64,000 nt of DNA from Sipunculus nudus (taxonomy: Eukaryota > Annelida > Sipuncula > Golfingiida > Sipunculidae): the NCBI GenBank assembly GCA_026874595.1, contig CM049320.1:3475464-3539463 (forward strand). Reading direction: 5' to 3'. The position numbers and the translations under genes were made by a program. Within the stretch, counting starts at the first letter, position 1. The number at the start of each line of letters is the position of its first letter. Below, one piece after another: positions 1 to 64,000 of this stretch. The notes under the pieces are model-generated. The model was not told the origin of the DNA. It saw nothing but the letters and a program-made list of their open reading frames with translations, and did no database searches.

Positions 1-470
1 GACCCTGCATCTGTAATCTGTAATCAAAGCAAATGACTACAATAGAGCCTCAAGAAAAAAAATCAATAACTAGCTTAATTTTCAAGCTTTTACTTCCAAA
101 TTTCAGATTTAAACAAATTAAATATTTATGTTTACATGCTGTGAAAATTAAATCAATGGTACTTACAGTAAAAAAATGTGCCATGGTCAAAGTTGGGCAA
201 AATTTAAGGTACTGATTTTATTTTTATGCTAATTACTTAAAAAATTTACAAAATTCAGATCTAATTTTGGGTAAACAATTGAATCTTAATTAAACATAGT
301 TATATACTTGGGAAAATAGACTAGTTTCAAAATTTTTCATGTTAAGTGAGTAAATATTTTTCCTGATTTTTTACAAAGTCCATAATGTTTGGGCCCATAA
401 CTTAAAGAATTTATACTTAACAGACTTAATTTCTGGCATGTACATAGGAACTATATAGAAGAATATTTAT
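1..470. other. AT-rich sequence, nothing recognised
   Basis: No splice-bordered exon, tRNA-like box or terminal repeat was found here. Short open frames are what AT-rich DNA gives by chance. Confidence 0.5.
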
Positions 471-757
471 GGTAAATATGAGGAAAAACGGATGAGTGGT
501 TTTGATATTAGGCAGTCCTGAAGTGTGAAAATAGGATTTTAATAAAAAATTGAGATTTTTCCTTAATTTCTCAAAGGAACGAAGTCGCAAAGACCCAGTT
601 TTTGGCTTGGTAGGAGATCTTGGGGACATCTAACATTATGCTGAATTTTGGATTCCTAAGTCTTACGGTTTAAAAACATGCCACTCTACGGACGGACAGA
701 CGACGGACAATGGACCACGACTATAGCTCAGATGACTTATAGTCAGCTGAGCTAAAA
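471..757 (+). repeat. 3' end of a pearl/Helentron-like element
   Basis: The stretch ends with a GGACGGACAGACGACGGAC-type motif, then a near-perfect hairpin (GCTCAGATGACT / AGTCAGCTGAGC, one mismatch) and CTAAAAA. The same terminus recurs at 3,245, 7,170 and 9,445, and inverted at 57,888. The body resembles pieces of 11,280-11,960. The hairpin followed by CTAA fits a Helitron/Helentron-type 3' end. That assignment is inference; the shared terminus is directly visible. Confidence 0.6.
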
Positions 758-779
758 ACCTGACAGACAGCCAGAATTC

Positions 780-3240
780 AGACACTCAACAAGTGTCAAG
801 TAAGAAGATTCTAGGTACAGCAGTTACAGTTTGTGGCATGTTAACAGATGAGAATTTCATTTGCAGGTCTCATAAATAGAGAAAAAATTCTTTAAAAATT
901 GAAAAAAATACAGGTGGCGCCACCAGTTTGCAGGAACTGATGGAACACTCCATGATCAATATGCCTGAAAAGAATCATGGAGATCAATGCATTGGTTATT
1001 CAGATACTGGAGTTTAAATTTGTATCAAATTTTTAATTATTCTGATGGGTACTTACTACGAAGGATATGGGTAACAGAGACCTAATTTCATGTTTTCACA
1101 GAGACTTTTCATGAACCTCCCTTGATGTCAAGTAAGAAGAATCTAGGTCCTGCGGTTACGATTTGTGCCCTGTTAACAAATGACAACTTCTTTGAAGGTC
1201 TCAAAAATAAAGAAAAAAATTCGTAAAAATTGAAAAAAATACATATGGCACCACAAGTTTGCAGGAACTGATGGAACATCCCATGATCAATATTCATGCA
1301 AAGAATCATGGTGATCAATGCAGTAGTTATTCAGAGACTTGAGCTTTTGTATTCAATTTTGCATTATTCTGGGGTGTACTTCGGAGCCCCATAGCTCCAA
1401 GGATATGGGTAACAGAGACCTAATTTCAGGTTTTCAAGGAGATTTTTCATGGACCTCCCTGGATATTAAGTTTGAAGATTCCAGGTCCAGTGGTTACGAT
1501 TTGTGCCCTGTTAACAGATGACATTTTCATTGAGGTCTGAAAAAAAGAGAAAAAAATTTGTAAAAATTCGAAAAATACAGGTGGCACCACCAGTCTGCAG
1601 GAAATGATGGAACATCCCATGATCAATATTCATGCAAAGAATCATGGTGATCAATGCAGTGGTTATTCAGATACTTGAGCTTTTGTATCAAATTTTGCAT
1701 TATTCTGGGGGGTACTTCGGAGCCCCATAGCTCCAAAGATATGGGTAACAGAGACCTAATTTCAGGTTTTCAAGGAGATTTTTCATGGACCTCCCTGGAT
1801 ATTAAGTTTGAAGATTCCAGGTCCAATGGTTATGATTTGTGCCATGTTAACAGATGACAGTTTCATTGAGGTTTGAAAAAAAAAGAGAAAAAAATTTGCA
1901 AAAAATTTGAAAAAAATACAGGTGGCGCCACCAGTCTGCAGGAAGTGATGGAACATCCCATGATTAATATTCATGCAGAGAATCTTGGTGATCAATGCAG
2001 TGGTTATTCAGATACTTGAGCTTTTGTATCAAATTTTGCATTATTCTGGGGGATAATTCAGAGCCCCATAGTTCTGAGGTTTTGGGTAACAGAGACATAA
2101 TTTTCAGTTTCCAAGAAGACTTTTCATTGGCCTCTCTGCATGTCAAGAAAGAAGATTCTAGGTCCAGCCTTTATGATTTGTGCCCTGTTATCAGATGACC
2201 GCATCTTTTAAGGTATCCAAAATAGAGAAAGAAAATTGTAAAAATACAGGTGGCGCCACCAGTCTGCAGAAACCTATGAAATACCCCATGATCAATATCC
2301 ATGCAAAGAATCATGGTGATCAATACATTAGTTGTTCAGATATTTGAGTTTTTGTATCAAATTTTCATTATTCTGGGGGGTACTTCAGAGCCCCATAGCT
2401 TGAAGAATCTGGGTAACAGAGACCTAATTCCCGGTTTCCAAGGAGACTTTTCATGGGCCTCCACACATGTCAAGATAGAAGATTCTAGGTCCAGTTGTTA
2501 CGATTTGTGCCCTGTTAACAGATGACTGCATCTTTTAAGGTCTCAAAAATAGAGAAAAAAAATTGTAAAAAATCGAAAAAATACAGGTGGCGCCACCAGT
2601 CTGCAGAAACTGATGGAACATCTCATGATTAATATGTATGCCAAAAATCTTGACCATCAGTGATGTAGTTAATGAGATATTGAAGCTTTTGTATGAAATT
2701 ATTCACTATTCTGGGGGGTACTTTGGGGCCCCATAGCTCAAAGGATATGGGTAATAGAGACCTAATTTCTGGTTTCCATTGAGACTTTTCATAGGTCTTT
2801 CAGAATATCAAGAATGAAGATTCCAGGTCCAGTGGTTAATATTTGTGCCCTGTTAACAGATGTCCACATTTTTAAAGGTCCCAAAAATAGAGAAAAAAAA
2901 TCGTAAAAAATCGAAAAATACAGGTGGCGCCACCAGTCTGCAGAAACTGATGGAACATCTCATGATTAATAAGTATGCCAAAAATCATGACCATCAGTGA
3001 TGTAGTTAATGAGATATTGAAGTTTTTGTATGAAATTTTTCACTATTCTTGGGGGTACTTTTGGGCCCCATAGCTCAAAGGATATGGTTTCGTAAAAAAT
3101 CGAAAAATAAAGGTGGCGCCAGCAGTCTGCAGGAAGTGATGGAACTTCTCATGATCAATATGTATGACAAAAATCATGACCATCAGTCAAGTATTTAATG
3201 AGATATTGAAGTTTTTGTTTGACGACGGACAAAAGGTGAT
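780..3240 (+). repeat. Tandem array of ~335-bp units with a GGTGGCGCCACC palindrome
   Basis: About seven diverged units. The 12-bp palindrome (or a variant) falls near 912, 1255, 1580, 1921, 2249, 2586, 2923 and 3112, so spacing is 325-342 bp until the last unit, which is cut to 189 bp. Each unit also carries a 'GGTAACAGAGACCTAATTTC' block and a 'TTTGTGCCCTGTTAACAGAT' block. Isolated copies of the palindrome block occur at 12,003 and 39,665. The array is probably the repetitive core of the element ending at 3,276. Confidence 0.85.
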
Positions 3241-3244
3241 CCCT

Positions 3245-3280
3245 ATAGCTCAGATGACTTACAGTCAGCTGAGCTAAAAA
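3245..3280 (+). repeat. Terminal hairpin of the tandem-array element
   Basis: Stem GCTCAGATGACT / AGTCAGCTGAGC followed by CTAAAAA, preceded by a GACGACGGAC motif. It is nearly identical to the hairpin at 725-757. Confidence 0.65.
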
Positions 3281-3470
3281 CCAATCCAAACCAAGGTTAC
3301 TATATGCATGAGTGATTGCACTGACCCAAATTTGGGAAAAATCGGATAAAATTTAGGAAAGTTATCGCAGGGAAACAAAAAACCTGATGGACGGACAGAG
3401 ACAGACAAACCCAAATCAATGTCCCCCCCCATCCCCAGGGGACAAAAAAACATAGTAGTCTTCACTAGAC
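3281..3470. repeat. Dispersed repeat, paired with 13,309-13,500
   Basis: Both copies start AAACCAATCC, share 'ATCGGATAAAATTT' and 'GGAAAGTTATCGCA', then GACAGACAAACCCAAATCAA, and end in a purine-rich 'GGGGGA(C/T)A'. A related tail lies at 12,105-12,205. It abuts the hairpin end of the preceding element. No transposon class was assigned. Confidence 0.7.
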
Positions 3471-4009
3471 AATTGTTTAACACACTTATTTTGAAAGGCT
3501 CAGTACTTGAAGCAGCACCTACATGTCTATTCAAATTATTTAGATAGCTGCAGGTGTACAATTGCAACACTCAAATGCATAGTTATCCAAAAAGAGTTTA
3601 TTTTTCAGCAATTGCAGGTCTGTATAACTATAACTATTCAATATCAACAGAAATATGATTGTGCAGTGAAAATATAGGAGAATATAGAAGACTAAGGCCT
3701 AGATGCTGGGAAATATCAGAAATTAATAGAAGACTTTTTTTCATAGGAAAATATAGGAATATACAGTGAAAGGTAGCCTTACAACCACACCACATCAAGA
3801 CCACCCTGCTAGGATGACCCCTTTTTGGGTAAATAATCATAAAAGCCTCCCTCTTACATACACTCCACTAACATCACTGCTGCAACTAGTTCCGCAGGTG
3901 GTCGCGTTTGTAAGATTTCACTGTAGACAAAATACAGGAGTCGTCATAAGCCCAGCTGATATGTTGATACATACCATGACACTCAGTGGCATGGTTGTAT
4001 TTGACTTAC

Positions 4010-4128
4010 TGCTCTGTTGAATAACTGGTCACATCATTCAGAACATCAAACTGTCTTCAATCTCAACAGCCTTTGAGGTGGTGGACAGGTTTCCTTTGGC
4101 ACCAAGGTATTGCATCATACGCTGAATC
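4010..4128 (-). pseudogene. EXOSC10 (Rrp6)-like exon 3, PMC2NT region, frameshifted
   Basis: On the minus strand a polypyrimidine acceptor (CTGTTTTAG) precedes codons reading IQRMMQYLGAKGN...AVEIED, and a strong GTAAGT donor ends the exon. The peptide resembles the N-terminal PMC2NT domain of EXOSC10, the nuclear exosome 3'-5' exonuclease; vertebrate homologues have MQYHG and ELEDKFDLL here. The phase joins perfectly to the exon at 7,412-7,546: codon CT|G, then ATT CAG CGT. After 'EIED' one base appears to be missing, so the literal frame stops at TGA, while the shifted frame continues FDVLNDV. This is either a decayed copy or an indel error in the sequence. The catalytic DEDD and HRDC domains are not in the window; they would lie left of base 1. 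Confidence 0.65.
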
Positions 4129-4523
4129 CTAAAACAGGTCAGAAAAACAAATAATATAAACTAGCGATATACCAATAATTTTGGCACATGTGACCTGTTA
4201 GTCTGCATGCAAAATGGCAGCCCTCATGAACAGTTACAAGAAACTCTGAGAAACAATCCTTTCGGATTTGATAAAGAGAAAATCTATCTGTGGAGAGAAC
4301 ATCTGGTGGCAATGGGACATGTACCAGTCTATTTTAGAGTGGAATGACACTTTTTTGGACCACACCCATATTTTCAATTTACAGTAGGATTTACAAATAA
4401 TAAAGCAAGCACTGCAGAGAGCCAGGGTTTAGGGATGGATAAGTTAATCATAAGGAGAGGACTGAATACTATGATTATCAATGACCCTGACAAGAACCAT
4501 TTTTTAATAAAAAAAGAGGTTTA

Positions 4524-4858
4524 GGCCAAAAAAAATTAAAGGTATGGTTCTCAGGCACCGCCCGCATCAATTTTAAACCCCCGCATCAAAACTTTTTATT
4601 TTGATTTTCAATAAAACTTTCCAATTTTGAGCAGATGCTGCTTCGACATTTCTTTCAAGAAGATAAAGCCATACAATTTCCTTTGTTTTGTAGTGCTTTT
4701 ACTTATTTAGCAAAATAAAACTGTTATTTTCATGCTTTTCCCTTATCATTTGACATTTTATCGAAACATACCAAAAAAATTAAAATAAAAAAAGCTCCCG
4801 CCCGCATTGATTTCTGAAAAAAAGTGCCTGAGAACCATACCTTTTTTTTATTTTGGCC
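4524..4858. mobile_element. Harbinger-like MITE with 3-bp TTA duplication
   Basis: The 335-bp element is flanked by TTA (4521-4523 and 4859-4861). Its inverted ends begin GGCCAAAA and contain GGTATGGTTCTCAGGCAC, exactly mirrored at the right end (GTGCCTGAGAACCATACC). There is no transposase. A TTA/TAA target and GG-starting ends are typical of PIF/Harbinger elements; the family assignment is inference. A truncated relative lies at 12,690-12,935. Confidence 0.75.
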
Positions 4859-4861
4859 TTA

Positions 4862-5718
4862 GTTATAGAATTCTATAAGGAAGGAAGACAATTAAATTTG
4901 CTCGGGATATAAACTATAAATATAATAAAATGTATCATAAAATATAATTTATTACATGTTATATTTAACACATTTCATATCATATTGTGAGCAAATTATG
5001 ATAACATATTTATTGTGAGATATTATGTATAGCTACATCTCTTTCACTTAGGGTTCGACATAACGGTTAACCACTTGCCCGAGGCAAGTAAAATTTCCAT
5101 AAAACTGAAAATGGGAAACTCAAAAAGTTTTACCTCACCAACTTACAGGTGGATACCTTTACCTAAAGGCCTAAATGCTGATAACTAATCTTCAGTTAGC
5201 CATATTTTTTTTAATAAATGGAATCGTATAGATAATACCTCTTAATCTCAAATTACCTGAATATTAAACAATGCAAATTTAAACTAGTGGTAAGATATAG
5301 TTGTAAAATCCTATTTGATGCGTGAAAGATAAAAAAGACTGATGTTCCATTACTAATAAACTATATTATGTACCATCTATATAACTGTGAAATCTCTAAA
5401 ACCTAAAATTTTGACAAGTCTTATTTAATAAGTCCTACTTTTGCATCTAGCTGAAAGGTCATGATGAACACCAGGTGGTTGATGCTTATTCATTGCACTT
5501 GGATAAACTTTAATGCTGTTTGCTGTTTATTGCCCTGTCTTTCTTATATCTCTGACAGAAATTAATATTTTATTGAAATAATATGACTTCTCTGGATGTG
5601 CATACATCATCATTTATGTTTGATTTTGCAATTTAAATGCAATTGATTTAATTGAAAAAGATGTATAAAAGGAAACAACGAATCGTTGATATAAAATATT
5701 AATTGAAATAATAAAAAC
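4862..5718. other. AT-rich intron-like sequence
   Basis: Lies between the putative EXOSC10 exons 3 and 2 (minus strand). No exon-like frame or terminal repeat was recognised. Confidence 0.45.
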
Positions 5719-5720
5719 AA

Positions 5721-7203
5721 GTAACCCATGGGCCATGACCCTCAGCTAATTTTGACTGGGTGCTCATGTTTTTTATTAATGTTATATATTGTCTGTGAGA
5801 ATAGCCTATGGCTAAAGTTAGTGTTGAAAAAATGGACAGAAAAAATAAAAATTTCAAGATTCATAGGAGCCCTGCCCAGGACCCCCATGGATTTCACAAT
5901 AGAGGGTTCCAAGGAAAATGGATCAATTTGTACCTTGTCTGTCTGGGTGCTCAAAATCATGTTTCTGGTCCATAGCTAGAAGAATATAGGTCATCATGAT
6001 CCAATTTCAGGTTTTAATGGAGAATTGTCAAGGATTTCCCTGAATGTCATGTTAGAAGAGTCTAGGCCGGGCTAATGGATACAATTGGTGCCTTTTTTGT
6101 CTGAGTGCGCAAAACCATTTTCCAGCCCATGGGTCACACATTATAGGTTACCATGACCTAAGTCAGGTTTCCAAGGACATTTAACTGGGACCTCCCTGAA
6201 TTTATGTTAAAACATTCTAGGCCTAATGGATACAATTTGTTCCCTGTCTGACTGTCTGAGTGCTTATATGACATCTTTTCTGATAGGTTGCAAAATATAG
6301 GTCATGGTGACCTAATTTCATTTTCCAACGACACTGGCCGAGGACATCTCTGAATGTTATATTAGAAGATTCCAGGCCTAAAAGATACAATGTGTTGCCC
6401 TGACTGACTGTCTGGGAGCTTATATGACCTAATTTCAGTTTTCCACAGACATTTGCCAATGACGTCGAAGAATGTTACATTACAAGATTCTAGGCCTAAC
6501 AAATACAATGTGTGCCCTGCCTGACTTTCTGGGTGCTCAAAATCCTTTTTTCAGGCTCTAGGTCTCAAAATGTAGGTCACCATGACCTAATTTCAGGTTT
6601 CCAAGGAGATTTGCCTGGGACCTCCCAAATGTTGCATCAGAAGATTATAAGCCTAAAAGGATATGATTTGTGCCCATCTGACATTCAAGAGGCTCAAAAT
6701 CAGGTTTTTGTCTCTTAGGTCACAAAATGTAGGTCACCATGACCTTACTTCACTAGAGCCTCCCAGGAATTTGTGTAAGAAGATTCTAGGCCTAACAGTT
6801 ACGATTTGTCCCCATCTGACATTCAGGGTGTTCATATGACATCTTTTCCTTATAGGTCGCAGAATATAGGTCTCAGTGACCTAGTTTCAGGTTTCCAAGG
6901 ACATTTGCCTGGGATCTCCCAAAATGTCAGGTTAGAGGTTTCTACGTCTAATGGATACAATTTGTGCTCAGTCTGACTGTCTGGGTGCCCAAAATCATGT
7001 TTTCAGCCCGTAGGTCTCAAAATATAGGTCACCATGACCCAATTTTGGGTTTCCAAGGAGATTTGTCCAGGACCTCCCTGGATGTACAGTTAAAAGTTTC
7101 TAGGTCTAACAGTTACGAATTGTGCCCTGTTAACGGACTGCCAGCCGGAGGCCAGACAACCAGACGGACGCTGGGTGATCGCTGTATCTCAGCTAAAAAT
7201 TGT
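5721..7203 (+). repeat. Pearl/Helentron-like element with ~155-bp internal repeats
   Basis: The left end reads ACCCATGGGCCATGAC followed by CTCAGCT. The right end has a GACGGACGCTGG motif and then CTCAGCTAAAAA. Between them are about eight diverged units of 120-160 bp, each starting near 'GTCTGGGTGCTCAAAATC' (about 5940, 6100, 6247, 6403, 6521, 6679, 6819, 6975). Several units carry an AGGTCA-NNN-TGACCT palindrome (perfect at 6299, 6574 and 6731). It lies inside the presumed intron between EXOSC10 exons 2 and 3. Complementary short motifs at the two ends, an internal tandem core and a 3' hairpin resemble bivalve 'pearl' elements and non-autonomous Helentrons; the class is inferred. Confidence 0.7.
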
Positions 7204-7411
7204 TAACACCACTGCAAACCGGCAAACTAAGCCCACTGGCTTGCCCCCAAATCCTTTTGATACAATGCTAGTAAATACATTTGTATTCACATCATTGTAG
7301 GTTTATTGCATTCTTATGTATCAATAAAAACTTTCAAACAAACAAAACTAAACATTACTTGCCCTACTCAAGTACTTTCAAATGTTAATGTCAAGCCCTG
7401 CTGATACTCAC

Positions 7412-7546
7412 AGATCACTTATCTTGTTCTGTTCCACGTCCATCACTTGTCTGAATGACTGGAAGCTGGAGTAATAATCAGTCATCTCCCTTGCTGGGTA
7501 GGTTTTTAGCGCTGCGTATGGCCTGCATCACTGCTCCTAATGACTG
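7412..7546 (-). pseudogene. EXOSC10 (Rrp6)-like exon 2, PMC2NT region, with a 2-bp gap
   Basis: The acceptor (TGTAATTTCAG) and the donor (GTGAGTATC) are both good. The 135-bp exon reads SLGAVMQAIRSAKNLPSKGDD in one frame, then DYYSSFQSFRQVMDVEQNK and ISDL in the next. The two halves together match the EXOSC10 N-terminus, where vertebrates have GDEYDFY and a following SF..F pattern. They are separated by what looks like a 2-bp loss, which creates a TGA. The 3' edge (phase 2) joins the exon at 4,010-4,128 in frame. The match to EXOSC10 is from remembered family sequence. With two exons each carrying one indel, this is a decayed or partial copy, or uncorrected read errors in a live gene. Confidence 0.7.
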
Positions 7547-7559
7547 CTGAAATTACACT

Positions 7560-8100
7560 GATTGTAACAGAGTCACACACACATACATCACCTGTTTTAT
7601 ACTCCTGAAGTCACAAGCTTGGTTTGGGCCAGTAGGTCTGTGAATAATGAGGCCCTCAGAAGCGATTCAATTATCAATTTTTTTACCTTCGATTCAATTC
7701 TCAATTAATTAGTAAATTTCAGACTTTAAAAATAATAAAAATAATTTCAGAAAAATGGTTGAGAGATAATTTCAGTAAATAAAAGAAAAATTTAGATCTC
7801 TCTCTGGTTGTTGCTGCCATATGTTTTTATTCTAGTGGAGTGCATGGGCCACCCAGGATCGTTTAAAGTAGATTTAGTGCAAATACACAGTAACTGAACT
7901 TTGTCACCATGAACTGCTTTGTAAGATTTGAGAGCTCATATAGGACCTCAGGATGGTACATGCGAAAAAATATTAATTGAACATATAATAAGAGGTTATT
8001 TATCAATTACAATTTAATTAAGGCCTTTCAGTTCAATGCTTTGATTCTTTGATGCAAGTATGTAGGCCCACAGGTCAGACTGACACAATTTTTTCAAAAT
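7560..8100. other. Intron-like unique sequence
   Basis: Between putative EXOSC10 exons 2 and 1. No coding frame with splice borders or recognisable repeat was seen. Confidence 0.4.
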
Positions 8101-8102
8101 GT

Positions 8103-8345
8103 ATTATCATTGTAAACAAAGCTGTATTGCATACATACCTGACTACATTTTGACAGCTCGAGCACATTGGACTTAGAGACCATACTGAACTCTGTTTAAA
8201 AAATGTGGAGAAAGTTGCACACATGTGACTCATTGAGATTTATGAGCCAAGTTCTCTCCCAGTCTAAAGATGAAAGCACCTTCCGGAGCAAACTGGAAAA
8301 GGCACACCTCTCACAGCATCTGGTGTCTAAATTCTCTCTGCAGAA
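8103..8345 (-). pseudogene. Duplicated upstream exon, copy 1 (EXOSC10-like locus)
   Basis: This block shares most of its sequence with 10,487-10,780: 'GCTGTATTGCATACATACCTG', 'AGTTCTCTCCCA' and 'CACACCTCTCACAGCATC' recur in the same order. On the minus strand it ends at a strong donor (CAG|GTATGTATG, about 8,140) and offers a short coding start, MVSKSNVLELSKCSQ. That reads in phase 0 into the 7,412-7,546 exon (SLGAVMQ). It lacks an ~80-bp segment present in copy 2. Copy 1 or copy 2 may be the real 5' exon of the EXOSC10-like gene; no recognised domain falls in this part. Confidence 0.5.
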
Positions 8346-8349
8346 AAAA

Positions 8350-9250
8350 AAAAACAATTTTCTTTGCATGATTAAAAAGCTTAAATCATATATTATCAAA
8401 TAAATAACAAAGCCACATATCAATGGCCTTTCTATTAATTTGAGGATGACGCACACTTGAGCCCATGCAGCCCTATCATATTAGGCATTTACATTATCCA
8501 ACGGGACCCAACACAGATTGGCCAAGTGCTCTAATTGCCATTCACACATACAATAAAATTAACCCCAACCTTGATCCATGACATGATATTTTTTGTAAAA
8601 CCAATACATTTTCCCTGTGTTATACTGTAATCTGACAACCCTTCACCTGATAACGGGTCCACAGTGGGCCAATACACTAGCATATGCTCAACTGTTAAAA
8701 GACCCCTTTTTCATGCTAACTCATGTTCCAAATATTCCAGTAATCAGTATTTCTTAAGCAATCAAATATTCTTTGATGCACTTTATAACCATGGTTTATT
8801 ACAGCAAGGACATTATTTAAGCTGTATCTTTACTTTTGTGAGCACAGCAGCCTGGAACATGCCTGATATTTGGTCTAACAATGACTTTTTCATAAATAAA
8901 ACCTTTTGTAAAGAAAGGATTCAAACTCGTCCTGTTGTGGAAGCTACCATTATGGAGCCGAAGTGTAGAATGACCAAAAGTAACATGGGCAAGTACCTGC
9001 TGGAGTGTCCTAGTCTTGTACAGCATCGTGAAGTTGACCATGCTGGGCTAGTTTTCCACCTTGGCTAGGAGTAGGGGGTGCTGCATCAGGCCTGAGGCTG
9101 TGGTTGGTGGACCTGTGGCTTCCTGTCAAATTTAAAGCATAGTTTGAATTGATTATTTCAGTGGCTAACTGGTCAGCTAAAGCACAAGTGTATTTTAGTT
9201 CTGTATCTGCAAAGTTAAAATGAGAAAAGTTGGGGCCAGAAAAAAAAACA
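8350..9250. other. No gene recognised between the two exon-1 copies
   Basis: Contains a 134-codon plus-strand frame (8,664-9,068) without splice signals, domain or relatives that I recognise. Treated as chance. Confidence 0.4.
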
Positions 9251-9254
9251 AATG

Positions 9255-9462
9255 ACCCATGGGTCATGACACTCAGCTGACTAGAAAGACATTCACAAAA
9301 GGAATTTTATTATTTGAATACCAAATTTTGTTGGTTGTATCACCATTCAATTGTAGCTATTAAAGTTCTTCAAAATTAACAAGAATAAAATGTTTCATGA
9401 TAAAATGTCCAGCCTTTCCCATGAAATCCAGCCATTTTTAATGCAGTCAGCTAAGCTAAAAA
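9255..9462 (+). repeat. Short pearl/Helentron-like element
   Basis: Starts ACCCATGGGTCATGACACTC AGCTGAC and ends AGTCAGCTAAGCTAAAAA. The termini match those at 5,721/7,203 and 38,491, but the body is only ~200 bp and has no internal tandem core. Confidence 0.65.
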
Positions 9463-9659
9463 TGACAATGCGCATTTTTAAGGACATCCCTGGATGTCTC
9501 TAGACAGAAGATTCTACTGTGAGTAAGAGTGGAATTGAGGGATAGAGGGGGGTGAGAGTGAATTAGTGTGTTTGTGTATATATACAGGTTTGTTTGTCCT
9601 GACCAAGACTGAAGTGACATACGTACTGTATGCAATTCAACGTCAGGTCCCATGACAAC

Positions 9660-9915
9660 AGGTTTGTATGCATGATTTTAAAAATGGGATAAAAAATGAG
9701 ATAAAAAATTAGATAAAAAGTGAGATAACACGTGTAGACACATGCAGGGTAAAACTAAATAGTGTGTGGTGTATAAAATTTGTGGGTGAGATAAAAAGTG
9801 ACTTCCAAAAGTGAGACATGTTGTCTCAGCTTCTCTCTCTCTTTTTATATGCGAGTGTGATAAAATGTATCCCCTTTATCAATTAGTTTATCTCACACTG
9901 CCCAAATTTAGTCTG
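9660..9915. repeat. GAGATAAAAA-rich simple repeat
   Basis: Several imperfect GAGATAAAAA/GAGATAAC units (9,690-9,800), then an imperfect inverted pair AGTGTGATAAA / TTTATCTCACACT at 9,855-9,900. It lies just downstream of the endonuclease gene on its coding strand and may serve as its 3' flank. Confidence 0.4.
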
Positions 9916-9931
9916 CACCTGTTTCCATACC

Positions 9932-10399
9932 TTAAAATATGCAGGAGGGTTCATGACGCCCTGTGCATGTCCTCTGACCCGCACAAATTGCCCGGTCCAT
10001 GTTTATAATGTTTGCCTCAAGGACCAGGTGGTCTGGGTTGATACATCTCTTGTTATGACACAAGTGCGATATGTGCAATATTTGCCCAGTGTTGTTTTTT
10101 TCTGGCAAAGTCTGACGGCCATGACACACCAGGTACATGAGTCTGTGTGCATGCATCTCACCCTTCTTTGAGAAGGGATTCCTGACTCTGCCGTATCCAT
10201 CCCTGGTCAGTCCCCTCTCCCACAGAATACAGCCAGGAGTATAAGGCGCACCAATGACTGAGAACTTCAACAGTCTCTCCTTAATCTTACCAAAATCCAT
10301 ACTGATCAGAAACTGCGAGTCTGGGTTAAAACACTTGAAAACAATCCCATTAAACTTACTTGACAGCTGGTTACTTGATTTGTATACTCTTGTTGCCAT
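9932..10399 (-). CDS. I-PpoI-like His-Me finger (HNH-type) endonuclease
   Basis: A single uninterrupted 155-codon frame. Residues ~54-92 (GCILW, GYGRVRNPF, AHRLMYL) match the N-terminal part of the zinc-bound His-Me finger family typified by the homing endonuclease I-PpoI (Pfam PF05551). The core SHLCHNKRCINPDHL follows at ~108-122, then NMDRAIC and CTGRHEPSC at the end. By comparison with I-PpoI, the catalytic His (in SHLC), the metal-binding Asn (in IINMD), the Cys/Cys/His of zinc site 1 and the C-C-H-C of zinc site 2 are all present. Such enzymes nick or cut DNA using one metal ion. The ATG context is fair (TTCTATGG), with TATA-like sequence ~75 bp upstream. The gene lies between duplicated EXOSC10-like exon blocks, on the same strand. 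Host role unknown: selfish element, domesticated nuclease or transposon cargo. Intact active-site residues argue against old decay. Confidence 0.85.
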   Translation of the reverse strand: MATRVYKSSNQLSSKFNGIVFKCFNPDSQFLISMDFGKIKERLLKFSVIGAPYTPGCILWERGLTRDGYGRVRNPFSKKGEMHAHRLMYLVCHGRQTLPEKNNTGQILHISHLCHNKRCINPDHLVLEANIINMDRAICAGQRTCTGRHEPSCIF

Positions 10400-10486
10400 A
10401 GAAATGACATATTGTATGACGGGAAAATTTGGAAGAAATGTGTGTTTAGGTTTGACTGACGCATTATTTTCACTATATATTAATTA

Positions 10487-10780
10487 TCATTGTAAATAAA
10501 GCTGTATTGCATACATACCTGACCATCTTTTTGACAGCTCCAGCACATTGGTCTCAGTAGCACCTGTAGCGATGAAACGCGGAATACAATACTCAAATAT
10601 ATTTAACATTTAAGTCACCCTTGGTGGCTGTGGTCTGAGGGACCATACTGAACCGAATAAACTTGGCGCCTCATTTGAGAGCTATGAGCCTAGTTCTCTC
10701 CCATTCTGTAGATGGCAGCACCTCCCAGAGTCAACTGTGGTGAAGGCACGCCTCTCACAGCATCCAGTGTCAAAATGTTT
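10487..10780 (-). pseudogene. Duplicated upstream exon, copy 2 (EXOSC10-like locus)
   Basis: Homologous to 8,103-8,345 but with an extra ~80-bp segment bordered by GGTGAC and CTACAG, which could be a very short intron. On the minus strand a TATAAAAC box (about 10,785) lies near the block's start, so this may be the original 5' end with its promoter. If the short intron is removed the frame starts MVPQTTATKGATETNVLEL. The block ends with the same GTATGTATG donor as copy 1. Its final codon phase differs by one base from what the 7,412-7,546 exon needs. Confidence 0.45.
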
Positions 10781-11380
10781 TATATGACGCGTCAAACGCG
10801 CGCCTTGCGTGTGGCTTGCAAGAAAGTCAAAATAATAACGCGGCTATAACGCGCACAACAAATTGTTTTTTGTTGTTGTAAATTTGGTTTTTCTTTCTCT
10901 TGTTTAATAGTAATCTTAATAATTGTTTAATTGTATATAAATATGTACCGGTATATGTTTGTAACAAAACATGTTCTAAATATGTTAGAACTCGTTATTC
11001 TTGATGATATTTATATATCTGTGTTATATACCTGTGTTTTATTGCTTTATTTTTTTCCAGATTATAACTAATTATAGTTCAATGAATTAAAACAAACGTT
11101 TTACCAGCAGGTTTAATGTAGAATGTTAGTGCTAGAGAGGGAAACCCTCTCTAAAGTTAGGCCTATGTCATCATCAGGAATTCCCACGCGACAATTATTT
11201 CTATTATGAAATTAAATCTTACTTGAAAAGACAAATGTGCACAAAACATCACCGGTAGTTTGATATTAGCCAGTCATGTATTGTAACAGATGGTTTTCAA
11301 TGAATAATGGAGATTTTTCTTTATGTGCCTATTCACCTAACTTTTAAAACCGATTTTTTTTTGTCGTTATCTCTGTGGAT
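10781..11380. other. CpG-containing, promoter-like then AT-rich flank
   Basis: 10,785-10,860 holds several CGCG/GCGC steps (unusual for this window), next to the TATA-like box of copy 2. The rest is AT-rich with no gene recognised. Confidence 0.35.
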
Positions 11381-11800
11381 ATATTAATGATCTAATGGTA
11401 ATTCTGGTTATGCAAATTTCTTATAAAGCCTCCGTGAAGGATGTATGAACCTGTTTATGAACAACTTGTTTGTAAACACAGCAGTGTTGACAAACGGGAA
11501 ATACATATCTAAACTAAGGTGGTAGGTTGCATACATGCGGAGGTAGAACGGTCAACTGTTACAAAACGCCATCTGAAAAAGTCTTGCTTATCTTGCTCGC
11601 CGCCAGTTGCCTTTGTTGATATAGTTTTGATTAATTTGGCGGGCCCCCACATATCATAAACACCTCGATATTATCAAAGCAGGCAGCCTGTGTGCGGTGA
11701 TAACCACATTTTCTGGCCTATTTTTTTTTATAAAAGCTCCAAGGGATAACCTATTGTTAATAAAGGTCATATTGGTGATTGCGCCCCTTTGTTTTCTAAA
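11380..11800 (+). repeat. Dispersed repeat, inverted copy at 54,140-54,545
   Basis: Shared blocks in order: ATGATCTAATGGTAAT, TAAAGCCTCCGTGAA, GTTTGTAAACACAGCAGT, GACAAACGGGAAA, GGTAGGTTGCAT, then AAAGCTCCAAGG and AAAGGTCA. The second copy runs in the opposite orientation. No coding capacity; class unknown. Confidence 0.7.
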
Positions 11801-12210
11801 TGGAACGAAGTCGCAATGGCTTAAGTTCTAGGGTTGTCATAAAAGCTCAGGGAAATCTATCCGTCATATTTCGGATTAGAAATTTTAGGTCCTACAGTTT
11901 CAAAAGGATGGACTGACAGACGACGGCAGACGGACAAAGGACAGTCACTATAACTCAGTAACGGTAATATTCATCTTGGTTTGTAGAAAGCCAGTCAACA
12001 TATAGGTGGCGCCACCAAAAGCACTCGCACAAAAGGTATTCTTATGGGTACTCATTATAACAGATTTGAAGGATATTGCATGATTTTTATGAAAGGTATT
12101 GTCCGGAAACGAAAACCTGACGGACAGATAGCTAAACGTGCAAACATACCGTACAGATACGCCCGAATAAATGTGCCCCTTAGCTCCGCACGCAGGGGAC
12201 AAAACATTTG
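11800..12210 (+). repeat. Composite of repeat ends
   Basis: 11,805-11,960 repeats the GAACGAAGTCGCAA block and the GACGACGG...GGACAAAGGAC tail seen at 580-720. 12,003-12,015 carries the GGTGGCGCCACC palindrome. 12,105-12,205 carries the 'GACGGACAGA...AGGGGACAAAA' tail related to 3,380-3,470. Confidence 0.5.
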
Positions 12211-12689
12211 TTTAAACGTACTGTATGAGTTTCAAATCTTAACCTAATTCTTTAATTAACCCCTCGTCAGGATAAAACAGAGCCTAATTAATTAATTTTT
12301 AACATAGGCCTATCCAATTTGCATCAACTTTCACTCTCGACGTGTTTTCTGGTTTGCAGATGAAAAAAGCCATGTCAAAAGTACACATGCAGCCCACAGT
12401 TTTCGCAACTATACAAAGTTAACTTTCCTGATTTTGAATGGTACCTTTTAATGCGTCCTACCGCTCATACTTGAATGTGCGCATGTTCACAAGTTTTCAA
12501 AAAAAGCTTCTTCCTGCTGTGTTCGACTGGGTAATGTGCAAAAAAAAAAAAGCTGTTATAGCAGGTGTCAGCGAGGGAGAGCTAGTAAATATGGAATTGC
12601 ATTTGGATGTTTCACTTGATTTATCCAAGTGCTTTCAGGGCGACAATTTTTATTCACTATGCAAGGGGGACGGCGACTATTATTTTTTT

Positions 12690-12935
12690 AATTAATAATA
12701 AAAAAAAATTATTATTTTGATATCATCTTTCAAGAAGATTAAAATAATACAATTTTGAGAAGATTTCCTTTGTTATGTAGTGCTTCGACCTGTTTAGCAA
12801 GAAAGTTAAGTTATTTTCATGCTTTGACTGATTATATGACGTTGATCTAAACATACAAAAAAGGTAAAAAAAATAAAATATCACCCGCCCGCACTGATTT
12901 CTGAAAAAGGTGCCCGAGAACCGTACCTTTATTTT
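12690..12935. mobile_element. Truncated relative of the Harbinger-like MITE
   Basis: Shares internal blocks with 4,524-4,858 (TTTCAAGAAGAT, TTTCCTTTGTT, TGTAGTGCTT, TTATTTTCATGCTTT) and the right end GGTGCCCGAGAACCGTACCT. The left inverted end is missing. Confidence 0.6.
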
Positions 12936-13308
12936 TTTGCATAAAGGGAGTAATTGTAGAATAGGTACGACATTATAATTTAACAAGCAAATTCGTGGAA
13001 TTAATGTCCTTCGCTTTGGGCTCTTGTTGTCTTTTACGATTGACAAGCAACCAAAATCATGACATGTGACGAAAATCTTGAGGGCACAACTTAAAAAAAA
13101 AACTTATAACGGATGCGTTATGACATGTGGAGACATCTCCAGGGGAACATAAAAACTAAAACATATTGAGAAATACGACCAAAATCTACTATGACATGTG
13201 GAGACATCTGCAGGCGAACATAAAAACTAAAACACACTGAGAAATTTGACCAACATTTAGCATTTTGTTTTTGAGCTGGAGATAGATCTTTTTTTAGATA
13301 GACGCCCT

Positions 13309-13500
13309 AAAACCAATCCCAACCGAGGTATGCATAAGAGCAATCACTGATCGAAATTTGAATGAAATCGGATAAAATTTTGGAAAGTTATCGCACGGAA
13401 ACGAAAAAAAAAAAAAAAAAAAACACTGACAGATAGACAGGGACAAACCGACAGACAAACCCAAATCAATATCCCTCGCATCCGCGAAGCGGGGGATAAT
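13309..13500. repeat. Dispersed repeat, paired with 3,281-3,470
   Basis: Same block order as the partner, here with a 19-base A run and ending in a short CCGCGAAGCGGGGG hairpin. Confidence 0.65.
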
Positions 13501-14760
13501 AAAATTGTTTAATATGGTGAGGCTAGAGAAAAATAAGGCAAATACAAGCATGTATGTATTATGTAAGAGAGAACAGAACCTATTGACATTGTTAGTCAGC
13601 AGTTTTAGGCGCCAGGCGTTACTATTCGATCTTAATGGTGTAACAACTATTGTACAATTGTACCAAAAAAGGCTTTCCTTAAATCTAATCTATAAAACCT
13701 GCATGATTTTTTTATTTGCTCGTTTAATGGCCGAGTAGGGCTTACATCAATGCCATGCAAAGGGTAAGGAGGGTAGTCTTATCACATTATCAGTCATTTT
13801 GCAATTTTTTTTTCATTTCTGAAACACTGCATTTCATTTATAATTGATGAAATTTGCTACACTGGGACTGTTCTGTTAACAGCTTTTATTTTTTACTTAT
13901 TGCTGTTAGGGCCTGTATTTAATGACAAAATCACAATCATTTAATTGCAAAAAAATGTGTGCTGGGGAGGGACATAAGATGGTAGTCACCCTGGTTGAAA
14001 AACTGGGGGGGGGGGGGGGTATGTCCCCCGTCCCCCACCTAACTGCGTTTTATTTTACAAAAATATCCTGCTGGAAACTTGTTCGATTCGGGTGGAGGTA
14101 TACATTTGTGATTTTAGGTCAGTCTTTAACACAAGCGTGTGCCTCCTCAAACCAGAGTGAACAGCTACTGGTTACGGGCGGCAAAAAGGAATACCCTTCT
14201 GCGGTTTTCGGGTAAAAGTTATTTGACCAAACCCTGCAGGTAAAACCTGGGTTCAAAGTGTTTTACCCATGGGTTTGGCCTGTTTATTATACCAAAAATT
14301 TTCCTCATGTTAATTTGATCAACCAGGATTGTATGTACACCACGTGTGCTGTTATAAGCCTATAGATATATCATATCTACTGTAATTTCTTCCAAGAACC
14401 GAAAAAAATAAAAATATAACTGGTGAACTAACTCGGTGTCCGTGAACAAATTGTCACCAGAAACAGAAGTGGCACTATCCTTCAAGTTTAGTGGCTATCA
14501 CGTACCTTACCCGTCCAGCAGAGAGAGAGCTTGCCGAATGAATCTCCCCTCGGCCAAAGAGCCAAGGCAATACCACTGAAACAAAGCCCATTCAAAATTT
14601 TAAAGAAACTTTCGGACTCAAAACAGCCCCACCCTCATGTGAATTCCGGTGAAAGAATTGAAACGACTGACTAGGCACGAATAAAAAGCGGATTCATGAA
14701 CATAATGGAACCAGCATATCCTGGTAATAGACGGGTACTGGGAAAATTCACTCATCAGCT
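13500..14760. other. No gene recognised
   Basis: Low-complexity tracts (a G run at 14,005-14,020) and AT-rich sequence. No convincing exon or terminal repeats. Confidence 0.4.
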
Positions 14761-14762
14761 CA

Positions 14763-14962
14763 AGAAACGGATCCGGAGGGGGGGGGGGGGGGGGTCCGGG
14801 CCCCTCCTTTTTTTAGCCACCATAAACTTTTTTTAAGGGTTTCAGACCAATTTATGTGGCCTGGACCCCCCTTTCAGTACTTGGGCACCTTTTTTTTAAT
14901 TATTGTCTTAAGTCCTCCCTGGTTGGACCCCTCCTTTTCCAAAATCTTGAATCCGCCCCTGA
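14763..14962. mobile_element. MITE with GGATCCG-type inverted ends
   Basis: Left end ACGGATCCGGAGGGG, right end TTGAATCCGCCCCTGA, with poly-G and GGACCCC-rich interior. Related copies lie at 46,031-46,237 and 59,600-59,751, with fragments at 15,325-15,492 and ~52,697-52,915. Superfamily not assigned. Confidence 0.6.
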
Positions 14963-15324
14963 GCTCTAGCATGTCCTCATGTTCTGAGTGCTTGTGGCCC
15001 ACGTTCAGGGTTCCTTCTGTGTTTCGAATATGTTCAAAGCTTTCTGACAACAACGCTCCAAACATATACTAATTTAATGCTTGCGTACGAGATAATTATC
15101 TGGCGCGAATGAAATACTTACGCGTGCGCAAACGACAAAAATGAGAAGCGATTTTACAATAGGTGCGACACGATGGTTCAAAGCCAAAAATGACTTTGTG
15201 TGTCCAAGACGAGCCACAGTAAATTTAAAAGCAAGGGCATAAACAATAATTTCATTCACAAAATTGGAATGACACTAATAAATTCACACACAAATACACA
15301 TACATTATATATACAACTATACAT

Positions 15325-15492
15325 CAAGGTCGAGACCCCCCCCCCCCCACCCCTACTCTCAACCACCAACCTTCTATTAGACCAATTTTAAAATTATGAC
15401 AGGTAGGTAAATTTCTTGGAATAATCATACAATGACACCCGTTGACCCCAACCCCCCCCCCCCCGCAAAAAATCCTGGATCCGCGCTTGCTA
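15325..15492. mobile_element. Partial copy of the GGATCCG-ended MITE
   Basis: Has poly-C tracts, GTTGACCCC and the right end AATCCTGGATCCGCGCTTG. The left end is not recognisable. Confidence 0.45.
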
Positions 15493-15777
15493 CATTTAAT
15501 AAATTTGACTAAACGTTTGTGCAAGACTGGTGACTGTGCCTGAAATTTTTTCGAGTTATTGCGTTAACATGGCCCCAAGCGGTGTCAGTCAAGCCGCACG
15601 GTCCGCTTTGGGCGGCAAAACAAAGCGTGCCGGTCCGATCACGTGTCGTCTCGTCCGCTCTGTTTGCTTCTTCTTAAAAGTACTGGAGACATTCTCAAAT
15701 GTTGAGGACGCTCCAATTTGGCCAAACATTTCCCAATATTTATATATCATTTTTATCGTCTAGATATTTTACAATGG

Positions 15778-15781
<4 letters not shown>

Positions 15782-15835
<54 letters not shown>
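15782..15835. repeat. (AT)n microsatellite
   Basis: About 26 uninterrupted AT dinucleotides. Confidence 0.95.
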
Positions 15836-15837
<2 letters not shown>

Positions 15838-15839
15838 TT

Positions 15840-17840
15840 GTTTCAAGAGCTAAAACATGGACTAAATGAAATATAAGCGCGCCTATTTGAAAATAACATG
15901 AAGTCCAGCAAATCTAGGTGGGGCCATTAGAAGAGATAACCTTGATTTTAGGCCTAAATGCATACAGGTGTGTCGAGGCAACCGAAATTAACAACCAGTT
16001 TGTCCGTTTCAGTGTCACAGCTGGGTTTGATGTCACGATTCAGTGTATCCATGTTGATTTCATGCCCCTTATGTGTTATTTTATTGAATAGGTTTAGGTC
16101 AGGTTTTACATTATTAATATAGGAGTTATCGGTGTGTAGATATAAGGATTTATTTACCCCCCAATATTATTCTCTCTTTCACCATCCACACCCCTCTAAA
16201 CATCGTTTAACACATCGACACAAGGGAACCAAACACAGAAAATCAATTTGTAGTTCTCTTTATTACTGCTACGATGTATGTTAATGTACAATATAATAAA
16301 CACCTGGTTTGCCTTCATGAACAGCATACTGTGACAAAGTGGAAAATACTTATGAATTTATACAAAGAATGCGGCATTATTTAATACAGTTTATAGTGTA
16401 TAATGCTATGTTTATAACAAGTGAAGCGTTAATGTTCTTTACTCTTTTTTTTTATTTCATTTGTTTTTGCTCCAGGTGGGGCATGGTGGTGAACTTTTTC
16501 CTTATACTCAATACAACACATAACAAGCATAAGAACAATACCAGATATAGTACAGGTGACACTACATATATACAAATAACCAAAACAATACATAAATCAG
16601 ATACAATGGCAATGTGCAGTAATATAATCTAGTTATATTGTGCCTATTAAGTACGCAGACGATCTTATGTAGAGACTCCAGTACATGATACTTTAAGATG
16701 TTGATTCTTATTTTCTTCAGGGAATAAAAATCAAATCTTGAAAGTATATCTACAAGTTTCAAACTTGTGTACATTAGCAGTCTTTGCGCGTCTCAAAACA
16801 TATGTTACCATTACAACAATTACACATTGAGAGTTGGTCATTAATGTAAACCGGGGATAATTTATTTTATATAACGTCTCAATTTCGATTTTCTAACAAC
16901 TGATATTTTTTAATATGAGTGGAGTCTACCTTTTATAAAATACATATATAGTTCCATTTCTATGAGCAATAATTTCTTTCAATGTTGTATATCTCTTCCA
17001 CATATAGTTAATAAAGCTGGTGTCATAAGATATCTGTTAAATGAGTTTTTGCGATCGGTCTGGAGTGAACTTGATGGACACATGGAGACTAACGCCGCAC
17101 CTCCTTTCTTGAGCATCAGTGGCCGAGAGATTGACATAGCTTGGTAGCTACCAGAAGTATGACCAGGCGCTATAGCGCACGTTGTTCTAACGCACTTTGA
17201 TGCATTTTGTATTCTTGTGAACCAGAGGCATGCACAAAGATCATATGTAGGTTATTGTCATATAAGATGCACAGATTGACAGCTCTAGGAAAATATTTTC
17301 CATCGAGTGTTTTGTATTAGGTGATACACCAAATTCAAGATAAACACATGCAATTTTATTTTAGGGAGTCCAGGATCTCATTTCCCCGCTTGACACACCA
17401 GTTTCTGTAGTGCACTATAGCTCACCACAGATGTCGCCACCTGCCGAGCCACGCATGCACACCCCATCAGCACTGACACATTCAATTGCCTCAAACAGCA
17501 CTAAAAATATGGCTACCACTCGAAAAAAATATAATTCAAAGTCTCCCTTCTTCAACCAAATGGAACCAATGTACTTTTCCTCATACATTTAATGCCTAAT
17601 ATTCTCTGCTGCCCTGCATTAGTCATGGGCCGACCTTGTCCTGAACCGGAAATAGGTCAGACCAATCAGAGGTCTTTCTGGCTTCCTCACGTGGTGCAGA
17701 GAGTGGAGGCAGACAACTGGCCTTCGGTCAGTTCTGTCAAGCCCCTCCCCCCCCCCCTTTCCCATGACACTTGGACAAGTCACTTGCTCAGAACCAATAT
17801 TGGATTTGTGCTTTTGCAATAAAGACGCATATAAATTCCA
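15840..17840. other. No gene recognised
   Basis: AT-rich. Short frames lack paired splice sites or known domains. Confidence 0.4.
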
Positions 17841-17849
17841 GAAATCTCC

Positions 17850-19330
17850 ACCTCTGGGAAAATCAGATCACAACAACATACGTATGGTGCCAGTGTACAA
17901 ACAACTACTTAAATGGGCTTCAGAAGAGGTTTAGGTTGTCAAGATCTTGGACGAAGAAACCAACGACAGATTAATGGGATGTTTTGCGTGCACAGACTGG
18001 ACTATTTTTTTATGAAGTGTATAGAGATAAATGAAATAGTGGATGCAATCACAGACTACATAAAGTTTTGTGAAGAACTCTGTGTTGAAAGTAAAGAAAT
18101 CAAAATTTTTCCTAACAACAACCTTGGGTAACAAAATATATGAAACAAAAATTAGTTGAAAAGAGAAAGGCTTTTATGACGGAGATACCAATAAATACAA
18201 AGAGCTACAGATTCAACTGGATTCTGAAATATAAATATGCAAGCAGCAGTACAAAAAGAAGCTGGAGGGTATATGTTTAATTAAAAAAATACCCGAATGG
18301 CATGGCAGGGATTGCAACAAATCACCGGTTATAAAGGAGGAAAGCGCTCGGCTGGTTCATGTAACTAATGAATCTGTACTTGCTGAGGAACTTGACAATT
18401 TCTATGCCAGATTCGACCAGAAGGACTACAGTGAAGTGCCCGAAAGATAAAATATGAATATAATGTGGATAATGATGTTGTGTATGAATTTAGTGTAAGT
18501 GCAATACGATCTGCATTTTGCTGTTTTAACAAGAGAAAGCATCCGGCCCAGATGGCATTTCACCGGCAGTGCTTAAACTTTGTGCAAATGAACATGCACC
18601 TGTGTTCAAAGTATTGTTCGAAAAAATCAATGATTAAATGTACTGTACCAGAACTATGGAAAACAACCATTGTTTGTGTGCCAAAGAAGGCTAAATCTGC
18701 TATTTTAAGTGATTACAGACCGGTAACACCCACTCCAATCGTCATGAAATGTTTAGAAAAACTTGTTCGGAGGAACACCAGGCAACATGTGGGTGTTCAT
18801 TTGGACCCACACCAGTATGCTTATAGGCCAGGAAGAGGAGTCGAGGACTCTGTACTGACACTACTACATTCTGCATATTAACACTTAGATAAACGAAATG
18901 CATATGCTAGAATTCTGTTCATTGACTTATGTTCTACGTTTAACACCATTCAACCACATGTCGTGATATCTAAGTTGTTACAACTCACTTCTGTAGCATT
19001 CCAGTTCTGGACTTTCTAACGAACCGAAAGCAATGTGTAAGAGTAGAAAATGTAGCGTTTTCATGCTATAGTATTAGTACAGGTGCCCCACAGGGGTGTG
19101 TTCTGTCACCTGTGCTAGTTATTCTGTACACAAATTCCTTTGTGTCCACCCAGGCAGGATGTGATATTTTTAAATACGCAGATGACACTGTCATTCTCGA
19201 CAGAATCTTAGATTTTGATTAATCTCGCCACCGAAATTGCAAACGCTATCACATTTACTTAATGTTAACAAGACCAAAGAACCTGTAATTGAACCCAGAA
19301 ATAGACTTGCCAAAAGAAAGACGAAAATCT
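17850..19330 (+). pseudogene. Decayed Rex1/jockey-type LINE (endonuclease tail and reverse transcriptase)
   Basis: Fragments in several frames follow the order of a Rex1-like LINE: SDHN-like endonuclease end (~17,865), GCF.CTDW and PNN..WVTK-like linker (17,970-18,140), SDYRPVTPTPIVMKCLEKL (18,710), DPHQYAYRPGRGVEDSV (18,808), a HLDKRNAYARILFIDL block (18,883), APQGCVLSPVL (19,085) and FKYADDTVIL (19,170). YADD is the catalytic motif of the polymerase. Multiple stops and frameshifts make it dead. No 5' end or tail was identified. Clade assignment rests on motif memory; a jockey or CR1 relative is possible. Confidence 0.8.
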
Positions 19331-19360
19331 TAAGCTATCGAGCACTTATCAACACGGAGT

Positions 19361-19425
19361 ACAGACCGCGAATACGGACTACGCATGCGGACCCGGATAC
19401 GGACTACGCATAAGGACTATGCGGA
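19361..19425. repeat. Short tandem repeat, CGGACTACGCAT type
   Basis: Four imperfect units of about 12-20 bp ('ATACGGACTACGCAT') directly after the LINE remnant. Confidence 0.6.
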
Positions 19426-19981
19426 CACTTTCAGATGAAACAGCCACTGTTCAGCGTCATTCGCCAAAACGGACAAGTTCCTAGCGGTGTACGAATAATT
19501 TCGATATGCGACCTGTGACTTCTGGGTTTTAGTGTGTATACAAAATGGCCATCCCTTGAGCAGTTTCAGAAATGAACCTGTCAGGGTTTGATAAGGGCGC
19601 GGGGATGCGGCACGGAAGTACTCCGAGGACAGTGTCCATGCTAGAATCTCTGCGGTGAGAGTTCGGTGGCAATAGGACGTGTGTCTGCTGGATAACGTTT
19701 AGTTTAGAGCAGGATAACTTTGATGGGGGTCAGGCGCAGATTCTAAAATTATAAATTATAGAAGGGTTCACAGGTTCAAGAATTGTCGTAGATCTTTTTT
19801 ATTCTGTCGGCAAGTTTGTTAAATTGCACGTGTTGTCCCGACCAGGAAATTAATAAAGAGCAAACAAAATCGCCCGCTCGCTCAATATTTTTGTTTCCAG
19901 AGTCCTGGTAAAAGATTATTTAGTTGGTGTGGCCATTCACATGACTGCAGCAGAGCGACCTCTGGTGGTCGTTTTATTTCT

Positions 19982-20189
19982 TTAATTTTGGTTAAAGCTT
20001 GCCTCTTTCTCGCAAATAGTTACGCACTTGTTGGAGAACCATTCGCACAGCCACTTCCAGTTGTATCTCTCAATGGCTATTACGGACCAGTCTTTTATTA
20101 AACCACTTGGTTGAAAAGGCGCCCAACTTGTGTAGCTCACAGCTTTCCCGGTAGAGGCCCATGTCCACACACCCTTAAGAAATTCTCCA
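19982..20189 (-). CDS. Last exon of a C-type lectin domain protein (orphan or partial)
   Basis: The minus-strand frame reads GVWTWASTGKAVSYTSW, then APFQPSG, NWKWLCEWF and CVTICEK before the stop. This is the C-terminal half of a C-type lectin fold (WTW...TG...W...QP; final C-E-K), which in secreted animal lectins binds carbohydrate. A possible acceptor (GTACAAG) lies at 20,189. AATAAA follows the stop by about ten bases. The Cys normally after the QP loop is Trp here (KDW), and no upstream exon with the first half of the domain was found before the repeats at 20,220. It may be an orphan exon or a gene broken by insertions. Confidence 0.7.
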
Positions 20190-20219
20190 CTTGTACAAAA
20201 TGGAAACTCCTTTAATTCA

Positions 20220-20515
20220 CATGTAATGTAAAAAGAAAATCAACAAATCATTAAAAGAAATCAATGAATGAGCACATCCTTAATGAAACAATGAAGGAAA
20301 CTTTGGATATACATGTATTTATGAATCAATCAGTCAATCGACCTATCAATTAAACAATGAATCATTGAACCAATAAATGAAAGAATCAATTAATGGACCA
20401 ATACATGAATAAATATCAGAATCAAGAAATTCATTAATATATGGAAGAATGAATGATAAAAAATGAATGAAAGAATGACCGAATGAATGAAAGAAACAAC
20501 CAACCAAATGATCAA
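20220..20515. repeat. Degenerate AATG/AATGA simple repeat
   Basis: Dense AATGA, AATCAAT and GAATGAAA words over ~300 bp. It ends exactly where LTR sequence begins. Confidence 0.7.
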
Positions 20516-20653
20516 TAGTGTAGAGGATTGACCTGGGGTCAAAAGTCGGGGTTGATGACACATGCACATAGGACCTAAAGCCGAGAGAAGCGGCACGTTA
20601 AACCTGGAGAGGTAGAGCTAGAACGGGTTCGAGAGCAGGCTGACGATCTACGA
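20516..20653 (+). mobile_element. LTR R-U5 fragment of the gypsy-like element
   Basis: Closely matches 33,702-33,841: GACCTGGGGTCAAA, AGCCGAGAGAAGCGGCA, GAGAGCAGGCTGAC, then the CGATCTACGA site. It starts about where transcription should start in the 3' LTR, ~31 bp below that LTR's TATA box. The promoter (U3) half is absent. Probably the left part of the 5' LTR whose right part resumes at 29,768; the ~9 kb between is inserted DNA. Confidence 0.75.
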
Positions 20654-21223
20654 ACCATCAAGGGTGACCATAAAATGTTAGATATATCTGAGAGTACATT
20701 TTATAGTCACCACCCCATTTGTGCACTTGGGTGGGATTCAAAGCTCAGTATGATCTGTGTCTATAAAAGGAAGAATACCCCTCAGTAACTCAAGTATCTC
20801 ATTTTTAAAAGACAAATTTCTGTTATGATAAGCTAATTGCATAAATTCCCTGCTTAATTAAGTCTATAACCCTTATAAAACGGGACCAGTACACAAAGCA
20901 TTGTTGCCGCTACATTTACAATCTAACTGCTTCTGTCCTGGCGGTTATGAGCATTACGACCCATTACTAAGACCAAAATACACAATAACTATAAAGAAAA
21001 TGCACTTACAGTTGCCAATATGTTGCAGTTGTATTAAAAATAAGATACTTTTACCATGGTGAAGAAATTTTAATGTCACCCCATCCGTGAAACGAAAAAT
21101 AAAACTGCCTTTTCCAGAAAATACGATCGTATCGTGGTTTGACACCACTTATTTCTATATATTGGGAGGCAACGACACAGTCGTCCGTTACCGGGGCAAG
21201 ACATTTCGTCGCTGCAGGCGGCT
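20654..21223. other. Unassigned insert between LTR and LINE-A
   Basis: Not LTR and not LINE by my comparison. It is bounded by CGATCTACGA on the left and GGCTAACGATCT on the right. Near its start is an inverted repeat (GGTGACCATAAAATGT / ACATTTTATAGTCACC). Confidence 0.4.
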
Positions 21224-21229
21224 AACGAT

Positions 21230-22929
21230 CTTCAGTTTACAAATGTTTAAATGTGTTTCATGTTTTTCAGGGGGCGTGCGGGGCAAAAGTCAATATGGAA
21301 AAAACTGAGGGTTTGTGGCTTGGAAATTTTATTGGGAGGGCTGATAAACCGTGCAATATAAATTGGTCTTCAGATAGTGTTAAAGTTTTGGGTTTTACAT
21401 TGGGAAATTCAGACACAATTAAAGAGAACTGGGAACCGAAAATCAAGAAGTTTCAAAATACGCTTTATTTTTAGTCACTTCGTAATTTAACTTATACTGA
21501 AAAGGTAACTGTCGCAAACTGTACTGTAAGTAGTGGTATTTGGTATTTCTCTAATCTTATATATGTACCACCGTGGGTTGTTAAGAAAATTGAGAAACAT
21601 TTATTGGAATTTTTCTGGAATTTTAAGAGACACTTGGTTCGGAAGGAGGTTATCATTTTGCCAAGAGATAAAGGTGGACAAAATCTAGTGGATGTTCATT
21701 CCAAAATAATTGCACAGAGGGCGCTTTGGTTATCTAAGGTTATATATATGGATCATAAATGTAAGTGTTTGGCAGAGTATTTTATTGGCAGTTATAAAGG
21801 TTTAAAGTTGGGGAGAGATGTGTTATCTTGTGTTTTGGATATTAATGCTAAGAATTGTAAGGATCAACCTTTAATTTACAGGGAAATGTTAAAATCTTGG
21901 GAGAAAATTAATATACATCACCGTGTAGTTCCGTTTAATAAAACGGCTGTATTAGATCAATTTTGGTTTTTGAATTCAGAGATTGTAGATATTCAAGGGA
22001 AACCTATAGTATTGCATGATTTTGTTATTAAAGGATGTAGGAAGATCAGAGATATATGGGACAGACGGGTGGGATTCTTTCGTAGATTTGAAGAGATAAC
22101 TACACGGTATGGGATTAGTAACACCTCTCGGGTAAAAAGTAAGTATTGTAATTTGATAAAAGCAGTGCCAGAGTCATGGATTTCTATATTACGTAGGGGA
22201 AGAGAGTCGGAGGTAAAATATGAGTTTGGCTTTGCAAAGCATAATGACTTCATTAATATTAATTGTTTTAAATGTAAAAAATTGTATGATATTTTGATTG
22301 ATATTATTGTACCAAACTGTGTCAATAAGTGGCAAGGAGTTTTTAATCATGATGTAGGATGTAAACATATATTCAAGCATTGTTACAAACAGCTGAATGA
22401 CAAGTATCAACTAGACATGAATTGGAATTTTTTACATTTGGCATTACCAACTAAGGATTTTCTAGTAAAGTGTAACATTTTAACAGATAAAACTTGTAAC
22501 ATGTGTAGTTCAGAGGAAACAAATTTGCATATTTTTTCGGATTGTCCTGTGGCTTTTAAATTTTGGAAGGAAGTTAATATATGGTTCAGGAAAGTTGCAG
22601 GTGAAACAATTAAATTAAATTTGTATTCTATTTGTTTTGGATTTGGGCACAAGTAGAAGGAACTTTCTGAGAATTGTATTAGTTTGTTAAATTTTATGTT
22701 GTATACAGGAAGATATGTATTGTGGACCAACCGTAATAAGAGTATTGTTTCTGCACCATTGCATATAGTATGTTTTTGGAGAAATTTAATTATCAGCCGG
22801 ATTAAAGAGGAATACTACAATAGCTTACATAGAGGAGAGAGAGAGAAGGACCGGTTTAAGAATACCTGGGGATTTAATGAAGCATTATGTAAAGTAGATT
22901 GTTCTTATAAACTCTTCATTTTAATGTGA
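21230..22929 (+). pseudogene. LINE-A ORF2 C-terminal remnant
   Basis: One reading frame throughout, interrupted by two TAG codons (about 21,472 and 22,655) and no frameshift. Visible parts: GAKVNMEKTEGLWLG just after the polymerase core, the thumb/linker region, and the terminal zinc-knuckle-like CNMCSSEETNLHIFSDC. The endonuclease and polymerase core are missing through 5' truncation. Confidence 0.85.
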
Positions 22930-23495
22930 TTTTTTTTTCAGGGGTAAGGGGTGTCTTGGAGATATGTTAAATAATCTGAAGGATTTTGTGGTTAGATTTT
23001 GTTTTTATTAGGGCGATATGCATGTTTGTTCTAGGTTTTCTTTAAATTTGATTTTCACTTCCATCAGGTTGTACAGCTGATTATAGATGTTCTGACTCTG
23101 TGAAAAGGTACGTGTAAATTTATAGGATTATATTTGGTGAATTGTGCGTTAAACTTTTAATTTCATTTTTCTTTACTCTATGTTATAGTCTAGATTGAGT
23201 TAAGTTAGATTTGGTGAGTTTTGATTTTGCTGGTTTTGTTTGTTTTTGAATATGATGTGTACCGCACGTATATGGCTTCAGATATGTTATGGTTGTCAGT
23301 TATTGATTAAGTTTTGTTTATCATTTCTGTAGTTCAGGTCGAATACATGTTTGCATGTTTATGTTTGCATTTGCATGTGCATGGTATTGTTATCATTATG
23401 TGGTAGGATGTATGTATATATTGTTTGTATATATATAAATATATGAATATGAATACCTTTGATTTTAATAAACAATAAAAAAAAAAAAAAAAAAA
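21230..23495 (+). mobile_element. LINE-A: 5'-truncated Tx1-like non-LTR retrotransposon
   Basis: Homology to LINE-B starts ~21,230, just after the YADD region, and continues through the C-terminal part of ORF2, a ~560-bp 3' UTR, TTTTAATAAACAAT and an A tail (23,477-23,495). It is flanked by CGATCT on both sides (21,226 and 23,496), consistent with target-site duplication. Protein identity to LINE-B is only about half by eye, so this is a different family of the same lineage. Confidence 0.85.
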
Positions 23496-23503
23496 CGATC
23501 TAC
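23496..23503 (+). repeat. Shared target-site duplication between LINE-A and LINE-B
   Basis: CGATCTAC lies between the A tail of LINE-A and the first base of LINE-B. It recurs at 29,768-29,775 after LINE-B's tail, and in the LTR fragment at 20,644-20,651. Confidence 0.8.
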
Positions 23504-23505
23504 AA

Positions 23506-24402
23506 TTGATTTTCGATTCAACGGAAACTGCTGAACTTGTGGCTATGGAAGGAGTTCAAGTAAGAAATAGAACTCTAGAAACCAAAATGGCGGAAGACAG
23601 CAGACCAGTTTGGGTTTCCCTGCGCGGACTACCACTCGATATTGAACACGAAGAATTCACAAACAACTTACGTCCTTATGGCAAGGTGCTGAGGGGTTGC
23701 CGACACAAGATTTGGCCAGGTACGGAGCTGCCAAAACTTGATAGGGAGGCACTTATGTTCGTTGAAACTGAACTTCCAGATCGAATGGAATTTGACCATA
23801 ATGGCGACAGGTATGTAGCGTACATACGCTACAAAGGTAAAACACAAGTTTGCTGGCGATGCAAAGGTGAAGGACATGTTCAAAGAAATTGCCCGGAACG
23901 GGAACGCGATATCGAAACGGTGATCCAGACGTCAAGACTACCTGTGGCAGATAGAGAAAATAGTGATATTATACTTACCTCAAACGCTGACACTGAGAGA
24001 TCCGTAGAAGGAGCTACAGGCATATCTGCAGAGATGTCCGATGATGACCCGTTTCCTCCCCTCATGATTGTTGAAGTTGTAGCATCTGAAAAAGAAAAGG
24101 ATACAGCTATAGGAATGAAACGTCGGTTATCGGAGTCACCGTCTGAGCCAGCAGTCGTTCTGAAGAAACCGCCTCGAAAAGTCGCTGACGATCATAGACC
24201 TTTGATATAGTCGGAGCCGCCTACAGATACCGCCGCTGCAAAGTCAAAAAAACCGGCAGCTTCCCCCAAACTACAAGTACTGACAGCAGCAAGTAGACCT
24301 CTGGCACGTCCTCCGACTACGGATAAAGATCGACCCCCCTCTGCCGACCAGCCGCCAGCCCAAGGATCGCGAGATGACTCATCGGGCTCGGAATATTATT
24401 AA
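23506..24402 (+). pseudogene. LINE-B ORF1 (nucleic-acid-binding protein), truncated, one stop
   Basis: Open from the element's first base. An RRM-like stretch (VWVSLRGLPLDI...YGKVLRG) precedes one CCHC knuckle, CWRCKGEGHVQRNC, at ~23,850. A TAG at 24,208 interrupts the frame, which then continues, rich in Pro/Ala/Ser, to TAA at 24,400. ORF1 proteins of this clade package element RNA. There is no in-place start codon from the original gene. Confidence 0.8.
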
Positions 24403-24417
24403 CAAACGCTACAACTT

Positions 24418-24445
24418 TCATATATATATATATATATATATATTG
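24418..24445. repeat. (AT)n tract between ORF1 and ORF2
   Basis: About 11 AT units just upstream of the ORF2 start at 24,450. Confidence 0.9.
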
Positions 24446-24449
24446 TATT

Positions 24450-27400
24450 ATGGTTAGCACGCTAGCCAGCCTAAACATTCGAGGACTTGGTGATACGAAA
24501 AAGCAACGTGATTTAAAGAACTTTGTGTTTAAAAATAATATTACTATTTTATGTCTCCAGGAAACCTTTTTATATTCTTCAGATTATAACGTTATAGCTA
24601 AATCGTGGGGGGAACCTTTTATTCCTGTAGCTCCATAAATCGCCAAGCTGGTACTTCGATCTGGATTGCTGGTGATATTGACGCCGAAATAAAAGATTTC
24701 AAACATGATACATCCGGGCGAATCGTAAGTATAGTTTTATCAATTGGCTCCTTAGTTTTTAATCTTATAAACGTATATTGCCCAACTAACAAAGGTGAAA
24801 GACGCAAATTTATCAAAGATATCCCCAACTTTATATTGTCCAAAGATACAACTGAATGTCCAGTTATATTAGCAGGAGATTTTAATTTTATTGAAAACTT
24901 ATTATTAGATAAGCAAGGGGGGAGCTCGGTATTAAAGGATTGCCTGATTGGTTGTAAAGATATAGATCACTTAAAAGATATGTATATGCTAGAGGATTCT
25001 TTTCGAGTTTTAAACCCACTAGAGAAACGATTTACCTTTCATAACATATCCTTAAACATACACACCCGAATAGATCGAATATATACCAGTCGTACTATCA
25101 ATGTAAAAGATTCTAAAATATTAAGAAACGTATTGTCAGACCACGACTGTATCACTATTAAATTACAGGGCCGTATAAAACGAGGCCCCGGTTTCTGGCA
25201 CTTTAATGCATCTATCTTACAAGACGACAAGTATATTGAGACTATATGTTCATTTTGGAAATTCTGGCAAAGCCAGATAGATAATTATAATAATATTTTA
25301 ACTTGGTGGGATATGGGGAAACTTAAAATAAAAGACATAACTCGGTCCTATTGTAAACTCAAGGTGAAGGCCGAACGGCGTACTCGGTCACTTTTAGAAC
25401 GAAAATACAATGAAGAGTTAAGCAGGCACGAGCAGGGTACTAATAATAACGTGCACGGGCTTTTAGTTCTCCAAAATAACCTTAAGGATTTTCATGAAAA
25501 GGAATCTAGGGCCGCTGCCATTCGCTGTAAGATCCAGCACCGGGAACAGGGGGAAAGATTGTCTAAAGTTTTCTTGGGGTTGGAGAAACAAAGGGGAGTC
25601 CAGCGAACCGTAAACGCACTCGAAGACTCACAAGGACATGTGCACTCGGATACAAAAGGCATTCTTAACACGGGGGTCAGCTTTTATAAAAGTCTCCATT
25701 CAAAGGAACCGACGGACACAGCGTCGGAACTTTTCTTTTTAAATTCCCAGGTTGTAAAACTGCCGTTAACAGATGCCTCCAGTTGTGAGGGTGAAATTTC
25801 TTTTGGAGAAGCAACCGAAGCGTTAAAAAGCTTTAAAAGCGGGAAAAGTCCGGGTCTTGATGGCCTAACGTGTGATTTCTATAAGCATTTTTGGGGCCTG
25901 TTAGGGCCAGATTTAGTGAATGTTTTTAATTATGCTTTCCAGACCGGTAACTTATGTCTCTCTCAGAGACGAGGTATCATCACTATTTTTCATAAAAAAG
26001 GGAACCGACAATTGTTAAAAAATTGGAGACCAATCACACTACTTAATGTTGATTATAAGATCTTGACGAAATGTTTATGCAATAGGTTACGTTCGGTTTT
26101 ACCTAGAATTATTAATATTGATCAAACTTGCTCAATTAAAGGTCGGTCTATTTTTCAAAGTGCTTCCCTCGTACGAGATGTTATCGATTATATGAATTTA
26201 AAACAATTGCCTGGAGCGTTAGTATGTTTAGATCAAGAAAAAGCTTTTGACAGATTAGATTGGGATTTTATGTTTAAATGTTTAGAAAGTTTTGGGTTTG
26301 GATCTGATTTTATTAAGTGGATTAAATTATGTTACAGTGATGTGCAGAGTTGCTTAAAGATTATTGGGTTTATGTCATCTTTTTTTAATTTGCATAGGGG
26401 CACCAGACAGGGTTGCCCCCTAAGTCCTTTGTTATATGTAATCGTAGCTGAGCTGATGGCCAATACAATTAGAAAAGATAAATATATTAACGGAATCATA
26501 TTACCTGGTAACAATGAACTACGAATTTCACAATATGCTGATGATACTACTCTATTTTTATCTGATATTCCATCCATCGACAGATGTTTTAAACTTTTAA
26601 ATGTTTTTCAGGGCGCATCTGGGGCTAAAATCAATTTGGAGAAAACAGAAGGTTTGTGGTTAGGTAAGTGGGTAGGGAGGGATCAAGGTCCGTGTAACAT
26701 TATGTGGAAGGCTGATTATGTTAAAGTGTTGGGTTTTTATTTAGGAAACGTGAATACATTGAAGATAAATTGGGACCCAAAAATTAAGAAGTTCCAGAAT
26801 ATTTTTTATTTGTGGGGACAGAGAGACCTGACATACACAGGTAAAGTGGTTATATCTAATTCTATTGTTTCTAGTATGATTTGGTATTCCTCATATGTCA
26901 TTCCATTACCAGATTGGGCATGTGACAAATTTGAAAAACTGTTATTGAATTTTTTGTGGAATTATAAAAAACCCTTGGTGAGTAAAGATGTTATCGTGTT
27001 GCCAAGAGAAAAAGGTGGGCAAAACCTTGTAAGTGTTAAAGATAAAGTGCAAGCACAGAGAGTTAAGTGGCTTTTTAATGTTTTGAATACAAATCACAAG
27101 TGTCGAGATTTAGCAAATTATTTTATCGGGCTGCACAAAGATTTGAATTTTGGGTTTGATATATTGAGATGTACCTATGAAGTCACGTCCGTGAACTGTA
27201 AAGGTCAACCACTTATATACAAAGAAATGTTAAAAGGGTGCCTCAAACTTAATATTGTTTCCAAATGCGAACCATTTAATAAGAGCGTCGTTTTAGATGA
27301 ATTGTTGTTTTTGAACAGCAAGATTGTCGATGATAACGAGAAGCCTTATTTAATTAAAGAATTTATGTTGAAAGGTTGTAAAAAAGTAAAAGATATATGG

Positions 27401-28267
27401 AATAGGAGAATTGGCTACTTTTATAGATATAGAGATATATGCATGCGCTTTAATATCTCCTTTTCAGAATGGCTAAATTCAAAATACGGTAAACTATTAA
27501 ATAGTATACCTTCAACCTGGGTGTCTGTTCTCCGTAGAGGACGAGAAGCACCGTTTAGCTTATCATATGGAATCCAGATAAGTAATGTTAAGTTTATTGA
27601 ATGTATGAATTTCACTACCAAGTTATTATATAGTTCCTTGTTGAAAGAATCAGAACCTAATTGTATGAAGAAATGGAAGACTATATTCAATAACGAGTTA
27701 CAAGTTAAACACATATTCCAGAATTGTTATAAGAATATAAATGATCGATATCAGTTGGATATAAATTGGAGATTCCTGCATTTGGTTTTACCACCTAAAG
27801 ACTATCTATTTAAATGTAAAGTTTTGAGCGATGACTCTTGTTCAGTTTGCAATTGTAAAGAATCAAACTTACATGTGTTCTCTGAGTGTCAGGTAGCGTT
27901 CAACTTATGGATTGGTATTAATGATTGGTTTAATAGAATTGTTGGCAAACCTGTTCGTGTGAATCTTTTTACAATATGTTTTGGTTTCGACCATAAACAT
28001 AAGATTATGTCCGATAAATGTATCTTGTTGTGTAACTTTATATTGTATACCGCTAAATATGTTCTATGGAAAAATAGGAATCAGACTATTATAGGTACTC
28101 CCCTACAACCGTTAGCCTTTGTAAGAAATATGATATGTAACAGAATTAAGGAAGAATATTTCATTTCAAAAGGAAACGAGAATTTGGATCGATTTAGTCA
28201 ATTTTGGTGTTTAAATGACGTATTATGTACACTAGGTGTTAAACAGGAACTACGGATACTGATATGA
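24450..28267 (+). pseudogene. LINE-B ORF2 (endonuclease-reverse transcriptase), one frameshift
   Basis: The ATG at 24,450 opens an APE-type endonuclease: LNIRGLG, LQET, NVYCPTNKG, LAGDFNFI, RIDRIYTS and SDHD all present in order. A single base is missing in a G run at 24,607-24,612, shifting frame after ~52 residues; from there 1,219 codons are open to 28,267. The reverse transcriptase spans ~25,840-26,700, with catalytic YADD at 26,534-26,545. A CCHC-like motif (CSVCNCKESNLHVFSEC) lies near 27,840. The encoded protein would nick a target and copy its RNA into it (target-primed reverse transcription). The lesion in a homopolymer could be a sequencing error, so the copy may be young. Confidence 0.9.
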
Positions 28268-29750
28268 TTATAGAGTTAATAGTTGATATGCCTCTTTATT
28301 TCTCTATCTCTTCTTCCCGTTAGTTGGGTGTGTGTATATATATTGGTATATGTATGTGTGTGCATATATATATATATATGTATATGTGTGTATATATATA
28401 TATATGTATGTATAATGTATAACCTTTCATTCGCTTTGAGGTCTCCTTTTAATAAAGTAGATTGATTAAAATAGTTCACTCAAATAACGCCAGGGGGCGT
28501 CTCATGGTATGGGTATGGTAACAATTAGTTGCTTTGATTTTGAGTCAAGTTGATCGCCAGAGGGCGTTGATTTGTTGTGGTCTGACGCTCAATTTGTTTA
28601 AGTTAAGATTTGATTTGATTTGACTATATTCGTCCGTTTACATTAATTGATAATCTTGCAGTCCGTGCGTCTGAATATTATATGCCATGTTTGTCCGTAC
28701 GTCCGTTTGTACATGGTCTGTTTCGTCCTTAAAATAGGTTCTATGTTTGGTTATATTCGTCCGACTACATTAAATGACAATGTCTTAATTTGTGCGTCTG
28801 AATATTATATTATGCCGTGTCCGTCCGCTCGTCTGCGATTCTGGGTTTAGTTAGATTGTTTACAGCCAGATGGAGGTAAGATTCGTAAGCAACGTAGGTC
28901 AAATTCAGTATGTCTCATCAACGCTAGATGGCACTCGAGTGAGTGTCTGATCAGTTTTTACAACGTTCATTATCAACTTTTTATGGTTCTATAAGGACGA
29001 TGAATGGTAATAAGATACTAGTAACCCTTATGGGTTACTAAAGTGCGATAATGTTAATACATTCAGACACCCCAAGAAGGGATCTTATTCAAATTGGCTA
29101 TATTTAATAATTCCACACTTCGTCCGCCCTTTGTAATAACATTTTACTTAATGTCGTGTTCGTCCGTCCGCCTGTGTATACACAAGGTGTTTGCCTAGAG
29201 CAAACCAAGATCGTGGGGTTGGTTTTTTTTTATATATTATCATGCGTCTGTCTAAAATAATTTGGTTTATGAGTTTAGTTACATTGTTTACTGCCAGATG
29301 GCGATAAAGGTCATTAGTCAAATAGGTTGCTAATATCGATTTTTACTCATAAGCAGGCTGACTGAGTGTCTTTCAGTGTACCCTTATGGTTTAATTTAAC
29401 TACTTCGTCTATGGTAAACATATTTTACCTTTTTTTCTTCCAGGTTCAGTAGTGAAACACTTGCTATTTCAGGCTCCAGATTTCGAATTGATATTCTCCT
29501 TTGTTGCTCTTATATTGGCCTTATCGTTCAAATGCGTGTGTATATATATGTATATATATGTATGTGTGAGTGTATGTATATACATGTATATATGATTAGG
29601 TGTAGGTAAATGTATATATACAGGTGTATACGGATATTGTAGATGAATATAGGTATAACTTTGTATTTGTATTTTGGTTAAATGCACCATGGTGTTGGTG
29701 ATTCGTATGTACATTTGATTGTATATATATTCGATTTTAATAAACAATAT
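28268..29750 (+). other. LINE-B 3' UTR
   Basis: Holds a GT/AT microsatellite (28,338-28,412), repeated 'ATTCGTCCG...GTGCGTCTGAATATTATAT' modules (~28,625 and 28,750) and five CTCF-core-like motifs (28,487; 28,553; 28,862; 28,921; 29,290). It ends TTTTAATAAACAAT before the A tail, as in LINE-A. Confidence 0.75.
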
Positions 29751-29767
29751 AAAAAAAAAAAAAAAAA

Positions 29768-29865
29768 CGATCTACGATCGCTGCGAGGGCAACATCTTTT
29801 CACGAAAGTGGTACGTCGACGTGTATATTTATCACCTGGGTTCAGCATGTGACAGAATTTCAACA
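29768..29865 (+). repeat. Right end of 5' LTR (U5)
   Basis: CGATCTACGA then GCTGCGAGGGCAACATCTT, which matches 33,829-33,857. It continues to a terminal AACA. Confidence 0.7.
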
Positions 29866-29880
29866 TCTAGTGCCCAGCGT
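29866..29880 (+). promoter_or_regulatory. Likely primer-binding site
   Basis: TAGTGCCCAGCGT directly after the LTR end. It resembles the TGGTGCCC-type sites of metazoan LTR elements with one substitution in TGG. The matching tRNA was not determined. Confidence 0.5.
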
Positions 29881-30739
29881 ATAAAAAAATAAAATAAAAT
29901 AAATGTTAATTAAAATAGTTGGCTGACCGAGAGATTCCGTGCAGTGGCAGCCGTATTGCTAATTTGTGATTTAGAGCTAGCAGAATTTATGGTTTAGTGG
30001 GCAGATCGGAGATAAAGTTCCAGTATTTAATAGGTTATTGAGATTAAGAGGGAAGGTTGATGTCGAGAGGTTTGTTTATTTCACCTCTGTAATGCATTAA
30101 GGAGTGACAGTGCATCTAACGTGTTCGTTCGGTTGACTGAAGGTCAGGGGTCACCTGCGCGGCGCACCTGACTTCACAAGGAACAGAAAGCCAATCGAGT
30201 GGAAATTTGACCTGAATGGCAACACAACTGTTAGATTTGTTGGTGGCTTTAACTTCGCTGACTAAATTATTACCTTGGGTGCGGAAATGCGCCCAGTTTA
30301 TAGGGTTGTTCTCGCTGGAATTCCATCAAGGTGAGAATTCACCGGCTCGGTGCATCTGCCTTAAATCGATGGTTTGTTGACTGAAGTGGCCAATAAGCCT
30401 TGTGTTTTGTATATCCCTGAGGTTGCTGTTTTTGTCTGTTAATGTAAACAGTACAATCTTTTATGCTGGAATACTGACAGGATCCGTTACTGACTTTGAA
30501 CAGCATTGTCAGTCCGTGAAAAACCTAACAAAAAAGTAACGTATTGTTAAAATAATGTGTATATTGCTGTTCTTGTAAGTGGACTGGTACACCATAATAT
30601 TTTACTCCCTGAAGCAAATATAAGGGTGTTAGCTGGAATTATAGTAACGTTGAAAAGAAACAGAATCATATGTATGTGTATGTATATATACTTACTTTGA
30701 TGGCATTAATTTCACTTTAAAAGTATCTATAGGGTAAAA

Positions 30740-31911
30740 TGTTTGGTAGGTATTTGTATTGCTTTTTCAATTCAGGTAACAGTGATATTTTTTTTAATGT
30801 GCATATACCTAGTGGTTTGTCCAATTTGAGGTACCGTCTGTATATACTATCAAACTTACGGCACCAAGTGTTCTTATATGGCTATTATTGGTGGCGAATA
30901 TTGGGGGTTGTTTTGCATGCTGATCTTTGTCAATACTATATTGCTCTCCAACAATTTGTCCAAGATGTTGGAACGAAGGTTCGGGGTCAAGGAGGAGCCA
31001 CGAACAGTGCGTGGCCAGCTCTACCTGCTCCGACAGTGTATTTCGAAGTTAAGTATGGGCACCTTCGTCTGTCGATGATGAAGTGCGCGAGCAACTGGCT
31101 ATAGATTTCTTCTTAAAAGGCACCCAAGATAAGTAAGCTGCAAAGACAGCATTAGACAAAAATCCTGAAACGTGCGCAAAGCAGCCACATATGTTAAGGA
31201 ATATGTCAATAACCGAAGTATCATTTTTGGTAGCACCAAGACCAGTGTGGCTTCTATATAAATCAGATACAGTTCATTGACGGGGAGGAACTCGGTCAAT
31301 GGGAATCCCTGTGTCACAACGGAAGATGCGACCATTCACGCAGGGACCGCACAGTCACACTCTACACCAATGGACGCGTTGGCCAAAAAGCTTGGCACTC
31401 GCATGAAAGGGTCTATGGAAGTGATAGCAAAATCAATAGAAAGCTGACACAGTGCATGGGCCAAATAACGACCAGTCTGAAGGGTCCGGCTACCGACACC
31501 ACTCAGGGCAGTCGACAACAACAGCGTTCTTGGGGTGCTTCGAGTATTCAGCTTGATTGCTATCGGTGCCACAGAACTGGCCACTTTGTGCGAGAGTGTC
31601 CGATGAAGCCACCAAGGACTGGTAGTGCCAATCCAAATACTTTGGAAACCATTCGGGGTACGAAGCCCACACTAGAAGGTATACCATCCCCTACACTCTT
31701 AGCGGTCAAGACAGGTGGCCGTTGCTCTACAATGCTGGAAGGCCAGCGGGAAAATTGCAATTCCATTATACCAGATAACTGTGTAGATGCTAATTCTGTA
31801 ATTTTAAGTGTCAGCAATGTAGTTCCTGCATGTCCCAGGGTTCCAGGTAAGCCTTTTATGGCCCTTCCAGATGGTAACCCCTATCGGTGGCACTTGGACA
31901 ATTTTGACTGA
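30740..31911 (+). pseudogene. Gypsy-like gag remnant with CCHC knuckle
   Basis: Pieces in different frames: LERRFGVKEEPRTVRGQL (~30,968), SVDDEVREQLAIDFFLKGT (~31,068), YVKEYVNNRSIIFG (~31,190) and LAKKLGTRMKGS (~31,380). Next comes an open stretch with the zinc knuckle CYRCHRTGHFVREC at ~31,558. This order is that of Ty3/gypsy Gag (capsid, then nucleocapsid), which forms the particle around the element's RNA. At least two frameshifts break it. Confidence 0.75.
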
Positions 31912-31984
31912 CGCGGGACCAATGACGACGGCGAAGAGGATGTGATACACATGAACGGTTTATGGGTCTCAGTCTGTCAGTCCC

Positions 31985-32592
31985 AATTATGATTAATTGG
32001 AGGAGTGAAGCAATTGTTGATAGTGCGGGAAAAGTCACCTTAGTGAACTCCGCAGTCATGGGTGAAAGATTCACAGACCAACCTGGGAAAAGTGGTCCTG
32101 AAAAGTATTGGGGATACTGAGAAAATGGTACCTGCCGTAAGAAGGAAAGGAGTGGCCATCACCTTAGGGAATCGCACCGAATTCTGGACAGTCTATGTAG
32201 CAGAGATTCCGGACCCAGTGTTGTTAGGACTGGATTACCTGTACGATACAGTGTGTTTAGTAAATTTTGCGAAAGGAGAAATTCGTATGAATGGAAATGT
32301 GATAAATGCGACCTTCAGGAAAGGGGTAGATGGTGCCAGCTACCCCGTTAAACGGGTAGTGGTAGAGAAAAAGAGCGCAATCCCATCAGGTTCTCTGTCG
32401 ATGGGTCCAGTGACGGTGCACGCAGAAAATACCTTGGAGGATAATCCAAGGGCTTGTGATGGTACCAACGTCAAATCTGCGACACCAGTCGCAGGAGTTG
32501 TCAGTGCGGTTAACAGCCAGGAACAGGCGGTGATACCAAATATTTGGTGTGGCGTCCGAGATGGATGCTGTAATATCACCTTACGAGTCTGA
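31985..32592 (+). pseudogene. Retropepsin-type protease remnant
   Basis: IVDSAGKVTLVNSAVM (~32,008) matches the active-site region of retroelement aspartic proteases (usually D-S/T-G-A); here the order reads DSAG. Downstream WTVYVAEIPDPVLLGLDYL (~32,185) is the second hallmark (hydrophobic-hydrophobic-G). A frame change separates the two halves. The protein would cleave the Gag-Pol precursor. Confidence 0.75.
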
Positions 32593-32890
32593 GAGAACGG
32601 ATTCTGGAAAGGATGGAATATACACCTGCTCCCCAGTGATTCAGATGACGTCGCTCAGAGGAACTGTTACAGAACCGGTATCGGGTAGTGAGAGTTTCCT
32701 AGACACAGGGCCATTTCAAAGAAGTCAAGCAAAGGGCGGAATCGGAGAGAAATCAGGCTTAATTTTGCGCTATAGGGTTCTCCACCATGTTTAGCTTCCT
32801 ATCGTTTAGGAAGGTGACGCAAGTGAGCAAGGTCAATTGGAGGAGCCATGCGCTGGGAACAGGCTCTACACAAAGCGGCGGGGATGGGGC

Positions 32891-33857
32891 TGTTTTGATA
32901 TCCTGTGATGCAGTATTTTCTGTATCATATAAGATATGTGTTCGTGAGGCTTAAAGACTCCGGTATCGGTGCTCGAACTTGCATTTTTACAATGTAACCG
33001 AACCGTGGTTTTGATTCACCGTTATCGATGCTCAACCTTTAGATTACTCTGTTGGTATGTGGGAGTAATTGTTGGGGCAACATGCATCGAAACGACCTTA
33101 GTACGCGGATCCTATATTTTATGAGGTACGGTTATTCGCCGGCCGGTAGTGATAAGTCCGGGGCAGTAATGGAAGCAGTCGTGGCTTTTACACAGTGCTT
33201 GTAGTGTATTGCGTATACCTGGGTATTTGTGGATAGATTTTCTACGGTATAGGCTGGTGTCAGACAATTTGCTTACTTGACCAGAGAGACAGTATTGTTG
33301 TTTTACAGATTAAGTTATTGTTGCCCAAATTGGTTTTTACGTCCATGTGTGTGCACGGGGCCTGGGTTATGCTACACCCAGTTGTTCACACTTTCACTTT
33401 TTAGTTAGTTCCTTTTTTGCTGGCACAGGTTAAATTATTTTCTTGATGTACGCACTGGGTATGGTGGCACTGCATTCCGCTTTTCATTAGCCTTGTTATT
33501 TCTTGAAAAGAAATGTCGTTTACATGGTTAAGAACTTTGAGGATGTTGTGCACTTTGTACGTCATCGCTTTAGTTGCCTATATGGCACATAAATGTTCCT
33601 CGCTGTACTGATAGTTCCCGGGTACTAGAGTGTTTGACCACAATGTGTGCAGACCGGATCTACGCTGCTATAAAAGAGAAAACGGGGGGGGGGGGGGGGT
33701 AGTAGAGGATTTGACCTGGGGTCAAAGGTCGAAGGTTGATGACGCATGCGCATAGGACCGGAAGCCGAGAGAAGCGGCAGGTTAAACATGGAGAGCTAGA
33801 GCTAGAACGGATCCGAGAGCAGGCTGACAATCTACGAGTGCTGCGAGGGCAACATCT
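32891..33857 (+). repeat. 3' LTR, truncated in U5
   Basis: Starts TGTT after the polypurine tract. It contains TATAAAAG at 33,669 and an R-U5 part identical in layout to 20,516-20,653. It breaks off at 33,857, ~70 bp before the expected AACA end. The uninterrupted LINE target, CAATCTACGA, lies at 33,829. Confidence 0.7.
33669..33676 (+). promoter_or_regulatory. TATA box of the 3' LTR
   Basis: TATAAAAG, about 31 bp upstream of the point where the 20,516 LTR fragment begins. Confidence 0.6.
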
Positions 33858-33944
33858 TATCAACAATATATTATTTATATATTATATTATATAAAATGAA
33901 GCCTTTACAGCTCTCAGGTGAGACCGCAGGGGTGCAGGGGCGTG

Positions 33945-34006
33945 CGGGGTGGGGGGGGGGGGGGGGTGGGGGGGGGGGGGGGTGGGGGGGGGGGGGGACG
34001 GGGGGC
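33945..34006. repeat. Poly-G tract
   Basis: About 55 G with a few T/A interruptions. Another G run lies at 33,686-33,699. Such runs are prone to sequencing error. Confidence 0.9.
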
Positions 34007-34034
34007 TACCGCCTCCCAATATAAAAAATGTTTG

Positions 34035-34291
34035 TTAGGGGTAGGACGTAGCCTGGTGGTTAAGGCGTTGGACCTCGGATCTGAAGGTCCTCGGTTCGTA
34101 CCCCGCCGGTGACTCAATGACATAATCTCGTTATAGAACCTTAAAGATTCGCTATAATGTCTGAACGACAGGTTATGACTCCTGAATTGTTCCTAACCGT
34201 ATCCTGATTATCATATTATTATATCTGACGAAAGGCTGATTCTAGCAGCTATGCATTCAAAGTATACTTAAAAGTAAATAAAGAGAAATAA
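34035..34291 (+). mobile_element. tRNA-derived SINE
   Basis: A tRNA-like head has a pol III A box (TAGCCTGGTGGT at 34,049) and B box (GGTTCGTACCC at 34,093). A ~190-bp non-tRNA body ends in an A-rich AATAAAGAGAAATAAG. Anticodon and acceptor stems do not pair as in a functional tRNA. Retroposition would depend on a partner LINE. Confidence 0.8.
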
Positions 34292-35000
34292 GATTTTGTG
34301 AAAACACAGCAAACGTGCAATACTATTCTAAAATATATTGGTCATCGACAATATATTGATAAGGTTGTTCCCTTCTAAGCCTGTTCCTATATACGTGCAT
34401 ACTGACTGATGCCAAAAATGACGTGAGCCCCCCCACTCCCCATCAGAAATCTCCGTTTTTTTCTCCTCTGGTGGTCCAAGGTCTCAGACCTCTCCTGTCC
34501 CCCTCCCCCCCCCCCCCCCCCAATATGTTCCTAGAAACCTGAATTATACTATTTTGTCTATAGAGAATTTATCTCACTTGATCCTATGAAACTCTTTTTT
34601 ATGTGTTTCTGTTCGGTCTCTGTCTCTACACTCAGAAGGTGGCCCCCTTTGTCCTTGCATCTCTTGGCAGACTTAGTCCAATCACCCTTAGTCGGCAGGA
34701 GATAGTAGCAGGACCAAGTCTTAGGACCGTGTGGACTGTCCCCGGTGGCCAGGAATTACGAGAAGCCATCCCTACACGGTTCTGCAACATTCATTCTGTA
34801 TACTCTATATTTAGGCTGGAGGTTATTTGTAAAGAATATTCCTAAAACAGTTATCGCGAAAAAAATGCGGACATGCTTTCTGGGACAGACTAAAGTAGGA
34901 TAACCCATCACCTTTAACCTGTCTTTAGGATCAAAGTGCCAAGGAAACCAACCTTTCTTTGGCCTGAATTTAAGAAATAAAAAATTATCAATTTTGTTAC
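34292..35000. other. No gene recognised
   Basis: Contains a C run at 34,502-34,521. Short frames only. Confidence 0.4.
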
Positions 35001-35002
35001 TG

Positions 35003-35358
35003 CAGTAGAACTTCAAATATCCGAATAGTTTGGGGGATATAAAATTTGTTCGGATATTTGAGGTTACGGATATGCAAGGTATGCCAGTTTTTGTAAGTAT
35101 ACTAAAATATTACTACAGGCCCGTACACGTGAGCGTTTCAAGGTTCAAATCCATTAAGCTAAATTAGATCAGGTTGTTTGGCCGAGTAAACTCAACCAGT
35201 AACCAGTATCATTCGGTAATTTGGGAGAAAAAAAAATTTTCCGAGTGTCGTATTTATACTTTTCGGTTAATAGAGGTAAATTTCGATTCTTCAATTTAAA
35301 ATTTCGGGGAAAAAAAAACGAATTTTCGGGAAAACGAGATACGAACTTTAGGTTCTCC
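35003..35358. mobile_element. pogo/Tigger-like MITE, copy 1
   Basis: Left end CAGTAGAACTTCAAATATCC. The right end is degenerate (ACTTTAGGTTCTCC). The interior blocks TTCGTATTTATA, TTTCGGGGAAAA and GAATTTTCGG are shared with 51,923-52,319. Confidence 0.6.
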
Positions 35359-35806
35359 TATATCTATATTCCTGATTTTTTACTCATTTTCCTTTTTTCC
35401 GAAATTTCTTAATATAAATAAATGAAATGTTTCTCAGAAATTTAGTTCAAGTTATAAAATCAAACACGTGCTTATATCATTCACCTGATTCCTGAATTTT
35501 CTAAGATTACATTTTTTACTCATTTCGTATTGGTTCTCCTGTGTATGTTAGGAGATATCAGCCAAACCGATCATTAAGCCGTACAGTAGAACGTCACACA
35601 CATACACACACATACACACACATATTAATTATTTATCTTATAAGCATAATGAGCAGTTAACCTCGAACTGACGACCACCAATGGGACGTCGATAAATTGG
35701 TTGCATTTTCGAGGTGGTTGTCTAAATGAGGTATAATATAAAGAGCAAAAAATAAATAAACAGTATTCTTTATTTTGAGGTGGTCGCTAACCAACCAGGG
35801 GTGGTC

Positions 35807-35810
<4 letters not shown>

Positions 35811-35862
<52 letters not shown>

Positions 35863-35912
35863 AGGACTTATCATAATATATATATATATATATATATATG
35901 CAAGGACTTATC

Positions 35913-35953
<41 letters not shown>
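35811..35953. repeat. (AT)n microsatellite cluster with GCAAGGACTTATCATA spacers
   Basis: Three long AT runs separated by two identical copies of the spacer. Confidence 0.9.
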
Positions 35954-35956
<3 letters not shown>

Positions 35957-36561
35957 GATATGGTAAGATCGATACGTTGATTGAAAGGATTATAAAAAAA
36001 TTATCTAATGAATGTGCATATATAGCCTCTCTTTTTCCTTTTCCTCTACTGGTGTTTACACTAGATTTCCAATGCGGCCGGATTTTCAACCCTGTCATCA
36101 CAGGTGAAAGATTTGCGCCTGGTATTTTTATCTTGGCCTAATTTTCAATGTCATGACCTATTCTGTCTATTTTCGGTATTAAATGCATTTTCAACACTTC
36201 TATTGACAGCCTGTCCTATGTTAGACATTTTTTTATATCAAATAATACCACTCAGACTCAAAGGTCAAGGTCATATAGACTCCAGAAGTTTAAAAACGCG
36301 CATTAGTGACAGTGACGTTGGACTCGAGTCCGGACTCGAGACCACTTTTCAGGGACTTGGCCTCGAACTTGGATTTGAGAGTCCTGGACTCAAACTGGTT
36401 AGATAAGGCCCCGGAGGTAAGGATTCGATAAATCGCGAGTTCAATAGAAAAAGAAAAGTTCTTTCTAATACAATGAAGTGTTATATACATGTGAAACTAG
36501 TTACAAAATATTACAAAGAAAAAGCTATATATTACCAAGCTTTTGCTGTGAATCTGGAGAT

Positions 36562-36703
36562 AACTTTTATTACACATTCAAGTAAAAGGCGTTGTAAAAT
36601 TTAACATAAACACACATGATAATCTCAAATTTAACTTTTATTACACATTCAAGTAAAAGGCGTTGTAAAATTTAACATAAACACACATGATAATCTCAAA
36701 TTT
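36562..36703. repeat. 71-bp direct tandem duplication
   Basis: Two abutting, apparently identical 71-bp units starting AACTTTTATTACACATTCAA. Confidence 0.95.
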
Positions 36704-36814
36704 CCATGTTTTTAAATTTCTTTTAATATTGAGATGTGTGCAGGACTTGGACTCAGGTTCAAAATGACTTGGATTCGAAGAAGTTGGACTTGAACTCGAA
36801 TCCGAAGGACTTGA

Positions 36815-37345
36815 ACTTGGAGTCACACCGGAGGGGCCTGGACTCGGACTTGGAGTCACACTGAAGGGGCCTGGACTCGGACTTGGAATCACACTGGAGT
36901 GGCCTGGACTCGGACTTGGACTCACACTGGAGTGGCCTGGACTCGGACTTGGAGTCACACTGGAGGGGCCTGGACTCGGACTTGGAGTCACACTGGAGGG
37001 GCCTGGACTCGGACTTGGAGTCACACTGGAGTGGCCTGGACTCGGACTTGGACTCACACTGGAGTGGCCTGGACTCGGACTTGGAGTCACACTGGAGGGG
37101 CCTGGACTCGGACTTGGTGTCACACTGGAGGGGCCTGGACTCGGGCTTGGAGTCGCACTGGAGTGGCCTGGACTCGGACTTGGAGTCACAATGGAGGGGT
37201 CTGGACTCGGACTTGGAGTCACACTGGAGTGGCCCGGACTCGAACTTGGAGTCACACTGGAGTGGCCTGGACTCGGACTTGGAGTCACACTGGAGTGGCC
37301 CGGACTCGGACTTGGAATCACACTGGAGTGGCCTGGACTCTGTCT
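36815..37345. repeat. 33-bp minisatellite
   Basis: About 16 units of CTCGGACTTGGAGTCACACT plus GGAGTGGCCTGGA. Because 33 is divisible by three, several frames stay open on both strands (11-residue periods such as LDSDLESHWSG, or SPSPGHSSVTP on the minus strand). No splice sites or start context support coding. Confidence 0.95.
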
Positions 37346-37631
37346 TGCTCTCTGACTCGGACAGTATAAACTCGACTAGATCACGGAATATTGAAGATGA
37401 AGGCGAAAAGTAGGGGCTGAGGGGGGGGGAGTGCTCTTCTGATGACTGGGCGATTGTAGAACTGTATATTATAGCATGTTAAATACACTTCTTCCTGATG
37501 TTCTTCTTCCTGATTTTCTTTTACGGATAAATCAGTTTAGCTAATAGGGTTCGAATAGTCTAGCTACATATACAAAATCCCATACATCTAAACACAGGTT
37601 TTGGCATCCATGGAGGGGATACTTTACATAC

Positions 37632-37926
37632 CGCATTTCGTTTCTGTCGTTTTCACATTGAAGACTTCGGTAAAATTCGGTTTTGTTGGAGTCCTCCGTT
37701 TTGTTGAGGACTTCGGTCCCATGCTTGGATTCTGGGAAGCTGGCTTGCCCATATGAAGTACACGGTCGACTCTAACGTAGGACACTTTAAAATCCTTTCT
37801 CAGTAGATCATAGTTAGTTCCACAGAACATATGAAACGGTTTCTTTTCTACGCCTCTCCTGGGGTCCTTCATTGCCATTGTAAAATTTGTCTCTTGACCA
37901 TAGGTCTCTCGCACCAGGAACCCAAA
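37632..37926 (-). CDS. Probable internal exon of an unidentified gene
   Basis: A 295-bp frame with an excellent acceptor (TTATTTTTGTCAG) and donor (GTATGTAAAG), open throughout. It reads FGFLVRETYGQETNFTMAMK, then HMFCGTNYDLLRKDFKVSYV, followed by a Ser/Thr/Lys-rich tail. I do not recognise the family. Codon use looks ordinary and there is no stop. The 41-bp satellite starts ~60 bp upstream of the acceptor, inside the presumed intron. Neighbouring exons were not identified. Confidence 0.55.
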
Positions 37927-37989
37927 CTGACAAAAATAATATTTTTTAAAGCACAAAATATCTCTTAGTTCTTGTTCATCATGACATCA

Positions 37990-38488
37990 AAACTTAAATC
38001 GAGTCAAGAAGAAAAGTAACAACAAATAAAACACAAAGACGAGGTCATGAAGAAAACTAACAACATATGAACTACAAGCATGAGGTCATGAAGAAAAGTA
38101 ACAACAAATAAAACACAAAGACGAGGCCATGAAGAAAACTAACAATATATGAACTACAAAGATGAGGTCATGAAGAAAAGTAACAACAAATAAAACACAA
38201 TGATGAGGTCATGAAGAAAACTAACAACATATGAACTACAAAGATGAGGTCATGAAGAAAAGTAACAACAAATAAAACACAAAGACGAGGTCATGAAGAA
38301 AACTAACAACATATGAACTACAAAGATGAGGTCATGAAGAAAAGTAACAACAAATAAAACACAATGATGAGGTCATGAAGAAAACTAACAACATATGAAC
38401 TACAAAGATGAGGTCATGAAGAAAAGTAACAACAAATAAAACACAATGATGAGGTCATGAAGAGAAGCAACATCAAATAAAACACTAG
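37990..38488. repeat. 41-bp satellite, left block with 82-bp dimer pattern
   Basis: Alternates GAAGAAAAGTAACAACAAAT and GAAGAAAACTAACAACATAT subtypes, giving an 82-bp higher-order period. It is interrupted by a pearl-like element. Confidence 0.95.
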
Positions 38489-38490
38489 GG

Positions 38491-40125
38491 ACCCATGGGT
38501 CTCGACGCTCAGCTGAATTTGTATATAAGGATATGTTTATGAGCTTTTTCAAAACATGGGTCCTGTGATCAGTTTGAAGCCATTATGTCTTTCCAAACTG
38601 GAGTTATCATCCATTTGTGAATGGATGAGCCATGTGACCTTGACCTTTGCTTTAGTGACCCCAAAATCATAAGGAAACTTACAATATTGGCAGGTACGCG
38701 ACATACAGAAGACGGAAGGTTTGCGATGAAATGTCTGGCTTAAAATTATAATTTATCTGGTCCTGTGACCTTGACCTTTGATCTCATGACCCCGGAATCA
38801 ACAGAGTTCTAACTTTGGTGGTGGGCCATATTTAAGTCAAGTTTGAAACCAATATTTCAGTCCAAACTGGTGTTATCATCTGGAAACTAATACGTGGATA
38901 GATGGCCCCTGTGACCTTGACCTTTGACCTCATGACCCCAAAATCCATAAGTTTCTTCCAGTATTGGCAGGTGAGCAATATCTGGATGATGGAAGGTTTG
39001 GGATGAAAAGTTTGGCTCAAAATAAAGCCACAATCATTTTAAAGAAGCAGGGGCCTGTGACCCTGACCTTTGACCTCATGAACCCAAAATTAAGAGGGAT
39101 TTTACATTATTTGTGGGTCATATATCAGTCAAGTTTGAAACTAATATGTTAATCCGAACTGGAGTTATCATTTGGAAACAAATATGTGGACAGATGACCA
39201 CTGTGACCTTGACCTTTGGCCTTGTGACCCCCAAATCAATCAGGTTCTTCCCCTATTAGCAGCTCAGCTATATATACAAGATGGAAGGTTTGGGATAAAA
39301 TGTTTGGTTTAAAATGCATCCAAAATCTTTCTAAGTAGGTGGGTCAACCTTGATCTTAAATCTCATGACCCTTAAATCAATAGAGTTGTTGCGTTAGAGG
39401 TGGGTCATATATAAGTCAAGTTCGAAATCCATATGTCAATCCAAACTGGAGTTATCACCAGGAAACAAATTTGACGTACATACAGAATGACGAAAAGACA
39501 GACGGGTTAATGACAGGGTGATTAATATAGGGCATCCACTTATTAAAGCGGGGCCCTAATAAACACGGAAGGTTTCAGGACACAGATGAAACCACAGTTG
39601 CGAATCTGATGGAATTAATATAATTTGGCAGTCTCAAAATAAAGGAAAAATGCATAGAAAAATACAGGTGGCGCCACCAGTCTTCAGGAAATAAAGAAAC
39701 CAATCATAATGATTATACACACTGGGTTCCAGGACACCGGATGAAACCACAGCTGAGAAACTGACATAACTGTTGTCATTTGGTGGTCTCAAAACAGAAA
39801 AAATTATATCGTAAAAATTAGAAAAAATACAGGTGGCACCACCAGTTTTCGGGATCTGACCAAACTAGTCATGGTCAATATTCAAGACAAGATTCATGGT
39901 ATTCCATGCGTTAATTATCAAGATACTGGAGGTTTTGTATCAAATTTTTAATTATTCGGGGGGGGGGGGACTTGCGAGCCGCATAGCTCGAAGGATCTAA
40001 GTCGCAGTGACCTAATTTTTAAGGATAGCGGTTACGATTCGTGCCCGGCTATCGACCGGCCGGCCGGCCGGACGGACAAAGCTCCATTCCTATACCTCAG
40101 TTGATTTTCAGTCAATTGAAGCAAA
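38491..40125 (+). repeat. Pearl/Helentron-like element inserted in the 41-bp satellite
   Basis: Left end ACCCATGGGTCTCGACGCTC plus AGCTGA; right end CTCAGTTGATTTTCAGTCAA preceded by GGCCGGCCGGACGGACAAAG. The core has ~145-bp units built around TGTGACCTTGACCTTTGACC (about 38,635, 38,765, 38,911, 39,057, 39,203). Then come two copies of the GGTGGCGCCACC-type block (39,665 and 39,830), which ties it to the array at 780-3,240. Confidence 0.7.
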
Positions 40126-43100
40126 GAAGGATGAGGTCATGAAGATAAAACAACAAATAAAACACAAGGATGAGGTCATGGAGAAAAGTAACAACAAATA
40201 AAGCACGAGGATGAGGTCATGAAGAAAAGTAACAAAAATGAAACACAAGGATGAGGTCATAAAGAAAAGTAACAACAAATAAAACACAAGGATGAGGTCA
40301 TGAAGAAAAGTAACAAGAAATAAAACACAAGGATGAGGTCATTAAGAAAAGTAACAACAACAAAAACACGAAGATGAGGTCATGAAGAAAAGTAACAACA
40401 ACAAAAACACAAAGATGAGATCATGAAGGAAAGTAACAAGAAATAAAGCACAAGGATGAGGTCGTAAAGATAAAGTAACAAGAAATAAAACACAAGGATG
40501 GGGTCATGAAGAAAAGTAACAACAACAAAAACACAAAGATGAGATCATGAAGAAAAGTTACAAGAAATAAAACACAAGGGTGGGGTCATGAAGAATAATA
40601 ACAACAACAAAAACACAAAGATGAGATCATGAAGAAAAGTAACAAGAAATAAAACACAAGGATGGGGTCTTGAAGAAAAAGTAACAAGAAATAGAACACA
40701 GGGATGGGGTCATGAAGAAAAGTAACAACAAATAAAACACAAGGATGAGGTCGTGAAGAAAAGTAACAAGAAATAAAACACAAGGATGAGGTCATGAAGA
40801 AAAGTAACAACGAATAAAACACAAGGATGAGGTCATAAAGAAAAGTAACAACAAATAAAACACAAGGATGGGGTCATGAAGAAAAGTAACAACAAATAAA
40901 ACACAAGGATGAGGTCGTAAGGAAAGTTACAAGAAATAAAACACAAGGATGAGGTCATGAAGAAAAGAAACAAGAAATAAAACACAAGGATGGGGTCATG
41001 AAGAAAAGTAACAACAACAAAAACACAAAGATGAGATCATGAAGAAAAGTAACAAGAAATAAAGCACAAGGATGAGGTCATGAAGAAAAGTAACAAGAAA
41101 TAAAACACAAGGATGGGGTCATGAGGAAAAGTAACAACAACAAAAACACAAGGATGAGGCCATGAGGAAAAGTCAGAACAAATAAAACACAAGGATGAGG
41201 CCATGAAGAAAAGTAACAACAAATAAAACACAAGGATGAGGTCATGAAGAAAAGTAAGAAGAAATAAAACACATGGATGGGGTAATGAAGAAAAGTAACA
41301 ACAACAAAAACACAAAGATGAGATCATGAAGAAAAGTAACAAGAAATAAAACACAAGGATGAGGCCATGAAGAAAAGTAACAACAACAAAAAAACAAAGA
41401 TGAGATCATGAAGAAATGTAACAAGAAAAAAGCACAAGGATGAGGTCATGAAGAAAAGTAACAAGAAAAAAAAAAAGGATGGGTTCATGAAGAAAAGTAA
41501 CAACAACAAAAACACAAATATGAGATCATGAAGAAAAGTAGCAAGAAATAAAACACAAGGTTGAGATCATGAAGAAAAGTAACAAGAAATAAAACACAAG
41601 GATGGGGTCATGAAGAAAAGTAACAAGAAATAAAACACATGGATGAGGTCATAAAGAAAAGTAACAACAAATAAAACACAAGGATGGGGTCATGAAGAAA
41701 AGTAACAACAAATAAAACACAAGGATGAGGTCGTGAAGAAAAGTAACAAGAAATAAAACACAAGTATGAGGTCATGAAGAAAAGTAACAAGAAATAAAAC
41801 ACAAGGATGGGGTAATGAAGAAAAGTAAAAACAACAAAAACACAAAGATGAGATCATGAAGAAAAGTAACAAGAAATAAAACACAAGGATGAGGCCATGA
41901 AGAAAAGTAACAACAACAAAAACACAAAGATGAGATCATGAAGAAATGTAACAAGAAAAAAGCACAAGGATGAGGTCATGAAGAAAAGTAACAAGAAAAA
42001 TCACAAGGATGGGGTCATGAAGAAAAGTAACAACAACAAAAACACAAAGATGAGATCATGAAGAAATGTAGCAAAAAATAAAACACAAGGATGAGATCAT
42101 GAAGAAAAGTAACAAGAAATAAAACACAAGGATGGGGTCACTAAGAAAAGTAACAACAACAAAAACACAAATATGAGATCATGAACAAAAGTAGCAAGAA
42201 ATAAAACACAAGGATGAGATCATGAAGAAAATAACAAGAAATAAAACACAAGGATGGGGTCATGAAGAAAAGTAACAAGAAATAAAACACATGGATGAGG
42301 TCATAAAGAAAAGTAACAACAAATAAAACACAAGGATGGGGTCATGAAGAAAAGTAACAACAAATAAAACACAAGGATGAGGTCGTGAAGAAAAGTAACA
42401 AGAAATAAAACACAAGTATGGGGTAATGAAGAAAAGTAAAAACAACAAAAACACAAAGATGAGATCATGAAGAAAAGTAACAAGAAATAAAACACAAGGA
42501 TGAGGCCATGAAGAAAAGTAACAACAACAAAAACACAAAGATGAGATCATGAAGAAATGTAACAAGAAAAAAGCACAAGGATGAGGTCATGAAGAAAAGT
42601 AACAAGAAAAATCACAAGGATGGGGTCATGAAGAAAAGTAACAACAACAAAAACACAAAGATGAGATCATGAAGAAATGTAGCAAAAAATAAAACACAAG
42701 GATGAGATCATGAAGAAAAGTAACAAGAAATAAAACACAAGGATGGGGTCACTAAGAAAAGTAACAACAACAAAAACACAAATATGAGATCATGAACAAA
42801 AGTAGCAAGAAATAAAACACAAGGATGAGATCATGAAGAAAATAACAAGAAATAAAACACAAGGATGGGGTCATGAAGAAAAGTAACAAGAAATAAAACA
42901 CATGGATGAGGTCATAAAGAAAAGTAACAACAAATAAAACACAAGGATGGGGTCATGAAGAAAAGTAACAACAAATAAAACACAAGGATGAGGTCGTGAA
43001 GAAAAGTAACAAGAAATAAAACACAAGTATGAGGTCATGAAGAAAAGTAACAAGAAATAAAACACAAGGATGGGGTAATGAAGAAAAGTAACAACAACAA

Positions 43101-45915
43101 AAACACAAAGATGAGATCATGAAGAAAAGTAACAAGAAATAAAACACAAGGATGAGGCCATGAAGAAAAGTAACAACAACAAAAACACAAAGATGAGATC
43201 ATGAAGAAATGTAACGAGAAAAAAGCACAAGGATGAGGTCATGAAGAAAAGTAACAAGAAAAATCACAAGGATGGGGTCATGAAGAAAAGTAACAACAAC
43301 AAAAACACAAAGATGAGATCATGAAGAAATGTAGCAAAAAATAAAACACAAGGATGAGATCATGAAGAAAAGTAACAAGAAATAAAACACATGGATGAGG
43401 TCATGAAGAAAAGTAACAACAAATAAAACACAAAATGATGAGGTCATGAAGAAAAGTAACAACAACAAAAACACAAAGATGAGATCATGAAGAAAAGTAA
43501 CAAGAAATAAAACACAAGGACGGGGTCATGAAGAAAAGTAACAACAACAAAAACAGAAAGATGAGATCATGAAGAAAGAACAAGAAATAAAGCAGGTCAT
43601 GAGGTCATGAAGAAAAGTAACAACAAATAAAACACAAAATGATGAGGTCATGAAGAAAAGTAACAACAACAAAAACACAAAGATGAGATCATGAAGAAAT
43701 GTAACAAGAAAAAAGCACAAGGATGAGGTCATGAAGAAAAGTAACAAGAAAAATCACAAGGATGGGGTCATGAAGAAAAGTAACAACAACAAAAACACAA
43801 AGATGAGATCATGAAGAAATGTAGCAAAAAATAAAACACAAGGATGAGATCATGAAGAAAAGTAACAAGAAATAAAACACAAGGATGGGGTCACTAAGAA
43901 AAGTAACAACAACAAAAACACAAATATGAGATCATGAACAAAAGTAGCAAGAAATAAAACACAAGGATGAGATCATGAAGAAAATAACAAGAAATAAAAC
44001 ACAAGGATGGGGTCATGAAGAAAAGTAACAAGAAATAAAACACATGGATGAGGTCATAAAGAAAAGTAACAACAAATAAAACACAAGGATGGGGTCATGA
44101 AGAAAAGTAACAACAAATAAAACACAAGGATGAGGTCGTGAAGAAAAGTAACAAGAAATAAAACACAAGTATGAGGTCATGAAGAAAAGTAACAAGAAAT
44201 AAAACACAAGGATGGGGTAATGAAGAAAAGTAACAACAACAAAAACACAAAGATGAGATCATGAAGAAAAGTAACAAGAAATAAAACACAAGGATGAGGC
44301 CATGAAGAAAAGTAACAACAACAAAAACACAAAGATGAGATCATGAAGAAATGTAACGAGAAAAAAGCACAAGGATGAGGTCATGAAGAAAAGTAACAAG
44401 AAAAATCACAAGGATGGGGTCATGAAGAAAAGTAACAACAACAAAAACACAAAGATGAGATCATGAAGAAATGTAGCAAAAAATAAAACACAAGGATGAG
44501 ATCATGAAGAAAAGTAACAAGAAATAAAACACATGGATGAGGTCATGAAGAAAAGTAACAACAAATAAAACACAAAATGATGAGGTCATGAAGAAAAGTA
44601 ACAACAACAAAAACACAAAGATGAGATCATGAAGAAAAGTAACAAGAAATAAAACACAAGGACGGGGTCATGAAGAAAAGTAACAACAACAAAAACAGAA
44701 AGATGAGATCATGAAGAAAGAACAAGAAATAAAGCACAAGGATGAGGTCATGAAGAAAAGTAACAAGAACTAAATCACAAGGATGGGGTCATGAAGAAAA
44801 GTAACAAGAAATAAAACACAAGGATGAGATCATGAAGAAAAGTAACAAGAAATAAAACACAAGGATGGGGTCATGACGAAAAGTAACAAAAACAAAAACA
44901 CAAAGATGAGATCATGAAGAAAAGTAACAAGAAATAAAGCACAAGGATGAGGTCATGAAGAAAAGTAACAAGAAATAAAACACAAGGATGGGGTCATGAA
45001 AAAAAGTAACAACAACAAAAACACAAAGATGAGGTCATGAAGAAAAGTAACAAGAAATAAAGCACAAGGATGAGGTCATGAAGAAAAGTAACAAGAAATA
45101 AAACACAAGGATGGGGTCATGAAGAAAAGTAACAACAACAAAAACACAAAGATTAGGTCATGAAGAAAAGTAACAAGAAATAAAACACAAGGATGAGGTC
45201 ATGAAGAAAAGTAACAAGAAATAAAACACAAGGATGAGGTCATTAAGTAAAGTAACAAGAACTAAAACACTAGGATGGGGTCACTAAGAAAAGTAACAAC
45301 AACAAAAACACAAATATGAGATCATGAACAAAAGTAGCAAGAAATAAAACACAAGGATGAGATCATGAAGAAAATAACAAGAAATAAAACACAAGGATGG
45401 GGTCATGAAGAAAAGTAACAAGAAATAAAACACATGGATGAGGTCATAAAGAAAAGTAACAACAAATAAAACACAAGGATGAGATCATGAAGAAAAGTAA
45501 CAAGAAATAAAGCACAAGGATGAGGTCATGAAAAAAAGTAACAAGGAATAAAACACAAGGATGGGGTCATGAAGAAAAGTAACAAAAACAAAAACACAAA
45601 GATGAGGTCATGAAGAAAAGTAACAAGAAATAAAACACAAGGATGGGGTCATGACGAAAAGTAACAAAAACAAAAACACAAAGATGAGATCATGAAGAAA
45701 AGTAACAAGAAATAAAGCACAAGGATGAGGTCATGAAGAAAAGTAACAAGGAATAAAACACAAGGATGGGGTCATGAAGAAAAGTAACAAAAACAAAAAC
45801 ACAAAGATGAGGTCATGAAGAAAAGTAACAAGAATAAAACACAAGGATGAGGTCATGAAGTAAAGTAACAACAAATAAAACACAAGGGTGATGTTATGAA
45901 GAAAATTTACAACAA
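40126..45915. repeat. 41-bp satellite with higher-order repeats
   Basis: About 140 units of GAAGAAAAGTAACAAGAAAT plus AAAACACAAGGATGAGGTCAT, with variants (AACAACAAAAACAC, ATGTAGCAAAAAATAAAAC, GGTCACTAAG). Variant order repeats in blocks: the same series recurs around 41,690, 42,301, 42,953 and 44,095, spaced ~0.6 to 1.1 kb. That indicates segmental amplification. Minus-strand hydrophobic frames across it are by-products of a stop-poor repeat. Confidence 0.95.
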
Positions 45916-46030
45916 CCTGTGATAATTATCTAACCTGTGATGCCAACCAAACAAATCAGCCTAATGGTGACAACTCTAAAGATGTTTCAGGTTTATGTCG
46001 ATTTAAAACGTATTCCTGACTATTCGAATA

Positions 46031-46237
46031 CAGAAGCGGATCCAGAGGGGAGGGGGTCCTGCCGCCCCCCCCCCCCAATATCCCTTTTTCAGCCCTCGAA
46101 AACTTTTTTAAAGGGAGTGCGAACAATTTTTGCAGCATGGACCCCCTTTTTCCGCACGTAGGAACCCTTTTTTAAGGATTTGTCATTAGTCATCCTGGGT
46201 GGGACCCTAGATTTTCATAATCCTGGATCCGCTCCTG
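46031..46237. mobile_element. MITE with CAGRAGCGGATCCAG inverted ends
   Basis: Left CAGAAGCGGATCCAGAGG, right TCCTGGATCCGCTCCTG. The interior is related to 14,763-14,962, including GGACCCCCTTT and AACTTTTTTAAAGGG. Confidence 0.75.
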
Positions 46238-46239
46238 TA

Positions 46240-48230
46240 ATAGGACATGGATAGTGAGCCCGAAACAGTACAAGAGTGACCTTGGTTTGATCCCCTCCTT
46301 AGAAACACATGCCAACAGTCTACATTTGTTCTGAACTTAGAAATAATATCACGTATTTCGAGAACTAAAGCGTGTTTGCTTGCTGCTAAAATGTGAGCAT
46401 ATTATCAGATTAGAATACTTAAATCTCAAATGAGTTAAATCAGCCTGTGTTTGTGCGCAAATGGATATCGATAAGACGCATTGTGGCCGTTACCATAATT
46501 TTAAAATAGAAATATGTAATTTCTGAAAACCCGTATATGTAAACTGATTATATTCATCCCACAAGAGACGCATGAAACTCTATACGAGGCGAGGGCATTT
46601 GGACTGGGGGAGGGCAGGGTTGTCGTTTTACCACTCCAATTTGTAATGGCGGTATATAGAGTGGTAGTCTAAGCTGAATTGAAAGCTGACCCATATTTTC
46701 CGTTTTGGAACATTTATAATCATCACTTAAAACGACATGTCTCCGATAACTGACTCCTTGAAAACCCTACACTAGGGCTATATGAATATTCCGATATTAT
46801 TAATACATATCCATACGCCACATCGACACGGCTACCGCTACGCTTTGCATACTGTATCGTCGTATCGATGAATTGCTTAAACTATGATATAAACTTAATA
46901 AAGCTATTCTATATTTCTTAGGTTGCCCTTTTAAAACCTAAATTAGATTACATATATTATCGTATGATGGATTAGATGAGGAACGAATGTATACATGTCC
47001 GTGCTTTCATGACATGCCGGCGCATGTGAGCGATGATATTTCTACCATTTGAATATTGATTGCATTTTTTTCCCAGTAGAGCATTATTTTATCTCTCATT
47101 ATTTTTAAAGAAAGCGAAAAATAATCGATAATAATCTGGACAACATTCTCGACCAGAGGTGAAACTAGTTGTCAGAGAGTTAGAGAAAATCAAATTTCAC
47201 ACAAAGAAAATTAATTGTTCCAGGGATTCGCCCTATCCTGTTTTTCGTGGATCGTTTTTTACAAAAGAAGCCATGGTCCTTGGTAATTTTGCTAATTTTT
47301 GCTATGGCACAAATACCAGAATACTTAAAGGTATGAAAATGTGAATACATTCTGTGTTCAACATATATACACCAAATATTTATTTTCGGTGTTTTGTATT
47401 TTCCTGATAGACTTGAAAAATTCCACTCATGATTTCTTGATCAGTTAGAAAAAAATACATTCTCCCCCTCACACTTAATAATCAATTCTTACTGAAACTA
47501 AATATAACTGCTTTATACATTGGAAGGTGTTCAAATTATAGACATTACGGTATATCTTAATAATTCAGGGATACGTATGACCTGTGCATTTACATATTTA
47601 TATACCACAAGGTTATGCATAGTATTTATAGGTCCATGGTACAAGTATACCGCTTTTATAAGTACAGGCCACTAGGAATACTTACAAACTGTGCAAGTCG
47701 TTCACTGAATTAATTAGCATAGCCTTCATTTCAAGCATACAGTATAGGTCGGGCGAAGGTCCCCTCATACATTAATAGCATGATATAGGTTTACTTTAAA
47801 ACATCATGTACATGTATCCAAATGGAAAGCAATCAGTGACTGCATATGAACCCCACCCTCTCCCCCAGGAGCCTGATCTTACTTTTCTTTATGAATATAT
47901 GAATACAAGTCCAGAAATATACGTGTGCTCTACAGACCATAAATGATAAAAGAAGAATAATTTAATTTGTATTTTGAAAAGATACTGTATTTTATTTAAC
48001 GATGTTGTACAGAGGGCTATTAGCAGGCCTGGATTGGGTCACGTGTTTATTTTATGCAACTGATCATACGCTTTATTCGGGAAAAATAGTGTTGCAAAGG
48101 GTTGCGTCACTTGTGTCAATCACACAGACTCCACGGAATGGCAGTGTTTAAAAAAAATACCAATAGAACACTGCTGATAACAGCCAACGGATATGTTTAC
48201 ATTAGTTCACATAAGACCCATAAGCCGGAC
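46240..48230. other. No gene recognised
   Basis: AT-rich unique-looking sequence with no convincing exon borders around open frames. Confidence 0.4.
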
Positions 48231-48234
48231 TTAC

Positions 48235-48345
48235 ACAAATATCTAATGGATTCTTCACTGGTCCATTCCTGAGGTGCCGGGAAAATTTCATGGGATTCTG
48301 TTCATGATTGAGCGATTTATTTTGTGAATAATCATACTTACACAG
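48235..48345 (+). repeat. Dispersed repeat fragment, relatives at 50,640 and 63,940
   Basis: Shares TCTAATGG/CTTCACTGG.CCATTCC and AAAATTTCATG.GATT with 50,690-50,750. Confidence 0.5.
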
Positions 48346-48434
48346 GAACGAGCATTTACGCCTACTTGTTTAAATGGAAACTTATTTAATTTACGTCGAT
48401 TGGTATATATATTGTAACAGTTATATTAACTAAT

Positions 48435-48612
48435 ACCAGACACCTTCCTTGGCACAGATGCATTATAACGTTCACTATGGAGGTGGGGGAAACCGAAGGA
48501 TCAGGAGAAAACTACCGATGGGCCTCTACAACCCACTCTCATAGCCATGTTGGTAATCGAACCCATCAGAGCGGGATGAGTTTGTGACCACTCGGCTGTC
48601 AAGGCTCCAGTA
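48435..48612 (-). mobile_element. tRNA-derived SINE
   Basis: Minus-strand A box (CAGCCGAGTGGTCAC, 48,585-48,599) and B box (GGTTCGATTACC, 48,552-48,563). The body has GTTTTCTCCTGATCCTTCGG and TTTCCCCCACC, a module common in invertebrate SINEs. The head resembles Leu/Ser tRNAs but cannot fold as a complete tRNA. Confidence 0.7.
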
Positions 48613-48779
48613 ATATAATAATAATTTGAAATTTCACTCAGGGTGTGCAGATCTCCGCCTAGGTAGATTATTCCCCACATGGCATTGTCAGAAATGTGTG
48701 ATAAAAACAGCAGAACGATCACAGAACGTGATAGGATACTGACACTGAGCGCCACCTAGTGCCAAGAAAGTGAACAGGG

Positions 48780-49640
48780 CAGCTCATTACACAATCCAGC
48801 GTCGCCCAAGACCAACCGAACCGAATCCAGGGGTGGTTGATTTAAATCATTGATTAGACCGGTTTGACAGAAAAGCTTGCAATCTTGTGTTTATAAACAA
48901 AACGTAGGCTGGCAAAAGCATAAGTTTTTGATTAAAGCTACTTTAGAATTTTAGGTAACTGATGCCACAGACTGTGGCTTATGTTTATCATGGATCAATT
49001 TTCTGTTTTTTTTTTTTTTTTGGGGGGGGGGGGGGGAGAGATGAGGAATAAGCTCCAAGTACTTTATAATGTTGATCATTGCTGCTCTTCCGCATATTTT
49101 TAGTTGATAAAAATTCTAATATTTGTCTACACCTGTACAAAAAGTCTCTCCTTATTTTGAGTACCCGAGTCTGTAGAATAATTTAAACTGTTCATTTTTT
49201 TTTAATTTTGGCCTTCATCTAAGAACTTGTTATTGCGTTATAAATAAATGAATTTAAATCTTATTCATTAACTTTGTAAGCCATATGAATAGTAAAGATT
49301 ATATGGGTTTGCTAATTATAAATCCAGATTAAGAATATGATGTGGATGTATATGCACTTTCATAAAAATAAAAAAAGTTATTCATCCCATAAAAAATATC
49401 ATTTTATTTTAAAGATGTTTATGTTTTTTTCATATCTGCATAATAAACAGTTTAAATATTAAAGCTTATTTAAATGGAAACATTTGAATCAGTGTATAAA
49501 ATCATAAAAATTGATTTAAATCAAATAAATCTGATTTAAAACAAAATAATCCTATTTTTTAATTTATTATTAACATCATCATAATTATTTATCCATTTTA
49601 CAAACTGTTTTAACGGTCCTTTTGTAAACTCTACGTCTGT
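48780..49640. other. AT-rich flank, no gene recognised
   Basis: Includes T/G homopolymers at 49,003-49,036. Confidence 0.4.
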
Positions 49641-49654
49641 TCCGTTTTACTTAC

Positions 49655-49990
49655 CTGTGACGGTTACAATTGCAACCAAACACCTCTGCATCATGTAGAC
49701 AACTCGAAATATTTTCAGACCAAATAATTTTACACTCATTTATACCAGATGAAACCGTAATCACTCCAAGGTACGGTCAGCTGTACTCAACCCTGTTGAT
49801 GCACGTGTGGCCGGTTGACCTGAACTGTTTAATTATCATCTTAGAAAGATGCCCAGTAGATTGGACTAACACTGTCAGAGCGACTTTAATTTGGTGATTT
49901 CTTTGAAGTGTGGCAGCAGGTTGACATCTTAATTGTCTGTGAAGTTGATCATTATTCCATATGGTTCTTGAAGATGCCGCTTGCATGAGT
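49655..49990 (-). pseudogene. Splice-bordered exon with one in-frame TGA
   Basis: Acceptor TTACATTTCAG and donor GTAAGTAAAAC are both strong. One frame is open across all 336 bp except for a single TGA after RVEYS. It contains NHQIKVALTVLVQSTGH and GINECKIIWSENISSCLHDA. Several Cys residues suggest an extracellular domain; I do not recognise the family. It could be a decayed exon, a polymorphic stop or a base error. Confidence 0.45.
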
Positions 49991-50599
49991 CTGAAATGTA
50001 ATAATTAATCATAACTGACATTACTGACATATAAATTATCTAAAATAATTCAAGTAGGCCCAGCAGGCAGTCCAAAACAAACCCCTACGGAGTCGTACAG
50101 TCACGTATCTAGCCTCATCGCCGCCCGGGGCGGTCTTAGAAATTGCCACCCCTTTTGTTAAACATTACAAAATTGGACAACATATAGAAAGATATCACGT
50201 CAAATTTCCTTGTTATAGGCTTTTAGTTGAAAACGACACAATTATATGGATGAATTCATCAGCAGGAGAATTCCTACGCTACACATTAAAGCACAGTCAT
50301 CTCTTTGCTAATGTTAATCAAAAGATCGCTCTAACTTCAAACAAGCATATTTCATTATAGGGTACACAAAAAAAAATTGACAACGCAGTATACACATATA
50401 ATTGGGTCCCTTAATTTTTCACGTAAACACGATTTATGTTTAGCTTAAACTCAACACAGCTACGATAAAATAGTCTTAATGTCACAAGAGGTGGATGGAG
50501 CGGGAACAAAGTGGGAGCAAAATTCGACATGTTATTTAATAAGAGTAGATGCTCCCCAACCCGTGTTTGCATTCATTTATACGGCCCATATTCCCTGGT

Positions 50600-50810
50600 T
50601 CAATCGTTCATAAGTCACTCTACATTTGTAAGTATTCCTTGGTGACGTTCCTGGATCCGGGTAATGTGCCGGATCGGACCACAATCTAATCGGTACTTCA
50701 CTGGGCCATTCCCGAAATGCTCTGAAAATTTCATGAGATTACATTCATGGTTCCGTGAGTAATGTGAGCAAACGCACACACACACAAACACACGCAAGGG
50801 AATGAACACA
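50600..50810 (-). repeat. Dispersed repeat, relatives at 48,235 and 63,880-63,995
   Basis: On the minus strand it shares TCCGGCACATTACCCGGATC and CACAAATGTAGAGTGACTT-type words with the copy at the window's right end (ACGTCCCTGAATCCG, GTGTGCCGAATC). No element class assigned. Confidence 0.55.
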
Positions 50811-51920
50811 TATCCTCCTGACTGAGGCAGTACTCGTCATGAAATACATCGTGGCCGTTGAACCTAGGGATGAACCGAACAATGGCATCCCATGTAATCA
50901 ATAACCTCTTTAGGCATAGCCAGGGACTGCTTCTCTTGGCGAAGCAGCACCGGACACATGACGGAACACCACAACGAGACCCCACATGACCGAACCTATT
51001 AGTGAAACAAATGTCCAAGGTGGTTTGGGGCAATAAGTATCTGATTTCTTCTCTGAGAAAGAATTTTACATATATGCACACAACATTTCTGTAAGGTAAC
51101 AAGCTTATGCCGACATTTTCCAGCAATCGCAAGGATAACTTCCTGCGATATTACATAGGTGATTTCTCCACATTTTCTGTTCTTGACCGAAACTCTTCAT
51201 GGACAGAAAATTTCATATAGCTTTTAAAAACGTTAAGAAAAATTGTTAATCATGCGGAATCATTAGACCTTTCAAATTATTTTTCCAATGCAATATAATA
51301 TTAGGTATATTGTTTTGCTTATTTGTAAGAGTTTCCAATGGTTTATGAAGAATAAAATGTCTTCTGATTGCTAATGTGATCAAAAACAATAAGGAGATCT
51401 CATTAAAATACTGAAATAACATTTCTCATTTCAAGCTTGCAATGCAACAATAAATAGTTTATGAATTGTTTTAATTATCTGTCTTTATCTCGGTTTGAGT
51501 TCTTAACTTTTATTTTGGCGATTTTCTTTGAAATTTTAAATAAGAAATTTTGCTCCCTAGAATTTCTGCCAATGCTCGATCACGTTTTATTTATTTTTAT
51601 TATTTTAATCCCGCCTCTTTAGAGTCTTCAGAGACAGTCATAATAAACATGAATATGTTTCAGGTAATGTGAATGTATTGGAAATTAATTCAATTAGTGC
51701 TTAGAGCATTTGTGAGCAATAGCCATGATGCGTCGTCTGTCTGTCAATTAACATTAGTAGCTTTTCCATTGCAGACATTCCAAAAATTATACTCTCGAAC
51801 TGTTCTCCGTAAAAGTGTGAAATGGACCAAATATGGACCCCACACATGGCGGAGGCTTGCATCTCTTAGAATGCAGATTTCGAGTGTTACACGTAAAATT
51901 CCTTGTGTGTATCATTTTTA
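50811..51920. other. No gene recognised
   Basis: A 133-codon minus frame (50,731-51,132) and a 131-codon plus frame (51,673-52,068) overlap repeats and lack splice or domain support. Confidence 0.4.
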
Positions 51921-51922
51921 TA

Positions 51923-52319
51923 CAGCAGATCCTCGAATATCCGCACAGTTTAGGGGGGAAGGGGGGGGGGGGAAGGTTGACATAAAATGTTTTCGGAAAT
52001 TTGAGGTTACGGTTATGCGAGCTTCACCATTGTTTCCAGCAAGGTTCCTACATGCTAATTGTAGCTAATCCTATATTACTGCCAGTTACATTATGTCATA
52101 AGAACATTTTGTCTCAATATTTTTTTTATATAAAAAGGGTGACTATTTAAAATTATTGTTTTCCACGGTATAATAGTCTGTAATTTGAAAAAAATATATA
52201 TTTTCCGTATTTCGTATTTATATCTTCCTGAAAATATAAGTAAACTTCGGTTCCTCGATTTACATTTCGGAATAACGAATTTTCGGGGAAAAAAGATACA
52301 GAAATTCGAGGTTCTACTG
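51923..52319. mobile_element. pogo/Tigger-like MITE, copy 2
   Basis: 397 bp, flanked by TA on both sides. Left end CAGCAGATCCTCGAATATCC, right end GAAATTCGAGGTTCTACTG. TA target and CAGTAGAACCTCG-type ends are typical of pogo/Tigger (Tc1-mariner). No transposase. Confidence 0.8.
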
Positions 52320-52696
52320 TACTTAAGATTCATATAACCCAGGCGTGCAATGACAGACGCCAGAAGGCTATGGGGCTCTACATCTGTCTCAAATGACCAG
52401 TTCTCCCCACCCCCTCCCCCCTTGTTGTCGCAAGTCCGGGGCCCTAACCATTATACCAACACGCTCCACAAGAGAGCCAAGGTAATTAATTCATTTTGCA
52501 TGTATCGAGTCATTGTGCTAGACAGATTTTGTCCTACCTAACAATCCGCGCTTTGTTCAGCATTTACGGACATGCACCACTCACAGAGCGTCACTTAAAC
52601 ATGACGTTACTTTATAATATATTTATGACAATGTTACCCCCGGGACGGGATTTCTGGATGAGCAGATGTTACGGAAGATTTGACACCCCAGATACC

Positions 52697-52915
52697 GGGA
52701 CAGATCCAGAATTATGGTAAAGGGTGGCCAAGACGACTTAATAGAATACACGGAAAAGATCATTAGGACCGAAAAAGCCTAGGCTCCAAGTTGCACAAAA
52801 AAATGTTTGAATTTTTAAATCGGTTGCGTCGGTAAATAAGGGTTGGTCCAGACCCTAAAATCACCCCCCCCCCCCCCACCAAATATCCACCACTTCTGGA
52901 TGCGCTACTGGATAC
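52697..52915. mobile_element. Degenerate GGATCCG-ended MITE
   Basis: Left ACAGATCCAGAATTATGG, right ACTTCTGGATGCGCTACTG, with a C run between. Weak relative of 46,031-46,237. Confidence 0.4.
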
Positions 52916-52975
52916 TGCTGCAATAAGCAGCCTGTTCCGTTTTCACATTCATATAAAATAAAAGGACTCACCAAG

Positions 52976-53057
52976 ATGTCCGCGGTCAGCAAGAGGACTG
53001 CCATTCTACTTGTTCAGTGCTTGGGAATACAGGGTTCATCTGGTATGAAGAATAAAG
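52976..53057 (+). CDS. Possible first coding exon (signal-like) of the 57-59 kb gene
   Basis: ATG followed by 27 codons with a modestly hydrophobic run (TAILLVQCLGI), ending in phase 1 at GTAAACATGG. The phase fits the next exon at 57,094. Evidence is limited to phase, donor and signal-like character, and the intron would be ~4 kb. Confidence 0.35.
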
Positions 53058-53559
53058 GTAAACATGGATATATATATACCTTATAGTTAATTTATATGCA
53101 ATAAGAAACAGGTTAAAGATTAAACCAGGTAATGTGTAAAAATTAGCGGTCACACATTTTAATTTCTTTTTATTCATACAAAAACTCAGAATACAGCACA
53201 TATATATCACACTATTAATACATGACATGCATGGACATGCATTTTAGCACCATCAACAACAACAAGCACAAAAAGAAACAGGATCCAATATATCATATCA
53301 GACACTGTAGCAAAACTAAAATGAATATAAACTATAGAATTCTTATTAATTTTAATTATTCTCTGAAGACTTGTTAAGTCTCCTACCCATGCACTTCCAC
53401 GAATTTGGCGCCAAGTCACCACAAACTGAGACCATAATAATTCATAGGGAAGTCTTGGGGTGTCGTACATTATATATTGAGCTTTCGGGAATGTTCCTCG
53501 CAATATCGTGCGCACATAGAATTCGTGGCGCTATTTTTGTAATATTAAAAAATTAAAGC

Positions 53560-53890
53560 TGTGTCGTCACTAGTCGTAGCGAGGTCGTAACAGTTTCTTG
53601 GAAAGTCTCGTAATAATCCTCATAATTTGTGGTCATTCTTGACATGAAACTGGGTCAAGAGTAATCACGACCATGACACGACTTCAACACGACTACAATA
53701 CGAATACAAGAAATACCGCGCAAGAAAGAGCCACGAACATTAAACGTCTGTCGAATAAAAAAACGTAGACATCAACGTTACAGTTAATATCGATCTGTGG
53801 TCCGAGTGGCCGTTCATAACACAGAAATTCGAGTCGGATGTCCGAGCCAAAAGTAGACCTTCGTGCAGTCCGAGTCATTCGGTGAAATAG
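53560..53890. repeat. GTCGTG/GTCCGAG-rich dispersed repeat
   Basis: Words such as TCGTAGCGAGGTCGTAA and ACACGACTTCAACACGAC recur in diverged form at 55,190-55,320. Intronic if the 52,976 exon is real. Confidence 0.4.
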
Positions 53891-54139
53891 TCCGAATAAA
53901 AAAAATATGTTAGTTTTTTCTTTCAGAAACAGGTTCAGATTCTAACATTGAATAACCGTTCGTGGTTTTTATGAAGTTTTCATTTAATTAATTTCCATTC
54001 CAAAATATCTTAATATACATTTAACAGCCTCCCTGTGATAAACAGTACCACTGGCGTAATCAATTTGACATTATCTGCTTGGGTATACTCCCTTGGTACA
54101 TTTATCTTTGTTATATAAAGAAAATTGAAGGGGCCCAAT

Positions 54140-54545
54140 CACCTATCTGACCTTTATAAACTACAGGTAATCCTTGGAGCTTTTATCAAAAACAGGGCAG
54201 GAAACATGGATACCTCTGCACATAAGGCTGCTTTTTTTGTTTATATCAACGTGTTTATAATATTCGGGAGCCCGCAAAAATAATCTAAACATATTCAACA
54301 AGGGCATCTGGCACAAGTCTGATACGCCAGAGCTTTGCAAATGTCATTTTGCATCAAGTGACCCTTCTACCTCCGCGTATATGCAACCTACCACATTATG
54401 TTGCATGTTTTTTCCCGTTTGTCAATATTGCTGTGTTTACAAACGTGTTGTTGATAAACAAAATCATACATCTTTCACGGAGGCCTCATAAGAAATTTTA
54501 ACAACAAAAATTACCATTAGATCACTAAAATATGCACAGAGGAAG
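54140..54545 (-). repeat. Dispersed repeat, inverted copy of 11,380-11,800
   Basis: Carries the reverse complement of the partner's blocks in reverse order: CTTGGAGCTTTTAT, ATGCAACCTACCA, CCCGTTTGTCAA, GCTGTGTTTACAAAC, TTTCACGGAGGC, ATTACCATTAGATCA. Confidence 0.7.
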
Positions 54546-55569
54546 CCAGTAAGCACACATTCTTTTTCAAATAGTAGTTGGTTGGCCACCTTTAAGTTTT
54601 CTTTATTTGTAACATATTTAAAAAAAACGAGGAAAAAGCTTTTATACAGTTATCGAACTATGTAATTTGTTATAAAGGAAGATGCGTTTCGTGGATATTT
54701 TGGTCGTCTGTCTTGAATTAAGAAATATAAGCCATTCTTGCCACCATAAAAAGGAGTCGCAAATGTCTTATGGTTTCCTTTCATTAATATATGTTCTTTG
54801 TTTTTATATTTAATAGCTATATAGGCCTATCACATATATATCTTTCAATCCAGCAACGTAAATCTGTCAGTCTAGGACTCATTTCTAACCTTTTGTTATA
54901 TTCTGATAATATGTCGTACGTGTCAGTCGTCATTTTTTTTGTTTTCAATGGGCTTAAGATACTTTCGGTCTGACAGCGAGTTGATTCAAAATCCCAGTCA
55001 TTTACTTACGAGTGCAAACTTGAAACAGTTCTGTAAATTACGCAGGATTTCTCACTGGTCTGTCACTTTTCAAGGTCAGGACAGTCGCGGCCAGCATTAG
55101 AGTTTCTTCCTCCTTCAGGACAGCTCTGACAATAATGTTTGATTACAGACCAGGATACAAGATAAAAAATAACCACGTGATTTATACGGTCATTGCGTAG
55201 CAGTATTGGATATTCGTAAGGGCGTCGTGCAGTATTCGTAGCCTTGTCGTGGAAAATCGTGGAGATATCATACCAACTTCTTGGACGTCGTAACCGAGTC
55301 GTGGTCATCCTTAAAAGGCATCGTGGCACTTTCCTAGCATGTCGCTCTGGCACTGTACTCCTACGGCATTACCCTCGTAAAAGAACTGTTTCACCCCACA
55401 GGCCGATCGGTCAAGAATCGCTATGATTTCAACATCGTGGCGATTCGGCGTCAAATACATGAAAGTGGGAACGGGGCTTTGATAATTTCAAATTTTTTTC
55501 TGTGAAATGAGGTCCTAGTATTCTCTTTTGTTTTTGGAAGAACCCATAACAAAACAGAATGCTAGGACT

Positions 55570-55745
55570 TCATTTCACCTGGAGATCTCGGACCCTTTTA
55601 CATCTCGGCCAATACGAAGTCGAACCATTTCAGATCGGACCAAAACGATATCGGACCACAGGGCCGACGATCTTAACCACTTTGAAAATGGCTACTTCGC
55701 TCTCGGACCACTTTGTGATCAGGCTACTACGATCGCGGACCACTG
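55570..55745 (+). repeat. Inverted-repeat arm, GGAGATCTCGGAC type (left)
   Basis: GGAGATCTCGGACCCTTTTA, then CATCTCGGCCAATACGAAGT. The mirror image lies at 56,780-56,945. Confidence 0.65.
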
Positions 55746-55943
55746 TTACATACATATTCAAATAATGTCCTGCCTGCTTAAACTGTTATGAAAAAAAAAC
55801 CGAGTTTATGTTAACAATACACATCGGGAATATTGAACTAATTACGACGACCCACACTTCATTATAGCAATATAATTTCGTCTGAGCGCTATTCAGATGT
55901 TAAAAATTCCACTTGGACAAGTTTTACATATAACATAGCTGAG

Positions 55944-55978
<35 letters not shown>
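55944..55978. repeat. (AT)n microsatellite
   Basis: TATATA run with one interruption. Confidence 0.9.
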
Positions 55979-56779
55979 GTTCACTCAGAAAACCGATTTC
56001 ACTGGACATACATACACATATTATATTATGTTAATTTGTGTGAAACACATGGCACCATATTTCATATTTTAACTCAAAGAACTGACTATGTTAATTGGAA
56101 TTTAATACATACATGTAAAATGAGTTATGAAAACCGAAATATCACCAAACAAACTAACACATTAATCACAGTGTCATCGTATTCGGTCCAAGAATTTCAA
56201 TTCAAGGTATAATTTCCATTGGTGTTGAAAAAATCTACATAAACCAAAAATGCATAATTCAGCATGTGCAATGCAAAGTATCGGAACAGGTGTATTGCTA
56301 TAACATATCTACAAATCAACTACTGTACTAGATAATATTACAAATAATATCACAGAGTGGAAAACATTATAATAAATTATAAATAAAGTCAGCTAAAGAG
56401 TAGCAATAAATATATTTACACTTATTTTACTCGCACAAAATTTGACTTTGATCTTGATGAGTTAACAAGAAGCTCCGGCTTTCTTAATCAATGAAAGCGG
56501 GATATTACGTGTCCCTGTTCAATCTTTCATTGGTCGAATCTTCCATTCATTCAATCTTTCATTCAATCTTTCGTTATTTATCACACACACTCGGATACTA
56601 CATGACCAAATGCACAAATTTTAGAATTACATTTATATATTAATCATGATTAAGACGATAATCAGCGAATGATTAATGATGGAGAGAAAGAGGCAATAGT
56701 TATGTGTGGAGTAAGCAAGGCTTTTCTTGTTTTAACAATTAGCTTTAACATGGTTTAAAAACAGAACATATTTACATTT

Positions 56780-56945
56780 CACAACGCCATGTCGGATCCA
56801 ATCGAAGTCTGAACAGGTCCGATATAGTGGCCCATGATGGTACGGAATGTGGTGCGAGATTGTCGACACAATGGTTCGTGATTGTACTAAGTGGTCCGAC
56901 TTCGTGTGGGCCGAGATGTAAAAGGTCCGAGATCTCCATAAAGCG
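56780..56945 (-). repeat. Inverted-repeat arm, GGAGATCTCGGAC type (right)
   Basis: Reverse complement reads GGAGATCTCGGACCTTTTAC, then ATCTCGGCCCACACGAAGTC, matching 55,570-55,632. Either two opposed copies of a repeat or the long arms of one ~1.4-kb element. Confidence 0.65.
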
Positions 56946-57093
56946 GTTCTTCGGTATCATATATATGGTAAGTAAAGGTTTGAGGAAGAAATAAATAATG
57001 ATGTGTTTTTGAAAATAAAAAAAATATGACAGATTCAACATGATACCATAATGGAGTAACTGTTATGACCTTTATATACGATCTCTGTTACAG

Positions 57094-57320
57094 TCGCCTT
57101 CACGACGGGTTCGGCCGCTGTCACTTTACCAACTGTACAAATGCATTACCTGAACATCCACCATGCCGTCACAGTAACTGCGCCCGGCACCTTGGTGGCC
57201 TGGGAGTTCGTTGCCATGAAGACAGGGACGATAATTTTTGGTTTGTGGGAGTATCTCGGTCACAATGAATACCTTCTGCATAACAAAACATATATAACCG
57301 TTACAAAACTAGGAAAACAG
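57094..57320 (+). CDS. Exon of a probable secreted/extracellular protein (part 1 of domain)
   Basis: Acceptor ATCTCTGTTACAG and donor CAG|GTAATCC border 227 bp that are open in one frame: AFTTGSAAVTLPT, VTVTAPGTLVAWEFVAMKTG, TIIFGLWEYLGHNEYLL and YITVTKLGKQ. The pattern G-x-L-x-x-W-E-F...I-x-F-x-x-W, then a 'Y-x-x-x-x-x-x-Y-I-T-V-T-x-x-G-x-Q' strand, looks like a beta-sandwich seen in many invertebrate extracellular proteins, though I cannot name it. It ends in phase 0 and continues in the exon at 57,624. Confidence 0.75.
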
Positions 57321-57623
57321 GTAATCCTTTTTTATAATAAAGCTGAATAAAGTATTTATTATTTGTTCACCGTACACATGATATCATATAATTGATAATA
57401 AACATTTCTGATACCTTGCATGATCAGTATATGTTGCATGATATTAATATATAATAGGCAAATAAATGTTAGCGTCTACGATAATTGAATTGAAATCAAA
57501 TTATATTCTGATTTAAAAATGAACGAATTTTCAACGAAAACATTTCAACGACGATTTCCATGTGCAGGCTAATTTCGAGAAAAAGGAAATTTTGTTTGTA
57601 TTTTTTATCGCTTCCTGGTCAAG

Positions 57624-57867
57624 GTTTTTACCATACCCGAAGACGAGAGATATCAGGCTCTTGTTGGTCACGTGGTCGGCGTCCACAGCTTGGATCACCT
57701 GGGTGGAAGCATCGTTCCCATGACGACGAATGATTGCTGTGGTCTTCAAATAGGAATGACCCATGCGTACCAAATGTTTGACTCTGAAATACCAGTTGGA
57801 TATCTCCTCAGTTACAACCCCCTATATCATGAAAGAACGATAGCTGTTCTGCTACATATTGAACAAG
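57624..57867 (+). CDS. Exon of the same gene (part 2 of domain)
   Basis: Starts after CTGGTCAAG in phase 0 with VFTIPEDERYQALVGHVVGV, which continues the previous exon's strand pattern. It then reads HSLDHLGGSIVPMTTNDCCG, and ends LLHIEQ in phase 1 before GTTGACAT. A Cys-Cys pair and lack of charged clusters fit an extracellular fold. The next intron contains an inverted pearl-like element. Confidence 0.75.
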
Positions 57868-57887
57868 GTTGACATTTATTTTCGTCG

Positions 57888-58520
57888 TTTTTAGCTAAGT
57901 TGACCGTTAGTCATTTTAGCGCCCGGAAAGTCATATTGGCACAAATCGTTTCTGCCAGGCCTATAATCTTCTAACGCAACATCCAGGGAGTTTCTCGGCA
58001 AATCTCCTTGGAAACATAAAATTAGGTCATGATGACCTATATTGTGCGACCTATGGACCGAAAACACGATTTTGATCAATTGTACCCATAAGGCCTAGCA
58101 TTTTCAAATGTAAGATTCTGGTAGGTTTTTGGCAAATATCCTTGGAAACATGAAATTAGGTCATTGTGATCTACATTTTGCAACCTATTGGAAAAAGATG
58201 TCTTATTAGCGTCCATGATTATAAGATGGACACACATCGTATCTGTAGTAATCTTCTAACGCAACATCCACTTAGGTTCTGGAAAAATCTCCTTTGAAAC
58301 TTGAAACTAGGTCATGGTGACCTAATAAGCTATCTTCTTTGAGCTTTGGGCTACAAAATATGCATCTGAACACCTAGACAGACATGGTACAAATTTTATA
58401 TTTTTCATTGAAACTTCGATTGTAAAATCCAGGGAGGTCCTTGGCAAGTCACCCTTGAATCTTTACACTAAGTCACTTAATTCAGCTCAGCGAAATGGCC
58501 CATGAACCACTTGTAAAGTA
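57888..58520 (-). repeat. Pearl/Helentron-like element, inverted, in an intron
   Basis: Reading the minus strand, it starts near 58,520 with CATGGGCCATTTCGCTGAGC and ends at 57,888 with TTAGCTAAAAACG. Inside are ~150-bp units with perfect AGGTCA-NNN-TGACCT palindromes at 58,024 and 58,309. Same family as 5,721-7,203. Confidence 0.7.
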
Positions 58521-58891
58521 TAAATGTAATAACTTTAAATGTAATTTTGATCGTTCTTGCAAATAGGTTTATTTTCAGTTAACGATTTGTTTAAAAAATT
58601 ACATATGCTCATAATTATTCGCTACATTTAAAGGACATTTTCTCTGTGATAAATAATTATGATTATAAACATTTTTTATTCATGTTTACTCATTCATGAT
58701 TCTCATGTTACCATACATCAATATATTTCGAGCATTATTATAATCCTTTAGAACGTTAAATTGCATTCCAAGAACCACATAACCAGGAAGAATTTGCATA
58801 CACAAACCGGACTCCTGTATGACGTAGTTTCCTGTTTAATGTAACATAAATGTTTTCAGTGTGATGTATTCTCTTTGGAAACGAATTTCAG

Positions 58892-59277
58892 AACCGATCA
58901 TTGAGATGACGTCAGGGGATCCCCGTGTTCTTGCAGACGACACTCCAGGTTCCTGTATCCAGATCCCGCCTGGTCCTCCTGGAATGTTAAAAGCTCGTCT
59001 GGATTACCAGTTTCCGCTTCCGGATCTGCGTGTAAACGTTACGCTAAGAAATGGCGGATGTGAACAGGTGTACGTGTATATACCTCGTAAAACCGGTGTC
59101 AGTGAAAAAGACAAACTTCACCAGCTTTGCAACAAAGAACCTGACGTGGTCGGAATCAATACCTTATGCAGGTTTTCCTGTCTATCAGGCGCTGACAAAT
59201 CAAGCTCTGAGATCAACGTTCGTATCCATCAACTCTCTAGAATGACGGCAAGCCTTTGTTTAATTGAGATCGATTAA
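58892..59277 (+). CDS. Last exon of the secreted-protein gene
   Basis: The acceptor ACGAATTTCAG gives G|AA, restoring phase 1 from the previous exon. The frame runs to TAA at 59,277: EPIIEMTSGDPRVLADDTPG, then LKARLDYQFPLPDLRVNVTL, CEQVYVYIPRKTGVS and CRFSCLSGADKSSSEINVRI. An N-glycosylation site (NVT) and five or more Cys suit secretion. AATAAA lies at ~59,511. An earlier AG at 58,858 does not keep frame. No transmembrane segment is visible, so the product is probably secreted. Confidence 0.7.
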
Positions 59278-59599
59278 AAGTAAATTTGTCCGTAATTAAT
59301 CGGTAATTGTTCAGTTTTGAGGCGTATCAACAGCACTAGATGTTGACCTAATCCTTTTATTGTTTTTCACTGACTGCATAGCATGCCGTTCGAAAATGTA
59401 AAACGGGTATTAAACAATAACTCCTGTTTTACCGGCAAATGGCGCATCTCATGGCAAAGACTACTCACTCTGTTACATTTATAGAATATTGTGCACATGA
59501 ACATGATCTTAATAAATGGGTGTGAGTAACTGTTTTTATGAAACATGTGTTATTGAATCGTGCAATGGTTGTGTTTTACCCATGTCAGTAGTACCAGGA

Positions 59600-59751
59600 C
59601 AGGGGCGGAATCGGGATTTAGGAAAAGGGAGGCTCCAACCCAGGAGGACTGATGAATAACCTAAAAAAGGTCACCAGGTCCGGAAGGGGCTTCGTATAAA
59701 AAAGGGGGGTTGCCCCTGGACCCCCCCCCCCCCCTCATCAATCCGCTCCTG
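59600..59751. mobile_element. MITE with CAGGGGCGGA inverted ends
   Basis: Left CAGGGGCGGAATCGGGATTT, right TCAATCCGCTCCTG. G/C runs inside; family of 46,031-46,237. Confidence 0.65.
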
Positions 59752-60175
59752 AAGGACAGGAATATTGGGCTATTTGTACATTTAAAAACAATCTCGGTAC
59801 AGTTTTTGTAATTCTTCTGATAACAACCTACCGTATGTATGGGCATAACTCAGTGTTAATATTACCCTGTGCTCATTCAGTGAGGCAATATATATATATA
59901 TATATATCATAGGAATTTAACATTTCACCAGCAGTTTGTATTTTCAGTATTAACGAATGAATATTCAGTACTAAAATTGAAACTTCGTGTCTCCATGTTG
60001 TTCAAATAACATGATACATTCGTTTACGGTATGGGCGAGATAGCGATATATTGATCGCTCTGAGAGAAAAAAATGGCTCTGACAAAAATATTGCATGAAT
60101 CGATGTACGGATAAATTGCGGTTGAAAGACAAACTTAACCGTTGCCACCAGTGTTGGAGGTCTCGAGGCCGGGTT

Positions 60176-60292
60176 TCGCCGGCCTCGGTCTTGGCCTTGG
60201 CCTCGGAAGGCCATGACTCGGACTCGGACTCGGCCTCGAGACCTCCGGCCTCGGTGACTCGGGGCATACGGGTTCGAGGCCGGCTCGAGGCC
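60176..60292. repeat. CTCGGC-type hexamer repeat, copy 1
   Basis: Imperfect CTCGGC/CTTGGC units, with a related tract at 63,112-63,252. Confidence 0.8.
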
Positions 60293-60930
60293 GCGCATGT
60301 TTGACCTTCATTGAACACACTCAGCTTGCATTTGTTAACAGGATTTAGGGGGCCTGCGGGCCAATCACCCGTATTTTTTGGCTAACTCCCGTGAAATGTG
60401 AAGGTGCAAGCTTGTTTGGCCCGTAAAAATCTTCCTTCAGGTGCTAGACTAATCTTCCCTCTATTTTTAATCTCCCTCAGTCTCCATGTAGATATTCTTA
60501 ATATCCATAATGAACGGTATTACCCGACGTAACCGATCATTAATTTGAGCCTTTAAAATAAGTCTGATTGTGCCTACATACGAGGAACGATCGGTACACT
60601 CTCGTACTCCGGTGAGTGGAGAAAAATTGCCGGTAAAGCGCTCCCAAAGTTTCAATACTTGCATGAGTGAAAAGATCCATGAATTGACTTATTAACATGC
60701 GCAAACGTTATAAAAAATAGGGGAATCGCGTAAAAAGAGACATTGAGCAATAAGAAATCGTTCTCGTTGGATTACAATTAAAGCGCAAGTTCATCATTGT
60801 CGCATTAAATGAGTTCTCTCGACATTCATACTGTCAACCGGCCATGTTGGCATTTAAACCATGTGACACCTTGACTGACATGCAGTTGATTTGCATGCAT
60901 CCGTGCCTAGTCAGTGCACGCATACGTTCT
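60293..60930. other. No gene recognised
   Basis: Upstream of the promoter-like cluster. No exon or repeat boundary identified. Confidence 0.35.
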
Positions 60931-61105
60931 TGTGATTGGCGGGGAGATGACGTGTCATAGATAGAGAGCCAATAAGAGGTTCGTAGTAAAATTCACCCCA
61001 GGTGACTTCATTCATGACAATTTTGGCGGGAAAATGTTCACTGACATCGCTTCGCCTTCAGTTTTTTTGAGTGTTTGTTTTTCCAGCTAATATCCCGGCG
61101 GCACC
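60930..61105 (+). promoter_or_regulatory. Promoter-like cluster: CCAAT, CRE-like, E2F; possible exon 1
   Basis: ATTGG (60,935), TGACGTGTCA (60,948), CCAAT (60,969) and a full E2F consensus TTTGGCGGGAAA (61,022) lie within 100 bp. A possible non-coding first exon ends at GGCACC|GTGAGTAT (61,106). The served gene is not identified; downstream frames in the window lack support. The combination is typical of cell-cycle promoters, but no transcript evidence is available. Confidence 0.4.
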
Positions 61106-61109
61106 GTGA

Positions 61110-62990
61110 GTATATAAAGCAAATGACGCAGGACTATATACTGGAACTTGCAACTGACCATGTCTGGTGCACAATCTCCACAAATCAGATGTTTGTTATC
61201 GCTAGAATTGTGCAATTTCTCCGGTTCTGTAACGATCATGACAGGTATTTGGCGCAAACGGTTTCTTACGAATCGTCCCTACCATCTATAACTGATCAGA
61301 TTAATTTAAGCGACCGCGTATATCGAATTGTTTTTGTAGTGTTTCGTTTTAACTGCCCTTGTTTACGTAAATTTATTTAATTTGATTGCGTTAAAAATAA
61401 ACCTGGAACCTTGTTTTATTTAAATTTAAAAAAAAAGATAATTCCCAGCCGTACGGTGTTTCATGTGGGGACGTTGACAGGATACAGATCAACATAATTT
61501 GCTCAGTCATTAATTAAAGAAAAATTAAATATATTCAACACTAGGCAGCGCTGTGCCTGTCGTGTATTTTTTTCTAGTATAAATGCTGGTACGTTATTTC
61601 ACAAGTATTTTTCCCAGCTGACTAGGAAAGAGGATTTTCCAAAATAAAGAAATTGACAACAGACTGGGAAAATAGATTGAGAAATCAGTCTAAATGTCCG
61701 TGAGAGTAATATTTTCTCGCCCGAGTTCCATTATAGGCAAAATCCTCGCATATTTAATAAGGTCAGAGGTCAATAGGCTGCTTTGTGGTGTCGCTGCGAT
61801 AACTTGTGTGCATGGAATGCAATTGATTTTGATAAAACTCAACAGAAATATTAATCAGTATAATATCTCGCCTATTAATTTCCATATTCAGTGAGGTCAG
61901 TGGGTCACCAGACTTTGGTGGCACCATGGTGACGTAAATATATTATTTGTGAGTGACATGGTCAGTACAAATATTAATCTATACAGTTTCTCACCTGAAT
62001 TTAATTCTCAGCAAAATTCACGCATATTTAATGAGGTTACAAGACAGAAAACGGGCGCATTATGCACGTGTGTGGTGTTCATGTTTTTAAATCAAAACCA
62101 AATAAAAAATAAGTACCATCGAGGCAGTGAACGTTATACAAAGAGTACATATATAGTTTATTATATTTAATTTTTTACATTATTTTTAATATCGACACAA
62201 AAATAAGCGGGCCTGTATTTTTTTCTGGCGGACCTGTGAAACCAATGTTATACAGGGCCGACTGGCCTGTATATTTTCTAGACTTTTTTTCTGTTTTGCG
62301 CAGAAATGCCTCTCACAAGACAGTGGTCTTTGTCCCGCTAGCAAAAAAAATCTATCGGAAGTATTGGGGGCGCACTTGTTGTTCACCAAAACAAACCTTT
62401 ATCGTGAACATTTGCATGCAATTGTTTAAAATCTCCTCGAAGTTCTTCCATTATTAACTGTTATAAATCATAAAAAAAAAATATTATTTGTGCATGTGTG
62501 ATCTTTGAAGCGGGATCTTTTCCAAGCTGGAATTCCCTAGACATGTCACTTACTTGTGAACGTGCTGCGTGATTTTCCTGTTAGCCGGCGCAAACATTGT
62601 GTCGAAAGGAAACGTGTACTGGGTTGTGTTACGCATGTGAGCAGAGCAATTGCATGAGCACAGCATTATCGCTGCCTTTGAAGCATACGTGCAAGGCACG
62701 GAGTATCCTGAAACTGCGGACATACGATACTACCCTTCTGGGTCAAACTGCGTTCTATCAGCATCACTTTGTACAGTTTTGTATACTTTCTAACTTATGC
62801 ATCCGGGTAACATAGCGACTTATAAGACCATCACTAAAAATACACATACAGACCATTGTGGCCCAAAATATGAATTAAGGCGATTTTTAACCTTTTGAAA
62901 ACTATCGTCGGGGCACAATACATAGCTGGCAGGAAGGATAGGCCTGAAAATATGCGCAGCATTTCTCAGAATGGTCCAGATGAACGACAA
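61110..62990. other. No gene recognised
   Basis: AT-rich, only short frames. Confidence 0.35.
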
Positions 62991-63111
62991 AAAAGTTTTA
63001 TCTGCTATATATATATATATAGACATATATACGCTTTATAGGTATACATATGGTACTTTTATCAAGGAAATATTTGCCTTCTTAAATACAGGCAGTTTAA
63101 CTGGTAGATTG

Positions 63112-63252
63112 CGGTGACTCGGCCTCGGCCTTGGCCTCGGACATTGGTGACTCGGCCTTGGCCTCGGCTGGTTGTGACTTGGCCTCGGCCTCGGCCTTGT
63201 CCTCGGATGGTGGTGACTCGGACTCGGTCTTGGCCTAGGAGGTTGGTGACTC
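63112..63252. repeat. CTCGGC-type hexamer repeat, copy 2
   Basis: About 20 imperfect hexamers (CTCGGC, CTTGGC) with interspersed TGGTGACT. Confidence 0.85.
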
Positions 63253-63879
63253 GACTACAACACTGGTTGCTACCTACGTTTGGTGACAGCTGAATGTATT
63301 TAAATAAATATTATGGCCTTCTTGTCATAAAAAAGACTGCATAATTTTTCAATAATTTTCCGTCGGTTTTTTATATTAACGTCGCATACAAGTCTGTCCA
63401 TGTATTTATAATTTTAATAATGTGTGTTGGTGGTTGGTTGGGTGGGTTAGTGTATGAGTGACTTTTGCTTCATGTTATAAAGCATATTAATTAAACGCAT
63501 TGGACAAGAAAACATGGCAGAGCGGCCTGGAAGAGCATGGACTCTCGGAGCGTAGCTTAGCGAAAGTATTACTTTCAGAAAGAGGGCATAAGTATGACCG
63601 AGTAGCATAACGTCACATTTTTCAGGCAAAAAAGGCAAGTTCCCTACGTAATATGAAGACGTACACGTGGCTATAGATAATTAATGACAATTGATTTTCA
63701 TCCACCAAAGCCATTTTTCTATTGGTGGAACAGTTTTCAAAAGCCTTTTTTTATAGTAGCTGTTATAAAAAATAATCAGATGATCCGATAAATTAATCAG
63801 TATGATATTATTGGATAAATCCAGAAATCTATGTTCAATGGAATGGAAGCCTCCGCAATGGTGGCCCCTATTATGGAGC

Positions 63880-63995
63880 TGTGTTTACATTCTCTCATTC
63901 TCTTACTCATGCATGTATGTGACTGCACATTTGTGAATATTCTTTGATGACGTCCCTGAATCCGTTTCGTGTGCCGAATCAAACCAAAATCGATC
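63880..63995 (-). repeat. Dispersed repeat, third copy, cut by the window end
   Basis: GACGTCCCTGAATCCG and GTGTGCCGAATCAAACCA parallel 50,645-50,690. Confidence 0.5.
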
Positions 63996-64000
63996 AATTA

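Follow-up and report, generated by a model that had tools for sequence, protein, structure and literature searches.

Among the LINEs described in PMC4640811, Keno, of the Tx1 clade, inserts with an AP-type endonuclease at one site of U2 snRNA genes, and Utopia also targets the U2 snRNA gene, with occasional tandem insertion described for one family. Other transposable elements are listed among known LINE targets in PMC8869645, which cites the Tx1L work, and L1-Tx1 LINEs are described from 35 mollusc species in a report whose account, in the sections relevant here, makes no mention of snRNA targets (PMC10294476). The window, the 64,000-nucleotide stretch of Sipunculus nudus DNA analysed here, holds two LINEs, LINE-A and LINE-B, stacked in the 5' LTR of an LTR retrotransposon. 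LINE-B resembles Keno in its AP-type endonuclease and in having relatives at spliceosomal snRNA genes, but these are U1 and U4 rather than U2 (at gathering scores, Rfam gave U1 and U4 and no U2 in 33 loci), and the window copy lies outside snRNA genes. It shares a putative snRNA gene target and tandem insertion with Utopia, in contrast to the restriction-like endonuclease of Utopia, and of R2. Tx1L of Xenopus, also a LINE within another mobile element, reportedly inserts at a fixed position of the transposon that hosts it, whereas the LTR site here was found used at the window locus only.

We suggest, with a probability of about 0.85, that the locus is a nest built in three steps: a MITE-like element, C, entered the LTR, LINE-A entered the duplication made by C, and LINE-B, an ectopic copy of an snRNA-gene-associated lineage, entered at the LINE-A tail. 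Had the LTR served as a docking site, it would have made a parasite-on-parasite system of a new kind; the evidence is against this, and what emerges instead is a link between U1 and U4 genes and a Tx1-like LINE in an animal genome. With close copies known from U1, from U4 and from an ectopic tail, target change or relaxation within one endonuclease family could be compared directly.

The host element and both LINEs lie on the forward strand. The 5' LTR is in two pieces that jointly align to the 3' LTR. Its left piece (20519..20651; 90% identity to the 3' LTR over 136 bp) begins TGTAGAGG, as do related LTRs, and ends in the target ACGATCTAC (20643-20651); its right piece (29776..29865) ends TTTCAACA, then TCTAGTGCCC, and the first 27 bp from 29776 align to the 3' LTR, as expected from the earlier note, which had the LTR resume right of LINE-B. 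Because related LTRs have a terminal ..TTCAACA followed by a primer-binding-like TCTGGCGCCC (both read by eye), the 5' LTR seems to extend to about 29865, and the 3' LTR (33702..33865, placed by alignment to the 5' pieces and related LTRs) apparently has a 3' part shortened by about 60 bp. It had been read as an intact LTR with the empty site at 33,829; the site, GGCTGACAATCTACGA at 33822-33837, is unoccupied, but it reads CAATCT, not CGATCT, and the LTR seems to be shortened as described. In the retrotransposon interior (29866..33700) the domain scan covered two ORFs, 31456-31911, which has a CCHC knuckle, and 32062-32592, which had no Pfam match. A small-RNA gene as source of the LTR target was dropped, as Rfam scores were nowhere near gathering.

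A third insert of about 570 bp, overlooked in the earlier note, separates the left LTR piece from LINE-A. This is C (20652..21224), a complete, high-copy MITE-like DNA transposon with family ends TAGCC..GGCTA and full-length copies in the genome. A genome search with 20654-21219 returned 907 first-look candidates, of which 40 were scored, one being the window itself; outside it, 35 of 39 cover query positions 2-566 and the remaining four 2-547 to 2-565, at 87-89%. All eight copies fetched have the ends TAG (once TAT) ..GGCTA and 9-bp duplications by eye, that is, the fixed ends and constant duplication length of a MITE with a 9-bp duplication. The window copy starts GAA rather than TAG, a point against the three-step nest. 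The right duplication of C, ACGATCT(AC) (21225..21231), is broken by LINE-A, and its CGATC(T) doubles as the left duplication of LINE-A; longer relatives of LINE-A no longer match upstream of 21231, and two of them (L023, L072) part from the window exactly at the border of GGCTAACGATCT and LINE-A. GGCTAACGATCT does directly adjoin LINE-A, as noted earlier, but its likeness to the LTR arises because the C end GGCTA is followed by the C duplication ACGATCT. A 16-bp duplication of GGCTGACGATCTACGA, considered initially, was superseded by the 9-bp duplication.

LINE-A (21232..23495) is a 5'-truncated Tx1/L1-like LINE that begins within the RT domain, retains the RT end and part of zf-RVT (PF13966, E 8e-7), carries two in-frame stops and has a tail of 19 A. 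Its protein is 51% identical to that of LINE-B (287/566 over 566 aa, tblastn). LINE-B (23504..29767), with a tail of 17 A, is about 217 bp shorter at the 5' end than the copy at U1 described below. Its ORF1 (23509-24207) has a CCHC knuckle (PF00098, 22.5 bits, cut-off 20.8), a feature that fits the Tx1 clade, though it is not exclusive to it; ORF2 (24450-28267, with a frameshift near 24600) has PF03372, PF14529 and PF00078 matches all above cut-off, and a weak zf-RVT match (20.7 bits, below the Pfam cut-off of 27.5). Against solved structures ORF2 matched L1 ORF2p at E 1.3e-75 and R2 at 4.7e-13. The AP-type endonuclease and an RT most similar to L1 ORF2p place LINE-B in the L1/Tx1 superfamily. 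No LINE relatives were confirmed in viral_contigs or genome_contigs.

The only exact copies of CGATCTAC in the window (0.57 expected) lie at three places: 20644-20651; 23496-23503, at once the right duplication of LINE-A and the left duplication of LINE-B; and 29768-29775, the right duplication of LINE-B and, by LTR alignment, the original LTR target. The earlier note had both LINEs bordered by CGATCT(AC) with one copy in common; its account of the borders, of LINEs about half identical in protein and of a split LTR is borne out, and it went astray on the letters of the 3' LTR site and on the third insert.

In the first step, C would have entered the 5' LTR at ACGATCTAC, duplicating those 9 bp, as its relatives and their 9-bp duplications show. 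LINE-A RNA would then have been retroposed into the right copy of the C duplication, presumably by target-primed reverse transcription, the general mechanism of LINEs, leaving a copy truncated at its 5' end and with CGATC(T) on either side; the junction is shown by the longer relatives, which part from the window at that point. That LINE-A landed within the 9-bp duplication would be chance under the three-step nest, which counts against it. Finally, LINE-B RNA would have been retroposed between the LINE-A poly(A) and the duplication, giving the CGATCTAC that is seen on both sides. Each LINE insertion would leave a poly(A) and a short duplication, and the next copy would go right there, head to tail; the spot would thus be re-used because the lineage puts its next copy where earlier ones left these marks, a recurrence seen elsewhere whose cause we propose here.

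Close relatives of LINE-B (95-97%) lie inside a U1 snRNA gene and at a U4 gene, and a further one lies inside a LINE stack with U1-site remnants. Both junctions of the U1 copy were read: the left half of the gene is ATACTTACCTGGCACGGGGGAC, the 14-bp duplication is ACCGTGATCAGCAA, and the right part scores 105.5 bits to U1. The U4 copy has the 3' flank GTAGCCAATGAGG (U4, 89.7 bits) with tandem U4 genes alongside; a U4 start lies upstream, with LINE homology from about 0.56 kb after it, so that the 5' junction is outside U4 and just the 3' junction is site-exact. U1-type junctions occur three times genome-wide (reversed control, 0), and the evidence for U1 is confined to two places on contig C6. 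The same-site tally for the lineage is one U1 copy, U1-type junctions in one stack, and one U4 3' junction. Rfam found snRNA at 2/23 surveyed junctions, the more distant relatives being mostly elsewhere; at the L043 flank and six other loci, with E up to 2, it gave just microRNA-type matches and one weak U3, below gathering. The positions of the closest copies support a putatively target-specific LINE at these other loci. Because they lie at U1 and U4 genes, we infer that LINE-B in the window is a copy of a Tx1-like LINE putatively aimed at snRNA genes, inserted ectopically at the tail of another LINE, rather than a cognate use of the LTR.

Stacking is not peculiar to the window. In the same orientation, another LINE directly follows 5/26 distinct LINE tails after 7 to 62 nt, a rate biased because L073, which holds two of the five stacks, was fetched for adjoining another copy. 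In L065, TCTCAAAGCCAA stands after two successive tails. The idea of target-specific, site-re-using LINEs fails at the window site and finds support at U1/U4 snRNA genes and in LINE stacks. Tentatively, and at somewhat worse than even odds, one Tx1-like enzyme family may target both U1 and U4 and build head-to-tail towers via earlier duplications, the window tower having been seeded off an snRNA gene. At close to even odds, LINE-B may simply have inserted at the LINE-A tail as at any T-rich sequence, in the manner of L1-type LINEs, with a duplication of A(n)CGATCTAC and snRNA specificity irrelevant. The 19 A of that tail, a duplication edge that cannot be fixed inside the A-run, and stacks at non-snRNA sites (L056, L065) agree with this, but the U1/U4 junctions of the close relatives are not T-rich. 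A T-rich target would be compatible with the third step of the nest.

It is less likely that an snRNA-targeting endonuclease took the LTR site as a near-cognate off-target, CGATCTAC being U1-site-like. GATC lies a few bases past the nick in both A/CCGTGATCAGC and A/CGATCTAC, and GTGATC directly follows the tail at U1-type junctions; the resemblance is, however, short and judged by eye, GATC is absent from the U4 junction GTAGCCAATG, and LINE-A relatives lie at unrelated sequences.

We consider it very improbable that the LINE endonuclease recognises GGCTRACGATCTAC and that the LTR is its docking site, as the earlier note proposed from the 8-bp border common to two LINEs and the left border of LINE-A, the latter now accounted for by C. 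A whole-genome search with the exact tail found LINE tail + AAAA + CGATCT at two places in the 1.43 Gb host genome, both in the window; the reversed-pattern control also gave two, and the matches are therefore no excess by themselves. Among 23 other copies examined whose 3' end is complete, CGATCTAC never directly followed the tail (the best two had 3/8 mismatches), a count that leaves aside the window copies L019 and L042; L022, whose 3' end is missing; fragments of insertions that the count includes already (L024, L031, L034, L044, L046, L047); matches short of the 3' end or ending in microsatellite (L026, L030, L033, L036, L038-L041, L053-L055, L057, L061, L062, L064, L066-L071); and 20 LINE-B matches without a cut locus, the LINE-B survey being incomplete at 40 of 191 candidates scored. 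For six of the 23 (L020, L029, L032, L035, L058, L059) the flank as set by the script began within the A/T-rich tail; read by eye, these, too, are without CGATCTAC. The independent copies examined thus do not share the flank expected of a LINE targeting the window site. Of 13 matches to the LTR query, the 11 outside the window are confined to the first 114 bp of the query, of which they span 74-113 bp at 77-81%; the LTRs of all 11 are without the target site. The poly(A)-CGATCTACGA pattern had no match in viral_contigs. The 16-mer GGCTGACGATCTACGA occurs three times in the genome, once in the window and twice in an open frame belonging to a different repeat; for these two, the 10 kb retrieved around either one showed nothing similar to the window LINEs.

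A chimeric transcript, in which an older LINE-A copy and its upstream sequence were retroposed jointly into the LTR by 5' transduction or template switching, would place two copies of the target motif about 570 bp apart as observed, but we give it next to no weight, since 20654-21219 belongs to a complete, full-length repeat with its own ends and 9-bp duplications.

The window locus is an ordinary insertion nest; one of its components comes from an unexpected lineage. LINE-A (21232-23495) and LINE-B (23504-29767), both on the forward strand, lie in the split 5' LTR (20519-20651 and 29776-29865) of a retrotransposon, and the earlier note had proposed a LINE lineage aimed at a CGATCT(AC) site in this LTR as its docking target. 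The architecture it described holds: CGATCTAC is a repeated border with exactly three copies within the window, at 20644, 23496 and 29768, the left LTR part and the 3' LTR (33702-33865) are 90% identical across 136 bp, and the LTR resumes right of LINE-B, where the DNA after 29767 matches the next portion of the 3' LTR. GGCTRACGATCT has two exact copies in the window, at 20638 and 21220, and two that differ by a single base, at 33822 and 55662. The retrotransposon interior (29866-33700) is short at 3.8 kb. Two of its ORFs were scanned: a CCHC knuckle is present in one, and the other has no Pfam match. The element may be non-autonomous or deleted.

The 1.43 Gb assembly (153 contigs) was searched with both LINE 3' regions: that of LINE-A had 23 matches (19 candidates), that of LINE-B 50 (40 of 191 candidates scored). 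Outside the window, 23 copies with a complete 3' end were examined, 10 via LINE-A and 13 via LINE-B, the tail end being set by eye in six. None of the 23 has CGATCTAC after its tail, the nearest two junctions having 3/8 mismatches. AATAAACAAT followed by AAAACGATCT with at most 25 bases between them was found at two places genome-wide, both within the window, and a reversed control pattern likewise at two. The LTR gave 13 matches, two of them the window's own; the remaining 11 align to 74-113 bp within the query's first 114 bp at 77-81%, and none has CGATCT in its LTR, one locus having CGATCTAC 1.2 kb off. The 16-mer GGCTGACGATCTACGA has three genomic copies, the window and two copies of a repeat. 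Because of these junction, pattern, LTR and 16-mer results, neither the site nor the LTR seems to be targeted by the LINE families. The repeat, at C2:88.82 Mb and C17:48.78 Mb, carries GGCTGACGATCTACGA within an open frame (..WLTIYD..).

A third insert that the earlier note overlooked, a MITE-like element at 20652-21224, accounts for the left border. A genome query with 20654-21219 found 907 candidate places, of which 40, including the window, were scored; 35 of the 39 other copies span query 2-566 and the last four between 2-547 and 2-565, all at 87-89%. Eight copies were inspected by eye together with 40 bp on either side; every one has TAG (once TAT) CC...GGCTA as its ends and a direct duplication of 9 bp. 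In the window ACGATCTAC at 20643-20651 forms the left duplication, and its right counterpart opens with ACGATCT at 21225. The left border GGCTAACGATCT is thus the element end GGCTA followed by ACGATCT; it resembles the LTR's GGCTGACGATCT because GGCTA and GGCTG are one letter apart. On the reverse strand at 10592-10627, a 38-bp piece resembles the element's 5' end and may be a remnant of that family.

From 21231 onward two longer LINE-A relatives (L023, L072) match the window, and before it they diverge; LINE-A is therefore a 5'-truncated insert lodged in the MITE-like element's right duplication and is flanked left and right by CGATC(T). LINE-B came later, between the 19-A tail of LINE-A and the duplication after that tail. 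It is flanked on both sides by CGATCTAC, and its exact nick cannot be placed because the duplication may take in A's of the tail.

The two LINEs are, as had been claimed, about half identical in protein (287/566 residues, 51%), and share a 38-bp 3' end at 95%. In Pfam, the ORF1 of LINE-B has CCHC and its ORF2 shows an AP-type endonuclease and an RT; a zf-RVT match fell under the cut-off. Among solved structures ORF2 matches human L1 ORF2p (E 1.3e-75) far more strongly than R2 (4.7e-13), and we call LINE-B Tx1/L1-like. L1-Tx1 LINEs are common in molluscs, according to PMC10294476.

Few close LINE-B copies were found. One (C6:88.28 Mb; both ends read) matches the opening 334 bp of LINE-B at 97%, has about 217 bp more 5' sequence than LINE-B and starts 21 nt upstream of the ORF1 ATG. 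On its left stand the U1 5' end and ACCGTGATCAGCAA; its tail is followed by CCGTGATCAGCAAGG and the remainder of U1 (Rfam U1, 105.5 bits). A second (C11:58.28 Mb; 96% in ORF2) is followed by GTAGCCAATGAGG within a U4 gene (89.7 bits), with its 5' junction outside U4; the adjoining stretch holds two further U4 genes 1.5 kb apart (127.4 bits each). Across C11:58.28-58.286 Mb the U4 genes are tandem with a 1.5-kb period, one being interrupted at the LINE 3' junction. All 23 surveyed copies were scanned at Rfam gathering scores, and two have an snRNA at the junction. Searches of the open-licence literature turned up no title or abstract opening that mentions a LINE inserted at U1 or U4.

A third relative (L043/L046, C6:50.24 Mb; 96% in ORF2) belongs to a stack that includes, in this order, the tail of one LINE, CCGTGATCAGC, a truncated LINE with its own tail, GTGATCGC and another LINE 5' end; after the L043 tail come CCGT and one more LINE 5' end. 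The exact tail plus CCGTGATC has three occurrences genome-wide, C6:88.289, 50.248 and 50.193 Mb (control 0), the last followed by ORF1-like sequence. Several diverged Tx1-like LINEs, some with U1-site remnants between them, occupy C6:50.19-50.25 Mb, possibly as one stack over 50 kb.

Among 26 distinct LINE tails in the fetched loci, five have LINE protein homology starting 7 to 62 nt on, always in the same orientation. Two of the five are in L073, a locus retrieved for being next to L043; L059, where homology starts only 423 nt on, was left out. At C14:16.98 Mb TCTCAAAGCCAA follows two successive tails, the second time past a short A-rich stretch, and two loci 8.8 kb apart (C3:66.355 and 66.364 Mb) both have GGGCTTAACCA; these are LINE stacks too, and neither site has an Rfam match. 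The window is a further case. Successive LINEs thus repeatedly use one duplication, and we infer that poly(A) plus duplication is a preferred substrate.

Elsewhere in the window, 9932-10399 (reverse strand) encodes a protein carrying a His-Me homing endonuclease zinc-binding loop (PF05551, E 4.6e-14); according to PMC9587614, KolobokP transposons encode such a protein in molluscs and other animals. A 33-bp tandem repeat at 36685-37443 is open in several frames, and a long 41-bp array runs from 37890 to beyond 42000.
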